Shown here piece after piece: positions 1-64,000 of a DNA stretch of 64,000 nt. The position numbers were made by a program, and so were the translations under genes. The notes beneath the pieces were generated by a model. That model did no database searches and was not told the origin of the DNA. It saw only the letters and a program-made list of their open reading frames with translations. The stretch comes from Xanthomonas hortorum pv. cynarae (lineage in GTDB: Bacteria; Pseudomonadota; Gammaproteobacteria; Xanthomonadales; Xanthomonadaceae): NCBI RefSeq assembly GCF_002939985.1, contig NZ_MDFM01000028.1, positions 1 to 64,000 on the forward strand, written 5' to 3'. Every line of letters starts with the position of its first letter. Position 1 is the first letter of the stretch.

Positions 1-59
1 ACTGGCGACCTGTCCCCTGTAGAGTTTGAACGGCGCTACGCGCAACGAGGGTCTTGAGT

Positions 60-430
60 GTCTACGGAACCCTGGGCGTATCACACTTCGACCGCTGTTC
101 GGGCCATCTCCCGACGTTGAGATGGCCTCACCATTTTTTTGCCATCGCCTCCTTCAGCAGGTCGGCACTGAGCTGGGCGTCGGCGTACATCTTCTTCAGG
201 CGCCGGTTCTCGTCCTGCAGCTCCTTGAGCTGGGACATCAGCGACGCATGCATGCCGCCAAACTTGCTGCGCCACTTGTAAAACGTCGCCGAACTGATGC
301 CGTGCTCGCGGCACAACTGCGGCACCGGCGTGCCAGCCTGGCCTGTTTGAGTACGGCGATGATCTGGCTGTCGGTGAAGCGGGATGTCTTCATGGAACCT
401 GCTCGGAAAAGGATACGAGAGAATTCCACT
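60..430 (-). pseudogene. IS3-family transposase orfA remnant, frameshifted, orfB deleted
   Basis: Read on the minus strand, the start ([18 protein letters not shown]) and the rest of an IS3-type OrfA (PQLCREHGISSATFYKWRS, then a leucine-zipper-like stretch ending EAMAKKW) lie in two different frames. A frameshift therefore breaks the gene near position 340. The A7 slippery run typical of IS3 programmed frameshifting survives at the end of orfA (about 134-140), and the first residues of OrfB (MVRPSQRREMA) follow it. After about 10 more codons the reading meets a sequence resembling an IS terminus (about 60-85), so nearly all of orfB is missing. It cannot transpose by itself. It marks the left edge of the effector island. 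Confidence 0.8.
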
Positions 431-480
431 TCTGGCGTCTGCTACTCCGCGGGGGATTACATTACGGGAGACACCTAAGA

Positions 481-1097
481 GCAGCTAACAAAACGACTGC
501 GCAGCTGCCAGACGGGCACGGTCCTTGCTCGGAATCCTCATGTACCCCTCGTACAGGCCGATTCCTGCCCCGCCGCCGCATCCACCTCATCACTTCTCAC
601 CACCTTGACCCAGCCCCGGACTCTAAACCTACCGCAACTCAGGGTGGGGCGTCGGACGCTTAATACTCCTACAAACCCTCTTTTTGTTAAACGCGTCACT
701 GTCCTGCAGAATCGAATATTCGCTATCAGACAGGTTTTTTCTTTTAAGTACCCGTCTACTGATACCGCAAAGCTAAAATATTTGCTGTCGATATGACTTT
801 AATTTCCCCATCAGCGTAACCGCCGTACTAAGGCAATAATTTCCGTGCAAAATTATTTTATTTCAATTCAAGGAGGTCCTGAGAAAATATTTATTAGTTT
901 TTTGCAGCGTTCGTCGAGGCCCTTCATATAAGGATCTGTTTTATTAGCGGAAGCGCACCAGGGTGCCAGGGAAAATAATGATTTAATTTGAGGCGCCATG
1001 AATCTTTATAAGACACTTTAAATAAAATTAATAAATTATTTAATTTATAAAATCAAGCAATCAGGGGGAATGGGGCAATCAACAGGAGTCAATCTTG
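481..1097 (+). promoter_or_regulatory. xopC1 upstream region with imperfect PIP box and -10
   Basis: This gap holds no credible gene. It contains TTCGC at 719-723, 15 nt, then TTCTT at 739-743, followed 30 nt later by TAAAAT (774-779). That is the layout of a HrpX-dependent PIP-box promoter (TTCGB-N15-TTCGB plus a -10 element 30-32 nt downstream) with a degenerate second half. Transcription would begin near 785 and leave a leader of about 310 nt. Inside it, AAGGAGGT (870-877) is a strong ribosome-binding-like sequence with no ATG at usable distance. The gene's own site is AGGAG at 1084-1088. HrpX control is inferred. Confidence 0.5.
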
Positions 1098-3605
1098 ATG
1101 AAAACAAGTGGTGTAAGCAAGTCTCATGATCTTAGCCAATTTCCTGAGGGAGATTTAACGCCAGAAATTTTAATTCCAGTGGGTCGCAATAGCGACATTC
1201 CAAAGGATGCAGCGTTAAGCGCAGAGCTAAAAGGGCTCCGCCCTCTCAATCGCACTCCATCTAAGGTACCAACCGCTAGCGACAACCTTCAGGCGGTCAA
1301 TAAAATGATTGCCGAGCAACGCTCGAACAACAACGTTGGAAAAGGTCAGTTTCTTCTCTCTACCCAAAACCTAGGGTCTGCAAAGCGTGTAGATTCGCAA
1401 AATTATCATTCACGGGATGAATCCGGGAAAGCGCCTTTCTTTTTTAGCGAATTTGCTACCGAGAAGCCATCTTTGCAATCAGTGAAAAGCCTCTCGAAGG
1501 GAAAGCAGGACTATTATGCAGTTAGACATGTGGGAAAGCGTGGTCGAGATCTCTTCACTGATGAACCAATCGAGGGCGAAAATAGCAAACTCGGCAGACT
1601 GAAAACCAGCCCGTTGTTGAGTACTCAGAGTCAGGGAGCACGTGCTATTCGAGCTCTCGCGGCTACAGCGACAATCGATAAATCTCGTGGAGAATACGTC
1701 GCACGGCTACATCGCCATGTAGTTGAGGCTTTGGGCGATGAAGGCGGAGTGGTTCATTTGCTAAGGCCGACGCGCGACCATTATGCCGAAGATAGTACGT
1801 TAAACTTCTTTACTTTTTGCGAACAAACAGAGCTGGCTAGTTCACTAAATTCCTTAGAAGCTACTTCAGCTAAGAAGAATGGCAGAAAGCCTATTGTATT
1901 TACAGATCATAAGTCCCTCGTGGGTCTCTCAAGAACCTCGCGCACGGAAGCGAGTCCGATCGGCCGTTTGGTACAGCAGCCTTATTTCGTTACAACCGAC
2001 CTGAAACGCGGCGATAAAGTTGTCATTACAGATGACCACATTCAGGCAGGAGGTTCTATGCTAGCAATGGAAGCAGCAGCCAAGGAGGCAGGTGTGGACG
2101 TGCTTGCTCTTGCAACGCTGAGCGCTCATCCATTTTCACCGCAACTTACCATGTCCTCCGAGGTTAGCGCTTTTCTAGACGAAACCCTAGCATCTTGGGA
2201 TCCTCAAGGAAAGGTTACTGAACGCCTTGCCGCAATCGGAATGCCGCGTGAGAAGTTAACCAATAGCGAAGCGATGATTTTAATCGCCTACGCAATAGAT
2301 CCGGCGAGCGATTCGGCAATCTCAAGATTCGAGTCAATTCAAAATAACTTATTCGAAAGAGCCCATCTTCACAATGTAGGGATAGATCCGGACGCGCCAG
2401 ATACGCTTGAGCAAATGCAAAAACTACGTTCCATGCAAGAGATGGCAGGGACGGATTCTGCGCGTAACTTCGTAGATGATGCGAAAGTTCTCGAAGGTGA
2501 GCATGATTCGCTTATTCCTATTTTGAAGATGAAACCTGCTTCACCTGATGAAATCGTGAAAGAGCTCGACCAGGTTAGTTTAGCGAGCCGTTCCTCAATC
2601 CAAGCATCTGAAGTAAAACAGGTTGTCGTATTGGATTGGGACGACTGTCTGCGTGACGAGAAAGGATTGAATTACAAGCTTATGCATAACGCATTAGCTA
2701 TCGCAGCAAGGGAGCATGCGTCCACGTGGCCTGAGCTCGGAGATGCCGTAGGGGTCCTGCACAGTAAGTTGAAAGATGCAGGACCGGTCGACGATGAAGC
2801 GCCATTGCTGATGAAAAATCAAAAAGACTTTTCATCTTATTTGATGGGTAAGCCAAGCGTATATAAGCGCCACATAATTGAAGATTTTGTTAGGAAAATG
2901 CTACCAGGAATTTCTGAGCAGAAAGCGGCGTCGATAAATAATGCCATTTACTCTAATTTTGTCCGCCAATATAAAATGCTAGTAAAACCGGAAATTTCGA
3001 AAAAAAATTATCGCCGGGATGTTCCCTTCCAGGACATCGAGCTTTCCCTGCTTCCTGGCGCAAAAGAAATTCTGGAGAAATCACGCAATGCGAATTCTCG
3101 CGTTATATTGATTAGTAATCGCGGTCACGGCGATTTGGAAAACGAGATCAATCATCTTGGAATGATGCACTACTTTGACGTGGTGTCCGGCGCGGAAGAA
3201 GTGACCCTTGAAAAGCCGCATTGGGCCCCTTCTCAAATGCCTGAAGATTTGCAGAAACGGCTTATCAGTTCATTGAATGGCAGTGACGAAGAACCCCTAC
3301 GGGCTACTCTTGCAGAGGCAGCAATTTACTCCCATCCGGATTCCACGATCATTGGACGGATCGACAAAAAACCCGATTCAACGAGATTGGCAGAGAGCCT
3401 TGAACGGCTGTCGGTTCAACCTAATGTGCCGATAACCTCTTACGGCGATCAACCCTCCGATATCAAGCAATTAAAGAGTGTTGCGGAGCCAAAGGGTCGT
3501 GTACTCAAGGGGGTGATCGTCAACGCGCAGCGTGACGACGTGGGCAGGGAAATTGATGTCGACGGAGTTCCAACCCGTGTTGTCTCTAAAATCACGGAAC
3601 TTTAG
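1098..3605 (+). CDS. xopC1: Type III effector XopC1 (PRTase-like plus HAD-like domains)
   Basis: Type III secreted effector of 835 residues; I recall XopC of Xanthomonas as about 834. The N-terminal region is Ser/Thr/Asn-rich without a signal peptide, as usual for type III substrates. Residues about 308-323 (VVITDDHIQAGGS) form a phosphoribosyltransferase PRPP-binding loop. From about 509 a haloacid-dehalogenase-like domain begins with VVLDWDDCLRD (D513, D515), continues with VILISNRG near residue 680 and ends with the acidic GDQPSD motif. ATG at 1098 is preferred to the TTG one codon upstream because AGGAG lies 9 nt before it. Base composition is clearly more AT-rich than the chromosomal genes to the right, and transposase genes lie on both sides, indicating horizontal acquisition. 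The host target of the family is not settled to my knowledge. Confidence 0.87.
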   Translation: MKTSGVSKSHDLSQFPEGDLTPEILIPVGRNSDIPKDAALSAELKGLRPLNRTPSKVPTASDNLQAVNKMIAEQRSNNNVGKGQFLLSTQNLGSAKRVDSQNYHSRDESGKAPFFFSEFATEKPSLQSVKSLSKGKQDYYAVRHVGKRGRDLFTDEPIEGENSKLGRLKTSPLLSTQSQGARAIRALAATATIDKSRGEYVARLHRHVVEALGDEGGVVHLLRPTRDHYAEDSTLNFFTFCEQTELASSLNSLEATSAKKNGRKPIVFTDHKSLVGLSRTSRTEASPIGRLVQQPYFVTTDLKRGDKVVITDDHIQAGGSMLAMEAAAKEAGVDVLALATLSAHPFSPQLTMSSEVSAFLDETLASWDPQGKVTERLAAIGMPREKLTNSEAMILIAYAIDPASDSAISRFESIQNNLFERAHLHNVGIDPDAPDTLEQMQKLRSMQEMAGTDSARNFVDDAKVLEGEHDSLIPILKMKPASPDEIVKELDQVSLASRSSIQASEVKQVVVLDWDDCLRDEKGLNYKLMHNALAIAAREHASTWPELGDAVGVLHSKLKDAGPVDDEAPLLMKNQKDFSSYLMGKPSVYKRHIIEDFVRKMLPGISEQKAASINNAIYSNFVRQYKMLVKPEISKKNYRRDVPFQDIELSLLPGAKEILEKSRNANSRVILISNRGHGDLENEINHLGMMHYFDVVSGAEEVTLEKPHWAPSQMPEDLQKRLISSLNGSDEEPLRATLAEAAIYSHPDSTIIGRIDKKPDSTRLAESLERLSVQPNVPITSYGDQPSDIKQLKSVAEPKGRVLKGVIVNAQRDDVGREIDVDGVPTRVVSKITEL

Positions 3606-3694
3606 CTGGGCAGAGGCTCGAAACAATCGTGACGTCGCGAGCCATTGAATGGTGAAGACGTTTCTCTAGCAAGACATATGGGCAAATAGCGCAT

Positions 3695-3724
3695 GCCCCC
3701 ATCTCCGATGCCGGGGATGGGGGC
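3695..3724. terminator. Hairpin downstream of xopC1
   Basis: GCCCCCATCTCC (3695-3706) and GGGGATGGGGGC (3713-3724) form a 12-bp stem with one mismatch and a 6-nt loop, about 90 nt after the xopC1 stop. No U tract follows, so it is only a possible terminator or RNA-stabilising hairpin. Confidence 0.4.
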
Positions 3725-3746
3725 CAAGCTGGCCTCCTCCCCACAC

Positions 3747-3860
3747 TGGGTTCAGCCGACATAATTTACTTGTGAAAACCTGTGCGCAGGCTTGGACCGC
3801 ATACACATGGCCAGCCCAAGTTGGGGTTCAGCCAACAAACGTGTAAAAATGACTCACAAG
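3747..3860 (+). repeat. Two partial direct repeats resembling a Tn3-type terminus
   Basis: GGGTTCAGCC-G-ACA at 3748 and GGGGTTCAGCCAACA at 3823 are near-identical starts in the same orientation, about 75 bp apart. The second extends to a 38-bp block (3823-3860) that starts GGGG and ends ACAAG. This matches the length and end letters of Tn3-family 38-bp inverted repeats (GGGG...TAAG) only in part. No transposase of that family is in the window. Assignment to a Tn3-like mobile cassette is inference. Confidence 0.35.
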
Positions 3861-4067
3861 CTCGGATTTCACTCATTGCATCAGTGAGTTAGCGGATATT
3901 TCTGGGTAACAAAACTACACTACCTGTACCGTGGGACTGCATTCAAGTGGCTTGATGTCGTTGCACTGTTTGATCGCCTACTGCATGACCAAGTGTCAGC
4001 CTCCCGTAAAATTGATCCATCCATAGTTAGAGGTCTCCGGGCACACTAGCCACTCAGGAGACCAACG

Positions 4068-4334
4068 ATGCGCAAGAGCAAGTTCACCGAGAGCCAGATT
4101 GTCGCCACGCTGAAGCAGGTTGAGGGCGGCCGCCAGGTCAAGGATGTATGCCGTGAGCTGGGCATTTCCGATGCGACGTACTATGTCTGGAAGTCCAAGT
4201 ACGGTGGCATGGAGGCAGCTGATGTGCAGCGCCTTCGCGACCTGGAGACTGAGCACAACAAGCTCAAACGCATGTACGCCGAGCTCGCGATGGAAAACCA
4301 TGCACTCAAGGATGTCATCGCAAGAAAACTGTAG
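4068..4334 (+). CDS. IS3-family transposase OrfA
   Basis: 88-residue OrfA with an HTH_Tnp_1 type N-terminal helix-turn-helix (SKFTESQIVATLKQVEGG, then CRELGISDATYYVWKSKYGG) that recognises the IS ends, and a leucine-zipper-like C-terminal helix (LRDLETEHNKLKRMYAELAM) for dimerisation and for pairing with the OrfAB fusion. The stop at 4332-4334 follows GCAAGAAAACTG, where a -1 slip would continue in the orfB frame as KKTVDPAHKRPLLAWL. ATG 4068 is preceded by AGGAG. Confidence 0.9.
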   Translation: MRKSKFTESQIVATLKQVEGGRQVKDVCRELGISDATYYVWKSKYGGMEAADVQRLRDLETEHNKLKRMYAELAMENHALKDVIARKL

Positions 4335-4408
4335 ACCCGGCGCACAAGCGCCCGCTTCTTGCCTGGCTCGTCGAGCAGCATGGCTGGAGCGAGCGCCGGG
4401 CCTGTGCG

Positions 4409-5176
4409 GTGGTTGGCGTGGCGCGCTCGACTGCACGCTATCAGCGCCGTCCTGATCGGGATGAGGAGGTCATTGCGCTGCTCTCCGAATTGGTCGAGCG
4501 TTTTCCCGAGCGTGGTTTTGGAAAGCTCTTTCAGATCATCCGCCGTCGCGGGCATGTGTGGAATCACAAAAGGGTCTGGCGCGTGTATTGCCTGATGAAG
4601 CTTAATCAGCGTCGTCGCAGCAGGCGCCGGGTCCCGACGCGTCATCCACAACCGCTGACATGCGGAGCACGCCCCAATGCTGGATGGTCAATCGACTTTA
4701 TGTCCGATGCGCTGTGGGATGGTCGACGCTTCCGCACGTTCAATGTCATCGACGACTTCAGTCGGAAAGCCTTGGCGATCGAAGTGGACTTGAATCTTCC
4801 GGCCGCCCGCGTCATCCGCACCTTGGAGCGCATCGCAGCCTGGCGCGGCTATCCCGTCAAGCTTCGCCTGGATAATGGCCCGGAGTTTGTCGCATTGGCC
4901 TTGGCCGAGTGGGCCGAGCGCAAAGGCATCGCCTTGGACTTCATCGAGCCGGGACGGCCGATGCAAAACGGTTTTATCGAACGCTTCAACGGCAGCTACC
5001 GGCGCGGCGTGCTGGACATGCACATCTTCCGCACGCTGAGCGAGGTTCGCGAACAGACCGAACACTGGCTGGCCGACTACAACCAGCAGATCCCGCACGA
5101 CAGCCTGGGCGGGCTAACGCCCGCCGAGTTCCGTGAGCAACATCAACCGCAGACCTCTAGTTTTGGCTGGCACTGA
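4409..5176 (+). CDS. IS3-family transposase OrfB (DDE integrase domain)
   Basis: Catalytic half of the transposase. An HTH_21-like segment (GVARSTARYQRR) is followed by the rve integrase core with the acidic triad visible as SIDFMSD, LRLDNGPEF and NGFIERFNGS, the last with the usual K/R seven residues later. The likely product is an OrfAB fusion made by -1 frameshifting near 4320-4332, since the frame is open upstream of the annotated GTG. Intact by eye, so the element may still be active. The last codons overlap the right inverted repeat. Confidence 0.9.
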   Translation: MVGVARSTARYQRRPDRDEEVIALLSELVERFPERGFGKLFQIIRRRGHVWNHKRVWRVYCLMKLNQRRRSRRRVPTRHPQPLTCGARPNAGWSIDFMSDALWDGRRFRTFNVIDDFSRKALAIEVDLNLPAARVIRTLERIAAWRGYPVKLRLDNGPEFVALALAEWAERKGIALDFIEPGRPMQNGFIERFNGSYRRGVLDMHIFRTLSEVREQTEHWLADYNQQIPHDSLGGLTPAEFREQHQPQTSSFGWH

Positions 5177-5288
5177 ATTGTGGGGAGTCGACACCGCACC
5201 TGCTTGCTTACTACTTGCGAATCTTCATGGTGGCTTTGAAGAAGACTGGAGATGCGATAAGGCGGCGGCGCACGGATGCGAAAGTAAT

Positions 5289-5350
5289 TTCGCAACCTGC
5301 TAATTCATTTCGCACCTGTCCGTTAAATTGCGGTGTAGCCGCCTCATAAT
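5289..5350 (+). promoter_or_regulatory. Perfect PIP box plus -10 for xopB
   Basis: TTCGC (5289-5293), exactly 15 nt, TTCGC (5309-5313): a perfect plant-inducible-promoter box, the HrpX binding site in Xanthomonas. CATAAT (5345-5350) lies 31 nt downstream, inside the 30-32 nt window known for functional HrpX promoters. The next effector gene on this strand is xopB, starting 513 nt later. Confidence 0.85.
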
Positions 5351-5862
5351 AAGCGCTTATCTAGACCGTCGGTGGCGCCACACCTATAGATCAAACTTCG
5401 AATAAAACGCCATATCCTGCTTGCCCCTAAGCAAAAAGCATTCCAGATGCTCCGCGCCCTGCGTCCGAGGTTACTCTTCGCGAGGCGCGGCACCTGCGCC
5501 GTGTGGTCGCGCCATCCGGCTCCGCTGACCAGTCAGAATATGCCGACATTAGATCGATGTCACATTTATTATGTTGGAGATATCCATATAAGCTAGACGA
5601 TTTACCGCATTTTTTGACCGGAAGGGGTTGGACGGTCAACTAAATTCTGACCCGCAGCCAAGCATAGCGCTCATTGGTCAAGATCCCGTCTCATTTTTAA
5701 TCATGAAACAGTGCATCAACGCGGCTCTTCCAGTAAAAAAAGAAGATCCGTGTCAAACATTTGGTGTTACGGAATGGCTTTCTCCATCTGGGCTGGGAAG
5801 GTCTCGCCACAAGCTGTATTTGCGTTACCCAAACTTGATGAATTTTCCATGAGGTGAACAAT
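5351..5862 (+). other. Long xopB leader, no convincing gene
   Basis: About 500 nt between the predicted HrpX promoter and the xopB start. It holds an open frame (TTG 5628 to stop 5852, internal ATG at 5703 giving 49 residues, MKQCINAALPVKK...) whose stop sits just before the xopB ribosome-binding site, which could couple translation. It has no good Shine-Dalgarno sequence and no recognisable domain. I regard it as an untranslated leader unless conservation shows otherwise. Confidence 0.35.
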
Positions 5863-7698
5863 ATGAAGGCAGTGCTTGCACGATCCCATTCCTTGTCGTC
5901 ACTCGATCACATACGCCAACCTGAATCTGGCACGGATAACAATTCGGGTTTGGCACCTGACGCGCAGCTTAGCCATAGCGTCTACCGTCAGTCCGAAGAC
6001 AGCAGGCTGCCAACCACCAGGCCCCCGCAGCGGCGCGGTGTAAGCCTCCGGCCAGCTAGCCCCGAGGCTGCCGGGCAAGGATCCGGCCGTACTGATAACA
6101 ATGGATTGGAAACCCCACTACTGACCTCGTTAGCGGCTTTTCAAAAACCCGGGCATGTCGGCTCGGTGCGCAGGGAGTCGGGCCGACTTGTTTCTGACAA
6201 CCCGGTCGTGCACGCGTTGTTATCTTTCGCGCAGGCTGACCAGCCATTCCCGTCACAGGCCGCGAGCATTGAGGGGGTCCGACTAGAGATGGCGTCGCGT
6301 CGAGACCCGGAGAAAGCGCTTGAGGAGTTCAAGGACGCATTCACGGTGGAAACGGCGCAACTGATGCCCACCGCCGACTCGTCAGAGCGGACAGCTGAGC
6401 AAATCGATGCTGACATTCATATCCCCTTATTGCTTAAGGCGATTGAGCGGGGCTCCGCAGCATTTGGCCCAAGCGCTTTGATCGAGATGGCAGACGGCAG
6501 CCAGATCAGCGCGAAAGCGTTCCTCGCCTCGTGTGCCCCAGATGTCATGTCCAATGACGATGTCCTGTCGGCGTTCATCAACCAGAAACTCAAAGGGGAC
6601 GAGGACCTCCAGGTTCGTCTGGGTGCACAGGAATTGCTACATGTGGCGACCAAGAAAGAATTCCAGCTCGGCGGCTTGGCCGGTAGCATTGGCGTCAGCA
6701 GCATGCTCGGCTCCGCATGGGAACTCGGCGCTTCGGAACTGTTGAAAAAAGCCATCTTCGGCAAAAATTTCTCGCCCAGTCAGTATGCTCTGCAATTGGC
6801 CGGAATCGATTCAGTGCCGCCTTTGATAATCGAGACTATGGACACCATGTGTGTGCTCGCAATCATCAAGGGTATGAAGGGTGAGGACTGGTCAATGCGC
6901 GACCTGCTCCCCAAGGCGATGAAAGCCGGTGCCATCTCTTCAGTTGTGTCATTCCCCAATAACGTCTTGCAGTACGCAGGCTTTAAGTCAGGATTAGGTG
7001 ATCTTGCGGCCAATACGACGACAACCGAAGCGGCCATTTTTGGCGCTGCTTCGGGCATTCCACCCGAAGTCAAGGAAAGCGAAGAGTTGATGCGTGCTGG
7101 ATTGTTCCAGAGCATTAAGGATGGCGTGATGGCGCATCCCGGCGAGAACATGGGCCCGGAGGAGGCGATTGAGCAGATGACGCGCCATGCGCTCGATATT
7201 GCCCCCGGCGAAAGCACCGCTGTCAAGTCTATGGGGCTGGCATCCATTGTCGGGATGATCCCGCTGATCGCCAGCGACAAAGCCACAGGATTGCTCTCGG
7301 AAAAGGTGCTACGTATCTTCCGGAGCGCCGTCTTCAATCCGATCGAAGCCATCGCTCTGAACGCGCTGGCGCTTGGCGGACGCGTGCATGTTCCTGGGCT
7401 ATTCGAATCCGACAATGCCAAGCACGCGCGCGTTGTGCAAACCATTCTGACGCGAGCAAGCGAGCACATGGAAAGCGAAGAACGGGAGATTACCGCAGAA
7501 GAGTTGCATCAGATTTTGGCTCCCAGGAGCGAGTTCCTTCGTCATGTAGGAACCGCGATTGTCAAAGGCATGAATGCAAGCTTCGAGGCCCTTCCCGCGC
7601 TGGCCCGTAAACTTGGATATGGCGAAACTCCTTTGGCCGAACGTATTCCGTATCAGGACCTGGCTGTGTCTGATACGGCGCACCAACCCGCACCCTGA
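5863..7698 (+). CDS. xopB: Type III effector XopB (HopD1/AvrPphD family)
   Basis: Effector of 611 residues from ATG 5863 (GAGG at 5851-5854 is 8 nt upstream); a GTG three codons earlier would give 614. I recall XopB as about 613. The N-terminal ~110 residues are Ser/Pro/Arg-rich and unstructured (MKAVLARSHSLSSLDH), the secretion signal region. The remainder is an alpha-helical domain with repeated Gly/Ala-rich helices (GGLAGSIGVSSMLGSAWEL; AIFGAASGIPPEV) related to HopD1 of Pseudomonas syringae. Family members act in the plant cell and suppress immunity; no enzymatic motif is visible. The gene is intact. The perfect PIP box upstream predicts HrpX control together with the type III apparatus. 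Confidence 0.87.
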   Translation: MKAVLARSHSLSSLDHIRQPESGTDNNSGLAPDAQLSHSVYRQSEDSRLPTTRPPQRRGVSLRPASPEAAGQGSGRTDNNGLETPLLTSLAAFQKPGHVGSVRRESGRLVSDNPVVHALLSFAQADQPFPSQAASIEGVRLEMASRRDPEKALEEFKDAFTVETAQLMPTADSSERTAEQIDADIHIPLLLKAIERGSAAFGPSALIEMADGSQISAKAFLASCAPDVMSNDDVLSAFINQKLKGDEDLQVRLGAQELLHVATKKEFQLGGLAGSIGVSSMLGSAWELGASELLKKAIFGKNFSPSQYALQLAGIDSVPPLIIETMDTMCVLAIIKGMKGEDWSMRDLLPKAMKAGAISSVVSFPNNVLQYAGFKSGLGDLAANTTTTEAAIFGAASGIPPEVKESEELMRAGLFQSIKDGVMAHPGENMGPEEAIEQMTRHALDIAPGESTAVKSMGLASIVGMIPLIASDKATGLLSEKVLRIFRSAVFNPIEAIALNALALGGRVHVPGLFESDNAKHARVVQTILTRASEHMESEEREITAEELHQILAPRSEFLRHVGTAIVKGMNASFEALPALARKLGYGETPLAERIPYQDLAVSDTAHQPAP

Positions 7699-7841
7699 GC
7701 CGTAATCCACGGGATAGCCGGGGTTGCGATCAGTGGTTGGGGGATCATTGGGATACCTCGCTCCGCAGCTTCGAGGGATGCACGGCGCTGGCGAAGTCAG
7801 CGCCGTTGCGTACTGCCTAATCCAACAAGAGCGGTAGAGTA

Positions 7842-7874
7842 CCTAGCACAACAACTGCAAATGGTTGTGCTAGG
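7842..7874. terminator. Perfect 11-bp inverted repeat after xopB
   Basis: CCTAGCACAAC (7842-7852), an 11-nt loop, then GTTGTGCTAGG (7864-7874), a perfect stem. A second inverted repeat CCAAGTTG...CAACTTGG follows at about 7892-7921. Neither has a U tract. They lie between the convergent ends of xopB and the HxlR gene, so a bidirectional terminator role is plausible. They also mark the right border of the effector island. Confidence 0.45.
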
Positions 7875-7932
7875 CATCTCAAGGCGTGCTACCAAGTTGT
7901 TTGCAACTCGGCCCAACTTGGGTTGACAGCGC

Positions 7933-8367
7933 TTACGCCATCGCTTCATCGGCACCCAGCGCGACCGCCGGCTGCTGGGCATGATCGAAGCGTTCGCGTG
8001 CGGAGCGAATGGCCGCATGGTTCTCGCCTGCCCAGTTGAGCAGCTGCGAGATCGGGCCGAGCAGCGCCACGCCCAGCTTGGACAAGGCGTATTCCACGCT
8101 GGGCGGCTTGGTCGCGTAGACCTTGCGGGTGATCATGCCGTTGCGCTCGAGGTTACGCAGGGTCTGGGTCAGCATCCGCTTGGAGATGTCCGGCACGGCA
8201 CGCTGGATGGCGCTGAAGCGGGACGGGCCGGGGATCAACGTCAGCAGGATCAGCATGGTCCATTTGTCGCCGATCTGATCGATCACATCGCGCACCGGGC
8301 ACTTGGTGGCGTCGAAGGGCATGCCTTGCAGGGACGGCGGCGGTGGAAACAGAGCAATCGCGTTCAC
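7933..8367 (-). CDS. HxlR-family transcriptional regulator
   Basis: Winged-helix regulator of up to 144 residues. The HxlR hallmark [19 protein letters not shown] is followed by [35 protein letters not shown], the recognition helix and wing. The N-terminal Cys is the residue used for redox or electrophile sensing in several members. The GTG at 8367 lacks a Shine-Dalgarno sequence; ATG 8322 ([12 protein letters not shown]) is an alternative. The gene is divergent from the quinone reductase gene at 8502, with a 134-bp shared control region, so it probably represses that gene and responds to quinones or electrophiles, as in QorR/YodB-type systems (inference). Confidence 0.88.
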
Positions 8368-8501
8368 GGGGGTATCTCACGGTAACCAGGGGGAAGGAAA
8401 CTGCCTCCTTGTGGAGGATCGAACGGCCCTGATAATGGGTGCGCGGACCTAGAGTCTAGATAGTAGACCACACCTCTTATCAATACCAACTGGAGTTCAC
8501 C

Positions 8502-9389
8502 ATGGCACACACTTCCCCCCTGATCCTCGTCACCGGCGCCAGCGGGCAGTTGGGCGCGTTGGTCGTCGAAGCCTTGCTAGAGCGTGTGCCAGCGGCACGC
8601 ATCGTAGCAACGGCCCGCGATACTGCGTCACTCGCAAAGTTCGCAAAACGCGACATCAGCGTGCGTCGCGCCGACTATGCAGACCCGCAGAGCCTGGATG
8701 AGGCCTTCGCCGGGGTGGGCCGCGTATTGCTGGTGTCGTCCAATGCGGTGGGCGAACGCGTGCCGCAGCACCGCAACGTGATCGAGGCGGCCAAGCGTGC
8801 CGGCGTGGAATTGCTGGCCTATACGAGCGTGCTGCACGCCGATACCAGCACGCTGTCGCTGGCACCCGAACATGTCGCCACCGAAGCGCTGCTGCGCGAG
8901 AGCGGCGTGCCGCATGTGCTGCTGCGCAATGGCTGGTACACCGAGAACTACACCGGCTCGATCGCGGCCGAAGTGGCGCATGGCGCGGTGATCGGCAGCG
9001 CCGGCGAGGGCAGGATCAGTGCGGCCACGCGCGCCGATTACGCCGCAGCCGCCGCAGCGGTGCTGGCCGCCGACGCAGCGCAGGCCGGCAAGGTCTACGA
9101 GCTGGCCGGCGATACCGCCTTCACCATGGCCGACTATGCCGCCGAGCTGGCGCAGCAGTCCGGCAAGCCGGTGGCGTATCACGATCTGCCCGAAGCCGAC
9201 TACGCGGCGGCGCTGGTGCAGATCGGCTTGCCGGCTCCGTTCGCCCAGGTGCTGGCGCAGTGCTCGGCGTCTTCGCGCGGCGGCAGCTTGTTCGACGACA
9301 GACACACGCTGAGCCAGCTGATCGGCCGCCCGACCACCTCGCTGCACGATGCGGTGGCTGCGGCGTTGAAGGCGGCACCGGCAGCCTGA
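8502..9389 (+). CDS. NAD(P)H:quinone oxidoreductase, NmrA/SDR type (QorB-like)
   Basis: 295 residues with an N-terminal Rossmann fold (ILVTGASGQLGALVVEALL) and the NmrA-like layout of E. coli QorB/YtfG: LLVSSNAVGERVPQHRNVIEAAKRAG, then LLRNGWYTENY. The SDR Tyr-Lys pair is absent, as in atypical SDRs. The expected activity is two-electron reduction of quinones with NADPH in the cytoplasm, protecting against redox cycling. ATG 8502 follows CTGGAG. Regulation by the divergent HxlR gene is likely. Confidence 0.85.
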   Translation: MAHTSPLILVTGASGQLGALVVEALLERVPAARIVATARDTASLAKFAKRDISVRRADYADPQSLDEAFAGVGRVLLVSSNAVGERVPQHRNVIEAAKRAGVELLAYTSVLHADTSTLSLAPEHVATEALLRESGVPHVLLRNGWYTENYTGSIAAEVAHGAVIGSAGEGRISAATRADYAAAAAAVLAADAAQAGKVYELAGDTAFTMADYAAELAQQSGKPVAYHDLPEADYAAALVQIGLPAPFAQVLAQCSASSRGGSLFDDRHTLSQLIGRPTTSLHDAVAAALKAAPAA

Positions 9390-9949
9390 GTCGGGCGTCG
9401 GCACGGTGCTGGTCGACATGCGTTGACCAGCACCTGCTCGTCGATACGCCAGGGTGTTTGATCAGACGACGGCGGGCTCTGACCCGCCTTCGCCGCGTTT
9501 TGATTCATTCGTCCCCTCGCCCACCGCTGCTCGGGAAGACGACGACAGCGGCGCGGTTGCCGTACGCGGCGCGCGCCTTCCGCCCTGCATCACTATCCGC
9601 CTCATGGCGTCGCTGCCTGCCAGTGGCACTGCAGACTTGAGGACGCGCGGCGGCAACGACAGCGTTGCAAAAACGCCCCGCACCTCACATTGCGCGCTGA
9701 TGGGTTCGCCTCCCGCGCGTCGCATAACTGACATCGGCCGGACACGCTACTGACACAGGCTTGCGTACACGCGTGCCGTAGATGTCACCAAACTGACATC
9801 AAATCTAAATATAACTGCTGCCATTGCCGCTACGTCAGGACGACCTGGGCGCCTGGCAGGCGCTCAGACGCCATGTTCGCCGCCCCGGTTGGGGGCAGCC
9901 GCAGGCCTGACGCTGCCGCCGACCCGTTTCCCTTGCACGAGCCGGACCC
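9390..9949 (+). promoter_or_regulatory. Porin upstream region with palindromic operator-like site
   Basis: 560 bp without a credible gene. GATGTCA (9781-9787), 6 nt, TGACATC (9794-9800) is a perfect inverted repeat immediately upstream of an AT-rich -10-like stretch (about 9801-9813). TGACATC also occurs at 9729-9735 and CTGACA at about 9750. Position and symmetry suggest an operator for the porin. A classic Pho box (two direct CTGTCAT repeats) is not present, although phosphate regulation would fit the gene. Confidence 0.45.
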
Positions 9950-11392
9950 ATGAAAAAACGCAATCTCGCCACCGTTCTGTGCGCCCTCAGCGCGACCGCC
10001 AGCGGCAGTACGCTGGCTGCCGAGCTGGAGCTGTACGTCGACCGCAAGACCAAGCAGATCTTTGCTGAGCCGGCACCGGGGCGCGACAAGCTGGGCAAGT
10101 TCGTGCAGGTGGACGAGAACGGCAAGCTGCCGGCCTCGGCACTGCCTGCCGCGCCGGCATTGCCGCCGCCGCCCGCCGCGCCAGTGGCGGCCGACACCGC
10201 CATCGCCCAGACCGCACCTGCACCCGTACCGGCCTCGCCGGCCCAGCCCGGCGAGGCCGGCAAGAAGTGGTACGACAAGCTGAGCCTGCGCGGCTACACC
10301 CAGATCCGCTACAACCAGGGCATCGGCGGCGACGCGCAAGACCTGCGTGCGCCTGGCGACCGCTTTATCGGCAACGACCAGAGCCTGGGCATCCGGCGTG
10401 CGCGCCTGGTGCTGAGCGGCGATCTCAACGAGCACGTGTCGCTGTACTTCCAGCCGGACTTTGCGAGCACGCCCACCGGTTCGACCACCTCCAACTTCGC
10501 GCAGCTGCGCGATGCGTATGCCGATATCTACTTCGACAAGAAGCGCGAATACCGCGTGCGTGTGGGCCAGTCGAAGATGCCGTACGGCTGGGAAAACCTG
10601 CAGTCCAGCCAGAACCGTCTCACGCTGGATCGCGCCGACGCGCTCAACTCCGGCCTGCGCGACGAACGCGATATCGGTGCGGTGTTCTATTACAGCCCCA
10701 CCGTGGCCAAGGGCCGCTTCCAGGATCTGGTCAAGTCGGGCCTGAAGGGCTCGGGCGATTACGGCGTGATCGGCGCCGGCGTCTACAACGGCCAAGGCGC
10801 CAACCGCGCCGAACGCAACGACGGCATGCATGCGGTGGTGCACGCCACCTATCCGTTCAAGTTCGCCAATGGCCAGTATCTGGAAGTGGGCGCCGATGCC
10901 TACAGCGGACGTTTCGTGCCGACGGCTGCAGCGGTGAATATCGATGGGCGCAGTTTCACCCCCGCCATCACCGACCCGAACGGCTATACCGACCAACGCG
11001 TGGCCGCGCACATCATTTACTACCCGCAGCCGTTCGGCCTGCAGGCCGAGTGGACAGTGGGTCGCGGCCCGGAGCTGGATGTCGCGCAGCGGCGCATCCG
11101 TACCCGTTCGCTGAGCGGCGGTTACGTGCAGGCGATGTACAAGCACGACTTCAATTACGGCACTCTGCTGCCGTACCTGAAATGGCAGACCTACCGCGGC
11201 GGTTCCAAGTTCGATACCAATGCGCCGCGCATGCGTCTGGACGAAGTGGAAGCCGGTGTCGAGTGGCAACCGATGGATGCGCTGGAACTGGTATTCGCGT
11301 ATTCGAAGATGAAGCGCACCGACGTCACCACTGCGCCGTATCCGGTGGTGGAAGGCGATCTGCTGCGGCTGCAGTTGCAGGTCAATTACTGA
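9950..11392 (+). CDS. OprO/OprP-family phosphate-type outer membrane porin
   Basis: 480 residues. A signal peptide (MKKRNLATVLCALSATASGSTLAA) is followed by a short periplasmic segment and a Pro/Ala-rich linker (about 60-110), then a 16-stranded barrel typical of Porin_O_P (LSLRGYTQIRYNQG; VRVGQSKMPYGWENLQSS; final strand ending with aromatic Y at the C-terminus, LRLQLQVNY). Homologues pass phosphate or pyrophosphate across the outer membrane. The N-terminal extension with the linker is longer than in Pseudomonas OprP. Single gene, no pst/pho neighbours here, so the substrate is inferred from family only. Confidence 0.85.
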   Translation: MKKRNLATVLCALSATASGSTLAAELELYVDRKTKQIFAEPAPGRDKLGKFVQVDENGKLPASALPAAPALPPPPAAPVAADTAIAQTAPAPVPASPAQPGEAGKKWYDKLSLRGYTQIRYNQGIGGDAQDLRAPGDRFIGNDQSLGIRRARLVLSGDLNEHVSLYFQPDFASTPTGSTTSNFAQLRDAYADIYFDKKREYRVRVGQSKMPYGWENLQSSQNRLTLDRADALNSGLRDERDIGAVFYYSPTVAKGRFQDLVKSGLKGSGDYGVIGAGVYNGQGANRAERNDGMHAVVHATYPFKFANGQYLEVGADAYSGRFVPTAAAVNIDGRSFTPAITDPNGYTDQRVAAHIIYYPQPFGLQAEWTVGRGPELDVAQRRIRTRSLSGGYVQAMYKHDFNYGTLLPYLKWQTYRGGSKFDTNAPRMRLDEVEAGVEWQPMDALELVFAYSKMKRTDVTTAPYPVVEGDLLRLQLQVNY

Positions 11393-11470
11393 TTCACTGA
11401 GCCTGATGTAACTACCCGGATCCCCGTACTACGGAAGTTTCCTGTTTTTGGTGGCATTGCATGCAAGACA

Positions 11471-11505
11471 TCGAGTTGCGCGTTCGCCAGCAGCGCGCAA
11501 CTCGA
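11471..11505. terminator. Strong hairpin after the porin gene
   Basis: TCGAGTTGCGCG (11471-11482), 11-nt loop, CGCGCAACTCGA (11494-11505): a perfect 12-bp GC-rich stem between the convergent ends of the porin and the Abi gene. No U run follows on either strand. Probably a bidirectional termination or RNA-end hairpin. Confidence 0.55.
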
Positions 11506-11595
11506 CAATCAGGACGGCGATACACACACTTCAAACGCGCTATCGAGCGGCCGTTGCAGACATGCCCGCGCACCAGCCTTGTGGCAGGTCAGTGC

Positions 11596-12516
11596 TTATC
11601 TCCACAGCGCGTGCGTCTCCCAGTTGTACGGGGCTCCCATGCCGGCTCTATGCGACGCGTCGACCAGAAGCGGTCGCAGGTGATTGCTGACAGTCATCCG
11701 CCAGTTCGTAACGTTGGCCGCAGTGCTTTTGAGCAGGTGATTCAACACGCACAGCACGAAAAACAGGCGGTTTGCTGGAACCACCGACGACGTGCTCGCC
11801 CAGACCCCGTGCCTGGGAATCATCGGCGACACGCCAAGAACCCGATTCCACAACCGACCATGGTGCGCCGCCATGTTGCGAACCACGGAGACGGTATGAA
11901 GCCAACTGACCAAAACCGGTCCAGCCGTCTGAAATTCAGCGGCAATTGCGGTTTGATCCACGCCATGCATGGCACGCACCAATTTGGACAGCGTGCCAAG
12001 TGATATCACCTCACTGGCCATATAAATGGGCACTTCAGGGAACGGTGGGGTGGTGTATCGCTGTCTGTAGTGGTCTATGAACGTCTCCCGGGCGCGGCAG
12101 ACCTCGTCGTCGACCTTTCTTAGCCAGATTACGTGCCAATTACCTAAACTGCGTCGGTCCCCACCGTCTGCCCTGAAATTAGCCGCGTTGCGATGGCCAA
12201 AGCTTCCGTAGGCGTGAGCCAGCCTATAGGTCACTGCCGTCCGGGTGGCCACTTCAATATGTCCAATGGCTTCGCCTACAAGATGGCGCAGAAGACGATC
12301 AAACTCGTAAAGTCCGAGCGCGGTGTCCATGCTCGCGCCCGGCAGATAGGTATCGCTGCCTGCAACTCGCAAAGGAAACAGATAGCCCATCAGGCGGTAG
12401 TAACCAACCCTCCGCAGGTAGAGTTCTGCTGTGACGGGATCGGCGATTGCCAGACCTCGGTCCTGCAACTGCTGAATCTGCTGGGCGTAGTCCAACGCCT
12501 CCTTCGTGTACTGCAT
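11596..12516 (-). CDS. Abi_2 (AbiF/AbiD-type) HEPN abortive-infection protein
   Basis: 306 residues from the ATG at 12516, which is preceded on this strand by GGGAGGTG; a longer open frame to 12558 would start inside a terminator. Abi_2 features: QIQQLQDRGLAIAD and YYRLMGYLFPLR at the N-terminus, HIEVATRTAVTYRLAHAYG in the middle, and the HEPN RNase signature VVRNMAAHHGRLWN (R213-x4-H218) near residue 215. Family members (AbiD, AbiF) are HEPN toxins that stop phage growth, presumably by cleaving RNA. A terminator-like hairpin sits directly upstream (12548-12599), as expected if a small RNA is made in front of the gene. The gene stands alone between the porin and the methionine operon. Intact. 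Confidence 0.85.
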   Translation of the reverse strand: MQYTKEALDYAQQIQQLQDRGLAIADPVTAELYLRRVGYYRLMGYLFPLRVAGSDTYLPGASMDTALGLYEFDRLLRHLVGEAIGHIEVATRTAVTYRLAHAYGSFGHRNAANFRADGGDRRSLGNWHVIWLRKVDDEVCRARETFIDHYRQRYTTPPFPEVPIYMASEVISLGTLSKLVRAMHGVDQTAIAAEFQTAGPVLVSWLHTVSVVRNMAAHHGRLWNRVLGVSPMIPRHGVWASTSSVVPANRLFFVLCVLNHLLKSTAANVTNWRMTVSNHLRPLLVDASHRAGMGAPYNWETHALWR

Positions 12517-12540
12517 TGTCCCCACCTCCCTGTGCCCAAG

Positions 12541-12665
12541 GCAAAAAAAACCCGCCAAATTGCGCTTTCAGCAGAAGCTGTAGAGGCGTGGCGGGTGTGT
12601 TGACGAAATTCTGCACCATTTGGTACCGCACAGCAACCAAATGTTAGCCAAATGTGACGCGTTCA
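12541..12665 (-). ncRNA. Candidate small RNA ending in a terminator upstream of the Abi gene
   Basis: On the minus strand, CATTTGGT and ACCAAATG form an 8-bp stem with an 11-nt loop (about 12616-12642), preceded by the direct repeat ACATTTGG-N3-ACATTTGG. Next comes CCCGCCA...TGGCGGG followed at once by eight T residues (about 12542-12597), a textbook intrinsic terminator that ends just before the Abi ribosome-binding site. This architecture (structured RNA, terminator, HEPN toxin) matches RNA-antitoxin systems. I see no convincing promoter, and the 5' end is unknown. Existence as an RNA is inferred. Confidence 0.5.
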
Positions 12666-12999
12666 GCTCGCAGCTTTTTCACTTGCAGGGTTACGTAGCC
12701 GCCCCGCGCGTGCAGTTCCTAACAAGGCCAGTGATGGCGCTGACGAGCAAGTCCTCGCAGCAATGGTTAAACCAGGCCAGAGCCCACTATCGGCTTACCA
12801 TCTTCCCGGACTGGGAGCCAACCATGGGTCCTGATCGACATCGCACATGGCAGCCAAGCATCACATGCGGTGTTAGCTACCATGCCTCAGCCTAGGTACG
12901 CGCACGGCACACTCGACAAGCAAACGACCTGATTCCACATCATGACGCTGAGAGCGAGGCACCTGCGACGGCAGCTAATCCATCGAAAGCACCAGCGCA
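12666..12999. other. Intergenic stretch, nothing recognised
   Basis: Between the candidate Abi-associated RNA and mesD (both on the minus strand). Only weak short open frames without ribosome-binding sites are present. It may hold the promoter of the RNA and the end of the mesD transcript. Confidence 0.4.
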
Positions 13000-14031
13000 C
13001 TACCGCGCTGACAGCTCTGCGCGAATGATGTCTGCGCCTGCGCTGAGGGCAGTGAGTTTGCCTCGTGCAACGTGCCGGGCGAGCGGCGCCATCCCGCAGT
13101 TGGTGGACGGGTAGAGCTTGTCGGCGTCGACAAACCGAAGCGCCTTGCGCAGCGTATCGGCCACCTCCTGCGGTGTTTCGATCGTATTGCTTGCCACGTC
13201 GATGGCGCCGACCATCACCTTCTTGCCGCGAACGAGTTCGATCAGATCGATCGGCACGTGCGAGTTGTGGCACTCCAGCGAGATGATGTCGATATTGGAT
13301 GTCTGCAGCTTGGGGAACGATTCTTCGTACTGACGCCACTCCGACCCCAGGGTCTGCTTCCAGTCGGTATTGGCCTTGATGCCGTAGCCATAGCAGATAT
13401 GCACGGCGGTCTCGCAGGTGAGCCCTTCGATCGCGCGTTCAAGCGTGGCAACGCCCCAGTCGTTGACCTCGTCGAAGAAGACATTGAAGGCCGGCTCATC
13501 GAACTGGATGATGTCCACGCCGGCAGCTTCGAGCTCCCTGGCTTCCTGATTGAGGATCTTGGCGAATTCCCATGCCAGCTTTTCGCGGCTTTTGTAGTGC
13601 GCATCGAAGAGGGTGTCGATCATCGTCATGGGACCAGGCAGCGCCCATTTGATCGGCTGCCGGGTTTGCTGGCGCAGGAACTTGGCATCGTCGACGAAGA
13701 CGGACTTCGGGCGGCTCACCGCGCCAACAACGGTGGGGACGCTGGCGTCATAGCGATCGCGAATCCTGACCGTCTCGCGCTTTTCGAAATCCACACCGCT
13801 GAGGTGTTCGATGAAGGTGGTGACGAAATGCTGGCGGGTCTGCTCGCCGTCGCTCACGATATCGATGCCGGCGTGCTGCTGTTCCTGCAGCGACAAGCGC
13901 AATGCGTCCTGCTTGCCTTCGATCAGTTCCTCGTCCTGCAGCTTCCAGGGAGACCAGAGTTTCTCCGGTTGCGCGAGCCAGGACGGCTTGGGCAGGCTAC
14001 CGGCGGTTGAGGTGGGGAGCAGCTTATTCAT
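13000..14031 (-). CDS. mesD: Folate-independent methionine synthase MesD (MetE C-terminal-like)
   Basis: 343 residues, corresponding only to the catalytic C-terminal half of cobalamin-independent methionine synthase. Zinc and homocysteine ligands are visible as VHICYGYG (H211, C213), SLECHNS (E253) and STNCGMA (C312). The N-terminal folate-binding half of MetE is absent. Its gene pairs with a DUF1852 gene 28 bp upstream, the combination described as MesD plus MesX, which makes methionine from homocysteine without methyl-folate in an oxygen-requiring reaction whose methyl donor is not known to me. The flavin reductase gene further upstream and the MetR-type regulator across the promoter support a methionine role. 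Confidence 0.88.
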   Translation of the reverse strand: MNKLLPTSTAGSLPKPSWLAQPEKLWSPWKLQDEELIEGKQDALRLSLQEQQHAGIDIVSDGEQTRQHFVTTFIEHLSGVDFEKRETVRIRDRYDASVPTVVGAVSRPKSVFVDDAKFLRQQTRQPIKWALPGPMTMIDTLFDAHYKSREKLAWEFAKILNQEARELEAAGVDIIQFDEPAFNVFFDEVNDWGVATLERAIEGLTCETAVHICYGYGIKANTDWKQTLGSEWRQYEESFPKLQTSNIDIISLECHNSHVPIDLIELVRGKKVMVGAIDVASNTIETPQEVADTLRKALRFVDADKLYPSTNCGMAPLARHVARGKLTALSAGADIIRAELSAR

Positions 14032-14059
14032 GATGAGTGATGTCTTGCGTTCGTGTTGA

Positions 14060-15061
14060 TTAGACAGCGTGGCTGGAGGCCCACTGCTCGAGAATGTTCC
14101 CGTAGGGCTTGATGAAGTGCTCCTGCGTGAATTTGCCCTGCGTCACCGCGAGCTGGCTGCGCTCTTCGCGGTCGTAGACGATCTGGGTAGACGAGTAATC
14201 CTGATGCTTCAGGCTCGGCTGGTAGATGGCCCCCGCCGCAGAATTGGCGTTGTAGATCTCTGGCCGGTAAATCTTCTGGAACGTCTCCATGGTGCTGATG
14301 GTGCCGATCAGCTCAAGGTTGGTGTAGTCGTTCAGCAGGTCGCCGAGAAAGTAAAACGCCAACGGGGCGACGCTGTTGGGCGGCATGAAATAGCGCACCT
14401 GCAGGCCCATCTTCTCGAAATACCGATCCGTCAATGAACCTTCGTCCTGCCGGTATTCGATGCCCAGGATGGGGTGCTGGTTTCCGGTGCGGTGATAGAC
14501 CTTGCTGCTGGAGACGCTGATGCAGATGACCGGCGGCTTGGCGAACCGCGCCTTGTAGGCGTCCGAGTGCACGAAGTGCTTGAACAGCTTGCCATGCAGG
14601 CTGCCGAAATCATTCGGCAGGCTGAAGCTGGACGCATCCTGATTGTGCGCTGGCAGCAGCACGCTGAAATCGTAGTCACGCACATAGGAGGAAAAATTAT
14701 TCCCTGCAATGCCGTCGATGCGCGCGCCGGTCGTTTTATCGAGGATGCTGGGTTTCAATATCTCGATCAACGGAAATGCATCGCCTGCTTGAAATCCATC
14801 ACCTGCTTCGCTCCCACCGATCTTCATCTCGACAGAGATGATTTCGAGTTCGACCGCGTAGCGGTCAAGCGTGGGGTTATCCCAATGCGCCAGGTCGTTG
14901 AAGCGGTTGTTAATCATCGCCAGCGTGTTACGCAAATTTTCCTGACGACGCTGCCCCCTGGCCAGATTGGCAAAGTTGGTCGTGTTGCGCGTATTGGCCG
15001 CGGGACGGTAGTCCTCATCGAACCAAAGGCTCTTGATGGTGAAGGTCAATTCCTGAGTCAT
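14060..15061 (-). CDS. mesX: MesX, DUF1852 partner of MesD
   Basis: 333 residues from ATG 15061 (MTQELTFTIKSLWFDEDY), matching the conserved DUF1852 start; the frame is open further upstream but through non-conserved residues. Characteristic segments are RPAANTRNTTNFANLARG, ENLRNTLAMINNRFNDLA and IEYRQDEGSLTDRYFEKMG. DUF1852 (MesX) is required for MesD activity in other bacteria. Its chemistry is unresolved; an oxygenase-like or methyl-transfer role has been proposed. Located between the flavin reductase and mesD in the same direction, with a 28-bp gap to mesD. No transmembrane segments or signal peptide, so cytoplasmic. Confidence 0.88.
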   Translation of the reverse strand: MTQELTFTIKSLWFDEDYRPAANTRNTTNFANLARGQRRQENLRNTLAMINNRFNDLAHWDNPTLDRYAVELEIISVEMKIGGSEAGDGFQAGDAFPLIEILKPSILDKTTGARIDGIAGNNFSSYVRDYDFSVLLPAHNQDASSFSLPNDFGSLHGKLFKHFVHSDAYKARFAKPPVICISVSSSKVYHRTGNQHPILGIEYRQDEGSLTDRYFEKMGLQVRYFMPPNSVAPLAFYFLGDLLNDYTNLELIGTISTMETFQKIYRPEIYNANSAAGAIYQPSLKHQDYSSTQIVYDREERSQLAVTQGKFTQEHFIKPYGNILEQWASSHAV

Positions 15062-15229
15062 TGCAAGCTGACGCCTTGTTTCGAGATTAAATACGAGCGC
15101 ACTTTTCAGCGAAGCTGTTGATGCCTGCTGGATGGACGCCGGGACTCTGGATCGGCGGGCCATCGCCAACGGATCCGGTGGCCGAAGAGGGCGAGGTGGC
15201 CCGCCAGGCAACCGTGGGCGGGATGGCCC

Positions 15230-15823
15230 TCAGGCCGCAGCGACTTTTTCTGCGGCGATGGAACTTGGCTGCCGCGTCAATGCGATCAGCGGCAATGCCC
15301 GCTGCACCGCCAGCCTGGCCCGCTCGGCCAGGGCCTCGTTGTGCACGCGGTAGTCCAGAAAGTCCCGATCGGTGGCGTAGACGCCCAGCGGCAACGTGCG
15401 TGCCTGGAAGAAACTGAAAAGCGGACGCAGCTGGTGGTCGATCACCAACGCATGGCGGTCGCTGCCGCCGGTTGCAGCCAACAGGACGGGCGTGTCGATC
15501 AAGGCGTCCTGATGGATGAAGTCGAAGAAGTGCTTGAACAGCCCGGTGAAGGACCCGCGATAGACCGGCGTGGTCACCACCAGCACGTCGGCCTGCTCCA
15601 CGGCGATCAGTTCCTGCTCCACCGTTGCGGGCAGCTGCGAGCGCCAGACCGCACCGGCGAACTGCGGCGCCAACGCCCCGAGTTCGACCAGATGTTGCTC
15701 GCACGGCACGGCATCGGCGATCAGCGCTAGCAGGTGTTCGGCCAGGGCGACAGCCTTGGAGGGGCGTTGCATCCCGCCGGAGACCGCAACGACGCGGAGA
15801 GGGTGTGGCACGTTGACAGTCAT
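15230..15823 (-). CDS. NAD(P)H-dependent FMN reductase (MsuE-like)
   Basis: 197 residues from ATG 15823 (MTVNVPHPLRVVAVSGGMQRPSK). Flavodoxin-like fold of the NADPH-dependent FMN reductase family: phosphate-binding SGGMQRPSK, VLVVTTPVYRGSFTGLFKHFFDFI and ATGGSDRHALVIDHQLRPLFSFF, as in MsuE/SsuE. Such enzymes supply free FMNH2 to two-component monooxygenases. As first gene of the mesX-mesD operon it suggests that MesX needs reduced flavin and O2; that link is inference, but the gene order makes it attractive. About 170 bp separate it from mesX. Confidence 0.85.
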   Translation of the reverse strand: MTVNVPHPLRVVAVSGGMQRPSKAVALAEHLLALIADAVPCEQHLVELGALAPQFAGAVWRSQLPATVEQELIAVEQADVLVVTTPVYRGSFTGLFKHFFDFIHQDALIDTPVLLAATGGSDRHALVIDHQLRPLFSFFQARTLPLGVYATDRDFLDYRVHNEALAERARLAVQRALPLIALTRQPSSIAAEKVAAA

Positions 15824-15920
15824 GCAGGTGGGCCTAGAACGACGAACCCCGATGCTAGGGCTCGCATTCAATGAAGTAAAATGGTGTTATTTCAACAATC
15901 CATGAATTCGGATCATCTGA
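15824..15920. promoter_or_regulatory. Divergent promoter region with MetR-like half-sites
   Basis: The 97 bp between the flavin reductase and the MetR-type gene are AT-rich and dense in TGAA/TTCA half-sites: TTCA-A-TGAA at 15867-15875, TTCA at 15891, TGAA at 15903 and 15918. The E. coli MetR consensus TGAA-N5-TTCA is not met exactly, so these are candidate rather than confirmed operators. The layout predicts that the LysR-type protein controls the mes operon, probably with homocysteine as co-inducer. Confidence 0.45.
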
Positions 15921-16859
15921 ATGCTTGAGCGCATCCATCTCACCATCGTCCAGCAGGTCGAGCAGCAAGGCTCGCTGACGGCCGCCGCTGGCGTGTTGAA
16001 CCTGACCCAGTCGGCGCTGAGCCACAGCATGAAAAAGCTGGAGCAGCAGCTGGGCACCGACGTCTGGCTGCGCGAGGGCCGCAGCCTGCGGCTGACCCAG
16101 GCCGGCCAATATCTGCTGGCGGTGGCCAACCGGGTATTGCCGCAACTGGACCTGGCCGAAGAGCGCCTGGGGCAGTTCGCGCAGGGCGAACGCGGTGCGC
16201 TGCGCATCGGCATGGAATGCCATCCCTGCTACCAGTGGCTGCTCAAGCTGGTGGCGCCCTATCTGGCCACCTGGCCGGATGTGGATGTGGACGTCAAGCA
16301 GAAGTTCCAGTTCGGCGGCATTGGCGCGCTGTTCGGCTACGAGATCGATCTACTGGTCACGCCCGACCCGCTGTACAAGCCCGGGCTGCGGTTCGAGCCG
16401 GTGTTCGACTACGAGCAGGTGCTGGTCGTGGCCAGCGGCCATGCGCTGGCGTCGGCTGCCTACGTCAAGCCGCAGCAGCTGACACGCGAGGTGCTCATCA
16501 GCTATCCCGTAGACCTTGAGCGGCTGGACATCTACAGCCAGTTCCTGCTGCCGGCCGGTGTCACGCCCAGGCGCCACAAGGCCATCGAAACCACCGACAT
16601 CATGATGCAGATGGTGGCCAGTGGCCGCGGTGTGGCCGCCATGCCACGCTGGCTGGTGGAGGAATATGCCTCCAGGATGGACGTGGTGCCGGTCAGGCTG
16701 GGCGCGCGCGGCATTCCCAAACAGATCTTTCTGGGCGCACGCGAGGCGGATATCGCCGTCGACTACCTGCGGGCCTTTATCGAACTGGCGCGCGCGCCTG
16801 GCAATGCCAATGCCACCGCCAATACCAACACCAACACCAATACGCCGGGAGCCAACTGA
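15921..16859 (+). CDS. MetR-type LysR-family regulator
   Basis: 312 residues. N-terminal LysR helix-turn-helix ([20 protein letters not shown]). The effector domain reads very close to Met[54 protein letters not shown] and [22 protein letters not shown]. MetR binds homocysteine and activates methionine synthesis genes. The C-terminal tail is an unusual low-complexity NANATANTNTNTNT stretch. Divergent from the mes operon; the stop overlaps the queH start by one base (TGATG), so the two are co-translated. Confidence 0.87.
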
Positions 16860-17524
16860 TGGACAGCATCGCCACGCGCACGCCACTTCCACTGCCTGCC
16901 GGCCACGACAAGGTCTTGCTGCATTCCTGCTGCGCGCCGTGCTCCGGCGAGGTGATGGAGGCCATGCTGGCTTCCGGCGTCGACTACACCATCTTCTTCT
17001 ACAACCCCAATATTCATCCGCGCAAGGAGTACGAGCTGCGCAAGGACGAGAACATCCGCTTTGCCGAGCAGTGCGGCGTGCCCTTCGTCGATGCCGACTA
17101 TGATCGTGACAACTGGTTCGAACGCGCACGCGGGATGGAGAACGAACCCGAACGCGGCGTGCGTTGCACCATGTGCTTCGACATGCGCTTTGAACGCACC
17201 GCGCTGTATGCGCACGAACATGGCTTCCCGGTGATCACCAGCTCCCTGGGCATCTCGCGCTGGAAGAACATGCAGCAGATCAACGACTGCGGCGTACGTG
17301 CTGCGGCCAGGTATCCCGGCCTGATGTACTGGGAATACAACTGGCGCAAGGGCGGCGGTTCCTCGCGCATGGTCGAGATCAGCAAGCGCGAGAACTTCTA
17401 CCAGCAGGAATACTGCGGCTGCGTCTACTCGCTGCGCGACACCAATCGGCATCGCGTGGAAAGCGGGCGCAATCGCATTCAACTGGGCGTGAAATTCTAC
17501 GGCGATGGGGAGCAGGAAGACTGA
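16859..17524 (+). CDS. queH: Epoxyqueuosine reductase QueH
   Basis: 221 residues. QueH reduces epoxyqueuosine to queuosine in tRNA anticodons, the non-homologous replacement of the cobalamin enzyme QueG. The cysteine motifs are present: [28 protein letters not shown] and the C-terminal [10 protein letters not shown], which bind an Fe-S cluster and a second metal. [15 protein letters not shown] is a family hallmark. The start overlaps the preceding regulator stop. The operon link to a MetR gene is unexplained and may be simple packing. Confidence 0.92.
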
Positions 17525-17643
17525 GTGCCTCGCCAGGGCAACAACGCCACCGGGATTTCAGTGCGTTCCATGGCGCCCTTCCCGCTCGATCAGGGCTGAC
17601 GTACCTGTACCACCCAATCACCACCAAAGCACGGCAAAAGATC

Positions 17644-18516
17644 TTGATTTATCCGGATACGCCCAGCCTCGCCAGCACCGTTACCGACGCCTATTCGTTG
17701 GAGGTCAGCGCAACCGACATTCCCGGGCTGACCGCAGCGGCGCCGCGGATCATGCGTGGCTCGACCATTGCCATCCCTTACTTGCCGAGCCAGGACAACG
17801 ATGCACGACTGGCCGCCGCACAGAGCGTGCGCGCACTCGGCTTTGCGCCCATGCCGCACCTGTCCGCACGCCGCATCACCTCGCTGGAGGAGCTACACGC
17901 CTTCGTCAGGCGCGCCGTCGATGACGCCGGCGTTGAGCGCTGCCTGGTGATCGCAGGTGATGCGCCTTCTGCGATCGGGCCGTTTCCGGACAGCGTGTCG
18001 CTGATCACGACAGGCGTGTTTGAGCGCGCGGGCATCAAGACCATCGGCGTGGCGGGACATCCGGAAGGACATCCGGGCATGCCTGCAACCGATCAATGGG
18101 ATGTGCTGGAACGCAAGTGTCGCAGCATCGCCGAGCGCGGCATGGCGCCGCTGATCGTCACCCAATTCGCGTTCGATGCCGACATCGTGCTGACGTGGCT
18201 GGAAGCGCTGCGCGCGCGTGGCATTGCACATCCCGTGCGTGTGGGCGTTCCCGGTCCTGCCGGCGTCGCGGTGCTCGCGCGCTATGCCGCACGCTGCGGT
18301 GTGGGCGCATGCGCATCGATGCTGTCCAAGTACGGCATCTCGATCGGCAAACTGTTCGGTAGCGCGGGGCCGGATTGTTTTGTGGATCGCCTCGCCACCG
18401 GCCTCACTGAGGCGCATGGCGACGTCAGCCTGCACTTCTTTCCCTTCGGCGGCATTGCACAGTCTGTCGCGTGGGTAGAGCAGTATCGCTCCCGCACCGC
18501 CGCCCACATCTTGTAG
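17644..18516 (+). CDS. Methylenetetrahydrofolate reductase-like (MetF-fold) protein
   Basis: About 290 residues from a TTG (17644); the true start is uncertain because no ATG lies nearby. MetF-like TIM barrel features are AIPYLPSQDNDARLAAAQSVRALGF, PMPHLSARRI, ERCLVIAGDAPS, IGVAGHPEGHP, IVTQFAFDADIVLTWLEALRARGI and RVGVPGPAGVAVLARYA. Canonical MetF makes 5-methyl-THF with NADH and FAD; shorter divergent members act in one-carbon or demethylation pathways. The place next to a folate-independent methionine synthase module is suggestive, but the reaction is not known. The substitutions and missing motifs of true MetF mean it is probably not the housekeeping enzyme. Confidence 0.75.
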   Translation: MIYPDTPSLASTVTDAYSLEVSATDIPGLTAAAPRIMRGSTIAIPYLPSQDNDARLAAAQSVRALGFAPMPHLSARRITSLEELHAFVRRAVDDAGVERCLVIAGDAPSAIGPFPDSVSLITTGVFERAGIKTIGVAGHPEGHPGMPATDQWDVLERKCRSIAERGMAPLIVTQFAFDADIVLTWLEALRARGIAHPVRVGVPGPAGVAVLARYAARCGVGACASMLSKYGISIGKLFGSAGPDCFVDRLATGLTEAHGDVSLHFFPFGGIAQSVAWVEQYRSRTAAHIL

Positions 18517-18852
18517 ACCTCGGCATCGCGAAGATCGCAATAGATTTCGCACGGTAGTCTGCAGTCCGTGCGGACTAAGACCCGCAGAGTTCGGCGGTCA
18601 ACAGCGACCGCAGACTTACAGTTTTAGTTGGTACGGAAGTGTGGATCGTCCACATGTCCACGACCTGGATCACAGTCCGTACTATTCATTTCTGTTTATT
18701 TATTGGCTTCGCGTGAGGTGCTGCAGCGCACAGCAGACCTGTCACGAGCGCGCGGTATAACCATCGGCGAATCGCGGCGAGGGGGCGCTGCATCCGGTGT
18801 CGTTGCCATGCGCAACGGCATTGCTTCGCAACGTTCAAGGAGAGATGTCGCC
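18517..18852 (+). other. Upstream region of the secreted esterase-like gene
   Basis: 336 bp without a supported gene; the downstream frame is open here but lacks a signal peptide until ATG 18853. A single TTCGC (about 18546) has no partner at PIP spacing. AAGGAG at 18838-18843 serves the gene that follows. Confidence 0.5.
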
Positions 18853-20811
18853 ATGCCGAAGCCGTCGCTATTGTCGTTACTGTGCAGCCTGTCGCTCGTG
18901 TCCCTGCCGCTTGCGGCGGCCGAGTTGCAGCCTAAACAACTGGCTGGCCCACCGGAGGAGTTCGCGCAGATGCGCGTACCCGATCCGGCCGAGTCGGCGA
19001 TTCTGTCCAAGAGCGCGTTACTACCGGTGGAGTTGGCGCCGGCTGGTAAATCGGCGCGTTGGCAAGGCAGGTTGCCGGTGGAAAACGGCCACCTGCGTTT
19101 CATGGTGTTGGCCGGCGATCAGCTGTGGGATGCGGCAGTGACTGCACCACGCGTTGCCGGCGCGCGTGCCGCTGCCGTTGCACCGCAACTGCAGGCACAA
19201 CGCACATTGCTGGGCAGCGCAGAGAGTGGCACCAGCGGCATGCGTTACGCAGTGGAATCGGCACAGAACGGTGCATGGTCGCTGACCCTGCAATCGGCAT
19301 CGCCGGTGGCGCAACGCGGCTATGTGTTGATGGAAGGCGATGCACGCACGCAGTTGGCTTCGTATGCGCGCAATCGTCGCCAGCAGGTGGGTCAATCGCT
19401 GACGCTCAACGCGCTGCTCAGCGGCAACGATGCACACGGCGCGACCTTGCTTGCCGCGCAGGCTGGGCAGATCGAGACAGCCAGCCTGCGTGTGATCGAT
19501 CCGCAAGGCGGCATCCGCACGCTGCCGATGGCCGATGACGGGCAACACGACGATGGCGCAGCCGGCGATGGCGTGTATGGCGGTACGTTCCAACCGACAG
19601 CCGAAGGCACCTGGATCGCGCAGGTGATCCTGCACGGTCACGACCAGGCCGGGCAGCCGTTCGTGCGCACCAGCGAGCATGTGTTGCCGGTGCTGGACAC
19701 CTCGTTGCGTCTGCTCGGCAATGCACTGAGCGCACGTGCTGCCGATGGCACGCGGCTCAGCATTGCGTTGCCCATCGCCGCGCGCGGCAAGGCGCCGTCG
19801 CACTACCGTGTGTTCGGCCAGGTGTGGGGCACCGATGCCAAAGGCAAGGAGGTGCCGGTAGCATGGATCGGCGGCATGCTGACGCCGCAACAAGGCCAGT
19901 TGCCGCTGAGCCTGGACGAACGCTGGATTGCGCGTGCCGGTGCACGTGCGCCGTTTAGCGTGCGTGGGCTGCGTATCGAAGATCCGGACCATTACATCCC
20001 GCTGGTGCAGGCCGACATGCTGCCGTTGCAGCTTCCCGCGTTGCGGCGTGCCAGCATCGCGCGGTCTGCCGGTGCGATCGACGAAAGCATGCGTATGGGG
20101 CCGCGCCCGACTGCGTTGGCCAGTGCCAATGCGATGGCGCAGCCGCAAGCAGTCACTTCGCAATTGGTACTGGTGCACGGCTATTGCTCCAACGGCGTGT
20201 GGCCGCAGGCGCAATTCACCAGTGCCTCGTCGTTTATCGATGCCAAACAGAACCGCAGCAACGACCAGTTCGCGCAGCGGTTGGCGCAGTTCGCCAGCCA
20301 GTGGTCCTCGTTCGCCACCGTGGCGCACAGCCAGGGCGGCATGGCCGCACTGCATCTGTATACCTACTACTGGAGCGGGCTGGATAACGCGAGCGGCGGG
20401 CGGGTGATGCAGTCGGTGGGCACGCCGTATCAGGGCACCAATCTGTCGGGCATTCTGGCGGCGGTGGGTTCGTGGTTCGGTGTTGGTTGCGGCACCAACA
20501 CCGACATGACCTACGACGGCGCGAAGGCGTGGCTGGCCGGCATTCCGGCCGATGCGCGGGCCAAGGTCAACTACTACACGACCTCGTTCGCCAAGACCAA
20601 CTGGTACACCAACGACTACTGCAACGCAGCCTCGGACCTGGTGTTGAACGACCCGGAAGACGGCACCGTGGAGCAGGTTAATGCGCAGCTGCCGGGAGGG
20701 GTGAATCGCGGCCACACCACCGGGCAATGCCACACCACCGGCATGCGCGATCCGGCGCAGTATCTGGATGCCAGCCGCAATGCGGTGATGAACGCCAACG
20801 CTGCAAGATGA
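18853..20811 (+). CDS. Exported alpha/beta-hydrolase, conditioned-medium-factor type
   Basis: 652 residues from ATG 18853, chosen because a signal peptide (MPKPSLLSLLCSLSLVSLPLAAAE) starts there and AAGGAG lies 9 nt upstream. The N-terminal ~430 residues form a beta-rich region including a choice-of-anchor-X-like segment (DDGAAGDGVYGGTFQPTAEG). The C-terminal hydrolase domain begins with VLVHGYCSNGVWP, has the nucleophile elbow VAHSQGGMAAL and a lid region with several Cys. Xanthomonas homologues are annotated as conditioned medium factor or lipase-like. Secreted or periplasmic; substrate unknown. Followed by a strong terminator. Confidence 0.78.
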   Translation: MPKPSLLSLLCSLSLVSLPLAAAELQPKQLAGPPEEFAQMRVPDPAESAILSKSALLPVELAPAGKSARWQGRLPVENGHLRFMVLAGDQLWDAAVTAPRVAGARAAAVAPQLQAQRTLLGSAESGTSGMRYAVESAQNGAWSLTLQSASPVAQRGYVLMEGDARTQLASYARNRRQQVGQSLTLNALLSGNDAHGATLLAAQAGQIETASLRVIDPQGGIRTLPMADDGQHDDGAAGDGVYGGTFQPTAEGTWIAQVILHGHDQAGQPFVRTSEHVLPVLDTSLRLLGNALSARAADGTRLSIALPIAARGKAPSHYRVFGQVWGTDAKGKEVPVAWIGGMLTPQQGQLPLSLDERWIARAGARAPFSVRGLRIEDPDHYIPLVQADMLPLQLPALRRASIARSAGAIDESMRMGPRPTALASANAMAQPQAVTSQLVLVHGYCSNGVWPQAQFTSASSFIDAKQNRSNDQFAQRLAQFASQWSSFATVAHSQGGMAALHLYTYYWSGLDNASGGRVMQSVGTPYQGTNLSGILAAVGSWFGVGCGTNTDMTYDGAKAWLAGIPADARAKVNYYTTSFAKTNWYTNDYCNAASDLVLNDPEDGTVEQVNAQLPGGVNRGHTTGQCHTTGMRDPAQYLDASRNAVMNANAAR

Positions 20812-20833
20812 CTGCGAGCTGAGGTGTGCTGCG

Positions 20834-20866
20834 ACGGCCGGCGCCTGCGCGCCGGCCGTCTTCTTT
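20834..20866 (+). terminator. Intrinsic terminator of the hydrolase gene
   Basis: ACGGCCGGCGC (20834-20844), 4-nt loop, GCGCCGGCCGT (20849-20859), then CTTCTTT: a perfect 11-bp GC stem with a pyrimidine tail 22 nt after the stop codon. Confidence 0.85.
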
Positions 20867-21135
20867 CACGACCTGCAACAGGCTACAGCCGGTTTTCCTC
20901 CAGCATGAGACGCAACGGGTATGTTCCAAGAGCGGCTACCAAGACGTAGCGAGCGGGTCGTCAGGTGGGCGCGGACTGCGCGCTCAGAACCGCAGTGTAC
21001 GAATGGTACATGCCGATTCCGAGCATCGGCCGCGCCCGCCCGACGGCTGCACAGGAGTTTTGTCAGCTTTTCCAAGACGCATAGTCTCCTCGCGGCCCTG
21101 TGCCAGATCGATTTTGCGCCCGTGTCTGATCGCAG

Positions 21136-23211
21136 TTACCAGCTCAATCCAAATCCTCGCGGATAAGCCACCATCCCTGTATTTGCCTCCACGTCATAGT
21201 TTTTCCAGAGATTGACCGGCAATTTGCCGCGCGGCGTCAGTTTGCCAGTGAGTACTTCCGCCAGCGACAACATGGAGGGACCGAGCCAAACACCGTTATT
21301 ATATCCGTAATAGGAATAGGCGGCGACAGCCGCATCCGTATACCCGGAATAATTGACGATGTCGTATGGCGCGCGCAACGACAGATGGACGCGCTTCTTC
21401 CCCAAGCCCGCAGCATAACTGAGCCAGTCCAGATACCTGCTGTCGTTTTGCACCACAGTCGCTTGTGCTGCAGGAACAATATCCTGTTCGACTGCCGTAA
21501 AACTCGTCGGCAGGGTTCCAAGCAGGAAAATATCGCACCTGGCAATATTTTCTCTTATCTGCGCGTCAGTGAGCGTTGCCTCATCTGCGGCAACCACACT
21601 GCGGTACCCTTCCTGCCCCATCGCCACTGCAATGCCAGTAGCCTGCTGAGCTTGAGGCGTCAGAACGAAATAGCGTAACGATTTGTCTTTCAACGGCAAC
21701 AAGGACTGGCGATTGATCACCACGGTTATAGACCGATCCGCAATCGCTTTCTGGACTTCTCCTGCCAACAAGGAGGGCGCTTCGGAAGAATTTCGCTCAC
21801 TCCTCGCCAGCAGGTTGTGCCGCGCCTTGAGTTCCAAGATTCGTTCGACCGAAGCATCTATATCATCCTCCCTGATGCGCCCTTCCCTGACCGCTTCGAC
21901 AATCAGACCGACAAGTCGAGGCAGAAGCTCGGCCTGAGCGGGTGAAGAAATGCTGATCGGCATCAGCGCAATGTCCACTCCTGCGGAAAATAACTTCTCG
22001 ACAGAATCCTCCTCGTCGAAGTTGTCGGTGATCGCGCCCATATCCAGCGCATCGGAAATGGTCACGCCGGCATAGCCCAGTTCGTCGCGCAGGATATGCG
22101 TCTGTATCTGACGTGACATGGTGGCGGGAACTATAATCCTTTGTCCGTTACGATTGGTGACCAGGGTTTCATCCAGCGCCGGGTACTGGATATGCGCCGT
22201 CATGACCATGTCTGGAGCGGCGTGTGCGGAGATAGCCTGTTGATAGGGCGCGATATCGATTGCGAAGGCTTGGTCCCGTGAGAGATCCACGCGGGGAAGG
22301 CCAGTGTGCGAGTCGGTTGAAGTGCTGCCGTGGCCCGGAAAGTGCTTGTAGGTCGTGACCAGCCCTTGCCGTTCCATTCCGGCTGCAATTTTTCCGGCCA
22401 AGCGAGAGACGACATCTGCGTTGTCGCTGAATGCGCGAACATTGATGACCGGATTGAAGGGGTTTGCATTGACATCGGCCACCGGTGCGAAATTGGTATT
22501 TATCTTCAAGGCGAGCAGGTCCTGCGCCAATAACCTGCCCTGTTCAAAGGCAAGCTGCTCGCTTGAGCCTCCCTCAATGGCTGCTGCAAGCGCCATATTG
22601 CCTGGAAAGGAGGCATACTCGTTACGGGGAAGTCGAAAGACATTACCTCCCTCATTGTCCGTCGCAATCAGCAGATGCACCCCTGCGCTGCTTTCCATTC
22701 CAGCATACCAAGACGTAAGTTTCTCGATCTGGGAGCGCTCCTTGATGTTATTCGAGAAAAGAATGACGCCGCCAACGTGATTGCTCTTGATTATTCGGCC
22801 GATTACCTCATCGGGAGCCGTCATATCCCGCTTTTCATTACCGGCTGGATCCCAGTAGCGAAAATCAAGCATTATTTTTTGCCCAATTTTCTCCTCGAGC
22901 GTCATTGCCCTTATTTTTTCTCTTATGCTTGCGGCAGCCCTCTGCCTGCCACCCATGTTGGACATGCTCCCGCTGGGGCCTGCGGCACTCTTGGCGCTGA
23001 CCGAATGAACATACCTCGCGCCATTTTCAGCGCCCTGCTCGACGAACGAGGCCGTCCTGAGAGCCGATCTGGATGTTGCGGCCCCGCCATCGGCGCGGTT
23101 CACGACAGTTGTCTCTGCGGACACGCCCGGCCCACTGAGCAGACAGGACGTCACCAGAAAAACAACCACGGTCACTCTGGGGCGGGGTCGAGCTTCTTTC
23201 GGAAATTTCAT
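21136..23211 (-). CDS. Exported GH3 beta-N-acetylhexosaminidase-like hydrolase
   Basis: 691 residues from ATG 23211, where AGGTG and a signal sequence (TVVVFLVTSCLLSGPGVSA) support the start; VTSC could be a weak lipobox. The NagZ-type GH3 barrel spans about 80-420: KIGQKIMLDFRY, LLIATDNEGG, NTNFAPVADVN, KHFPGHGSTSTDSH (the catalytic His/Asp loop) and the nucleophile Asp in SDALDMGAI. A C-terminal (alpha/beta)6 sandwich-like domain of ~270 residues follows, longer than cytoplasmic NagZ. It likely cleaves N-acetylglucosaminides from peptidoglycan or chitin in the periplasm or outside. Single gene; no sugar transporter beside it. Confidence 0.87.
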   Translation of the reverse strand: MKFPKEARPRPRVTVVVFLVTSCLLSGPGVSAETTVVNRADGGAATSRSALRTASFVEQGAENGARYVHSVSAKSAAGPSGSMSNMGGRQRAAASIREKIRAMTLEEKIGQKIMLDFRYWDPAGNEKRDMTAPDEVIGRIIKSNHVGGVILFSNNIKERSQIEKLTSWYAGMESSAGVHLLIATDNEGGNVFRLPRNEYASFPGNMALAAAIEGGSSEQLAFEQGRLLAQDLLALKINTNFAPVADVNANPFNPVINVRAFSDNADVVSRLAGKIAAGMERQGLVTTYKHFPGHGSTSTDSHTGLPRVDLSRDQAFAIDIAPYQQAISAHAAPDMVMTAHIQYPALDETLVTNRNGQRIIVPATMSRQIQTHILRDELGYAGVTISDALDMGAITDNFDEEDSVEKLFSAGVDIALMPISISSPAQAELLPRLVGLIVEAVREGRIREDDIDASVERILELKARHNLLARSERNSSEAPSLLAGEVQKAIADRSITVVINRQSLLPLKDKSLRYFVLTPQAQQATGIAVAMGQEGYRSVVAADEATLTDAQIRENIARCDIFLLGTLPTSFTAVEQDIVPAAQATVVQNDSRYLDWLSYAAGLGKKRVHLSLRAPYDIVNYSGYTDAAVAAYSYYGYNNGVWLGPSMLSLAEVLTGKLTPRGKLPVNLWKNYDVEANTGMVAYPRGFGLSW

Positions 23212-23972
23212 TGTGCACCTGCCATGATTGCATTGATGTATTCCCGATGCGCGCGGATGCGATATGCAAGGGCAAGCCACCTAGCATGATTCGGCAAGTC
23301 ACTACACTGCGCAACGGACGGAGTTCTTAAAGAATTCGCAGCAGACCGCGGCAGGTATCGCCAATGTTTATTCCGGCTATGCCTTGTACGAAAGCGCGAG
23401 CTGCCGGCCAATGTGTCGCACCTTCCATGGCTCTCGCCTTCTCTTGGCGAAAATGCATTACCAATAACGAACGCTTCCGAAACTTCGTTGATTTCTCCCG
23501 ACTGGTTCCATTTATTATTCGAATTAATCGATCTTATAGGCTGCTGAATACCAGTTCGAACCGTCTGTCCCGACACCAGGGCACTGCTTGCAGATGAGCG
23601 ATGCGCCGCCTGAAAGCAATGGATACTCAGAGTTTCCTGCAGAAGCTCCAACAATCAGGACGGCTCAAGAACGAGCCGTGATCCTCCCAGAGCTCTTCAG
23701 CGACCCGCTCGACTGGTCCTTGCCCGCCAGGTTGCAGATCAACCGGCTACGCACACATGGCAGTTCTGTCAGCCGCTCTTAGCCGTCGGACGATGTGTGC
23801 CCCGGCCTGGTGCGACCTTGAAGCCATCGGGATGGCGTGATGGGCGTCAATGCCGCCCGGTTCCAGGCTGGATTGTCGCGCTCCGACACCACACTCGACA
23901 CCGCTGGGGGGAGTTGCCGCGCACGGACGCCTGGCGCAGGCTGGGTCAACGCGATGCACGGCTCGGCCCGCC
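23212..23972. other. Intergenic region, no supported gene
   Basis: 760 bp between the GH3 gene and purU, both on the minus strand. Short open frames on both strands lack ribosome-binding sites and domain signatures. The part near 23460-23560 is AT-richer than its surroundings and could contain the GH3 promoter. Nothing else recognised. Confidence 0.5.
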
Positions 23973-24824
23973 TCACCGAAACACCACCGTGCGATGGCCA
24001 TTGAGCACCACGCGATGTTCGACATGGCGGCGCACCGCACGCGCAAGCACCAGCGATTCGGTATCGCTGCCCAGCCGCACCAGATCGCGCGGCGGCATCG
24101 CGTGGTCCACGCGGGCGACGTCCTGTTCGATGATCGGGCCTTCGTCCAGGTCTTCGGTGACGTAATGCGCGGTGGCGCCGATGATCTTGACCCCGCGCGC
24201 GTGCGCCTGATGATACGGCTGCGCACCCTTGAAGCTGGGCAGAAAACTGTGATGAATATTGATCGCGCGCCCGGCCAATGCGCGGCATAGTTCCGGCGAA
24301 AGAATCTGCATGTAGCGCGCCAGCACCACCAGATCGATCTGCAAGGTCTCGACCAGTGCGAGCAGCTGCGCTTCCTGTGCAGCGCGCGTGTCTGCACTCA
24401 CCGGCAGATGGTGGAAGGCGATGCCGTAGGAGGCCGCCAGCGGCGCGAAGTCGGCGTGGTTGGAGACCACCGCGGCGATGTCCACCGGCAGTTGCCGGCT
24501 ATGCATGCGGAACAGCAGATCGTTGAGGCAATGCCCCTGCTTGCTCACCAGCACCAGCAAGCGCGCACGACGGCGCGCGTCGTGCAATTGCCACTGCATC
24601 TGGAATTCGTCGGCCAGCAGCGCAAAGCGCCGCTCCAGACCGGCGATCTCGGTGGCCTGCGGCTTGTTGAAGTGCACGCGCAGAAAGAAGCGGCCGCTTT
24701 CGTCGTCGCCGAACTGCTGCGCGTCGAGAATATTGCAGGCCAGATCGAACAACAGCCCGGTCACGCGATAGACGATGCCGGTACGGTCGGGACAGGACAG
24801 GGTGAGGATGTAGTCGGAGCGCAT
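23973..24824 (-). CDS. purU: Formyltetrahydrofolate deformylase PurU
   Basis: 283 residues from ATG 24824. N-terminal ACT domain (YILTLSCPDRTGIVYRVTGLL) and C-terminal formyltransferase-fold domain with NIHHSFLPSFKGAQPYHQAHARGVKIIGATAHYV..EDLDEGPIIEQ (pieces around residues 200-245), the His/Asp catalytic residues of PurU. It hydrolyses 10-formyl-THF to formate and THF, feeding PurT-dependent purine synthesis and balancing one-carbon pools. Ends at 23973; standard length. The orphan XVIPCD gene lies 68 bp upstream on the same strand. Confidence 0.95.
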   Translation of the reverse strand: MRSDYILTLSCPDRTGIVYRVTGLLFDLACNILDAQQFGDDESGRFFLRVHFNKPQATEIAGLERRFALLADEFQMQWQLHDARRRARLLVLVSKQGHCLNDLLFRMHSRQLPVDIAAVVSNHADFAPLAASYGIAFHHLPVSADTRAAQEAQLLALVETLQIDLVVLARYMQILSPELCRALAGRAINIHHSFLPSFKGAQPYHQAHARGVKIIGATAHYVTEDLDEGPIIEQDVARVDHAMPPRDLVRLGSDTESLVLARAVRRHVEHRVVLNGHRTVVFR

Positions 24825-24892
24825 CTGCACAATGATAGCCAATGCGCGCAGCTGCGGGCGCGGTGCTTGCGCCCGTAACTTTTCCATCCGAC

Positions 24893-25285
24893 TCAGCGCG
24901 GCGGCAGGCGCAGCATCAGCCGCCGATTGATCTCGTCCAGTTGCGCCATCGATGCCTCCACCGAGGTTTCCATCGCTTCGTGCGTGGTGATGTGCGCGCG
25001 CAGATGCGCGGGGTCGGAGAGCTCGCCACGCACCAGGAACACGTTCTCGCCCACTTCGCCCACATGCCGGCTGAGCACCACGTAGTCCACCTGATCGAAG
25101 CCGTGCTGTTTGGCCAGCGGCAACAGGCGCGCGGCCATGCGCACGCTGGCCTGGTCGGTGGGTTTGTTCAACTCGGCATCGAGCACCGCCACCGCTTCGC
25201 GGATCTGCGCGAACAGATAATGGTCCGGATGCTCGGGATGGTCCGGGCCTACCGGGCCCTGGTCGACGACCAGTGCGGCGGTCAT
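24893..25285 (-). CDS. Orphan XVIPCD-like module (type IV secretion tag domain)
   Basis: 130 residues consisting of little more than an XVIPCD-type domain, the C-terminal tag that directs Xanthomonas toxins to the VirB/VirD4 type IV machine. It reads HPEHPDHYLFAQIREAVAVLD at the start, then HGFDQVDYVVLSRH, NVFLVRGELSDPAHLRAHI and a Gln/Glu-rich end. A toxin domain in front is missing. Alternatives: remnant of a longer effector, or a stand-alone domain with an adaptor function. ATG 25285 overlaps the stop of a 25-codon open frame (ATGA). No immunity-type gene is adjacent. Confidence 0.7.
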   Translation of the reverse strand: MTAALVVDQGPVGPDHPEHPDHYLFAQIREAVAVLDAELNKPTDQASVRMAARLLPLAKQHGFDQVDYVVLSRHVGEVGENVFLVRGELSDPAHLRAHITTHEAMETSVEASMAQLDEINRRLMLRLPPR

Positions 25286-25359
25286 CGTGCAGCACCGGCG
25301 CAGGCAAGTGCGCGCGGCGTGCGCTCGGTCGAACCGAGCGTGATATGCAGGTGTCGCAT
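25282..25359 (-). CDS. 25-codon open frame coupled to the orphan XVIPCD gene
   Basis: From ATG 25359 (GGGAGG five bases upstream on this strand) the frame reads MRHLHITLGSTERTPRALAC plus five residues, and stops with TGA overlapping the next ATG (ATGA). The strong Shine-Dalgarno sequence and the overlap suggest real translation, as a leader peptide or as the displaced N-terminus of the XVIPCD gene after a frameshift. No domain recognised. Confidence 0.45.
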   Translation of the reverse strand: MRHLHITLGSTERTPRALACAGAAR

Positions 25360-25498
25360 CGCATCCTCCCTGGAGCGGCGGCTATAACGAGCCGGCATTT
25401 TAGAAGGTCTGCTGCATGTTGGGGTGAGCAAGATGCATCGCGCATCGCCTTCAAGCGAAGCGCGATGCGCGCAACCCACTTGCGCCCCTGCGCTGCGA

Positions 25499-26377
25499 TC
25501 AGGCCACCTGCCCTGCCCGGCGCGCCGAGACCTCTGCCAGTACCGCCCAATCGGCGTTGCCGTCGCCATGGGCGATCGCCTCGTCCAGGCCGACGCGCAG
25601 CAACTCGCCCAGCGGCATCGGCACCTGCTTGTCGGCGCCGGCCTGGATCGCCAGATCCACATCCTTGCGGCCCAGCGTGGCGGTGAAGCCGGCCGGCAAA
25701 TACTCGCGCTGCATGATCAAGCGGCCGTAGCCCTGATACGCGGGCGCGGCGAACAAGGTGCTGGTGAGCATGCCCAGGAACTGGGTGGCCTCCACGCCGT
25801 GGCCGCGTGCCAGCGCGCTGGCCTCGGCCATGGCGCCGATCGCACTGGCCAGGCAGAAGTTGGCCGCCAGCTTGACCGCATTGGCCTGCTCGGGGCTGCG
25901 GCCGATCTCCCAGGTGCGCTGGCCGAGCACATCGAACATCGGCTGCACGCGCGCCAACGCCGCCTCGTCGCCGGCCGCCAGGATGTTGAGCTTGCCGGCC
26001 TCGGCCACATCGACGCGGCCGAGCACCGGTGCGGCCACGTAGGCCACACCGCGTTCGGCGTGCAGGGCGGTCAACTCGTGCGCCAACGCCACCGAGATGG
26101 TGGCCATGTTGACGTGCACGCTGCCGGCCGGCAGCGCGTCCAGCACACCGCGTTCCAGCAGGGTTTCACGCACCGCGTTGTCGTCGGCCAGCATCGAGAA
26201 CAACAGCGGGCCGTGTGCAGCGTCGCGTGGTGCGTCCACCACCGTTGCACCGGCCTGCCGCAGCGACTGCGCGCGCTCGGGCGAGCGATTCCACACACTC
26301 AGCTCGAACCCGCCGCGCAGCAGGTTGTGTGCCATCGGCAGGCCCATCGTGCCCAAGCCCAGAAATCCTATCGGCAT
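25499..26377 (-). CDS. Beta-hydroxyacid dehydrogenase (HIBADH family)
   Basis: 292 residues. NAD(P)-binding GFLGLGTMGLPMAHNLL at the N-terminus, substrate motif FVAAPVLGR-type (YVAAPVLGRVDVAEAGKL), catalytic Lys in NAVKLAANF and a C-terminal helical domain with LGRKDVDLA. The family includes 3-hydroxyisobutyrate dehydrogenase, tartronate semialdehyde reductase and GLYR-type glyoxylate/succinic semialdehyde reductases; the DVDLA motif and length fit the last group best. Substrate not certain. Cytoplasmic. Next gene on this strand lies 80 bp upstream. Confidence 0.85.
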   Translation of the reverse strand: MPIGFLGLGTMGLPMAHNLLRGGFELSVWNRSPERAQSLRQAGATVVDAPRDAAHGPLLFSMLADDNAVRETLLERGVLDALPAGSVHVNMATISVALAHELTALHAERGVAYVAAPVLGRVDVAEAGKLNILAAGDEAALARVQPMFDVLGQRTWEIGRSPEQANAVKLAANFCLASAIGAMAEASALARGHGVEATQFLGMLTSTLFAAPAYQGYGRLIMQREYLPAGFTATLGRKDVDLAIQAGADKQVPMPLGELLRVGLDEAIAHGDGNADWAVLAEVSARRAGQVA

Positions 26378-26459
26378 CTGTTTTCCTTATGCGATCTTGC
26401 GTCAAGAGCGGCGATCCAGACACCGGCCCGCTCTGCTTGTTTACCACCCCCAGCGTCAA

Positions 26460-27590
26460 TCAGCTGGCGAACACGCCGCGCGCCTCACGTGGCTCGCAGC
26501 GCAGGTATTGCGGCGCGGGCGTGACCGAGGCACCGAGTGCAGCGGCCGCATGCCACGGCCAGCGCGGGTCGTACAGAATGCCGCGCGCCAATGCGATGGC
26601 ATCGGCTTGCCCGTCTTGCACAATCGCCTCGGCCTGCGTCGGCTCGGTGATCAGGCCCACCCCGATCACCGGCGTGTCGACCTGCGCCTTGATCTGCTGC
26701 GCAAACGGAATCTGATAACCCGCCTGCACCGGAATCTGCTGGCGCGGATCCAGCCCGCCGCTGGAGACATGGATGTAATGCGCACCGCGTGCATCCAGCG
26801 CCTTGGACAAGGCAATGCTCTGCGCAAGATCCCAACCGCCCTCCACCCAATCGGTGGCAGAAATCCGCACGCCGATGGCGATCTTGTCCGACACCGCCGC
26901 ACGCACCGCATCGAAGATGCCCAGGGTCAACCGCATGCGGTTCTCCAACGAACCGCCATACGCATCGCTGCGCTGATTGCTCAGCGGCGACAGGAACTGA
27001 TGCATCAGATAGCCATGCGCGGCATGCAGCTCGATCAACTCCAGGCCCAGACGTTCGGCGCGCTGTGCCGAGGCGACAAATGCATCGACCACCGCGTCGA
27101 TGCAGGCTTCATCCAGCGCCTGTGGCAACGGCTGGCCCTCGCGAAACGGCACGGCCGACGCAGACACGGTCTGCCAGCCATGCGCGTGATCCGGTGCGAT
27201 CGCCTCGCCACCCTTCCACGGCAGATCGGTGGAGGCCTTGCGCCCGGCATGTGCCAATTGAATGCCGATCGGCATCGGCGACCAGCGCCGTACCGATTGC
27301 AGCACTTCGTCCAACGCCTGCTCGGTGGCGTCGTCGTACAAGCCCAGGTCGGCGTAAGAGATGCGGCCCTGCGGCTGCACTGCGGCCGCTTCCAGAATCA
27401 GCAGGCCGGCACCGGATTGCGACAAGGTGCCCAGATGGATGCGGTGCCAGTCGCTGGCGCGGCCGTCCTGTGCGGAGTATTGGCACATCGGAGCGATGAC
27501 GATCCGGTTGGCGAGCGCAAGCGGACCGAAGCGAATGGGGGAGAACAGCTGGCTCAAGAGGGCATCCACACATGACACGGGGATGCCCAT
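26460..27590 (-). CDS. NADH:flavin oxidoreductase, old yellow enzyme YqjM type
   Basis: About 376 residues. FMN-binding TIM barrel with [33 protein letters not shown] (the HxGR motif), substrate-binding [19 protein letters not shown] and [14 protein letters not shown], and [10 protein letters not shown] near the end. Class III OYEs of this type reduce activated C=C bonds of enones and nitro compounds with NAD(P)H. The exact start (ATG 27590 or a downstream GTG near 27570) is unclear. It shares the minus strand with the sirtuin and TetR genes; a detoxification role is inferred. Confidence 0.88.
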
Positions 27591-27638
27591 TGCACTGCGC
27601 CGCGCGCGTGCGCACAACCGCTGCGATGGATCACTGCG

Positions 27639-28520
27639 TCATGCCGAACGCGCACTCACGTCATTGACGCCGCGCGTACGCGGCGGGTCGACCGGCGCAT
27701 GCAGGAACGCCAAGGCCTGCGCGCACGACTGCTCCACCTTCAAACTGAGCAGTTCGTCCGCACGGGTGCGCCCGAAGTTGAGCGCGGCGATCGGCAGACC
27801 ATTGCGTGCAGCGGTCTGCACAAAGCGAAAGCCCGAATACACCATCAGCGACGAGCCCACCACCAGCACCGCATCGGCCGCCTGCAGATGCGAGAACGCG
27901 CGCTCCACGCGCTCGCGCGGCACGTTCTCGCCGAAGAACACCACATCCGGCTTGAGCACGCCGCCGCACACCGGGCATGGCGGCACCGCAAAACGGTCGA
28001 AGGCCACATCGTCCAGATCGGCATCGCCATCGGGCGCCTGCGCGGCCTCCAGCTCGGCCCAACCGGGGTTGGCCTGTTCGAGCAACACCTGAAACTCGGT
28101 GCGTGGCATGCGCCGCTCACAACCCATGCAGCGCACCACATCCAGCCGGCCATGCAGATCGATCACCGCCTGGCTGCCGGCGGCCTGATGCAGGCGATCC
28201 ACATTTTGCGTCAGCAGCAGTTCCAGCTGGCCACGCGCTTCCAGCGCGGCAAGTGCGTGATGGGTGGCGTTGGGTTGCGCCAACCCGAAGCGCGGCCAGC
28301 CGACCAGACTGCGCGCCCAATACCGCTGCCGCGTGGACAACTCGCCCATGAAGGCCTGGAAGGTCACCGGTTGCGGACGCTTCCAGCCGCCTTGCAGATC
28401 GCGGTAATCGGGGATGCCCGAATCGGTGCTGCACCCGGCGCCCGTGAGCACGAACAGGCGCCGATGGCGCTCGATGAAGTCCTGCAGCACGTAGCTGTCC
28501 TGAACGAGTGCCGCAGTCAT
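27639..28520 (-). CDS. Sir2-family NAD-dependent protein deacylase
   Basis: 293 residues. Sirtuin signatures in order: [35 protein letters not shown], catalytic LHG ([11 protein letters not shown]), a four-Cys zinc site (C..C in VRCMGCERR and PPCPVCGG), [12 protein letters not shown] and [14 protein letters not shown]. It removes acyl groups from lysines using NAD+. The insertion between the Cys pairs is longer than usual, which places it in the class II/SIR4-like group (inference). ATG 28520 overlaps the stop of the TetR gene (ATGA), so the two form an operon with translational coupling. Confidence 0.92.
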
Positions 28521-29167
28521 CGTGCAACTCCGGTGGCCATGAGATAACTGTGCAGCAACAGCACCAGTTGCGCCTGTAGCGGTGCAACACGCGCCGCAGG
28601 CGCACCATCTTCCAGCAGGTTTCTCACCGGCCCGACAATGGCGGCCATCCCGATCTTGGCCACTGCCTCGCAGTCATCGAAGCGCACATCCGATGCGGTG
28701 GCGAGCGCAGCCGCAAACGCCTGCTGCGAGCGCTTGCGCGCCTGCGATCCCAATGCGGCGCCACCATGCAGTTCGGAGATCGCATACAACGCGCGTGAGA
28801 CATCCACGTGCTGCAATTTGGCCTGTACGAAGGCATGCACCAGTGCCTCGCATTGCTGCGCGAGCGTGTGCCCATGGTGTTGCGCGCAGGCCTGTTCCAC
28901 CGCATGGATCACCGCCTGCAGGTGCCAGTCCAGCAAGGCGGTCAACATGGCCTGACGGTTCGGGCAGTACTGGTACACGCTGCCCACCGACACGCCGGCG
29001 CGCTCGGCCACCCGCGTGGTGGTGCAACCCTGCAGTCCGTCGGCCACCAAAACCTGAATGCTGGCCTGGCGAATGACCTCCACGGTGGCGCGCGAACGCG
29101 CTTGTTGCGGGGATTTACGCGTTTTTTGCAGCGGCAAGGAGGTGCTCACGAATGCGAATGTACACAC
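28517..29167 (-). CDS. TetR-family transcriptional regulator
   Basis: About 216 residues. N-terminal TetR helix-turn-helix (ASIQVLVADGLQGCTTTRVAERAGV-type; then SVGSVYQYCPNRQAML). The C-terminal ligand domain is helical with no specific motif. Start uncertain: GTG 29167 or GTG 29149, neither with a good Shine-Dalgarno sequence; the frame is open further but non-conserved. Couples to the sirtuin gene through an ATGA overlap and may control itself, the sirtuin and the old yellow enzyme. Confidence 0.85.
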   Translation of the reverse strand: MCTFAFVSTSLPLQKTRKSPQQARSRATVEVIRQASIQVLVADGLQGCTTTRVAERAGVSVGSVYQYCPNRQAMLTALLDWHLQAVIHAVEQACAQHHGHTLAQQCEALVHAFVQAKLQHVDVSRALYAISELHGGAALGSQARKRSQQAFAAALATASDVRFDDCEAVAKIGMAAIVGPVRNLLEDGAPAARVAPLQAQLVLLLHSYLMATGVAR

Positions 29168-29558
29168 TGACGGATGACACCTAGTCTGGGGGGCCTTCTT
29201 GGTGATTCCAAGGAAGCGTCTTCTGTCCCAGCTCCGCGCCTGTTGCGCTGCGCGACGGTGCCGACCGCGCCCGATGCCTTCACCGTGCTGCTGGCAAGGG
29301 AGCTGCGTGACGCAGCTTGCGATGTCCGAGCTCGGCACCGACGCGATGACACCGGAGCGGACGACTGGCTTGGTGATGCGCACCGAACGACGCACAGCCG
29401 GCAACCTGCTGTGCACGGTTGAAACCGCTTTAAAAAAAGCACTACGTCACAAATCGGCGTGCGAGTCCGCCAAGCTAGCGTGATCGGGTGCACACGCAAC
29501 GCTGCGGAAACATGTCGCCGCGACAGTGGGCAACTCCCCCGCTGCCCCACTCCTTGCC
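29168..29558. other. Divergent control region between TetR and TonB receptor genes
   Basis: 390 bp with no supported gene. It must contain promoters in both directions. No clear operator palindrome or Fur-type box was picked out by eye. Confidence 0.45.
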
Positions 29559-32090
29559 ATGCCCTACACCCACATCCGGACACGCTCCGGAGTGCGTCGT
29601 GCTGTGTCGCGTCGTCCGCTCGCCATCGTCCTTGCACTGACCCTGGCCACACCCGCATTCGCGCAGGAAACCGGCGCGCCCTCCACGCCTGCCACACGCA
29701 AGAGCGAGGACGGCATCTTCTCGCTGGACCGGATGATCGTCACCGGCGCCGGCCAGGCCCAGAATCAATTCGACGCCTCGTATGCGATCACCGCGCTGAC
29801 CGCCGAACAGATCGACAAACTGGCCCCGCTCAACCTGGCCAGCCTGATCGGCTCGATGCCCGGCATCTATGCCGAATCGACCGGCGGTGAAGTGCAAAAC
29901 GTCTACCGCATCCGCGGCATTCCCGACGAAGGCTCGTTTGCGGTCATCCAGGAAGACGGCATCAGCCCTTACCCGGACAACAACGGCTATTTCTACAAGA
30001 CCGAAGGCCTGGTGCGCCCGGATCTGATGGTCGAATCGGTGGAAACCGTGCGCGGCGGGCCCTCGCCGATCTTTGCCTCCAATGCCGCGGCCATCGTCAA
30101 TTTCGTCACCCGCCAGGGCGGCGACACGCCCGAAGGCGCGGTGCGCACCACCGTCGGCGACACCGGGCTGTATCGGCTCGATGGTTATTGGTCGGGCAAG
30201 CTGGCGCAGGATTGGTATCTGGCTGCTGGCGGCTTCGTGCGGCGCAACGACGGCTACCGCGATGTGGGCTTTCCGGCCGACGAGGGCGGGCAGTTCCGCA
30301 TGAACCTCACGCACACGCTGGACCACGGCAAGATCACCTTCACCGCCAAGCATCTGGACGACAAGAACGCGTTCTACATGCCGATCCCGCTGTACGACCC
30401 GCGTGACACCACGCGCTCGCTGGACCCGTTGATCGACCGCTTCACCGGCACCTTGAGCACCGCGCAACTCAAACGCGCCACGATTATTTCCAGCGATGCC
30501 AACGGCGCGCCGCAGCGCGAGTTGCGCGATCTCTCCGATGGCCGCCACATGAAGTTCAATCATCTGGGTGCGAACCTGGACCTGGCCTTCGACAATGGCT
30601 GGAGCCTGTCCAACAAGGCCATCGTCAATCGCCTGGACATGACCTTCGACGCGCTGTATTCGAGCAATGCGCCGCAGGATGCCAACGCTTATGCCAACAG
30701 CCGCCGCGCTGCCGCCACGGCAGCATTTCCCGGCCTGACCTCGCTCGCCTATGCGTACACCGACGATGGCAGCCGCTTCGACCCGGCCAGCACCGACGGC
30801 CTGGTGATCCAGGGCCAGTACCGCGCCATGAACGTGCGTGCCGATTCGTTTGCCGATGATCTGCGCCTGCATCGCAGCTTCGATTGGGGCGGCGACACCC
30901 ATGACATCACGTTGGGCATCTACGGCGCCTATTACGCCCGCTCCTACAACTCGCGCTACCAGAGCTATCTGTTCGAGATGCGGCAGAACCCGCGCACGAT
31001 CGACCTGCTCGGCTACGACGCGGCCGGCAACGTGGTCGGTGGCGTGACCAAGGACGGCGTGGTGATCTACGGCGCCGACCGCACCCAGGGCAAGGCCTAC
31101 ACCAGCATGCTGGCGCCCTACATCGCCGACACCTGGCAGGTGACCGACAAGCTGCGCCTGGAAGGCGGCGTGCGTTACGAGCGCTACCGCTATCGCGCCT
31201 GGAGCATGCTGCGCAGCACCGGCAACCTGGGCATGACCGACACCCTGGCCGACGATGCCGCACGCCTGTTCACCGGTGCCCGCGCGCGCACCGCGCTGGA
31301 CGTGGGCGTGACCAACTGGACGGCGGGTTTCAACTACGACATCAACCCCATGGTCGGCATCTACGGCCGCGCCTCGCGTGCGCACCGCGCGCCCAGCGAA
31401 GGCGCCAACGAAGGCAACGTCAACATCCCCACCGCCGACCAGTTCGAGCTCGGCACCAAGCTCAATTTCGACACGCTGGACGTGTTCGCCACCGCCTTCT
31501 ACACCAAGTACGACCCGTACAACATCGGCACCAGCGCGGTGAACCCGCAGACCGGCGCAGCCGAATCCAAGGACTACCGCGGCAGCGTCACCAACCCGGG
31601 TATCGAACTGGCGGCGGTATGGACACCGGCGCAGTGGCTGCGTTTCGATGCGAATCTGACCTACAACGACACCAAGGTGTCCGATCTGACCGAAGTGGTG
31701 GCCAATGGCGCGGTGGCCGTGGTCGATGTGGACGGCAACATGCCCAACCGCCAGCCAAAGGTGTACGGCAATGCGGGGCCAACGCTGTTCTTCACCACCG
31801 GCAAGTTCGATTGGGAAACCTCGTTGCGCTACGCCTATGTGGGCAAGCGCTACGCCGACCTGGAAAACACCACCGAGCTGGCCGCCTACGACACATTGGC
31901 AGCCAATATCCTGGTCCGCAGCGGGCCGTGGGATGTGCAGCTGTCGGTGGACAATCTGACCAACACGTTTGCGCTGACCGAAGGCAACCCACGCACCGAC
32001 ACCATCTCCGGCCAGGGCACGCGCGAGCCGATCTACGGCCGGCCGATCTACGAGCGCAATTCGCGGTTGGTGGTGACTTACCACTTCTGA
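29559..32090 (+). CDS. TonB-dependent outer membrane receptor
   Basis: 843 residues from ATG 29559 (MPYTHIRTRSG), which places the signal peptide at RPLAIVLALTLATPAFAQ; a start 11 codons earlier is possible. Plug domain (about 50-190) with MIVTGAGQAQNQFDASYAIT, IRGIPDEGS and VETVRGGPSPIFASNAAAIV. The remainder is a 22-strand barrel ending in an aromatic residue (LVVTYHF). It imports an unknown ligand with TonB energy; the plug EDGISPYPDNNGY loop resembles receptors for non-siderophore compounds in xanthomonads, but no CUT-locus enzymes are beside it. Long antisense open frames here are GC-skew artefacts. Confidence 0.9.
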   Translation: MPYTHIRTRSGVRRAVSRRPLAIVLALTLATPAFAQETGAPSTPATRKSEDGIFSLDRMIVTGAGQAQNQFDASYAITALTAEQIDKLAPLNLASLIGSMPGIYAESTGGEVQNVYRIRGIPDEGSFAVIQEDGISPYPDNNGYFYKTEGLVRPDLMVESVETVRGGPSPIFASNAAAIVNFVTRQGGDTPEGAVRTTVGDTGLYRLDGYWSGKLAQDWYLAAGGFVRRNDGYRDVGFPADEGGQFRMNLTHTLDHGKITFTAKHLDDKNAFYMPIPLYDPRDTTRSLDPLIDRFTGTLSTAQLKRATIISSDANGAPQRELRDLSDGRHMKFNHLGANLDLAFDNGWSLSNKAIVNRLDMTFDALYSSNAPQDANAYANSRRAAATAAFPGLTSLAYAYTDDGSRFDPASTDGLVIQGQYRAMNVRADSFADDLRLHRSFDWGGDTHDITLGIYGAYYARSYNSRYQSYLFEMRQNPRTIDLLGYDAAGNVVGGVTKDGVVIYGADRTQGKAYTSMLAPYIADTWQVTDKLRLEGGVRYERYRYRAWSMLRSTGNLGMTDTLADDAARLFTGARARTALDVGVTNWTAGFNYDINPMVGIYGRASRAHRAPSEGANEGNVNIPTADQFELGTKLNFDTLDVFATAFYTKYDPYNIGTSAVNPQTGAAESKDYRGSVTNPGIELAAVWTPAQWLRFDANLTYNDTKVSDLTEVVANGAVAVVDVDGNMPNRQPKVYGNAGPTLFFTTGKFDWETSLRYAYVGKRYADLENTTELAAYDTLAANILVRSGPWDVQLSVDNLTNTFALTEGNPRTDTISGQGTREPIYGRPIYERNSRLVVTYHF

Positions 32091-32198
32091 GTGCGCTGAC
32101 GTTGAAATGCTGCATCTTTGGATGTCAGCGCTCACTCTCTTGATGCATCGCCTCCAGCATGGCTTGCCCGCTGCAGGCCACAAAGGACGCTCATATGA

Positions 32199-32394
32199 CG
32201 CCTTCCCGTCTTCCGCCGAACTGGGCGTCTCGCTGGTGCCCGCCTCCACCGCGCAATTGCAGCGCTCCGGCGTGCGCTACCTGGACATCAAAGGCCGCAT
32301 GTCGCTGGCGCGGTTGGCATTGGCGGTTGCACCGGGTGCTCTCGACAGCATGCCGCTGGTGGGGCACCTGTGGGCGCTGGCGGAACTGATCTGA
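32199..32394 (+). pseudogene. C-terminal fragment of a LysR-type regulator
   Basis: The translation SSAELGVSLVPASTAQLQ..GVRYLDIKG..ALAELI is closely similar to the last 60 residues of the intact LysR protein at 35320-36207 (AAELGVSVVPASTAQLQ...TLAELL), and the DNA is visibly similar too. The first ~230 residues, including the DNA-binding domain, are missing. It is a remnant of a paralogue or of a partial duplication, ending at the same relative stop. Confidence 0.85.
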
Positions 32395-32521
32395 GCGCCG
32401 CAAGCGACCCCATGGCACAACACGTTTTTGTTCGATGCCGTTGGAGCGGTGTCAGCCAGGGCGCTTGGCTGTCACCGATCGAAGGCGCAGCCTTGCGAGC
32501 AGGCGGCTCTGAGTGCAGACG

Positions 32522-32911
32522 TTATTTCAGCAGAAACCAGTAATTTTCCAAGTTATCAGCATTTGGAACGGTTCCGCTTCTGCTGCGCAGCAGGGTATTG
32601 GTGCATTCAGTTGAAGCAAATCCGAGCAGCCTAACGGGAGTTCCGTCCGTCACCAGGGAGGGATCTGTAAGCAGCGTCCATGTCACCGCGCTGCGATTGT
32701 CTCCCCTGGGAGTCCTTACGCAAGTACCGATCTGAAAGTTATTACTTCCTGTCGCAGTGACATAGACAGAGTTCACATTACTCCGGTTAGGGATACCGAT
32801 CGCCAGCCTATGGAAGCCAAAATAACTTTGCGCTTCAGCTGCTGACGACAATGCGATTGCTACCACCAGAACGCCTGCAATAAAAGATGGATTTTTCACT
32901 TTGTTTTTCAT
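32522..32911 (-). CDS. Small exported protein, AT-rich orphan
   Basis: 129 residues with a good signal peptide (FIAGVLVVAIALSSAAEAQ, cleavage after AEA) and a well-placed ribosome-binding site (GAGAGGAG upstream of ATG 32911). The mature part of about 100 residues is Asn/Thr/Ser-rich with two Cys (in IGTCVRTPRG and TECTNTLL) that could form a disulfide, and ends ENYWFLLK. No family recognised. Base composition is markedly lower in GC than the genes around it and the upstream region is AT-rich, so it was probably acquired. No PIP box. Confidence 0.75.
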   Translation of the reverse strand: MKNKVKNPSFIAGVLVVAIALSSAAEAQSYFGFHRLAIGIPNRSNVNSVYVTATGSNNFQIGTCVRTPRGDNRSAVTWTLLTDPSLVTDGTPVRLLGFASTECTNTLLRSRSGTVPNADNLENYWFLLK

Positions 32912-33348
32912 AACTCTCCTCTCTCACTATTAATATGAATACATACATATAATTTCTCAAAATGTAGCGCGCCGTTTCCGGCAGTATATAAGAGTCCACA
33001 TTTCAATTACGACGGTAAAATTTTTTTGTGGAATTCTTTAGGCTTTATTCGCACGCAACCCTGATGTAGCCGTGAACAAACCCAAATAATGCCAGCTGCG
33101 ATCCTGGCGGATGCAATGGTCATAATGGCTGGGCTCCTTGACTATGGGTTTTGCTTACTTAAGTTAAAGCAGTGTTTACCACAGAGCAGTAAAATTTTTA
33201 AACATCTAGCAAAAACTTCGGTTGCCGCGATATTTTTGCGCAGCACAGAACATCTACAAGGTCCTCCCCTTGACCTCAACCTGCCAGGGTCGGCTCGGTA
33301 CTTACCAGCGCATCGCGTGCACATCAGCAGCACCGGCAAACGCGTGCG
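32912..33348. other. AT-rich intergenic region
   Basis: Upstream region of the small exported protein and further sequence without a supported gene. 32925-33050 is strikingly AT-rich for this genome and includes -10-like sequences on the minus strand (ATATTAAT near 32930). Nothing else recognised. Confidence 0.4.
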
Positions 33349-33581
33349 CTATAGGCCGGCGACATAGATCGACATGCCTTGCACGGCATGCCGCATGTCC
33401 CATGAGGCCAGCGCTGCACCGGCCAGCAAGGCGTCGAACACCGACGCAGGCGGTTGGGTAGCGAAGCACAGCCGCAGGAAGTCCTGCACCGCCTGCAGAT
33501 GCGTACGCAGATCGTCGGAGACAGATCGCGATAGATCGCCGGATGCGCGCCCAGCTCGATCCCGCCATCGACATACACCAC
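33349..33581 (-). pseudogene. Decayed minus-strand reading frame, family not recognised
   Basis: On the minus strand one frame gives MVYVDGGIELGAHPAIYRDL and, after an apparent frameshift near 33520, another gives DLRTHLQAVQDFLRLC followed by FDALLAGAALASWDMRHAV and ends at 33349. Together they read like the C-terminal part of one helical protein, but no single frame connects them and there is no start region. I cannot name the family. Confidence 0.4.
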
Positions 33582-33599
33582 ACCGGCACCTCTTCGCGC

Positions 33600-33870
33600 A
33601 GTGCCAATGGCTTACCGGGTGTTTCCCGCTGCGTGCGTCGCGCAGGTGCGGCAGATTCAGCGGCTGATCGCCACCGGCTTCAGCCTGGACGACATCCTCG
33701 GGTTTCCTGATTGCATGCGCCTGGTCGAAGGCGCACAGATGTGCCCGGAAACCGCACACGCGCATCGCGCGCGCCTGCAGCTGACCGAACGCCAGTTGGC
33801 CGATCTGGAGCGGCGGCGTACGCGGTTGTTGGCAATCTTGGCACAGGGCGACGGATGCAACGCCCGCCCC
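33600..33870 (+). pseudogene. MerR-family regulator remnant lacking its DNA-binding domain
   Basis: The frame from 33607 reads YRVFPAACVAQVRQIQRL, GFSLDDILGFPDCM and a coiled-coil-like LTERQLADLERRRTRLL: the linker and dimerisation helix of MerR-type regulators. The preceding residues SRSANG are in another frame one base off, and the N-terminal helix-turn-helix is not found upstream. The frame runs on past the expected end into the MFS gene. Non-functional remnant. Confidence 0.65.
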
Positions 33871-33932
33871 GCCTTCTTTAGCGCAAACGACACGCAGCAA
33901 GCGGGTACGCTAGAAGCGTCGGTCGCTCTGCA

Positions 33933-35222
33933 TCACTCGCTGCGCGCAGGATGCGGAGCGAACCGTCCGTATGGGCGTGCGTCGTCGGCGCGTTGGCGCA
34001 GCACGTGCGCAGCCGCAAAAGCGAGCGCCAGCAACGTCAGGCACATGCCCACCAACGCGCCCCAGCCACCGTGTTGCCAGAACCAGCCGCCGAGCGCGCC
34101 GATCACGCTGGAGCCGGCGTAATACGCCAGCAGATACAGCGACGCCGCATGACTGCGATGCGCACCGCCGAGCCGGCTCACCCAGGCGCTGGCGGCCGAA
34201 TGCGCGATGAAAAAGCCGATCGTCAACAACACGATGCCGGCCACCACCAGCGCCAGGACATGCGCCAGGGTCAACGCCACGCCGAGCACGCACAACACGA
34301 TGCCGGTGGTGACCACCGGGCCGCGACCGAAACGATCCGACGCCGCACCGGCCACCGACGAACTGACGATGCCGAACACATAGGCACTGAAGATCATCCC
34401 GATCTGGCTCTGGCTCAAGCCGAACTCCGGCCCGCCCAACCGAAAGCCGGCGTAGTTGTAGAGGCATACGAACACGCCCATCAACAAAAACGGCAACGCA
34501 AACAGGAAAGGCAGATTGCGATCGCGCAGATGCCCGGCCCAGGCGCGCAGATGGAAGCGCAGATTGATGCCGTGCCGGCGCACGAAGTTGCGCGACGGCG
34601 GCAGCAACCAGAAGAATGCCAGCGCGCACAGCAGGTCGAACACGCTCAACACCGCCAGTGCGGTGCGCCAGTCGTAATGATCGGTCAGCACGCTCATCAC
34701 GATGCGCCCGCTCATGCCGCCGAACGCATTGCCGGCCACATACAACCCGGTGGCCGCACCCATCTTGTTGGCCGGCAGCTCTTCGCCCAGGTAGACCATC
34801 GCCACCGCCGGCACTCCGCCCAGCGCGATGCCGGACAAGGTGCGCACCAACACCAACGCGCCCCAATGCGGCAGGAACGCAGCGACCAGGTTGAGCACTG
34901 CGGCCAGTGCGATCGACACGAACATCAGCCCGCGCCGGCCGAGGTTTTCCGACACCGCGCCGGCGCAGAAGATCGCCAGCGCCAGCGCACCGGTGGCCAA
35001 CGACAACGGCAGCGAGGCGGTGGCCGCGTCCACGCCGAACGCGCGCGCAAATTCGGGCAGCACCGGCTGCACGCTGTACAACAGCGAGAACGTGGCAAAG
35101 CCAGCCAGAAACAATGCCAACCGGATGCGGCCGCTGGCGGGCGCGTCGATGGCAGGCGCCTGGGTTGCACCGCTCGCGGCGGTATCCGGTGACGTGCCGG
35201 AGGGGCGATCAGAACAGGACAC
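33933..35222 (-). CDS. MFS transporter, YnfM type
   Basis: About 429 residues from GTG 35222 (start tentative). Twelve predicted membrane segments with MFS loop motifs (ENLGRRGLMFVS after TM2; DRFGRGPVVTTG after TM8) and GYW/GLYVAGNAFGGMSGR in TM5. The best fit is the YnfM/arabinose-efflux-like group. It is divergent from a LysR gene 97 bp away, the same arrangement as E. coli ynfL/ynfM, so LysR-controlled efflux of a small molecule is likely. Substrate unknown. Confidence 0.83.
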   Translation of the reverse strand: MSCSDRPSGTSPDTAASGATQAPAIDAPASGRIRLALFLAGFATFSLLYSVQPVLPEFARAFGVDAATASLPLSLATGALALAIFCAGAVSENLGRRGLMFVSIALAAVLNLVAAFLPHWGALVLVRTLSGIALGGVPAVAMVYLGEELPANKMGAATGLYVAGNAFGGMSGRIVMSVLTDHYDWRTALAVLSVFDLLCALAFFWLLPPSRNFVRRHGINLRFHLRAWAGHLRDRNLPFLFALPFLLMGVFVCLYNYAGFRLGGPEFGLSQSQIGMIFSAYVFGIVSSSVAGAASDRFGRGPVVTTGIVLCVLGVALTLAHVLALVVAGIVLLTIGFFIAHSAASAWVSRLGGAHRSHAASLYLLAYYAGSSVIGALGGWFWQHGGWGALVGMCLTLLALAFAAAHVLRQRADDARPYGRFAPHPARSE

Positions 35223-35319
35223 GGGGGCGATGATGAGACATGGGACGGCGAGTATTCGCCTTCCACTACCCCCTGTCCAATATATGATGCTGGCAGTTGC
35301 CATATGCAGAACAGATAGC

Positions 35320-36207
35320 ATGGAGCTTCATCACTTCCGCTATTTCCTGGCCGTTGCCGAAGAAGGCAACTTCACTCGGGCAGCAGCGCGGGTCGGTATC
35401 GGCCAGCCACCGCTGAGTCAGCAGATCCAGGCGCTGGAACGCGATCTGGGCACGCCACTGTTCCGGCGCACTCACAGCGGCGCCGAGCTGACCCCCGCCG
35501 GCGAGGCATTCCTGGTCGAGGTGCGCCGCGTGCTCGCCGATGTGGAGCGCGCTGCCGAAACGGCGCGCCGGGTGGCGCGTGGCGAATCCGGCCGGCTGCG
35601 GCTGGGCTTTACCGCATCGGCGGCGTTCAACCCGGTGGTGCCGCATCTGATCCGCGACTTTCGCCGGCAATGGCCGCAGGTGGAGCTGCTGCTGGAAGAA
35701 ACCAACACCGCCGGATTATTGATCGCGCTCGCCGATGGCCGGCTGGATGCGGCGTTTGTGCGTTACGGCTTGAGCACGCCACCCGATCTGCAGCTGCTGC
35801 GCTTTGCCGATGAGCCGATGAAGATCGCCGTGCCCGCCGCGCATCGCCTGGCTGCACGCAGCAGCGCGCCGTTGGCGGCACTGGCGGGCGAGCCGTTCAT
35901 CCTGTTTCCGCGCAGCTTCGGTTCGAGCCTGTACGACGAGATTCTCGCCGCCTGCCGCGCATCCGGCGTGACCTTGCGCATCACCCAGGACGCGCCGCAG
36001 ATGTCGTCCATCGTCAATCTGGTCGCCGCCGAATTGGGCGTCTCGGTGGTGCCCGCCTCCACTGCGCAACTGCAACTGCCCGGCGTGCGCTATCTGGATA
36101 TCGAAGGGCAAATGCCAATGGCAAGGCTTGCGTTGGCGGTCTCGCCAGGTGCATTGGAGACCGCGCCATTGGTGCGTCACTTGTGGACGTTGGCGGAGTT
36201 GCTGTGA
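35320..36207 (+). CDS. LysR-family regulator (YnfL-like)
   Basis: 295 residues. LysR helix-turn-helix (EEGNFTRAAARVGIGQPPLSQQIQALERDLG) at the N-terminus and an effector domain with RLRLGFTASAAFNPVVPHLI and LVAAELGVSVVPASTAQLQ. ATG 35320 is the normal LysR start (MELHHFRYFLAVAEEGNF). Divergent from the MFS gene it probably regulates. Its last 60 codons are duplicated as a fragment at 32199-32394. Confidence 0.9.
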   Translation: MELHHFRYFLAVAEEGNFTRAAARVGIGQPPLSQQIQALERDLGTPLFRRTHSGAELTPAGEAFLVEVRRVLADVERAAETARRVARGESGRLRLGFTASAAFNPVVPHLIRDFRRQWPQVELLLEETNTAGLLIALADGRLDAAFVRYGLSTPPDLQLLRFADEPMKIAVPAAHRLAARSSAPLAALAGEPFILFPRSFGSSLYDEILAACRASGVTLRITQDAPQMSSIVNLVAAELGVSVVPASTAQLQLPGVRYLDIEGQMPMARLALAVSPGALETAPLVRHLWTLAELL

Positions 36208-36301
36208 GCGTGCCCCAAAGCTGCGTATGTCACCTGGCCAATGTTTGTGTCGGGAAGCACGTCTGCTGTCACGCTCAACTCACTCCTGCAAACAGCATGC
36301 C

Positions 36302-36832
36302 TCATGGCCGATGAAGCACAGGAGCCTTGAGGCCTTTCAGCTGGGCAAGCGGCGGCGCGCGCATATTGGTAAACACGTTGACGTCCCGGTTCTTGAGCAT
36401 GCGCTCGAGCATCGCCACGATACCCTCAATGTTGGAGAGCAGTTTGCCTATCGCGTCAACATCTCTGTCATCGGCAATGGCGTTCGCACTGCTCATGTCT
36501 TCCAACACCTGTTTGATGTTTTCAAGCACGAGCTGTTTGTCAACCAAGGCATCTTTCAGATCCATCTCGCCCCTTGTCTCCAGCGAAGGGATCAGGGAAT
36601 TCCAGCGCTCACAGAGCTGCGTGGCGCGCCGGAGCTCCGGTTGCAGTGGCTCGCTGGCCCTTGCCTGGCTTGTACGCGAGGGAGATCTGGCAGGCGCCCG
36701 ACCCAGTGGCGACAGGTGCGTTTGTGCGTGCATGGTGTGGCTGCTGGTGGATGCTTCGGCGGCAGGGTGTGCTTGCAATTCAGGCGCCAGAGCTGGCTGT
36801 GCCGAAGAGACTCCGCTGATGCAATTTCCCAT
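36302..36832 (-). CDS. Candidate type III effector with MGNC acylation signal
   Basis: 176 residues from ATG 36832 (GGAG 8 nt upstream). It starts MGNCISGVSS: Gly2 with Cys4 is the N-myristoylation/palmitoylation pattern used by bacterial effectors that reach the plant plasma membrane (AvrB, AvrRpm1, XopE and XopJ types). Residues 10-65 are Ser/Thr/Ala/Pro-rich and disordered; 66-160 are helical with amphipathic repeats (LVLENIKQVLEDM, GKLLSNIEGIVAMLERMLKN). There is no signal peptide and no enzymatic motif. A PIP-like promoter lies upstream (36858-36919). I do not recognise the family. It stands alone between a LysR gene and a VOC pseudogene. Confidence 0.65.
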   Translation of the reverse strand: MGNCISGVSSAQPALAPELQAHPAAEASTSSHTMHAQTHLSPLGRAPARSPSRTSQARASEPLQPELRRATQLCERWNSLIPSLETRGEMDLKDALVDKQLVLENIKQVLEDMSSANAIADDRDVDAIGKLLSNIEGIVAMLERMLKNRDVNVFTNMRAPPLAQLKGLKAPVLHRP

Positions 36833-36857
36833 TTGAGGTCTCCGAGTTTGTATGAGG

Positions 36858-36919
36858 AGCATAGGCAGTACTTGTGCAAACACGCTCGTGCCGATGGAAG
36901 ACCCGCTTGCGTATGCGAA
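36858..36919 (-). promoter_or_regulatory. PIP-like box and -10 for the MGNC protein
   Basis: On the minus strand: TTCGC (36919-36915), exactly 15 nt, TTCCA (36899-36895), 31 nt, TATGCT (36863-36858), then 25 nt to the ATG. Spacing is exactly that of HrpX promoters and the -10 fits TANNNT; the second PIP half deviates in two positions. Imperfect PIP boxes of this kind can be functional. Unverified. Confidence 0.5.
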
Positions 36920-37182
36920 GTTTCTCCAGCGGTCATCAGGCAGCGTTACGGACGCAAGCCAATCAGCGCACAAGGTGGATGCACGTAAACGGCAACATCG
37001 ACCAGCGACGATGCATGAGCTCTGAAGCATGCATCTCAATGCCCTGCACGTTGTTGCGCGTTCTTCGGCCATGATGCGCTGCTGCACTCTCCTAACCAAT
37101 GCGCATTGCCTGGATACTGCACATTGCAAGCTGATGCCTATCCGGATAGGCGCTTGACCTCAACTTGGATTGAGGTTTTTCA

Positions 37183-37600
37183 ATGCACGCCTCTTCCATC
37201 GAACTCAGTGCCATGCATCTCCGCCATCTACTGCTGCCCTGCCTGGACCCCGACCTGACCCGGCGTTTCTATCGCGATGCACTGCAGCTACCGCTACACG
37301 GCAACACACTGCGCATCGGCTGTACCACGCTGGACTGCGTGCAGGCGCAGCACCCGGTAGGCATCTGGCCTTCAACGTCGCCCCTTCGCGCTTGGAGGCC
37401 ACCGCGCAATGGATCGCTGCGCGCAGCACGCTGCTTGCCGACCCGGAGGGCCTCCAACGTTTTACGCTGGCCAGGGTGTGGCAATCGCGGTCGGTGTATT
37501 TCGCCGGCCCCGATGGCGCTGTGCTGGAGCTGATCACCCGCGATGGCTGCGGCTACGCGACGCGCAAGGGTGGGAATTGCTGGCGGCGTGACCGCCCACG
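37183..37600 (+). pseudogene. Frameshifted VOC (glyoxalase-fold) gene
   Basis: The frame from 37183 reads MHLRHLLLPCLDPDLTRRFY and LRIGCTTLDCVQAQHPVG, the first half of a VOC-fold protein. The second half (HLAFNVAPSRLEATAQWIAA, RSVYFAGPDGAVLELITRDG) continues in the +1-shifted frame, so a one-base change at about 37350-37365 splits the gene. Metal-type ends (H, E in VLELI) remain visible. The 3' part also looks altered before it meets tatD (convergent). Probably inactive unless the sequence has an error here. Confidence 0.75.
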
Positions 37601-37609
37601 CCGCTCGCT

Positions 37610-38416
37610 TCACGCCACGACCGCAGGCGCGGGCAAACGGAAAAACGCACGCGCTGCTGCCGTGCTGTTGGCCGCGGTCAGCGCCACGTCCTCACCACGA
37701 TCGCGTGCGAGTTCTTCCACGATATGCGACAGAAACATAGGCTCGTTGCGGCGGTCCTTGGGCATCGGCTTGAGCGTGCGCGGCAGCAGGTAAGGCGCGT
37801 CGGTTTCGATCATCAACCGGTTGGCCGGGATCGAGCGCACCAGCTCGCGCAGATGCGCACCACGGCGCTCATCGCAGAGCCAGCCGGTGATGCCGATGTA
37901 GTAATCGCGATCCAGATACGCGAACAGTTCTTCGCGCGTGCCGGTGAAACAATGCACCACCGCCGGACCCAGACGGCCGTCGAAGCTGCGCATGATCGAG
38001 AGGAAGTCGTCGTGCGCATCGCGCTGATGCAGGAACAACGGTTTGCCGTTGTCGGCAGCCAACTGCAGTTGCCGTTCGAAGGCCTTGTGCTGCGCCGGAC
38101 GCGGGGCGAAATCGCGGAAGTAATCCAGCCCGCATTCGCCTACCGCCACCACTTGCGGGTGCGCCTGCAGCGTGCGCATTTCGGCCTCGCATTCGGCGGT
38201 GAATTCCACCGCGTGGTGCGGGTGCACGCCGGCGGTGGCGTAGAGAAATCCCGGGTGCTGTTGTGCCAGTTGCAGGGCGAGTGGTGAGTGCTCACGGCTG
38301 GCGCCGGTGATCACCAGTTGCGTAACACCGGCCTCGCGTGCGCGCTGCAGCACCGCATCGCGATCGCGGTCGAAAGAGTCATGGGTGAGATTGGCGCCGA
38401 TATCGATCAACTGCAT
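37610..38416 (-). CDS. tatD: TatD-family metal-dependent deoxyribonuclease
   Basis: 268 residues from ATG 38416 (MQLIDIGANLTHDSF). TatD signatures: the start motif D-IGANLTH, ATAGVHPHHA, VAVGECGLDYFRDF, PLFLHQRDAHDDF, VHCFTGTREE, IGITGWLCDERRG and LMIETDAPYLLP. A two-metal 3'-5' exonuclease implicated in DNA repair and degradation. Standard length; not next to tatABC. Confidence 0.93.
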   Translation of the reverse strand: MQLIDIGANLTHDSFDRDRDAVLQRAREAGVTQLVITGASREHSPLALQLAQQHPGFLYATAGVHPHHAVEFTAECEAEMRTLQAHPQVVAVGECGLDYFRDFAPRPAQHKAFERQLQLAADNGKPLFLHQRDAHDDFLSIMRSFDGRLGPAVVHCFTGTREELFAYLDRDYYIGITGWLCDERRGAHLRELVRSIPANRLMIETDAPYLLPRTLKPMPKDRRNEPMFLSHIVEELARDRGEDVALTAANSTAAARAFFRLPAPAVVA

Positions 38417-38518
38417 GGTGCGGGTGTCGTGTGGAAAGAGCTGGGCAAGTGTAACGAGTGGGGGTTGTATGCGCTTCGCCACGCGCCTTCAGAAGTGCTG
38501 CACCGACTGCTGCGCCGC

Positions 38519-38602
38519 CGTACCCTCACCCCAACCCCTCTCCCGCAGGAGAGGGGCTTTGCTCCCTTCTTCCAAGAGGGAGAGGGGTTCAACCAACCAC
38601 CG
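38519..38602. repeat. Xanthomonad palindromic intergenic repeat (CCTCTCCC type)
   Basis: CGTACCCTCACCCCAACCCC then CTCTCCCGCAGGAGAG, followed by a second palindromic unit with GAGGGAGAGGGG. The same blocks recur at 46231-46409 and 59568-59733. It lies between tatD and the LysR gene and overlaps the last codons of the latter (38589 onward). Confidence 0.85.
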
Positions 38603-39506
38603 GCACCGCCATCGCCTCGATGCGCGCCGCCAGCGCCTGGATCGCCAGTTGCGCCGAGCGTGAAAGCTGCCGCTGCGGAGCCACACACAGTGCCAGCGTC
38701 ATCGGCTTGGTCAAATGACGGCGGAACGGCACGAACGCCAGCCGCCCATCCGCCACATCCGGGGCGGCATCCAGCCACGACATCAAACCCACACCCGCAC
38801 CGGCGCGCACCAGGCCACGCAGGGTGCGCACATCGTTGCAGTGGGTCAGCCGCTTCACGTCGATATGCTGGCGTTGGTACAGCACCTTGGCGTGCTCGCC
38901 GACGATCAACGGGGCGGCCGGCAGCAGCAGCCGGTGCTCCAGCGTCTCGCTCAGCTGCAGCTCGGTGCGCGTGCTGAGCGGATGGCCCACCGGCATCGCA
39001 ATCCCCAGCGGGATGTCGGCGAATGCGCGCACCTCCAGGTCCACGCTGCTCACCGGGTCCAGCAGCAGGCCGATGTCCACATCGGCCGAGGTCACCATCT
39101 CCATCACCCGCTGGTTGCGCGCGGTGGAGAGGTTGAAGGTGATGCCGGGGTACTCCTGCACCAACGCGGCGACCGCCGCCGGCACCACGCCCTCGCTGAG
39201 CGCGTCGATCATGGCGATCTCCACATGCCCGCGGCGCAGCCCCTTGAGCTCGTCGAAGCGCTCCAGCGTGCGCGCGTAGGCCTTCTCCCAGCCGCGCACG
39301 TCCACCAGCAGCAGCTCGCCAGCGGCGGTCAGGCGCAGCCGGCCGGGCAGGCGCTCGAACAGCTGCGCGCCCAGTTCTTCCTCGGCCTTGAGGATCTGCC
39401 GGTCGATCGCCGAGGCCGACACGTGCAGTACGTCGGAGGCCTTGCGGATGCTGCCGCAGCGGGCCACTTCGATGAAGTAACGGGTGAAGCGGGAAAAGGT
39501 CAGCAT
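38589..39506 (-). CDS. LysR-family regulator of the purine (hpx) cluster
   Basis: 305 residues from ATG 39506 (MLTFSRFTRYFIEVARCGS). LysR helix-turn-helix GSIRKASDVLHVSASAIDRQI and effector domain (HVEIAMIDALSEGVVPAAV; GAGVGLMSWLDAAPDV). Divergent from the Rieske oxygenase genes, 127 bp away. In Klebsiella the hpxDE operon is likewise controlled by a LysR protein (HpxR), so I infer the same role. The 3' end runs into a palindromic repeat. Confidence 0.85.
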   Translation of the reverse strand: MLTFSRFTRYFIEVARCGSIRKASDVLHVSASAIDRQILKAEEELGAQLFERLPGRLRLTAAGELLLVDVRGWEKAYARTLERFDELKGLRRGHVEIAMIDALSEGVVPAAVAALVQEYPGITFNLSTARNQRVMEMVTSADVDIGLLLDPVSSVDLEVRAFADIPLGIAMPVGHPLSTRTELQLSETLEHRLLLPAAPLIVGEHAKVLYQRQHIDVKRLTHCNDVRTLRGLVRAGAGVGLMSWLDAAPDVADGRLAFVPFRRHLTKPMTLALCVAPQRQLSRSAQLAIQALAARIEAMAVPVVG

Positions 39507-39633
39507 GCGGTGGGGCTCGGTTGGCGTTGCATTTTTTGCAATGGCTTGGCTGAAAATCGATGTTTGATAACACACCCCCGGCTTCCTAGAGTCAATCCGG
39601 CACCGCTCCCGCCCTACGCCAGAGACTGGACCC

Positions 39634-40686
39634 ATGGATGTCGCCGTCCCCGCCTTGCCGCTGCACTGCACCTTCGCCGCCGCCGACTGGCGGCGCCTGG
39701 CCCAGCACTGGCACGCGGTGACGCTGAGCAGCGAAGTGAGCGAAGCGCCGTTCAAGGCCACCCTGCTGGACGAGCCGCTGGTGCTGTACCGGCTGGGCGA
39801 CGAATTGGTGGCTGCGCGCGATGTCTGCCCGCACCGCGGCGTGCCGCTGAGCATGGGCACCGCCGATGGCGGCGGCGTGGTCTGCGCCTACCACGGGCTG
39901 CGCTTCGGCGCGGGCGGGCGTTGCAATCACATCCCCGCCAGTCCCAACCAGAACATCCCCGCCAAGATGCGGCTGCATACCTACGCGGTGGCCGAGCGCT
40001 ACGGGCTGATCTGGGTGTGTCTGTCCAAACCGGCCGGGGTGAGCGAGGCCGAGGTGCAGATTCCGCCGATGCCCGGCTGGGACGAGGACGGCTTTCAACA
40101 GATCGTCTGCCCGGCTTTCGATATCGGCGGCAGCGCCGCACGCCAGCTGGAAGGCTTCATCGACGTGGCGCATTTCGCCTTCGTGCACACCGCGACCTTC
40201 GCCCAGCCGGACAAGCGCGAGGTACCGGCCTACACCACCACCGAAACGCCCACCGGCTTCAATGCCGATTACCTGAGCTCGGTGGCCAATTATTCGGTGG
40301 ACATGCCGCTGCCGGACGTGGCGCCGGACTTCCAGTGGCTGCGCCATTTCGAGGTGCATCTGCCGTTCACCGCCACCCTCACCATCCACTTCCCGGTGCC
40401 GGGCAAGCGGCTGGTGATCATGAATGCCGCCAGCCCGGTGTCCAAGCACAAGACCCGCCTGCTGGTGCCGATCGCGCGCAACTTCGACACCCATCTGCCA
40501 GTGGAAGACGTGCACGCCTTCAACCTGCGCGTGTTCGAGGAAGACCGCGCCATGGTGGAGGCGCAGCGCCCCGAATACCTGCCGCTGGATCCGCTGCTGG
40601 AAGTGCATATCCCGGCCGATCGCAGTTCGATCGCTTACCGCCGTGGCCTGCGCAGTCAGGGCTATAGCGACTTCTTTCTGCGTTGA
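39634..40686 (+). CDS. hpxD: Rieske oxygenase, HpxD/VanA-like (hypoxanthine oxidation inferred)
   Basis: 350 residues. Rieske [2Fe-2S] ligands C65PH67 and C84AYH87, then a mononuclear iron domain with the QLEGFIDVAHFAFVHTATF motif. By sequence it belongs to the VanA-like phthalate-dioxygenase group. The partner reductase follows 17 bp later, and the genes downstream form a purine catabolic cluster as in Klebsiella, where HpxD/HpxE oxidise hypoxanthine to xanthine. That context, not sequence alone, is my reason to prefer HpxD over vanillate demethylase. ATG 39634 stands 127 bp from the divergent LysR gene. Confidence 0.8.
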   Translation: MDVAVPALPLHCTFAAADWRRLAQHWHAVTLSSEVSEAPFKATLLDEPLVLYRLGDELVAARDVCPHRGVPLSMGTADGGGVVCAYHGLRFGAGGRCNHIPASPNQNIPAKMRLHTYAVAERYGLIWVCLSKPAGVSEAEVQIPPMPGWDEDGFQQIVCPAFDIGGSAARQLEGFIDVAHFAFVHTATFAQPDKREVPAYTTTETPTGFNADYLSSVANYSVDMPLPDVAPDFQWLRHFEVHLPFTATLTIHFPVPGKRLVIMNAASPVSKHKTRLLVPIARNFDTHLPVEDVHAFNLRVFEEDRAMVEAQRPEYLPLDPLLEVHIPADRSSIAYRRGLRSQGYSDFFLR

Positions 40687-40703
40687 CGGCCGAGGAGCAC
40701 GCC

Positions 40704-41663
40704 ATGCAGCTGCACGAGGTCCGCGTCGCCGACGTCTTCGACCAGGGCCACCGCCAACGCGCGATCCGGTTGGAGCCGGTGGGCGCGGAATTGCCGGCAT
40801 TCGAAGCCGGTGCGCATGTGGATCTGCATCTGCCCGATGGCTTGATCCGCCAATACTCGATCGCCAGTGCGCCGCATGTGCGTGATCACTATCTGCTGTG
40901 CGTGAAGTTGGCCGATGCGTCGCGCGGCGGCTCGCGGCATCTGTGCGAGCAGCTGAGTACCGGCGACCGCCTGCGTATCTCCACACCGCGCAATCTGTTT
41001 CCCTTGCATCCGGGCGAGCGCCACGTGCTGCTGGCCGCCGGCATCGGCATCACCCCGCTGCTGTCGATGGCCGAGGCGCTGGAAGCGCGCGGCGAGACCT
41101 TCGTGCTGCACTACTACGCGCGCCGGCATGCCGATGTGGCGTTCGGGCAGCGGCTGCAACGCGGCTTCACGCATGGCCAGGTGCAGGTGCATCTGAGCGA
41201 CGACGGCGAGAGCCCGCGCGTGCATGTGCCCGAGGAACTGGGCCAGGCGCGTGCGCGCGACCAGCTGTATCTGTGCGGACCTGCCGCCTTCATGAACCAC
41301 TTCACGCTGCTTGCCAAAACCCACGGCTGGGCGCCGGAGCAACTGCACCGCGAACACTTTGCCGCTGCCGAAACCAACGTGGCGCACGATGCCGATAGCG
41401 CCTTCGAAGTGGAGCTGGCCGCCAGCGGCCGCGTGGTGCAGGTGCCGGCCGAGTGCAGCATCGCCAGCGCCTTGCTCGATGCCGGCATCGAGGTGCCGCT
41501 GTCCTGCGAGCAAGGCATGTGCGGCGCCTGCCTCACCGGCGTGCTGGCCGGCACGCCGGATCACCGCGACAGCGTGCTCAGCGACAGCGCGCACGCCGCC
41601 AATACCCAGATCACGCTGTGTTGCTCGCGCAGCCGTTCGCCACGCCTGGTGCTGGATCTTTGA
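40704..41663 (+). CDS. hpxE: Rieske oxygenase reductase, HpxE/VanB-like
   Basis: 319 residues from ATG 40704 (GAGGAG upstream). FNR-type flavin domain (IRQYSIASAPHVRDHYLLCVK), NAD domain (VLLAAGIGITPLLSMAEAL, LYLCGPAAFM) and C-terminal plant-type [2Fe-2S] ferredoxin domain (CEQGMCGACLTGV...CC). It transfers electrons from NAD(P)H to the Rieske oxygenase encoded directly upstream. Same strand, 17-bp gap, so one operon. Confidence 0.87.
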   Translation: MQLHEVRVADVFDQGHRQRAIRLEPVGAELPAFEAGAHVDLHLPDGLIRQYSIASAPHVRDHYLLCVKLADASRGGSRHLCEQLSTGDRLRISTPRNLFPLHPGERHVLLAAGIGITPLLSMAEALEARGETFVLHYYARRHADVAFGQRLQRGFTHGQVQVHLSDDGESPRVHVPEELGQARARDQLYLCGPAAFMNHFTLLAKTHGWAPEQLHREHFAAAETNVAHDADSAFEVELAASGRVVQVPAECSIASALLDAGIEVPLSCEQGMCGACLTGVLAGTPDHRDSVLSDSAHAANTQITLCCSRSRSPRLVLDL

Positions 41664-42063
41664 GCGCTCCGTATGTCGTGCGCCTGCGCAGACAGGACGA
41701 CAGCGGGCGCGCAGGTGGCTAACGTCGGTCACGCTGCAACGCGAAGCGGCCGCCAACCTCGCAGGACACCTGTGGACGGACGTGAGCCCCGCATCTTCTT
41801 TCACGGTTTGATCGATGGGTGCACAAGGCGCCGCCGGCGCAGAGACAGACGAAGCCTGCGGTCATGCCATTACGCCGCGCAACACGCATTGCACTTGCAG
41901 CGCAATCGGTGCCCAAGGTCCGTGGCAACCGCCGTCGCACAGTGCAAGATATTTGGCCCGCGCGCGTCCACCGCAATCGCGCATGCCCCTTTGTGCCGAT
42001 GAGATACCTGCCGATGGTTGTTTGTGCGATCGCCTTCGCCCGCCCGTGCCGGGGCGCACGCTG
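41664..42063 (+). other. Gap before the purine permease, no supported gene
   Basis: 400 bp. The permease frame stays open upstream but the residues are not membrane-like and not conserved in character, so ATG 42064 is preferred. I see no terminator or riboswitch-like purine aptamer. Confidence 0.45.
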
Positions 42064-43377
42064 ATGCGCTGGCCCGGATTTGCGCTGTCCGCCAATGGCA
42101 GCAGCGTGCGTACCGAGGTCCTGGCCGGTGCCACCACCTTCCTGACCATGGCCTACATCGTCTTCGTCAACCCCGACATCCTGGCCACCACCGGCATGGA
42201 CCACGGCGCGGTGTTCGTGGCGACCTGTCTGGCCGCCGCGCTTGGCTCGCTGCTGATGGGCGTGCTGGCCAACTATCCCATCGGCATGGCACCGGGCATG
42301 GGCTTGAATGCGTTTTTCGCTTTCTCCGTGGTGGGCACGCTGGGTTACAGCTGGCAGCAGACGCTGGGGCTGGTGTTCGTGTCCGGCTGCGTGTTCCTGC
42401 TGCTCAGCGTCACCGGCGCGCGACGCTGGCTGGTGGATGGCATCCCACCCACCTTGCGCAGTGCGATTGCAGCGGGCATCGGCCTGTTCCTGGCGTTGAT
42501 CGGCTTGCAAAAAGCCGGGCTGGTGGTGGCGCATCCGCAGACGCTGGTGACCCTGGGCGACTTGCATCGGCCCGAGCCATTGCTTGCGTTGGCTGGGCTG
42601 CTGCTGATCGGCGTACTGGAAGTGCGCCGCGTGCGCGGGGCGATGTTGCTGGGCATCCTGGCGGTCACCGTCGCGGCGCTGGCGCTGGGTCTGGTGCACT
42701 ATCAGGGCGTGCTGTCGCTGCCGCCGAGCCTGGCGCCGACGCTGCTGCAGCTGGATATTGCCGGCGCATTGCAAGGCCATGGTGGCAGCGGCGCACTGAC
42801 CGCCGTCCTGCACGTGGTGCTGGTGTTCGTGCTGGTGGAAATGTTCGATGCCACCGGCACCTTGATGGGCGTGGCCCAGCGCGCCGGCCTGTTGCACACA
42901 CAGGCGCACCGTCGCCAGTTCGACCGCGCCCTGTTCGCCGACAGCACCGCCATCCTGGCCGGCTCGCTGCTTGGCACTTCCAGCACCACCGCCTATGTGG
43001 AAAGCGCTGCCGGTGTACAGGTGGGTGGGCGTACCGGGCTCACCGCGCTGGTGGTGGCAGCGCTGTTTCTGCTGGCGCTGCTGTTCTCGCCATTGGCGGC
43101 GATGGTGCCGGCGTATGCCACCGCACCGGCGCTGATCTACCTGGCATCGGTGATGCTGCGCGAGTGCACGCAGATCCAGTGGGACGATGTCGGCGACGCG
43201 CTACCGGCCGCGATCTGCATGCTGGCCATGCCGCTCACCTATTCCATCGCCACCGGCCTGGCCTTCGGCTTCATCACCTATGCGGCACTCAAGCTGGGCA
43301 GCGGCCGCTGGCGCGCCGTGCATCCGGCCACCTGGGCGATTGCCGGCCTGTTCGTGCTGCGCTATGCCTTGGAGTGA
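42064..43377 (+). CDS. NCS2/AzgA-family hypoxanthine-guanine permease
   Basis: 437 residues. AzgA-type markers: EVLAGATTFLTMAYIVFVNPDIL in TM1, PIGMAPGMGLNAFFAFSVVG in TM3, FVLVEMFDATGTLMGVAQRAG and SLLGTSSTTAYVESAAGVQVGGRTGLTA-type signatures (in two pieces) around residues 255-325. About 12-14 membrane segments. Proton-driven uptake of hypoxanthine, guanine or adenine. Fits the cluster as the purine importer. Confidence 0.92.
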   Translation: MRWPGFALSANGSSVRTEVLAGATTFLTMAYIVFVNPDILATTGMDHGAVFVATCLAAALGSLLMGVLANYPIGMAPGMGLNAFFAFSVVGTLGYSWQQTLGLVFVSGCVFLLLSVTGARRWLVDGIPPTLRSAIAAGIGLFLALIGLQKAGLVVAHPQTLVTLGDLHRPEPLLALAGLLLIGVLEVRRVRGAMLLGILAVTVAALALGLVHYQGVLSLPPSLAPTLLQLDIAGALQGHGGSGALTAVLHVVLVFVLVEMFDATGTLMGVAQRAGLLHTQAHRRQFDRALFADSTAILAGSLLGTSSTTAYVESAAGVQVGGRTGLTALVVAALFLLALLFSPLAAMVPAYATAPALIYLASVMLRECTQIQWDDVGDALPAAICMLAMPLTYSIATGLAFGFITYAALKLGSGRWRAVHPATWAIAGLFVLRYALE

Positions 43378-43495
43378 GCGAGTCGCCGCAGCTATTTCAT
43401 TTCCTGCCCCCCTGGTCACCCACCGCGTCGCGCGGCAAGCTGCACCGCAACCGGCAGCGCCACGACGGTGCTGTCTCATTCCCAGAGCTCACCAC

Positions 43496-45067
43496 ATGCC
43501 ACATCGTTATCGCTGTCTGATCCTCAGCTTGTGCACCTTGTTACCGGGCATGACGCTCGCACGCCCGGCGCAGGCGCCTGCGCAACAGCGCGAGCAGCAG
43601 GTAGCGCAGCTGTTTCACGACGCGGCCGCGCAACCTGCGCAATTGCGCGCGTGGCTGCAAGCCATGCCCAAGGGCGGCGACCTGCATAACCATCTCTCCG
43701 GTTCGGTCTATGCCGAAAACTATCTGCAATGGGCCAGCGACGACGGCGCCTGCGTGCAGCTGGACGACCTGAGCCTGCGCGCGCCGCCGTGCGGTAAAGG
43801 CCAGGAGCCTGCACGCGACCTGGCAACGCGCAATGCCGCGCTGTATGGCCGGGTGGTGGATAGCTTGTCGATGCGCAAGTTCCTGCCCAGCTCATCGCAA
43901 CCCACCGGACACGATCAGTTCTTCAGCACCTTCGGCAAGTTCGACGCGGTAGTGCGCGCGCGCGTTGCCGACACCGTGGCCGCGGTGCTGGAGCAGGCCG
44001 CACGCGACCGCGTGCCCTATGTGGAAATCATCGCCAACCCGCCGCAGATGGATCAGGCCGCAAAACAGATGCAGGCTCTGCCATGGAAGGCCGACGACGA
44101 CGCAGCCAATCTACTTGCCTTGCAGGATGCCTTGCCGCCGCTGGTGCAGGCTGCGCAACGCGACCTTGCCGACACCGATGCCCAGGTGCGCCGCGTGCTG
44201 CAATGCGACCAGCCCGATGCACGTCCCGGCTGCCAGGTCGCGTATCGCTACGTGCCTTACGTGTTGCGCGTGTTGCCGCAGCCGATGGTGTTCGGGCAGA
44301 TGGCGCTTGCGCACGCGCTGATCGCTGCCGGCGGCAGCCACGCGGTGGCGTTGAACATCGTTGCGCCCGAAGACAACCCGGTGGCGCTGGCCGATTACGC
44401 GCGCCACATGGCGATGTTCCGTTTCTTCGCAACGCGCTATCCCAACGTGCCGCTGTCCCTGCATGCCGGCGAGCTGGCGTTGGGTCTGGTGCCACCCGCG
44501 CAACTGCGCTCGCACATCCGCCAGGCGGTGGACGTGGGTGCACGCCGCATCGGTCACGGTGTGGATCTGCCTTACGAAGACGACGTGGATGGATTGCTGC
44601 AGCGCATGCGCCGCGACCAGATCGCGGTGGAGATCAACCTCACCAGCAACGATGTGATTCTGGGCGTCAAAGGTGGCGCGCATCCGCTGGCGATGTATCT
44701 GCGCGCCGGTGTGCCGGTGGTGCTGTCCACCGACGATGCCGGCGTCTCGCGCGCGGACATGACCCACGAGTATCAACGCGCGATGCAGGAGCAAGGCATC
44801 GATTACCCCACGCTCAAGCAGCTCGCTCGCAACGGGCTGACTTACAGCTTCCTGCCGGGCACCAGCGTGTGGAGCGCAGACGGTACAGCTGCGCAGGCCT
44901 GCGCCACTGCATTGCAGCGCGAAACCGATGATGCCGTGTGTCGCGCCTTCCGCCAGAGCAGCGAGAAGGCACGGCTGCAATGGCAGCTTGAAACCGATCT
45001 GGCGCAATACGAGCGCATGCTGCTTTACGTAGGAGCGCGCCCGAGCGCGAATCGGCTTCACCGGTAA
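43496..45067 (+). CDS. Exported adenosine deaminase (ADGF-like)
   Basis: 523 residues from ATG 43496, where a signal peptide begins (CLILSLCTLLPGMTLARPAQA). Metal and catalytic motifs: GGDLHNHLSGSVY (HxH), SLHAGELAL, RRIGHGVDLPY and VVLSTDDAGVSRADM. It deaminates adenosine to inosine, probably in the periplasm, providing inosine for the nucleoside hydrolase. The N-terminal ADGF-like extension and long middle insertion make it larger than cytoplasmic Add. The last ~13 codons (VGARPSANRLHR) are encoded by a dispersed palindromic repeat (45029-45096). Confidence 0.9.
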   Translation: MPHRYRCLILSLCTLLPGMTLARPAQAPAQQREQQVAQLFHDAAAQPAQLRAWLQAMPKGGDLHNHLSGSVYAENYLQWASDDGACVQLDDLSLRAPPCGKGQEPARDLATRNAALYGRVVDSLSMRKFLPSSSQPTGHDQFFSTFGKFDAVVRARVADTVAAVLEQAARDRVPYVEIIANPPQMDQAAKQMQALPWKADDDAANLLALQDALPPLVQAAQRDLADTDAQVRRVLQCDQPDARPGCQVAYRYVPYVLRVLPQPMVFGQMALAHALIAAGGSHAVALNIVAPEDNPVALADYARHMAMFRFFATRYPNVPLSLHAGELALGLVPPAQLRSHIRQAVDVGARRIGHGVDLPYEDDVDGLLQRMRRDQIAVEINLTSNDVILGVKGGAHPLAMYLRAGVPVVLSTDDAGVSRADMTHEYQRAMQEQGIDYPTLKQLARNGLTYSFLPGTSVWSADGTAAQACATALQRETDDAVCRAFRQSSEKARLQWQLETDLAQYERMLLYVGARPSANRLHR

Positions 45068-45096
45068 CGCCTCATCGCGCGCAGGCACGCTCCTAC
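45029..45096. repeat. Palindromic repeat GTAGGAGCG...CGCTCCTAC
   Basis: GTAGGAGCG (45029-45037) and CGCTCCTAC (45088-45096) are perfect inverted ends around a GC-rich centre. This is the REP-like unit common in xanthomonads and pseudomonads. It overlaps the adenosine deaminase stop codon. Confidence 0.8.
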
Positions 45097-45154
45097 AAAC
45101 GCGACGTCCACTCCATCCTCGCCGCAACGCATTCTTCCCCATGACCAAAGCGCA

Positions 45155-46318
45155 ATGACCCACTCGCACGCCGCCCCATCAAAACGCCGCGTCATTCTCG
45201 AAGACGACATCGACGGCTTCACCCCCGCGCAGCTGCTGCTGTTGCAATCGCCCGAGGTCGAGGTGCTGGGCATCAGCGCGGTCAGCGGCAACATCTGGCG
45301 CGACGAAGTGCTGGCGCATAGCTGCCGTCTGCTGGAACTGGCCGGCCAGCCGCAGATCCCGGTGCTACCCGGCCCGGTGCATCCGCTGCTCAACAGCGAG
45401 CTCGCCACCGAGCGTTGGGAAGCGCTGTACGGCAAGCTGGTCTGGAAAGGTGCATGGACCAAACACTGGGTGGATGGCGACACCGTGCAGAGCGCGCCGC
45501 GTTATCACGCCCACGACGTGGTGCCCGACCTGGCGTTGGGCAATCCCAGCGTGGTGCGCGCATCCGACGAACCGGCTGCGTTGTTCATGCTGCGCATGGT
45601 GCGCCTGTATCCAGGCGAGGTGAGCATCATTGCCACAGGCCCGCTGACCAATCTGGCGCTTGCACAATCGCTGGACCCGGCCTTCGCCACACTGGCGCGC
45701 GAGCTGGTCTACATGGGCGGCAGCCTCAACCCGCGGCAGCAACGCAACAGCATCAGCGCACAGCAATTCGCGCGCGAATTCGTCAACTCGCCACGCCGCG
45801 AATTCAACATCCGCTGGGATCCGGAAGCGGCCAGCATCGTCATGCGTGCGCCCTGGCGCAAGATCACCATGGTGCCGGTGGACCCATCGACCGCGACCGA
45901 ACTCACGCCAGCCTTGCTGGCACGCATGAGCGCTGCCGATACCAGCATCGGCCACGCATTGCGCCGTCGCGAAACCGGCTTTCCGATGTGGGATGAGCTG
46001 GCCACTGCGGTGTGGCTGTGCCCCGAGTTGGCAACGCACACCGAGACGCTTTATGTCGATACCAATACCGCCTTCGATGCCGGCTATGGCGACATCCTGT
46101 CGTGGGCACCAGGCTATCAGCCTGGACTGGGCGAACAAGCTCAGACGGTGGTGCATGCGGTGAATGTGGAAGCGTTCGAGCAATTACTGGTCGATCACCT
46201 CACTGCGCCGCAGCCGCCGGCAGTGGGGTTGCCGTTACCCCTTCTCCCGTCGGGAGAAGGTGCCCGAAGGGCGGATGAGGGTACGGCAACTACGAAAAAT
46301 GCTGCGCCAGTTGAGTAG
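45155..46318 (+). CDS. Inosine-uridine type nucleoside hydrolase
   Basis: 387 residues. N-terminal calcium-binding region VILEDDIDGFTPAQLLLLQ (variant of the usual DxDxxxDD), LGISAVSGNIWRDEV, IIATGPLTNLALAQ, ELVYMGGSL and EFNIRWDPEAA. It hydrolyses nucleosides to base plus ribose, giving hypoxanthine for the HpxD/HpxE step. ATG 45155 (MTHSHAAPSKRR). The last ~30 residues (GLPLPLLPSGEGARRADEG) are encoded by a dispersed palindromic element, so the native C-terminus was probably shorter. Confidence 0.88.
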   Translation: MTHSHAAPSKRRVILEDDIDGFTPAQLLLLQSPEVEVLGISAVSGNIWRDEVLAHSCRLLELAGQPQIPVLPGPVHPLLNSELATERWEALYGKLVWKGAWTKHWVDGDTVQSAPRYHAHDVVPDLALGNPSVVRASDEPAALFMLRMVRLYPGEVSIIATGPLTNLALAQSLDPAFATLARELVYMGGSLNPRQQRNSISAQQFAREFVNSPRREFNIRWDPEAASIVMRAPWRKITMVPVDPSTATELTPALLARMSAADTSIGHALRRRETGFPMWDELATAVWLCPELATHTETLYVDTNTAFDAGYGDILSWAPGYQPGLGEQAQTVVHAVNVEAFEQLLVDHLTAPQPPAVGLPLPLLPSGEGARRADEGTATTKNAAPVE

Positions 46319-46409
46319 GTGGCAAGCAAGGTAAACGCGTACCTGATACATCTCCAACTAGCGGGGCACCCTCACCCCAACCCCTCTCCCGGCGGGAGAG
46401 GGGCTTGGA
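46231..46409. repeat. Two dispersed palindromic elements at the nucleoside hydrolase 3' end
   Basis: Unit 1 (46231-46288): GCCGTTACCCC, CTTCTCCCGTCGGGAGAAGG and closing GAGGGTACGGC. Unit 2 (46367-46409): CACCCTCACCCCAACCCC and CTCTCCCGGCGGGAGAG. They match the elements at 38519 and 59568. Unit 1 lies inside the coding frame of the nucleoside hydrolase; unit 2 precedes the amidase ribosome-binding region. Confidence 0.85.
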
Positions 46410-46451
46410 AGACACCCATACCCGCAACTTCCAGCAACCCAAGGTGACCCC

Positions 46452-47912
46452 ATGCAACTCCCAGCGCAGTGGCAGGCCGGCATCGATCGCAATACCGAGG
46501 TCCTGCGCGGCCACGCGCAGCTGCTCGCCAGCTTCACCGCCCCGCGCCCAACGCAACAGGACAGCACCACTCCGCGCGGGCAGATCGCCTCCATCGTCAG
46601 CACCACCCGCAGCCAGCCCACGCTGACCGCACGCCATGCCACCCAGACACTCACGCACATCCACCAGGCCAACGACAGCCTGCGTGCGATCACCCGCCTA
46701 TTGCCTGCACGCGCCGCCGCCGATGCCGCGCGCGTGCAGGCCGCGCTGGCCGGCGGCAGCGACGGCGGCGCGTTGGCCGGCGTGCCGTTCGTGGTCAAGG
46801 ACCTGTTCGATGTCGCCGGCCAGGTCACCACCGCTGGTGCCGTCGTCCGCGCGCAGTGCGCACCTGCCACCCGCGATGCGGCTGTGGTGCAACGGCTGAG
46901 CGATGCGGGCGCGGTGCTGGTAGGCACCGCCAACATGGACGAATTCGCCTACGGGTTTGCCACCGTCAACGCGCACTACGGCACCACCGCCAACCCGCAC
47001 GATCACCGCCATCTGGCCGGCGGTTCGTCGGGTGGCTCGGCTGCTGCGGTGGCCGCCGGTCTGGTGCCATTCGCGCTCGGCTCGGACACCAACGGCTCCA
47101 TCCGCGTTCCGGCCGCATTATGCGGCGTGTACGGCCTGCGTCCCACGCATGGCGCGTTGCCGCTGGACGGCGTGTTCGGCTTCGTCGATGCGCTGGATGT
47201 GGTCGGCCCGTTCGCCACCTCCATCGCCGATCTACGCCGCGTCCATGAAGTGATGCTTGGTCACGCCGTTGCCTCCTGCAATGCCGGCAGCTTGCGCATC
47301 GCACGCCTGGGCGGCTGGTTCCAACGCAATCTCGATCCCGACCTGGATACCGGGCTCACCACGCTGCTGACCGCCTGCAACAGCACCACCCTCATCGAAT
47401 TACCCGAAGCAGAACGCGCCCGCGCCGCCGCCTTCGTGCTCACCGCTGCCGAAGGCGGCCATCGTCATCGCGCCGGTTTGAGCACGCATGCCGAGCAGTT
47501 CGACCCGGCCACCCGCGACCGCCTGCTTGCCGGCCTGCAATTGCCTGCCAGCGCGGTGGCCGATGCACACCGCTTCGCGCAGTGGTTTGGCGCCGCCATG
47601 CAACGCCTGTGGGACGAGGTGGATGTGCTGATCGCGCCTACCACACCGTGCGTGGCACCACGCATCGACCAGGACACCATCCAGATCGACGGCCTGCCGG
47701 TGTCCGCGCGCGCCAACTTAGGTATCTTCACCCAACCGCTCGGGCTTGCCGCCTGCCCGGTATTGGCCGCCCCGTTGCCGCGCCCCGGCCGCCTGCCGCT
47801 GGGCGTGCAATTGATTGCCGCGCCCGGCCGCGAAGACCGCCTGTTCGCACTGGCGGCGCAACTCGAACGCGACGGCCTGCTCGCCTTCAGTCCACCGGCG
47901 GAGACACGCTGA
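46452..47912 (+). CDS. HpxX-HpxY (AtzG-AtzE) fusion amidohydrolase
   Basis: 486 residues. Amidase-signature family, AtzE group: VPFVVKDLFDVAG (catalytic Lys), AGGSSGGSAAAVAAG and GSDTNGSIRVPAALCGVYGLRPTHG (the Ser-cisSer pair). The first ~50 residues (LPAQWQAGIDRNTEVLRGHAQ) resemble the small AtzG/HpxX (DUF4089) protein that normally is a separate 60-70 residue subunit, so the two appear fused through a short linker (about 30-60). In the hpx pathway AtzE/HpxY acts on oxalurate or a related urea derivative (proposed). The stop overlaps the start of hpxW (TGATG). Confidence 0.82.
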   Translation: MQLPAQWQAGIDRNTEVLRGHAQLLASFTAPRPTQQDSTTPRGQIASIVSTTRSQPTLTARHATQTLTHIHQANDSLRAITRLLPARAAADAARVQAALAGGSDGGALAGVPFVVKDLFDVAGQVTTAGAVVRAQCAPATRDAAVVQRLSDAGAVLVGTANMDEFAYGFATVNAHYGTTANPHDHRHLAGGSSGGSAAAVAAGLVPFALGSDTNGSIRVPAALCGVYGLRPTHGALPLDGVFGFVDALDVVGPFATSIADLRRVHEVMLGHAVASCNAGSLRIARLGGWFQRNLDPDLDTGLTTLLTACNSTTLIELPEAERARAAAFVLTAAEGGHRHRAGLSTHAEQFDPATRDRLLAGLQLPASAVADAHRFAQWFGAAMQRLWDEVDVLIAPTTPCVAPRIDQDTIQIDGLPVSARANLGIFTQPLGLAACPVLAAPLPRPGRLPLGVQLIAAPGREDRLFALAAQLERDGLLAFSPPAETR

Positions 47913-49492
47913 TGCTGCACACCTTGCGCGCGCGTCGCGGCATGGTCGTGGCCCCGCATCATCTGGCCGCACAGGCCGGGCGCGATATCTTGCGCGACGG
48001 CGGCAACGCCATCGAAGCCGCCGTCGCCACCGCCGCCTGCCTGGCCGTGGTGTACCCGCACATGACTGGTATCGGTGGCGACGGCTTCTGGCTGATCCAC
48101 GAACCCGACGGCCGCGTACACGCCATCGACGCCTGCGGCCGCGCCGCGCAAGCCGCAACCCTGGACTTCTATCGCGGCCACAGCAGCATTCCGTGGCGCG
48201 GCCCCGGTGCGGCCAATACCGTGGCCGGTACCGTCTCCGGCTGGGCGCTCGCCCTGCAGCACGCAGGCGGCACGCTATCGCTGCAACGCTTGTTGCAGGA
48301 CGCCATCCACCACGCCAGCGATGGCGTACCGGTCACGTTAGGCGGCGCACACATCGCCGCCAGCAAGAGCGCCGAACTGCACGTGCAACCCGGCGCCTAC
48401 GCCAGCATCTTCGAGCCACACGGCGCGCCCCTGCACGAAGGCGCGCTGCTGCACCAAGCGCACCTCGCACGCACCTTGCAACGGCTCGCCGACGAAGGCC
48501 TGGAGAGTTTCTATCGCGGCGCAGTGGCCAACGACATCGCCGCCGATCTGCAAGCGCTCGGCAGCCCGCTCAACGCACATGACCTCGCAAGCCATCATGC
48601 CGAAACCACTGTGCCGCTCTCGGTCGCCATCCACGGCGCACGCCTCTACAACCACGCACCGCCCACGCAAGGCCTCGCCTCACTGCTGATCCTCGCCTTG
48701 TTCGATCGCCTGCATGCCGAACACCCCGACAGCTACGCACACCTGCACGGCCTGATCGAAGCCACCAAACAGGCCTTCCTGATCCGCGACGCACACGTCG
48801 GCGACCCCGCCTGGATGACGCTCGACGCTCAGGCCCTACTTGACGACAAGGCCGCACTCGACGCGCTCGCCACACGCATCGACATGACCACTGCATTGCC
48901 CTGGCCGCAGCCCTCGCAGGCCGGCGACACCGTCTGGTTCGGCGCCATCGACGCGCACGGCCGCGCCGTCAGCTGCATCCAGTCAACGTATTTCGAATTC
49001 GGTTCCGGCCTGGTGCTGCCGCGCACCGGCATCACCTGGCAAAACCGCGGCTGCAGCTTCCGCCTCGCCCCCGACGGCTGGAATGCCCTCGCACCGGGCC
49101 GCAAACCCTTCCACACCCTCAACCCCGCACTCGCCACTTTCGACGACGGCCGTGTCATGGCCTACGGCACCATGGGCGGCGAAGGCCAACCACAGACACA
49201 GGCCGCCCTTTTCTCCCGCTACGCCCGCTTCGGCGTACCGCTGCAACAGGCCATCACGGCACCGCGCTGGTTGCTCGGCCGCACCTGGGGCGAAGACAGC
49301 ACCTCGCTGAAGCTGGAAGACCGCTTCGATCCAGCGGTGGTGCAAGCACTACGCGATGCCGGGCATGCAGTGGAACTGTTGCCCGCATATACCTCGATCA
49401 TGGGACACGCGGGCGCGTTGGTGCGCGAGGTGGATGGCGTGATCAGCGGAGCAAGCGATCCGCGCTCCGATGGTGCGGTGGCTGGGTGGTGA
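47912..49492 (+). CDS. hpxW: Oxamate amidohydrolase-like HpxW (gamma-glutamyltransferase fold)
   Basis: 526 residues from ATG 47912. Ntn-hydrolase of the GGT family without a signal peptide: GGNAIEAAVATAACLAVVYPHMTGIGGDGFW at the N-terminus (pieces 30-60), and the autocatalytic Thr in SQAGDTVWFGAID (T340), where the precursor splits into two subunits. AYGTMGGEGQPQTQA near the end is typical. Lack of export signal and position beside the AtzE-type gene fit Klebsiella HpxW, which hydrolyses oxamate to oxalate and ammonia at the end of urate breakdown. Confidence 0.85.
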   Translation: MLHTLRARRGMVVAPHHLAAQAGRDILRDGGNAIEAAVATAACLAVVYPHMTGIGGDGFWLIHEPDGRVHAIDACGRAAQAATLDFYRGHSSIPWRGPGAANTVAGTVSGWALALQHAGGTLSLQRLLQDAIHHASDGVPVTLGGAHIAASKSAELHVQPGAYASIFEPHGAPLHEGALLHQAHLARTLQRLADEGLESFYRGAVANDIAADLQALGSPLNAHDLASHHAETTVPLSVAIHGARLYNHAPPTQGLASLLILALFDRLHAEHPDSYAHLHGLIEATKQAFLIRDAHVGDPAWMTLDAQALLDDKAALDALATRIDMTTALPWPQPSQAGDTVWFGAIDAHGRAVSCIQSTYFEFGSGLVLPRTGITWQNRGCSFRLAPDGWNALAPGRKPFHTLNPALATFDDGRVMAYGTMGGEGQPQTQAALFSRYARFGVPLQQAITAPRWLLGRTWGEDSTSLKLEDRFDPAVVQALRDAGHAVELLPAYTSIMGHAGALVREVDGVISGASDPRSDGAVAGW

Positions 49493-49605
49493 TGGATGGG
49501 GCCTGGATCCGTCAATGCTGTGACTGATAATTTCAGCGAAAAACTTAACTGATGATTCATGTTAGGAAAACTAACTTCCCCTGGTCATTTGCACGGAACG
49601 AGTCA

Positions 49606-50253
49606 ATGAGATTTTCAAGAACCGTCCTGCTTTCGATACTCGCGCTATGCGGAACGACACTCTGTGCTTGCGCGCACACCTCGGCCGATGCAATACAGCC
49701 ACCCGCGAAGGAACATGCCACCATGACCTCGACTGACAGTACATCGGCTAGCACCTCTGAACTCAGCGCCGACGAGATCGGCAAGCGGTTCTTGAAACTG
49801 ATCGGTGCTCTGAAATCCTCCAGCGATCTCAACCCTGAGCATGTGAATGAAGTGATCGGAGTTCGCCTTGAACACTTCAACGCGATTCCAGGGCAGCGAG
49901 TCGAATCCTTTGCCTACAGCCAACTATTAAGAGGCGATTGGTCATACGAAATTCAGTACCTGCCGTCAGCCGCTATGCGTAGCCCTGGCGTGTCGCTGGA
50001 CTTCGTGCACAAGTCAGATAGATATGCAGCCATGACGGATATTTGTCAGCTCAGTTTCGAGGATTACCACAACGCCATGAAGGCAATGGGCTTTGGCGAT
50101 GCGCCTAACTACGGCGAACTTGGCCAGCTCATTGATTGGCGCTATCACAAAGACGGCATGACGGTCTCTATTGCTTCCAGGCCTGAAGTAACAGCGCTTG
50201 ATGGCAAGAAATATCGCGCCTGCGTAACGTCGATTTCCACCGTGAATGAGTAG
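49606..50253 (+). CDS. Putative X-Tfi immunity lipoprotein
   Basis: 215 residues from ATG 49606. Signal peptide with lipobox (FSRTVLLSILALCGTTLCAC, acylated Cys at the second C). The mature part is about 195 residues, mixed alpha/beta, with two further Cys, and no known domain. It lies 14 bp upstream of a type IV toxin gene with an XVIPCD tag, the position where immunity lipoproteins (X-Tfi) are found in Xanthomonas. Periplasmic inhibition of the neighbour toxin is inferred from this arrangement. Lower GC than the hpx genes. Confidence 0.75.
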   Translation: MRFSRTVLLSILALCGTTLCACAHTSADAIQPPAKEHATMTSTDSTSASTSELSADEIGKRFLKLIGALKSSSDLNPEHVNEVIGVRLEHFNAIPGQRVESFAYSQLLRGDWSYEIQYLPSAAMRSPGVSLDFVHKSDRYAAMTDICQLSFEDYHNAMKAMGFGDAPNYGELGQLIDWRYHKDGMTVSIASRPEVTALDGKKYRACVTSISTVNE

Positions 50254-50267
50254 GAGCACCTACCGAC

Positions 50268-52121
50268 ATGGCTAGTCCAAATGCTCAACTTGAAGCGGCT
50301 TTGAAGCAGTTCGCAAGTCAATCAGGTGTTACGCCAGAGCAAGTTGCGCAACTTCGCTCGGCCGTAGTTGCTGACTCACAACAGCTTGGGCTTCTCAATC
50401 AAGATGCCCAGAATGGGCACTTGAAAGCATTTGCACTGCAAGGTTCTACAGGACAACAAAATCTTGCTGGGAGTTACGATATTCAGTCCGGGACCGTCAC
50501 TCTACCGGCAGCTGATTTTCAATCCTCTGGCGCTAGACACAACCCGGATCTGCAAGCAACTCTCAGGCTGCAGCATATGTCGATCGAATTTTCCCAGAAG
50601 ACATATCTGGATGCAGCGAGGGCGACTCATCCAGTGACGCAAGATATGGTCAACAACCTCCAATCGACCATCAATGGCTCGCCAGTGCTTGCAGATGAGA
50701 TCAAGCGAGCGGTAATGACGACCGACAAGGGTGATCCGCCGCATAAGCATTTAGAACACTTCGACTTTATACCTCCAGGATTCACGGCTGGTGGCACCTA
50801 CAGCGCTAGCAGTCACTCCATGAACATGCCTGCTGCCAGATTACAGGGAAGGTCTGCGGCAAACCCTAACGGGTACGATCCCAATGACATGACGTTTGTC
50901 CTCGGACACGAGATTCAACACGGTTTCAATGCCCCCGAAAGAAGGCTAGCGAACGCGGCGTTCCACAACGATGCCGTTTCCATAGCTAAAAGTACAAATC
51001 CTGTTCACGATTACACGCGTGTCTTCGCCACTTCCATTCAAGCAAGCAGAGACGACGAAGCGAAAGCAGAAATTGCAGGTTGGAACGCGTTACTGAGTAG
51101 ACAAAAGCAGGGCAATCCAGCTGCAGGCTTACCAGAAATGAATGCTCTAGGAAACCGCAGGATCGAAGATTTTATCGTCAAGCCACAGGGTGCCGGCGCA
51201 ACTATTCAGCCACGGCCAGGACTAAAATTCGACCCGGATGGTCAGCTACAAATGTCGCCGACAAATGTTGCGGCAATGGGACAACATTACTTCAATAGAC
51301 CAGATCCGACACACCCTATCCCAGGTCGAAACCCAATTGGAATCGGGGATAGAGGCACATCTGACTATCCAAACTATTACGCGACCTCAGGGGTAGAGCA
51401 TATAGTTGAGTACGAAAGGAAGTATGCAAGGCCAATACAGGGTGTGATGCCTGCAGCAACCATCAATATGGCCTCTGTCGGAATGAAAGAGCCGATCATT
51501 GAAGCTGAGGGTTTGGACTTTGGCAAGAACAAGGCTCCCTTTCCTTACTACGACAGCAGCACAACACCACCAGTCCTCCATCACTTCGATCACACCCAGG
51601 ATGGAAGCGTAAATCCGGCACATGATCATAAATATGTACCAGTAGCGCCCACATCCAGTTCGACTCTAGCCCAGCGCGGTCCAGACGACCCAGATCATCC
51701 CGACCACGCCATGCTTGAGCAGATCCGCGATGGCATGCGCAAGATCGACGAGAGCGTTGGCAAGCCCTACGACGAGATGAGTGAGCGAGCAAGCCGATGC
51801 CTCCTGGCCGCATGTAAAGACAACCGCGAGAGTTACCCAGAAGCGGCAGACCGCTCCATGGAGAGCAATGCGTTGACGCGCGTCGATCACGTATTGATGA
51901 GCAAGACCGGCAACCTGTTTGCGGTAGAAGGCCGGCTGGACGACCCGGCGAACAAGCGGGTGCATGTGCAAATTGATCAAGCGATCAACATTCCGATTGA
52001 GCAATCAGACCAGAAGTTGCTGGCAGCTAATCAGGCGATCGCACAGGAAAGACAGATTATGCAACAGCAGGAAGTTGCGCGTGGAATGAATGATCCTAGC
52101 CAGGGCGGACCGACTCGATGA
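50268..52121 (+). CDS. X-Tfe: type IV-secreted antibacterial effector, zincin plus XVIPCD
   Basis: 617 residues, no signal peptide. Residues 207-225 (DMTFVLGHEIQHGFNAPER) carry the zinc motif H214ExxH218, with EAKAEIAGWNAL (264-275) as the likely third ligand: a metallopeptidase-like toxin domain. The last ~130 residues (470-600) are an XVIPCD: PDDPDHPDHAMLEQIRDGM, LTRVDHVLMSKTGNLFAVEG and LDDPANKRVHVQID, ending in a Gln-rich tail, the signal for VirD4 recruitment. It should be injected into rival Gram-negative cells and attack a periplasmic target, possibly the envelope. The cognate lipoprotein is encoded directly upstream. Confidence 0.88.
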   Translation: MASPNAQLEAALKQFASQSGVTPEQVAQLRSAVVADSQQLGLLNQDAQNGHLKAFALQGSTGQQNLAGSYDIQSGTVTLPAADFQSSGARHNPDLQATLRLQHMSIEFSQKTYLDAARATHPVTQDMVNNLQSTINGSPVLADEIKRAVMTTDKGDPPHKHLEHFDFIPPGFTAGGTYSASSHSMNMPAARLQGRSAANPNGYDPNDMTFVLGHEIQHGFNAPERRLANAAFHNDAVSIAKSTNPVHDYTRVFATSIQASRDDEAKAEIAGWNALLSRQKQGNPAAGLPEMNALGNRRIEDFIVKPQGAGATIQPRPGLKFDPDGQLQMSPTNVAAMGQHYFNRPDPTHPIPGRNPIGIGDRGTSDYPNYYATSGVEHIVEYERKYARPIQGVMPAATINMASVGMKEPIIEAEGLDFGKNKAPFPYYDSSTTPPVLHHFDHTQDGSVNPAHDHKYVPVAPTSSSTLAQRGPDDPDHPDHAMLEQIRDGMRKIDESVGKPYDEMSERASRCLLAACKDNRESYPEAADRSMESNALTRVDHVLMSKTGNLFAVEGRLDDPANKRVHVQIDQAINIPIEQSDQKLLAANQAIAQERQIMQQQEVARGMNDPSQGGPTR

Positions 52122-52189
52122 GGACTCTGTAGACTCAAAAATTACTCAGTAATAAATAAATTTCTAATTATTAAAGCAACCCAATTCAA

Positions 52190-52855
52190 TCAGGTGATCG
52201 CAAAAGATCCGTTTTCCCTTAGATCTTCTAAAGCATGGCGAAAGAGATAGTCCCCTGAAGACGGATCAATCCAAAAAAGTGCATGGGTTGGATGAGAAAT
52301 TTCGAACGCTATGTATCTCGAACTTAGTGCAACTACTTCTTCCATAGTTTGCCTATTATTGTGAGCGCTTGCATTTCTAATAATCTGCATAGCCTTTGAA
52401 CTGGAATGCGCTTGAGAAAAGGCAGCCACTAGCTGCCCATGACGGGGCACTTCCATGCGTGGAATAATAGTTGCCAAAACATCTGTATCACCCCATGTCA
52501 CTTCATTTCGTAGGGAGTCATTAGTGTTTCCCCAAGTCGGAGGATTAGGGGTAGCCTTGGCTCGCTTTACCGCGCCAGAGATATGATTCTCGCTAAGAGC
52601 GTTAGGATGCTGAGGCACGGGAAAACCACCTGAAGTGAGTGTTCCACGACACGAAAGAAATACTACCGAGCGGCAGAAATAGCCCCATTCCTGCCATAAT
52701 CGCGATAATAATCCCTCTAAAAAGCATTCATCTGCAAGTGAAAAGTCTGCTGCACACACTATGCTAATGGATTTCCTGCCTAGGAAAGCCGAAAATTCTT
52801 CACTGAAAGCGTCAAAGTTATGTGACATTACTGTCCACGCGGGCAACAAAGTCAT
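52190..52855 (-). CDS. HEPN-type partner of the DUF262 protein
   Basis: 221 residues from ATG 52855 (GGAGAG five to six bases upstream). The C-terminal half contains AMQIIRNASAHNNRQTMEEV with R160-x4-H165, the catalytic pattern of HEPN ribonucleases. The overall design resembles the MAE_28990/MAE_18760-type HEPN-like proteins. The N-terminal half (FLGRKSISIVCAADFSLADE) has no motif I know. Only 17 bp from the stop of the DUF262 gene on the same strand, so a two-gene operon. AT-rich. Role as the effector nuclease of a defence or toxin system is inferred. Confidence 0.62.
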   Translation of the reverse strand: MTLLPAWTVMSHNFDAFSEEFSAFLGRKSISIVCAADFSLADECFLEGLLSRLWQEWGYFCRSVVFLSCRGTLTSGGFPVPQHPNALSENHISGAVKRAKATPNPPTWGNTNDSLRNEVTWGDTDVLATIIPRMEVPRHGQLVAAFSQAHSSSKAMQIIRNASAHNNRQTMEEVVALSSRYIAFEISHPTHALFWIDPSSGDYLFRHALEDLRENGSFAIT

Positions 52856-52872
52856 ACACTCTCCAGCCTGGA

Positions 52873-53925
52873 CTACGGTAGTTCACTCTGCAAAGCAGCG
52901 CAAAGCCATTTGACACGAATTTGCCTCTGCGGGGCCCGGTTACCGCCCTCAGCTGCTGCATTTACGAATTCAGAATATTTATCAACACTTCTTGTTTCAA
53001 AAGCTTCCACCAGCTCTCTAATTTGTGCTACTGCTCGTTGGGGATTATCTAGCCATATCCCTGACGGCTGAATACCCGTTTTTACTGCAACATCGGGCAA
53101 CCCGAACTTATTGTGCATTAACGCGCACAGAAGAGAGTGAAATATATGCGGCTTGACCGCATAACTTCCTTGGATACCTGAAAGTTGCTGCCTTACGACA
53201 TCAAGTGCTCCCCACACCTTATCGTCTAGCTCAGCCAGGCTGCCATTAGAATTTTCATAATCTGCATAAATTTTTGTTAACTTCTTCGGGCTCGTACTAA
53301 CTAATCCCTCCTTGGCTGCCAGCGCAACGTCGGCTATAAACTCTGCGTCAACCATGCGAACAATCTGCCGACTCGTAAAAACCTTCCAGTCAACTAGAAT
53401 GGATCCATATTTATCTAGAGTTCGGTTAACCCAGTCTTTAAAATCACCATAAAACTCGCTGTGACGCTTTTCTGCAGCATTGAGCGGAAGAGTAAAAGCA
53501 TTCATTCGACGGAACATTTGAAGAATGTTTGCTCTATCAGCATTTCTAATAACATCCACAGATACTGTGTAAGACCAAAACTCATCCTGAAGTTCTTGAG
53601 GAAGATCACTGAGACGCATCCCAGCAAACTCTCCTGCATTCTTGCCTAGTGCAAATTTCTCTTCAGCAAAGTCAAAGATGGTTGTTAAACGTTGCTGACC
53701 GTCTACGATTTCACGATGCGGCTTCTTGAGTGCCTTGTCCAGTCGCTCATGGAAGTAAACTTTTGGAAATGGAAAGTCCCTGAGAATGCTATCAATAAAG
53801 TAGCTTTTGGCTGACGCCGGCCAGAGTCCGGAAGAACGCTGATAGTCCTTATTGACAGAAACAACCTTATCAATAAACCATCCCCTTATTTCCGCAATCG
53901 AGTACTTCGCCTCTTCGACTTTCAT
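52873..53925 (-). CDS. DUF262 (GmrS/ParB-like nuclease fold) protein
   Basis: 350 residues from ATG 53925 (AAGGA upstream). The N-terminal DUF262 domain is clear: Y-x-R..Y-x-RSSGLWPASAKSYFIDSILRDFPFP and REIVDGQQRLTTIFDF (the DGQQR motif, D75-R79), followed by FRRMN and LNAAEKRHSEFYG. DUF262 proteins bind NTP and occur in type IV restriction (GmrSD, BrxU) and other defence operons. The DUF1524 HNH partner domain is absent; a HEPN-type gene follows instead. Strongly AT-rich relative to neighbours, so recently acquired. Confidence 0.85.
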   Translation of the reverse strand: MKVEEAKYSIAEIRGWFIDKVVSVNKDYQRSSGLWPASAKSYFIDSILRDFPFPKVYFHERLDKALKKPHREIVDGQQRLTTIFDFAEEKFALGKNAGEFAGMRLSDLPQELQDEFWSYTVSVDVIRNADRANILQMFRRMNAFTLPLNAAEKRHSEFYGDFKDWVNRTLDKYGSILVDWKVFTSRQIVRMVDAEFIADVALAAKEGLVSTSPKKLTKIYADYENSNGSLAELDDKVWGALDVVRQQLSGIQGSYAVKPHIFHSLLCALMHNKFGLPDVAVKTGIQPSGIWLDNPQRAVAQIRELVEAFETRSVDKYSEFVNAAAEGGNRAPQRQIRVKWLCAALQSELP

Positions 53926-54255
53926 TATTTATCCTTTTTTTGCGAATTTCAAATTAATGCCATCTTAAACATTTTTAGCACAAAATTATGAACCTTACAA
54001 ACCCATTAAATTTATTTTGTAAATTAATATAATTGATTGTCTAGAGCATAATTAGTCCGCAGCTTTACCGGAAAGCACGGAACCAATCTAATTGCACGAA
54101 GAAGATTCAGCATAAGACCTACTGCAGTTCATCAATGCAAGCCCCTAATAGTGAAGTTTAACTAGCTTGCCACAATCGCAAGGCTGCGAATGACCACTGC
54201 TTGACAGCCCGAACGTGCTGGTAGCAGACTCAACACCAAGGAGCGTAGAAACTCC
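53926..54255. other. AT-rich upstream region of the DUF262 operon
   Basis: 330 bp. 53935-54060 is very AT-rich (runs such as TTAATATAATTG) and would hold the promoter of the minus-strand DUF262-HEPN operon. No gene seen. The AT-rich segment ends near 54090, where composition returns to normal. Confidence 0.5.
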
Positions 54256-54269
54256 TCACGTAGCGGCAC

Positions 54270-54297
54270 CCACCTCCGTCAAACCGGTGGTTTTTTT
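54270..54297 (+). terminator. Intrinsic terminator-like hairpin with U7
   Basis: CCACC (54270-54274), 11-nt loop, GGTGG (54286-54290) and seven T residues. Plus-strand polarity. It comes before the symE leader and implies that a short transcript ends here or that the leader is attenuated. Confidence 0.6.
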
Positions 54298-54299
54298 GT

Positions 54300-54470
54300 G
54301 TCTGCAACCTGCAGGCGCGACCGACGCAATGCCTGCGTCGGGAGGGCGGCGAATACAACACCCGTAAGGGGAATAAGCCCGCCGGCTACGTGCGGTTTCT
54401 AACCTCCCGACATCCCGTCGCCTGCGGGCGATGGTCTTTGGCTTATGGAGGTTGGTCATGCTTCGTGCAC
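54300..54470 (+). ncRNA. Structured leader upstream of symE-like gene
   Basis: GTCGGGAGG (54337-54345) pairs perfectly with CCTCCCGAC (54403-54411), enclosing about 57 nt with further small helices. An alternative hairpin GACGCA/TGCGTC (54323-54339) competes with the left arm, and TCGCC-TGCG-GGCGA follows near 54418-54432. Such mutually exclusive stems suggest a regulatory RNA or leader. In enteric bacteria symE is controlled by an overlapping antisense RNA (SymR); whether one exists here cannot be told. Inference. Confidence 0.45.
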
Positions 54471-54647
54471 CCCTGCGCTTGTCGGACGTGTCGGTCCGAT
54501 TCATTTCACCACATGGGCTGTTTGCAATGTCCGGGCAACGCCAGAGTGCCTTGCTACGTTTGGTGCCCCAGTGCGTATGCGTCCAGCATGATTCGAAGGA
54601 GGCACGCTAATGCGCCGCACTCCATCGAAGGCGACCTTAGCCAGTAA
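54390..54647 (+). CDS. Short Cys-rich open frame overlapping symE
   Basis: 85 residues from GTG 54390 (MRFLTSRHPVACGRWSLAYG), rich in Cys and His (CACRTC, LQCPGNARVPCYVW), overlapping the symE start by 38 nt in another frame. No Shine-Dalgarno sequence at the GTG and it runs through the structured leader. Possibly translated and coupled to symE, possibly only leader sequence. Low confidence. Confidence 0.25.
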   Translation: MRFLTSRHPVACGRWSLAYGGWSCFVHPCACRTCRSDSFHHMGCLQCPGNARVPCYVWCPSAYASSMIRRRHANAPHSIEGDLSQ

Positions 54648-55002
54648 GCCGAAGCGCGCTGCTAAGCCACCACAGAAAACCTTCGCCACCTGGACTTGTG
54701 TCGAGCCGCAGCGCAAACCGCTACCCACTGCCGAGGAACTCGCCAAGAGTACGCCCCCGCTGCCCGACGGCCCTGGCCGTCTGCTTGCCCCGCGTCGCGC
54801 ACGCAAGCCCAAGGCATGCACGGTGAGCTATACGCATTACGCGGGTGACTATGAGCATGGCGGCGATCAACGCGTGCCGCATCTGCGCTTGAGTGGGTTG
54901 TGGCTGGAGCAACTTGGTTTTGCGATCGGCAGCAAACTCAGTATCCGTGCGCGCGATGGCGAGCTGGTGATTGCACTACGTGACATGACGCCCGCCGAGT
55001 AA
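54610..55002 (+). CDS. symE: SymE-family type I toxin
   Basis: 130 residues. The C-terminal SymE domain has an AbrB-like fold: VPHLRLSGLWLEQLGFAIGS, then LSIRARDGELVIAL. The N-terminal ~75 residues are basic and Pro-rich (KPKRAAKPPQKTFATW), longer than E. coli SymE. Excellent ribosome-binding site AAGGAGG 8 nt before ATG 54610. SymE proteins bind nucleic acids and arrest growth when their antisense RNA is lost; in E. coli it is an SOS-induced toxin. The long structured leader upstream fits tight translational control. Confidence 0.85.
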   Translation: MRRTPSKATLASKPKRAAKPPQKTFATWTCVEPQRKPLPTAEELAKSTPPLPDGPGRLLAPRRARKPKACTVSYTHYAGDYEHGGDQRVPHLRLSGLWLEQLGFAIGSKLSIRARDGELVIALRDMTPAE

Positions 55003-55046
55003 GCAGTGCGCAGCATCGAACGACGCGATACGCCTTCGATGGGCTG

Positions 55047-55074
55047 GCAGGTCCGGCGGGATCTCTGGACCTGC
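55047..55074 (+). terminator. Hairpin after symE
   Basis: GCAGGTCC (55047-55054), 12-nt loop, GGACCTGC (55067-55074): perfect 8-bp stem 45 nt after the stop, followed by GTTCAT and an A-run. Likely transcript end. Confidence 0.6.
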
Positions 55075-55362
55075 GTTCATAAAAACAGAGGTTGCTAGAG
55101 GACAATCGATCCCCCGCTTAGGTGAGAGAGCTTGTGCAACAGCACGCGCTAGTGCTCAGGATCAAGACTGTAGTCAGGGCAAACCAACAAGGCAAACATG
55201 TCATAGACTCAGAGCATGCTCTCCAAGGCGACCATGGCGGACTCAACCACGCCGATCACTGGACAGGACGCATTTGCTTTCTTGGGCATGCGGGGCGATG
55301 CATAGGTACGTCGCTGCGCTTACTTCAACATACGCGTTAGACCTTTCACCAAGGAGAGCCAC
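55075..55362 (+). other. Gap between symE and the GvpU-like gene
   Basis: 288 bp. Only a short frame without a ribosome-binding site is present. It must contain the promoter of the next gene. Confidence 0.4.
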
Positions 55363-55821
55363 ATGACAGATCAAGACGACACTCAACCCAAGCTGGAAGA
55401 CGTCAAGCTGGCGTTCGATGGTCAGAGCCTGGATTGGTATCTGCAAAAGCTGGTCGCGACCGTCAACACTTCGAATGTGCAGTTCGGCATTACGCTGTTT
55501 GTTGAAGGCATCATTGTTTCAGGCCAGCTTGTCAGCGGGAAACAGTACTTCGAGGCATTTGCGCAGGAATTTTCTGCCGCCTATCCAGGCAACGCCGACG
55601 AAAAAGAAGATATTCGCCGCGCGTTTGCCAGCCACGCCAGTATCTACGACGCCGAAGAAGATGTTCAGCCGAGCAGCACGCCTCCGCAGTTCATTCACCT
55701 GATTGAATCGCGTTGCTTTTCACCCGGCGGCCAGCCCCTGCCCAGCAACCGTGGTGTGCTGTGGCGCGGCAAGGTGAATGCCGTTTCCGGCTTCACCCTG
55801 GGATCGCTGTCGGCGGATTAA
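55363..55821 (+). CDS. GvpU-like accessory protein
   Basis: 152 residues from ATG 55363 (AAGGAG upstream). Resembles the gas-vesicle accessory protein GvpU: FGITLFVEGIIVSGQLVSGKQYFEAF in the first half and FIHLIESRCFSPGG...VLWRGKVNAVSGFTLGSL at the end. No gas-vesicle structural genes are present, and xanthomonads are not known to make vesicles, so this is an orphan member with another, unknown role. Soluble, no signal peptide. Confidence 0.7.
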   Translation: MTDQDDTQPKLEDVKLAFDGQSLDWYLQKLVATVNTSNVQFGITLFVEGIIVSGQLVSGKQYFEAFAQEFSAAYPGNADEKEDIRRAFASHASIYDAEEDVQPSSTPPQFIHLIESRCFSPGGQPLPSNRGVLWRGKVNAVSGFTLGSLSAD

Positions 55822-55860
55822 GCCTGGCAAGCTCCGCTTTGGTGTGAGGTGCTCGTCATC

Positions 55861-56337
55861 TCACATTTTGTGCTGGCTGCCCGCATCGCGCGGTGGGGCG
55901 TTTTTCACGTAGCGGTCGAACCAGTCCAGCATCTCGGCGACCACGTCTTCGGTGGATTCGCGTGCGGTGTACCAATGCGGTTCGAACGGCAGCAACACCA
56001 GCCGCGCAGTGCCGCCGTTGCCACCGATCGCCTGGAACAATCGCAGTGCCTGGGTGGTTTCGGTCCCGGGGTTGGCGTCGTCCATGCCGTGCACGATCAA
56101 CAACGGCTCGTTGATCTCGGCGTGGAAGAACGTAGACGCCTGCGCATAGACCTCCGGTGCGGCCCAGAACGAACGGCGCTCGTTCTGGAATCCGAACGGC
56201 GTCAGCGTCTTGTTGTAGCTGCCGCTGGTACCTGCGCCAGCGCGGAACAGGTCGGTCTGTGCCAACAGGTTGGCCGTCATCAGCGCGCCATGGCTATGCC
56301 CGGTGACGCCGATACATTGGCGATCGACCGCCATCCC
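55861..56337 (-). pseudogene. C-terminal fragment of an S9 (prolyl oligopeptidase) peptidase
   Basis: The translation holds the catalytic part of an S9-family peptidase: nucleophile elbow VTGHSHGALMTANLLAQTDL, acid region LLIVHGMDDANPGTETTQA and the His near PFEPHWYTARES, ending KNAPPRDAGSQHKM. The N-terminal ~400-600 residues (propeller) are missing; upstream of about 56337 the homology stops abruptly and a LysR fragment in the opposite direction begins. Truncated, presumably non-functional. Confidence 0.85.
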
Positions 56338-56776
56338 GGTCGGCAGCGTGCGTCGCATGATCTGCGCCTCGCCCGGCTATCTGGCAGAGCACGGCACTGC
56401 ACAGCGGCCGGACGATTTGTTGCAGCACGCCACCATCTCCACCGCATCTTCCGAGCGTCCACCCAAATGGCCGTTTCGCATCGATGGCCGTGAGCATCTG
56501 GTGGATGTCGCCTCACGCCTCAATGTGACCTCGTTCAACGCCGCCATCATCGCCGCAGTGCAGGGCTGGGGATTGACGCAGGTGCCGTCTTACCAGATCC
56601 GCGAACACCTGCAGAGCGGCAAGCTCACGTGCATCCTCGACGCGTTCGAGATCGCACCAGAGCCGGTGCAAGTGGTCTACGTGGAAGGACGCCGGGGCTC
56701 ATCCAAGGTGCGCACGTTTGTCGATTATTGCGTGGATGCCCTGCGGCAGGATCTGGGTTTTTACGCTGGCGTTTGA
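56338..56776 (+). pseudogene. C-terminal fragment of a LysR-family regulator
   Basis: From about 56340 the plus strand reads RRMICASPGYLAEHGTAQRP, RIDGREHLVDVASRLNVTSF and GLTQVPSYQIREHLQSGKLT, the second half of a LysR effector domain of the kind regulating efflux genes. The DNA-binding half is missing and the frame runs back into the antisense of the S9 peptidase fragment. Both fragments meet at the same point, marking a deletion joint. Confidence 0.85.
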
Positions 56777-56869
56777 GCTGATGACTTGATCGAACCCTTG
56801 CTCTGGCGGCATAGCGTGGCGCGAGCTGCCTTCCATGCGATGAGCACTGCATCGTGCAATCACCAACAC

Positions 56870-58069
56870 TCAGGGCTGCAAACGATCGCCCCGCCCTGCC
56901 ACCAAGGACGATGCCAGCAGCAACACGCTGGCACCCCCGAACGTGGCACCAATGGAGACATGATCCAGCAGGACACCGCCTGCGGCGCCGCCCAGCATGA
57001 TGGAGAGCTGGATCGCGGCAACCATCAGGCCACCACCGCTTTCCGGCGCGTCCTTGACGCAACGGCTCAGCCAGGTGGACCACGCTACCGGTATCGCCGC
57101 GTTGAGCGTGCCCCAGGCGATCATCGCGATGGCCACCGCCCACAGCAGATGCCCGGCCAGCAACATGCCGAGGGTGGCCACGCCCAACGCGGCCGGCAGC
57201 ACGCTGAGCAGCGTGAACAGGCGCTTGGGCACCAGCGCGGTGGCGGCATAGGTCCCGACGAACCCGGCCAAACCCAGGCCAAGCAGCAACAACGACAGTT
57301 GCGACACATTGACCTGCGCAATGGTTTCCAGAAACGTGCGGAAATAGGTGAACGCAGAGAACGCGCCGGCAAACCCGAGCATCACCGCCAGCATGGCGCG
57401 CGCAACATAACGACGCTTCAACAAGGTGACGATACCGCTCAGCGAAGTGGCGCCTTGCGCTGGCATCGACGGCAGGCTGCGCCACTGCCAGACGATGGTG
57501 AGCGCAACCAGCGGCAGCATGCCCCAGAACACACCGCGCCAGCCGATGGTCGCACCCAGATAGCTGCCCAACGGCGCTGCGAATGCGGCAGCGACCGCGT
57601 TACCGATAAATATGATGCCCAAGGCCTTGGGTACCGCATGCTCGGGCATGATGCGCATCACCGTGGCGGTGGAGAGCGCCCAGAACCCACCGATGACGAC
57701 GCCGAGCAGCGCACGCGCGACCATCAACATGCCGAAGCTGTGCGCGTTGGCGATCAACAACAGCGACACCAACATCATCGTGGTCAGCGTGAGCAGCACA
57801 TGGCGCCGATTGAAGCGCGACGACAGCGGTGCGATCAGCAAGCTGGCGACCACGGCGAACAGGCCGGAGATCGAAATCGCCTGTCCGGCCATGCCAGCGC
57901 TTGCGTGCAGATCCGCAGCGATCGGCGTGAGCAGGCTGACCGGCATGAATTCGGAGGCGATCAACAACGCAACGCACAGCGACATCGAGCCGACTGCGCT
58001 CCAGGTCTGGCGTGTTGCTGCGGGTGCGGCGCGAGAGGATGTGTCTGTGGCGAGCGAACTGGTTGGCAT
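56870..58069 (-). CDS. nepI: NepI-type MFS exporter (purine ribonucleoside efflux)
   Basis: 399 residues from ATG 58069. Twelve membrane segments; WSAVGSMSLCVALLIASEFMPVSLLTPIA at TM1 and ARALLGVVIGGFWALSTATVMRIMP are close to NepI/YicM, which exports inosine and guanosine-type nucleosides in E. coli. Lying between the two halves of a purine breakdown cluster, a purine-related substrate would make sense, but neighbouring genes are unrelated. The LysR gene upstream on the same strand may control it. Confidence 0.83.
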   Translation of the reverse strand: MPTSSLATDTSSRAAPAATRQTWSAVGSMSLCVALLIASEFMPVSLLTPIAADLHASAGMAGQAISISGLFAVVASLLIAPLSSRFNRRHVLLTLTTMMLVSLLLIANAHSFGMLMVARALLGVVIGGFWALSTATVMRIMPEHAVPKALGIIFIGNAVAAAFAAPLGSYLGATIGWRGVFWGMLPLVALTIVWQWRSLPSMPAQGATSLSGIVTLLKRRYVARAMLAVMLGFAGAFSAFTYFRTFLETIAQVNVSQLSLLLLGLGLAGFVGTYAATALVPKRLFTLLSVLPAALGVATLGMLLAGHLLWAVAIAMIAWGTLNAAIPVAWSTWLSRCVKDAPESGGGLMVAAIQLSIMLGGAAGGVLLDHVSIGATFGGASVLLLASSLVAGRGDRLQP

Positions 58070-58388
58070 GTGGGGGCCTTGCGCGAAGAGTGGATGCGGT
58101 AAGAACGCCAAGCCGCAAGCGCGCGATGTAGCGCCGCTCGAGAGCGAACCTGGCGTTCGAGAGGGATGCGCTGCAGACAGCGATGCGACGCATCGACCTG
58201 CCACTGCAACGACGCACGACGGGCGCAATGCAGCAACGAATGCTGCGGCTCGGGCGTGCGCGTGTCTGGAGGTGCTGCAGCTTACGCAGGCAGCGGGCGG
58301 CGATAAAGATGGCTGATCCGCACGGGCTTATGAAGCCCGCTCATCAACGGCACGTTTGCGTCGAACGCCTGTCCAAGGCGCGCATCTA
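58070..58388. other. Gap between nepI and the LysR gene, no supported gene
   Basis: 319 bp, both neighbours on the minus strand. No gene recognised. Probably holds the nepI promoter. Confidence 0.4.
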
Positions 58389-59282
58389 TCAGCCTTTGTA
58401 GCGCAACGCATCGACCACCAGGTTGAACGCTGGCGACGAATGCCGGCGACTGGGATAGAACGCGTGCAAGCCCGGCCAGGTCGGCGACCAATCCTTCATC
58501 ACCCAGCGCAGGCGCCCGGCCTTGAGATGCGGGCGCGCCAGATTTTCCTGCACGAACGCAATGCCGAAGCCGTCCACCGCCGCGTCCAATGCTTCGTAGG
58601 TGCCGTTGAAGGTGAGCTGGCCCTCAACACGCACGATGACCTCGCGGCCGTCTTTTTCCAGTTCCCAGGCGTAGATGCCGCCGGCGGTTTTCATGCGCAG
58701 ATTGATGCAGCTGTGCGCGGTGAGATCCTGTGGCGTCTTGGGGATGGGCCGACGCGCGAGATAGGACGGTGCCGCGACGATCGCCATGCGCATGTCCGGC
58801 GCGATGCGCGCGGCGATCATGTCTTTTTCGACTTGGTCGCCCAGGCGCACGCCCAGGTCGTAGCGGTCGGCCACGATGTCGGTCAGACCGTTGTCGACCA
58901 CGATCTCGACCTTGATGTCCGGGTATTGACGCAGCAGCTTGGACAACTTGGGCCACAGGATCGCGCGCGCGGCGTAGTCGGTGGCGGTGATGCGCACCGT
59001 GCCTGCGGGCGTGTCGCGCATTTCGCTGAGTGCGGACAGCGCCTCTTCGATTTCTGCAAAGCGCGGCGCCACCGTCTGGATCAGGCGCTCGCCGGCTTCG
59101 GTCGGTGCCACGCTGCGCGTGGTGCGGGTCAGTAACCGCAGCCCGAGGCTGGCTTCCAGCCCACGAATGGTGTGACTCAGCGCCGATTGCGAGACACCCA
59201 GCTTGGCTGCAGCACGCGTGAAGCTGCCCTCGCGAACGATGGCGATCAGCGCCAGCAGGTCCTTGAAACTGTCGCGGGCCAT
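58389..59282 (-). CDS. LysR-family regulator (CrgA/AaeR-like subgroup)
   Basis: 297 residues from ATG 59282 (MARDSFKDLLALIAIVREGS). Helix-turn-helix SFTRAAAKLGVSQSALSHTI, linker LLTRTTRSVAPTEAGERL, effector domain VRITATDYAARAIL and VDGFGIAFVQENLARPHLKAG. This subgroup usually regulates a nearby oxidoreductase or transporter; nepI downstream is the candidate target. Intact. Confidence 0.88.
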   Translation of the reverse strand: MARDSFKDLLALIAIVREGSFTRAAAKLGVSQSALSHTIRGLEASLGLRLLTRTTRSVAPTEAGERLIQTVAPRFAEIEEALSALSEMRDTPAGTVRITATDYAARAILWPKLSKLLRQYPDIKVEIVVDNGLTDIVADRYDLGVRLGDQVEKDMIAARIAPDMRMAIVAAPSYLARRPIPKTPQDLTAHSCINLRMKTAGGIYAWELEKDGREVIVRVEGQLTFNGTYEALDAAVDGFGIAFVQENLARPHLKAGRLRWVMKDWSPTWPGLHAFYPSRRHSSPAFNLVVDALRYKG

Positions 59283-59452
59283 TGGTGAATCCGATTCATG
59301 GAATGTAGGCGACTGTAGCAGCCGTTCGGATGCGAGGCGGTGGCGCTTCTGCCCCTTTTCCTTCGGGGCACCAATGCACGGCTTGCGCAGCAATGGCGCG
59401 CGTGCATTGGTGCGCCCGCGCCGCAAGCCAGGGCCGGGCCGGGGCGCGGATT

Positions 59453-59477
59453 GGGGATTGGGGATTGGGGATTGGGG
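59453..59477 (+). repeat. Tandem heptamer forming a perfect G-quadruplex motif
   Basis: Four runs of GGGG separated by ATT (59453-59456, 59460-59463, 59467-59470, 59474-59477). It is a 7-bp tandem repeat able to change copy number by slippage and, on the plus strand, able to fold as a three-base-loop G-quadruplex. It lies about 170 bp upstream of the LysR start codon (minus strand) and 520 bp before the next gene. Confidence 0.85.
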
Positions 59478-59567
59478 TGACGGTACGTGGCGACGCAAGC
59501 GATGCGTCACGTCTGAAGGCGCGTGGCGACGCGTTTGTCATTGCGAGACTGGCTGCTCTCTGCGGCG

Positions 59568-59733
59568 CACCCTCATCCGCCCCTATGGGCACTTTCTTCC
59601 GTCAGGAGAGGTGATACCAGAGCCCCTCTCCTGCGGGAGAGGGGTTGGGGTGAGGGTACGGCCGCCCAGCATTCTCGACGCTGCCGTACCCTCATCCGCC
59701 CCTTCGGGGCACCTTCTCCCGATGGGAGAAGGA
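59568..59733. repeat. Cluster of three dispersed palindromic elements
   Basis: Units at 59568-59610 (CACCCTCATCCGCCCC ...), 59621-59661 (CCCCTCTCCTGCGGGAGAGG and GAGGGTACGG) and 59684-59733 (GCCGTACCCTCATCCGCCCC and CTTCTCCCGATGGGAGAAGG). Same family as those at 38519 and 46231. They fill the gap upstream of the second half of the purine cluster. Confidence 0.85.
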
Positions 59734-60000
59734 ACAAAACGCAGCCGCCACCGCCCGTCGCATTTTTTGCAACGCCTGACCCTAAAAAAACCGCTTTGGG
59801 GTGACGGGGGCGGTTCGTATAGTCGGATTGGACGGCTGCCGCCCGCTGCGCACGCCCGATCGCCACGGCTGCGCAGAGCAATGAATCGCTCAACGTCGCC
59901 TTGCCCACTTCCCCACCGCCTGCGGAGGCTTTATGCATCAGCACCTGTCGCATCCCAGGCCACGCAGCACCTATGCGGCAACACGCTTGCACCGCGCCGC

Positions 60001-61275
60001 ATGCTGAGCGCTCCAATCACCGCAGCAACCGACCATTGCTCCGGCGCACGCGCGGTGGCGCGCTGCGATGCACTGGGCGTCGCACCGTACAGCGACACAC
60101 CCGGCGGCCTGTTCCGCGCCTGGCTCAGTCCGGCGCATCGCGCGACCACCGCGCAGGTGAGCGAATGGATGCGCCAGGCCGGCATGCAGGTGCGACTGGA
60201 CGCAGCGGCCAATCTGATCGGCCGCTACGACGGCGCACATGCAGATGCACCGGCGCTGCTGATCGGCAGCCATCTGGACAGCGTGCGCGATGCCGGCCGC
60301 TACGACGGCCCGCTCGGCATCCTGCTCGGCATCGAATGCGTGGCCGCGCTGCATGCACAGGGTCGGCGCCTGCCGTTTGCGATCGAAGTCATCGCCTTCG
60401 GTGACGAAGAAGGTTCGCGTTTCCCGGCATCGATGTTCTGCAGCCGCGCCGTAGCCGGCACACTGGATCCGGCCACACTGGCCGTGGTCGATGCCGACGG
60501 CGTCGAGGTGGCGGCGGCACTGACCAACTGGGGCCTGGATATCGCAGCGATCGGCCACGCCGCACGCGCCCCGGGCAGCGTGCTGGCCTATCTGGAAACG
60601 CATATCGAACAAGGCCCGGTGCTGGAAGCCGAAGGCCTGCCGGTCGGCATCGTCACCGCCATTGCCGCGCAACGACGCTTCGCCCTGCGCTTCGACGGCC
60701 GCGCCGGCCATGCCGGCACCACCACGATGGGCTTGCGCCGCGACGCGTTGAGCGCAGCGGCCGACGCACTCCTGGCGATCGAGCGCATCGCCCGCGCCGG
60801 CAGCGACGATCTGGTCGCCACCGTCGGCAAGCTGCAGGTCGCACCCGGCGCCACCAATGTGGTGCCGGGCCGGGTGGACTGCACGCTGGACGTGCGCGCC
60901 GGCGACGATGCCAGCCGCGATGCGGCGGTGCTACAGATCGAACACGCACTCGCACGAATCAGCGCAAGCCGCAACATCGCCATCGCCATCGACCCGTTGC
61001 AGACACTCGCCGCCAGCCCCTGCGCACCGGCCTTGATCGCACGTCTGCAACACGCAGTCGCCGCGCAAGGCATCGCGCCGCGCCAACTGGTCTCCGGCGC
61101 CGGCCACGATGCAATGGTGATGGCCGCGCTGTGCCCTACCGCGATGCTGTTCGTGCGCTGCGCCGGCGGCATCAGCCATCATCCGGACGAACACGTCGCC
61201 CCGGCCGATGCCGAGGTTGCCTTGGCGGTCATGCGCCACTTCATCGAACACCTGGGAGATCCCCTTGTCACCTGA
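60001..61275 (+). CDS. hpxK: Allantoate amidohydrolase (AllC/HpxK, M20 family)
   Basis: 424 residues from ATG 60001. Metal ligands and motifs of the Zn-dependent amidase/hydantoinase-carbamoylase group: LLIGSHLDSVRDAGRYDGPLG, VIAFGDEEGSRFP, YLETHIEQGPVLEAEG, GRAGHAGTTTMGLRRDAL and the late His in GISHHPDEHV. It converts allantoate to ureidoglycine plus CO2 and NH3; the next gene uses ureidoglycine, which fixes the specificity. Its end overlaps the start of the next gene by 11 nt. First gene of the second hpx half-cluster. Confidence 0.88.
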   Translation: MLSAPITAATDHCSGARAVARCDALGVAPYSDTPGGLFRAWLSPAHRATTAQVSEWMRQAGMQVRLDAAANLIGRYDGAHADAPALLIGSHLDSVRDAGRYDGPLGILLGIECVAALHAQGRRLPFAIEVIAFGDEEGSRFPASMFCSRAVAGTLDPATLAVVDADGVEVAAALTNWGLDIAAIGHAARAPGSVLAYLETHIEQGPVLEAEGLPVGIVTAIAAQRRFALRFDGRAGHAGTTTMGLRRDALSAAADALLAIERIARAGSDDLVATVGKLQVAPGATNVVPGRVDCTLDVRAGDDASRDAAVLQIEHALARISASRNIAIAIDPLQTLAASPCAPALIARLQHAVAAQGIAPRQLVSGAGHDAMVMAALCPTAMLFVRCAGGISHHPDEHVAPADAEVALAVMRHFIEHLGDPLVT

Positions 61276-62521
61276 TCTGCGTCACCTGCACACCTTCGGC
61301 GAACTCGATCCCCCGCAGCGGCTGTTGATGGGTCCGGGCCCGGTCAATGCGCATCCGCGCGTGCTGCGCGCGATGGCGGCCGATCTGCTCGGCCAGTTCG
61401 ACCCGGAAATGACCACCTACATGAACGAGGTGATGGCGCTGTACCGGCCGCTGTTCGGCACCGAGAATCGCTGGACGTTTCTGGTCGATGGCACTGCGCG
61501 CGCCGGTATCGAGGCTGCCTTGGTCTCGCTGGTCACCCCGGGCGACCGCGTGCTGGTCATCAACTTCGGGCGCTTCGGCTTGCTGCTCACCGAAATCCTG
61601 GGCCGGCTCGGCGCCGAGGTGCATACGGTGGATGCGCCCTGGGGCGAGGTAGTGCCGCTGAGCGCGATTGCCGAAGCGATCGAGCGCGTGGCACCCAAGC
61701 TGGTGGCCACCGTGCACGGCGACACCTCCACCACGATGGCGCAGCCGCTCGATGGCCTCGGCGCGCTGTGCCGGGCGGCCGGCGCGCTGAGTTACGTGGA
61801 TGCCACCGCCACCATCGGCGGGATGGAGATCGCCAGCGATCGCTGGGACGTGGACGTGGTGACCGGCGGCCTGCAGAAATGCCTGGGCGGGCCGTCCGGC
61901 TCGGCACCGATCACCGTGTCCAGCGCGGCGGCCGAAGCGATCTTCGCGCGCCGCCACGTCGAACGCGGCATCGTGCGCGAGGACATCGTCAACGGCAGCG
62001 GGCCACGCATCGCCTCGAATTATTTCGATCTGGCGATGATCATGGATTATTGGTCCGACAAACGCCTCAACCACCACACCGAAGCCACCACCATGCTCTA
62101 CGGCGCCCGCGAATGCGCGCGCGTGGCCCTGCAGGAAGGATTGGATGCACGCTTCGCCCGCCATGCTGCAGCCGGGCGCGCGGTAAGTGCCGGCATCCGC
62201 GCGTTAGGACTCGAAGTGTTCGGCGACGATGCGCACCGCATGACCAATGTCACCGGCGTGGTGATTCCGCCAGGCATCGACAGCGATGCGGTGCGGCGAC
62301 GCATGCGCGAGGATTTCGAGATCGAGATCGGCACCGCGTTCGGGCCGTTGCAGGGCAGGATCTGGCGCATCGGCGCGATGGGCTACAACGCGATGAAGCA
62401 CAAGGTTTTGATTACTTTGGCCGCGCTGGAAGCCGTGTTGCGCGCCGAAGGTTACGCGTGCACGCCAGGGCTGGCGGTGGAAGCCGCGCTGGCGGCCTGG
62501 CATGCGGAGCCGCATGCATGA
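61265..62521 (+). CDS. (S)-ureidoglycine-glyoxylate aminotransferase (PucG/HpxJ)
   Basis: 418 residues from TTG 61265, which has GGGAGA at 61255-61260; ATG alternatives lie inside hpxK or too far in. Fold-type I class V aminotransferase of the AGXT/PucG group: LLMGPGPVNAHPRVLRAM at the N-terminus, WTFLVDGTARAGIEAAL, and the PLP lysine in VVTGGLQKCLGGPSG. It transfers the amino group of ureidoglycine to glyoxylate, giving oxalurate and glycine, hence the oxalurate/oxamate branch encoded at 46-49 kb. The stop overlaps the next start (ATGA). Confidence 0.87.
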   Translation: MSPDLRHLHTFGELDPPQRLLMGPGPVNAHPRVLRAMAADLLGQFDPEMTTYMNEVMALYRPLFGTENRWTFLVDGTARAGIEAALVSLVTPGDRVLVINFGRFGLLLTEILGRLGAEVHTVDAPWGEVVPLSAIAEAIERVAPKLVATVHGDTSTTMAQPLDGLGALCRAAGALSYVDATATIGGMEIASDRWDVDVVTGGLQKCLGGPSGSAPITVSSAAAEAIFARRHVERGIVREDIVNGSGPRIASNYFDLAMIMDYWSDKRLNHHTEATTMLYGARECARVALQEGLDARFARHAAAGRAVSAGIRALGLEVFGDDAHRMTNVTGVVIPPGIDSDAVRRRMREDFEIEIGTAFGPLQGRIWRIGAMGYNAMKHKVLITLAALEAVLRAEGYACTPGLAVEAALAAWHAEPHA

Positions 62522-63408
62522 GCACACCGCGCGACCTGGTCGGCTATGGCGCCACCCCACCTGCGGCGCAGTGGCCCGGTGGCGCGCGCATCGCGGTGCA
62601 GTTCGTCATCAACTACGAAGAGGGCGCAGAGAACTGCGTGCTCAACGGCGATGCCGGCTCGGAAGCGTTTCTGTCGGAAATGGTCGGCACGCAATCGCAA
62701 CCCGGCGCGCGCGCCATGGCGATGGAAAGCCTGTACGAATACGGCAGCCGCGCCGGCTTCTGGCGGCTGCATCGGCTGTTCACCGCGCGCAACGTGCCGG
62801 TGACCGTGTTCGGCGTTGCGCAGGCATTGGCCTCCAATCCCGAGGCAGTCGCCGCGATGCGTGCGGCAGACTGGGAAATCGCCAGCCACGGGCTGCGCTG
62901 GATCGATTATCAGCACATGGATGAGGCCGCCGAGCGCGCGCATATCGCCGAGGCCATCGCCGTGCATACCCGTGTCACCGGCAGCCGCCCGCTGGGCTGG
63001 TACCAGGGCCGCACCAGCCCCAATACTTCGCGGCTGGTGGCCGAAGAAGGCGGCTTTGTCTACGACGCCGACAGCTATGCCGACGATGTGCCGTATTACG
63101 ATCGTCAACATGGCCGTGCGCAGTTGATCGTGCCGTACACGCTGGATGCCAACGACATGAAGTTCGTCGCCTACAACGGCTTTGCCGATGGCGAGCCGTT
63201 CTTCCGCTATCTGCGCGACAGCTTCGAGCAGCTGCGCAGCGAAGGCGGGCGCATGCTGTCGATCGGCCTGCACGGGCGCATCGTCGGCAAGCCCGCACGT
63301 GCGGCCGCACTGGCGCGCTTTGTCGATCACGTGCTGGCCAGCGGCGATGCGTGGGTGGCGCGCCGCATCGACATCGCACGCCACTGGCTGCAGGTAAACC
63401 CGACATGA
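62518..63408 (+). CDS. puuE: Allantoinase PuuE (polysaccharide-deacetylase fold)
   Basis: 296 residues from ATG 62518. Metal-independent allantoinase of the PuuE family, with the NodB-like barrel: WPGGARIAVQFVINYEEGAE, LSEMVGTQSQPGARAMAMES, EIASHGLRWIDYQHM, GWYQGRTSPNTSRL and the late LHGRIVGKPAR. It hydrolyses allantoin to allantoate, one step before HpxK. ATGA overlaps on both ends show tight operon organisation. Confidence 0.92.
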   Translation: MSTPRDLVGYGATPPAAQWPGGARIAVQFVINYEEGAENCVLNGDAGSEAFLSEMVGTQSQPGARAMAMESLYEYGSRAGFWRLHRLFTARNVPVTVFGVAQALASNPEAVAAMRAADWEIASHGLRWIDYQHMDEAAERAHIAEAIAVHTRVTGSRPLGWYQGRTSPNTSRLVAEEGGFVYDADSYADDVPYYDRQHGRAQLIVPYTLDANDMKFVAYNGFADGEPFFRYLRDSFEQLRSEGGRMLSIGLHGRIVGKPARAAALARFVDHVLASGDAWVARRIDIARHWLQVNPT

Positions 63409-63800
63409 GCATCCACGCCTCCGACATCGATCTGCCCGAGGTGATCGCGCAAGTGACTGCCGCCTTCCATGCCTACGAGGATGCCTTGATGGGCGATGAC
63501 ATCGCCGCGATGGATGCGCTGTTTCACGCCGCGCCAAGCACGGTGCGCTATGGCGTAGGCGAAGTGCTGTACGGCATCGAGGCGATCCGCGCGTTCCGCA
63601 TCGGCCGCGGCGGTTCGCCGCAGCGCCGGCTCGCGCATGTGCAAGTGCACGGCTTCGGCCACGATTTCGCTACCACGCATGCGGAATTCGTTCGCGACGG
63701 CAGCAGCGCGCGCGGCCGCCAGAGCCAGAGCTGGGTGCGCTTTGCCGATGGCTGGAAAGTGGTGGCCGCGCATGTCTCGCTGCAAGGCACGCACGCATGA
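63405..63800 (+). CDS. hpxZ: HpxZ (AtzH-like, DUF3225 family)
   Basis: 131 residues from ATG 63405. SnoaL/NTF2-like fold of the AtzH/HpxZ family: EVIAQVTAAFHAYEDALMGDD, LDALF-type DALFHAAPSTVRYGVGEVLYG, IGRGGSPQRRL and SWVRFADGWKVVAAHVS. HpxZ accompanies HpxW, HpxX and HpxY in oxalurate use; the AtzH relative is an amidase-pathway enzyme. Exact reaction unclear. Overlaps with both neighbours (ATGA). Confidence 0.88.
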   Translation: MSIHASDIDLPEVIAQVTAAFHAYEDALMGDDIAAMDALFHAAPSTVRYGVGEVLYGIEAIRAFRIGRGGSPQRRLAHVQVHGFGHDFATTHAEFVRDGSSARGRQSQSWVRFADGWKVVAAHVSLQGTHA

Positions 63801-64000
63801 GCGTGGTCGATGCCAACGCGCTGGACAATGCCGCCTTCGTGGCACGCTACCGCGAACTGTTCGAGCACTCGCCGTGGGTGGTGGAACGCGCTGCACAGCG
63901 GCGCCCGTTCGACGATGTACATCGCGGGCTGATGCAGGTGGTGCTGGAAGCCTCGCAGGTAGATCAGATCGCCTTGATCCGCGCGCATCCCGAGCTGGCC
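63797..64000 (+). CDS. OHCU decarboxylase UraD/HpxQ, partial at window end
   Basis: The first 68 residues are visible: MSVVDANALDNAAFVARYRE, LFEHSPWVVERAAQRRPFDD and IALIRAHPELA, the conserved start of 2-oxo-4-hydroxy-4-carboxy-5-ureidoimidazoline decarboxylase (ends in HPELA). It converts OHCU to (S)-allantoin, the step before PuuE. ATG 63797 overlaps the hpxZ stop. The frame is open at the window edge. Confidence 0.87.
   Translation, partial: MSVVDANALDNAAFVARYRELFEHSPWVVERAAQRRPFDDVHRGLMQVVLEASQVDQIALIRAHPELA

Follow-up and report, generated by a model that had tools for sequence, protein, structure and literature searches.

Does the DNA in front of the Abi_2 gene at this locus encode an RNA, how far would such an RNA extend, and what might it do? 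The window, by which we mean the whole stretch of 64,000 nt analysed here (Xanthomonas hortorum pv. cynarae, NZ_MDFM01000028.1 positions 1-64,000), carries the feature on its minus strand, where a first-pass annotation had proposed a structured RNA of 125 nt. Judging from the sequence, which offers a family match, covariation, the position of promoter and terminator across relatives and an intact HEPN motif, the locus is very probably a toxin-antitoxin unit of AbiF type, with one RNA and one protein partner. Its protein side comprises the following features.

11596-12516, minus strand: gene for an AbiF-type protein of 306 aa (Pfam Abi_2, E 2.4e-49; PADLOC AbiD, E 1.5e-62)
11863-11880, minus strand: HEPN RNase motif RNMAAH, intact, from sequence and translation (motif definition from PMC12373285)
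12521-12530, minus strand: ribosome-binding region GGGAGGTGGG, ahead of the ATG at 12516, by direct reading

The protein covers positions 2-184 of the 184 of Abi_2 (PF07751) and is thus a full-length member by Pfam, so that the complete domain and the RNxxxH motif of AbiF/Abi_2 HEPN proteins are both present. A sequence match over residues 14-306 (E 1.1e-34) points to PDB 8vz6, an 'Abi family protein', as a relative of solved structure. At E ≤0.001 the gene is the single Abi_2/AbiF match in the genome and adjoins the single match to the abiF RNA family (Rfam RF03085) at that threshold, which lies directly upstream of it, the position of an abiF RNA; a protein-based search of genome contigs for relatives of the AbiF protein matched its pattern in 46 stretches and confirmed none of them. 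The unit sits in a variable site (11394-12984) between a porin gene and a metE-like gene, and these flanks are ~1.6 kb apart in the window, ~136 bp apart in G021, and 6-12 kb apart, with other DNA between them, in genomes of several other species (G034, G006, G028, G032 and G018). Elsewhere in the window Rfam matches were found to sX9 (20934-21011, minus) and sRNA-Xcc1 (54337-54419, plus), both known Xanthomonas small RNAs (Rfam).

The RNA side is predicted to consist of three nested features.

12543-12601, minus strand: predicted RNA antitoxin of ~58 nt, made up of the leader AACACA, one abiF hairpin and a U tract (RF03085, covariation, R1)
12551-12595, minus strand: abiF hairpin with outer stem CCCGCC/GGCGGG (RF03085 match, alignment, covariation)
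12543-12550, minus strand: T8 tract, with which the hairpin doubles as a predicted intrinsic terminator (sequence, terminator scan)

The outer stem of 6 bp, CCCGCC (12595-12590) with GGCGGG (12556-12551), encloses 33 nt and is separated by one unpaired A from an inner stem of 3 bp (CGC 12588-12586 with GCG 12565-12563); the loop begins CTCT, and a 6-nt internal loop, CAATTT, lies on the 3' side. A stem followed by T8 had been recognised at first pass, and it is this two-helix structure that replaces the simple 7-bp stem described there. No second site in the 64-kb window combines a perfect, GC-rich stem of 6 bp contained in 60 nt with a run of at least 7 T after it; the terminator scan returned 2 sites against 1.7 in shuffles, and the folding energy of the whole 125 nt is ordinary (z -1.21; 19/200 shuffles at least equally stable). 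We count the element as real because of its family match and its covariation, both of which are confined to ~12601-12543.

The RF03085 model aligns to the terminator hairpin within 12601-12543 (minus) over positions 1-37 of 37 with 34.5 bits (E 1.6e-4), and since the curated gathering cut-off is 37 bits a default Rfam scan misses the RNA, which, by structure and context, is best regarded as a close relative of the abiF family and not a formal member at the cut-off. It has the two-helix hairpin, conserved loop and covariation of abiF RNA, and shares with the Rfam family both helices, the start of the loop and the spacing, differing in a longer apical part. With R1, a covariance model that includes the window RNA among its training sequences, it scores 65.4 bits. 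The likeness noted at first pass, to RNAs of AbiF-type HEPN proteins linked to Cas13 ancestry, is borne out by the RF03085 match.

Overlapping samples at genus, family and class level gave RF03085-positive genomes in 3/35, 6/297 and 25/369 cases, respectively, and 36 loci for comparison. All three genus matches lie directly before Abi_2, and an Abi_2 reading frame stands directly downstream at 25 of the 36 loci (by a profile built from these loci), one of these frames being cut by a contig end and two being spread over two overlapping frames. The rest comprise two loci with an N-terminal fragment, one with a fragment seen by eye (L048) and eight with no Abi_2 in the fetched flanks, and because of these eight the RNA-toxin pair is separable. 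Across the 25 linked loci each of the 225 pair cells holds a standard pair, and 5 of the 9 pairs vary on both sides; the pairing and the both-side values were each reached by 0/500 shuffles and the number of pair types by 4/500, and in slid versions of the alignment pairing falls to 32-51%. The perfection of the pairing is partly selection, because the rows were chosen by Rfam match. The unpaired positions are also conserved, and the apical part of the hairpin varies.

Within the genus, Abi_2 matched in 12 of 35 genomes. An RNA precedes four of the ten strong Abi_2 genes (E 1.8e-49 or better), namely those of the window, G019, G020 and L011, the last found by R1 only (44.2 bits); R1 at E ≤10 found no RNA before the other six (L005-L007, L010, L008, L009), and L005-L007 adjoin restriction genes. 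L008 and L009 show before Abi_2, by eye, a TTGACA promoter, AACACG, a CCCACC...GGTGGG hairpin and a T run; this hairpin is recognised neither by Rfam at gathering score nor by R1, and possibly represents a diverged class of antitoxin RNA. By eye, too, the divergent Abi_2-like genes of L015 and L016 are each preceded by a similar hairpin and T run (CCCCG...CGGGG and T7-8; opposite strand).

Tandem pairs of abiF RNAs were seen at L019/L022 (G089) and at L181:4237-4299 and 4450-4511 (G536). The pair in G089 precedes one Abi_2 gene, and given that its second RNA has its own TATAAT box it may form two transcription units and not one two-motif RNA. Several abiF RNAs without AbiF stand at what appear by eye to be defence loci (L026, L027/L047, L031, L034, L039; L177-L182), where they have HsdR-like genes, HsdM/HsdS- and Fic-like genes, or AbiEi/AbiEii-like genes as neighbours; these bacterial orphans may be remnants, antitoxins that were retained, or RNAs that serve other genes.

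An orphan RNA of another setting is the family-level RF03085 match L020, whose genome (G254) has no Abi_2 match. It lies at L176:11541-11604, minus strand, after a Q-like antiterminator gene in a prophage that carries terminase, portal, head, endolysin and primase genes, and over the 40 nt of its hairpin it does not differ from L021, an AbiF-linked RNA from another genus. Toxin-less abiF RNAs were likewise seen in many IMG/VR contigs (L056-L175, L272-L391, L461-L488) and in nine named phage records (L184-L188, L190, L192-L194): Aeromonas phages PZL-Ah8 and vB_AhaP_PT2, Rhizobium phages Pasto and RHEph21, Synechococcus phages S-SZBM1 and S-CREM1, Brevundimonas phage Bajun, Salicola phage CGphi29 and the record ctMEh928. 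Seven of these nine RNAs pass the Rfam gathering score (Pasto and Bajun fail), and 79 of their 81 pairs form by script count; the outer stems differ, the inner pairs C-G, U-A and A-U are all three represented, and PZL-Ah8 and PT2 show one compensated pair between them (C-G vs A-U). On plasmid CP113227.1, between genes for a DNA methyltransferase and a restriction subunit S, an RNA stands 17 nt before an Abi family gene and shares 89.8% identity over 49 nt with the PZL-Ah8 RNA, which we therefore regard as close to a real AbiF antitoxin. Structural or lysis genes flank the RNA in the four T7-like phages, and in Bajun, RHEph21 and the cyanophages tRNA genes lie nearby. The window RNA had no match in phages by blastn. 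Two further blast candidates were dropped, Stenotrophomonas phage Bhz60 with no R1 match and Sulfurimonas phage SNW-1 with a partial R1 match of 24 bits.

A scan of IMG/VR with CCACGCCTCT...GCGCACC, in which four outer stem pairs were free on both sides, gave a non-random sample of at least 120 loci, at least 87 of them distinct. All six outer pairs are present in 73 of the 87 distinct matches listed (mean 21 and maximum 29 with the 3' sides re-dealt), and these 73 amount to 17 different stems; when the scan was repeated with an altered loop, it gave 62 loci (44 distinct), none of them with a full stem. For the counts that follow we kept 96 of the at least 120 loci, those with R1 scores of at least 37 bits over model positions 1-62 or 12-62, and dropped two partial matches of 41-42 bits (L157, L127), weaker matches and loci without a match. 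Among the matches listed, an Abi_2 frame lies near 1 of the 96 viral RNAs, a number unchanged with a broader profile, and of 100 RNA-bearing virus records searched whole (91 of the 96 listed contigs and the nine named phage records) one contains Abi_2; the virus contigs are often fragments, and the search of the nine named records spanned their entire length. When the AAGCC...GCTCAAA version was scanned for, again yielding a non-random sample, 37 full stems were seen in 110 distinct sequences among the matches listed (re-dealt mean 7.8, maximum 14), and Abi_2 at 2 of 40 loci among the matches listed.

For a like-for-like comparison we took all matches to the 21-base string AACAACACCCGCCACGCCTCT in bacterial genomes and in viral contigs. 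The 76 bacterial loci have Abi_2 directly downstream in 53 cases, or 54 counting L206, which falls just outside the limits; elsewhere Abi_2 is upstream (1), absent (19, two of them unlike the RNA) or the locus is at a contig edge (2). The 45 viral loci have Abi_2 directly downstream in one case and none in 39, with less than 500 nt downstream in five; ten of the 45 repeat the sequence of another row, and the two collections are not fully separate, because L198 (no Abi_2) and L488 appear to be the same contig.

A tRNA gene lies within 300 nt of 17 of the 96 viral RNAs listed (random positions: mean 3.1, maximum 10), a count made without deduplication, ten of these RNAs seeming to belong to a single related group. 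The best promoter falls at the conserved place in 32 of 79 distinct viral RNAs among the matches listed (shuffles: mean 8, maximum 14), of which 21 are among the 39 RNAs that have an AACAACA leader and 11 among the 40 that lack it; scores of some of the promoters are very low, and the 79 include L104, which is AbiF-linked.

These viral copies bear on whether the hairpin might be only a transcription attenuator for the Abi gene, with no free RNA acting on the protein. We consider this unlikely, even though a terminator-like element does stand between promoter and gene and RCd22 with its terminator, when placed before a reporter, lowers expression in C. difficile (PMC12373285). The unpaired positions conserved across the 25 loci are unneeded for termination, and full outer stems accompany the real loop in viral contigs (73 of 87 distinct among the matches listed) and never the changed one (0/44). 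Fewer than five T occur in the 9 nt after the stem in 18 of 73 viral copies among the matches listed, and a pure terminator role becomes less likely because the loop is kept and the U tract is absent from two of the nine named phage copies.

Upstream of the hairpin lie the following features.

12608-12613, minus strand: predicted -10 box CAGAAT (promoter alignment, sequence)
12631-12636, minus strand: predicted -35 box TTGCTG, with a 17-bp spacer; TTGATG in the G020 and G019 orthologs (promoter alignment)
12617-12643, minus strand: 5' inverted repeat, arms 12643-12636 and 12624-12617, overlapping the -35 box and spacer (sequence, homologs)

With the promoter scan anchored on the hairpin (start of the -10 box 22 to 16 nt ahead of the stem, dinucleotide shuffles as control), a sigma-70-like promoter is best just before the hairpin at 22 of the 25 Abi_2-linked loci (shuffles: mean 2.4, maximum 8). 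The window's own promoter scores 6.1 bits, equal to the mean best score of the shuffles (6.1), so the case for it comes from the homologs; a simple promoter scan found none. The predicted start of the RNA is ~A12601, which opens a short leader; in most of the 25 linked loci this leader is AACAACA, AACACA or a sequence like them.

Because of this predicted start, the 8-bp inverted repeat (CATTTGGT/ACCAAATG) and both copies of ACATTTGG (12655-12648 and 12644-12637) would lie in promoter DNA, as would two of the ATTTGG copies. Alone, the 5' hairpin is unremarkable, since perfect 8-bp inverted repeats with loops of 3-20 number 109 in the window; when tried as a second abiF motif, it matched neither Rfam (E ≤10) nor R1. 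The motif ATTTGG occurs three times in the 125 nt, above expectation (15 on both strands of 64 kb), and only its third copy, within the abiF hairpin, is retained in the two nearest orthologs, G019 and G020. At the other 24 Abi_2-linked loci, G019 and G020 included, the 70 nt preceding the hairpin contain neither ATTTGG nor the 5' repeat; two of the 24 have unrelated AT-rich repeats of 7 and 9 bp there.

That the functional RNA is the larger 125-nt element, with its 5' hairpin and ATTTGG repeats at work, is decidedly unlikely, since the promoter position in 22 of the 25 homologs has the RNA begin beyond the 5' hairpin, and the other 24 linked loci lack both the repeat and ATTTGG in front of the abiF hairpin. 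The local enrichment of ATTTGG and the weakness of the window's own promoter speak for it, as do the arms in G020, where 7 of 8 pairs can form if G-U is allowed and one is broken (read from the alignment), so that pairing by itself would permit a 5' hairpin. We predict instead that the 5' repeat is promoter DNA, whether an operator or a chance repeat, rather than RNA. Thus the structured RNA of the first-pass annotation survives as the abiF-family core at 12601-12543 and loses its 125-nt extent, the 5' part being predicted promoter. The inverted repeat, the two ACATTTGG copies and the three ATTTGG copies on the minus strand are all present in the sequence as described, and the layout noted there, a terminator between promoter and toxin as in RNA-antitoxin systems, agrees with an RNA with terminator, a predicted promoter and an AbiF gene. 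Conservation upstream of Abi genes, expected of both hairpins, holds for the terminator hairpin (225/225 cells) and fails for the 5' one (24 loci), and the suggestion that ATTTGG or the 5' hairpin is an RNA part or binding unit is unsupported, the homologs placing a predicted promoter over them.

Zilberzwige-Tal (Cell 2025) is said to describe AbiF as a non-guided toxin-antitoxin system, which counts against a role of the RNA as a guide. Such a guide, letting AbiF recognise target RNA as a crRNA does for Cas13, is extremely improbable: AbiD/F proteins do group with Cas13 HEPN domains (PMC12165695) and the apical part of the hairpin does vary, but the variable part is short (CAACGAT or TAACAAT at seven of the 25 linked loci, CAACGAT in six of the nine named phages), and RCd22 works as an antitoxin (PMC12373285).

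The favoured reading, an RNA antitoxin paired with an AbiF toxin, places the locus among known systems as follows. The order of RNA antitoxin, terminator and toxin RNase is that of ToxIN and other type III systems. The fold of ToxN differs from that of AbiF, and the 306-aa protein, with Abi_2 as its sole Pfam match, is not a two-HEPN effector of the Cas13 kind. ToxI consists of tandem repeats that fold as pseudoknots (PMC12373285), whereas the window has a single abiF motif match and lacks the tandem RNA repeats of ToxIN-like type III toxin-antitoxin systems. As in RCd22-AbiF of C. difficile phi027 (PMC12373285), an abiF motif RNA with its own promoter, here a predicted one, lies directly upstream of an Abi_2 gene, with a terminator between RNA and gene and the HEPN RNxxxH motif in the protein; RCd22 has 88-132 nt, two abiF motifs and a separate terminator, whereas in the window one predicted motif is itself the terminator. 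According to the same source, RCd22 is co-transcribed with abiF, mostly ending at the terminator before the gene, and it binds AbiF and neutralises its bacteriostatic toxicity in cis and trans; neutralisation was lost when the stems were weakened and retained when letters were changed with the pairs kept.

By homology with C. difficile RCd22, the window RNA should be an RNA antitoxin. The sigma-70-like promoter at 12636-12608 would start the RNA near 12601, giving a 6-nt leader and one abiF hairpin, and the hairpin with its U8 tail would end most transcripts at ~12543 to leave a free antitoxin, occasional read-through past the hairpin yielding AbiF mRNA. The RNA would be expected to bind the AbiF HEPN dimer and hold the RNase off, and its loss, for example upon phage shut-off of transcription (a trigger that we infer), would free the toxin. 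One hairpin may in this way set the antitoxin-to-toxin ratio by termination and also be the antitoxin. Neutralisation by direct binding, leaky termination and growth arrest are what we infer from RCd22-AbiF. Counting against the unit as a whole are the RF03085 score under the gathering cut-off, the shuffle-level score of the window promoter, the six strong Abi_2 genes of the genus before which R1 found no RNA, the eight RF03085 loci lacking Abi_2 in their fetched flanks, and the two motifs and separate terminator of RCd22.

What the toxin-less copies might do for phages is suggested by PhiTE, which uses a pseudo-ToxI against ToxIN (PMC3475682). This phage copy of an RNA antitoxin is a model for the orphan abiF RNAs, although it concerns another toxin family and was shown by experiment, the phage abiF RNAs being known from sequence alone. 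The simplest account of the latter is probably a decoy against host AbiF, as pseudo-ToxI is against ToxIN. With moderate confidence we propose that many phages of diverse hosts carry the orphan abiF RNA as a decoy that binds and silences host AbiF, a widespread RNA-based counter-defence, and that the RNA would often be expressed from its own promoter at the conserved place, or else from tRNA clusters or from intergenic sites by structural genes. Against this stand the orphan copies in bacterial genomes and the fact that blast and pattern searches favour conserved loops by design. An abiF sRNA has been described in cyanophage S-CREM1 (PMC9964418; review PMC12197685), the same copy as found here, and the available parts of these two sources mention phage abiF RNAs for S-CREM1 and for three phages in Rfam; they agree with the present work in placing an abiF RNA in a phage, and contain no mention of toxin absence or of a decoy. 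Nor was a decoy role or toxin absence for phage abiF RNAs mentioned in the available parts of the literature searched on this topic.

The window adds to a known family what is predicted to be a minimal abiF antitoxin that is its own terminator, from a Xanthomonas-like genome; the testable RNA has been trimmed from 125 to ~58 nt, in a system whose protein, AbiF, is a proposed ancestor of Cas13. The toxin-less phage copies, which lie outside the window, are the stronger result and the part likely to surprise a specialist. If they are decoys, phages would be fighting AbiF on a large scale with acquired antitoxins, and these would provide ready candidate inhibitors, a phage set, and a way to learn which phages AbiF acts against.
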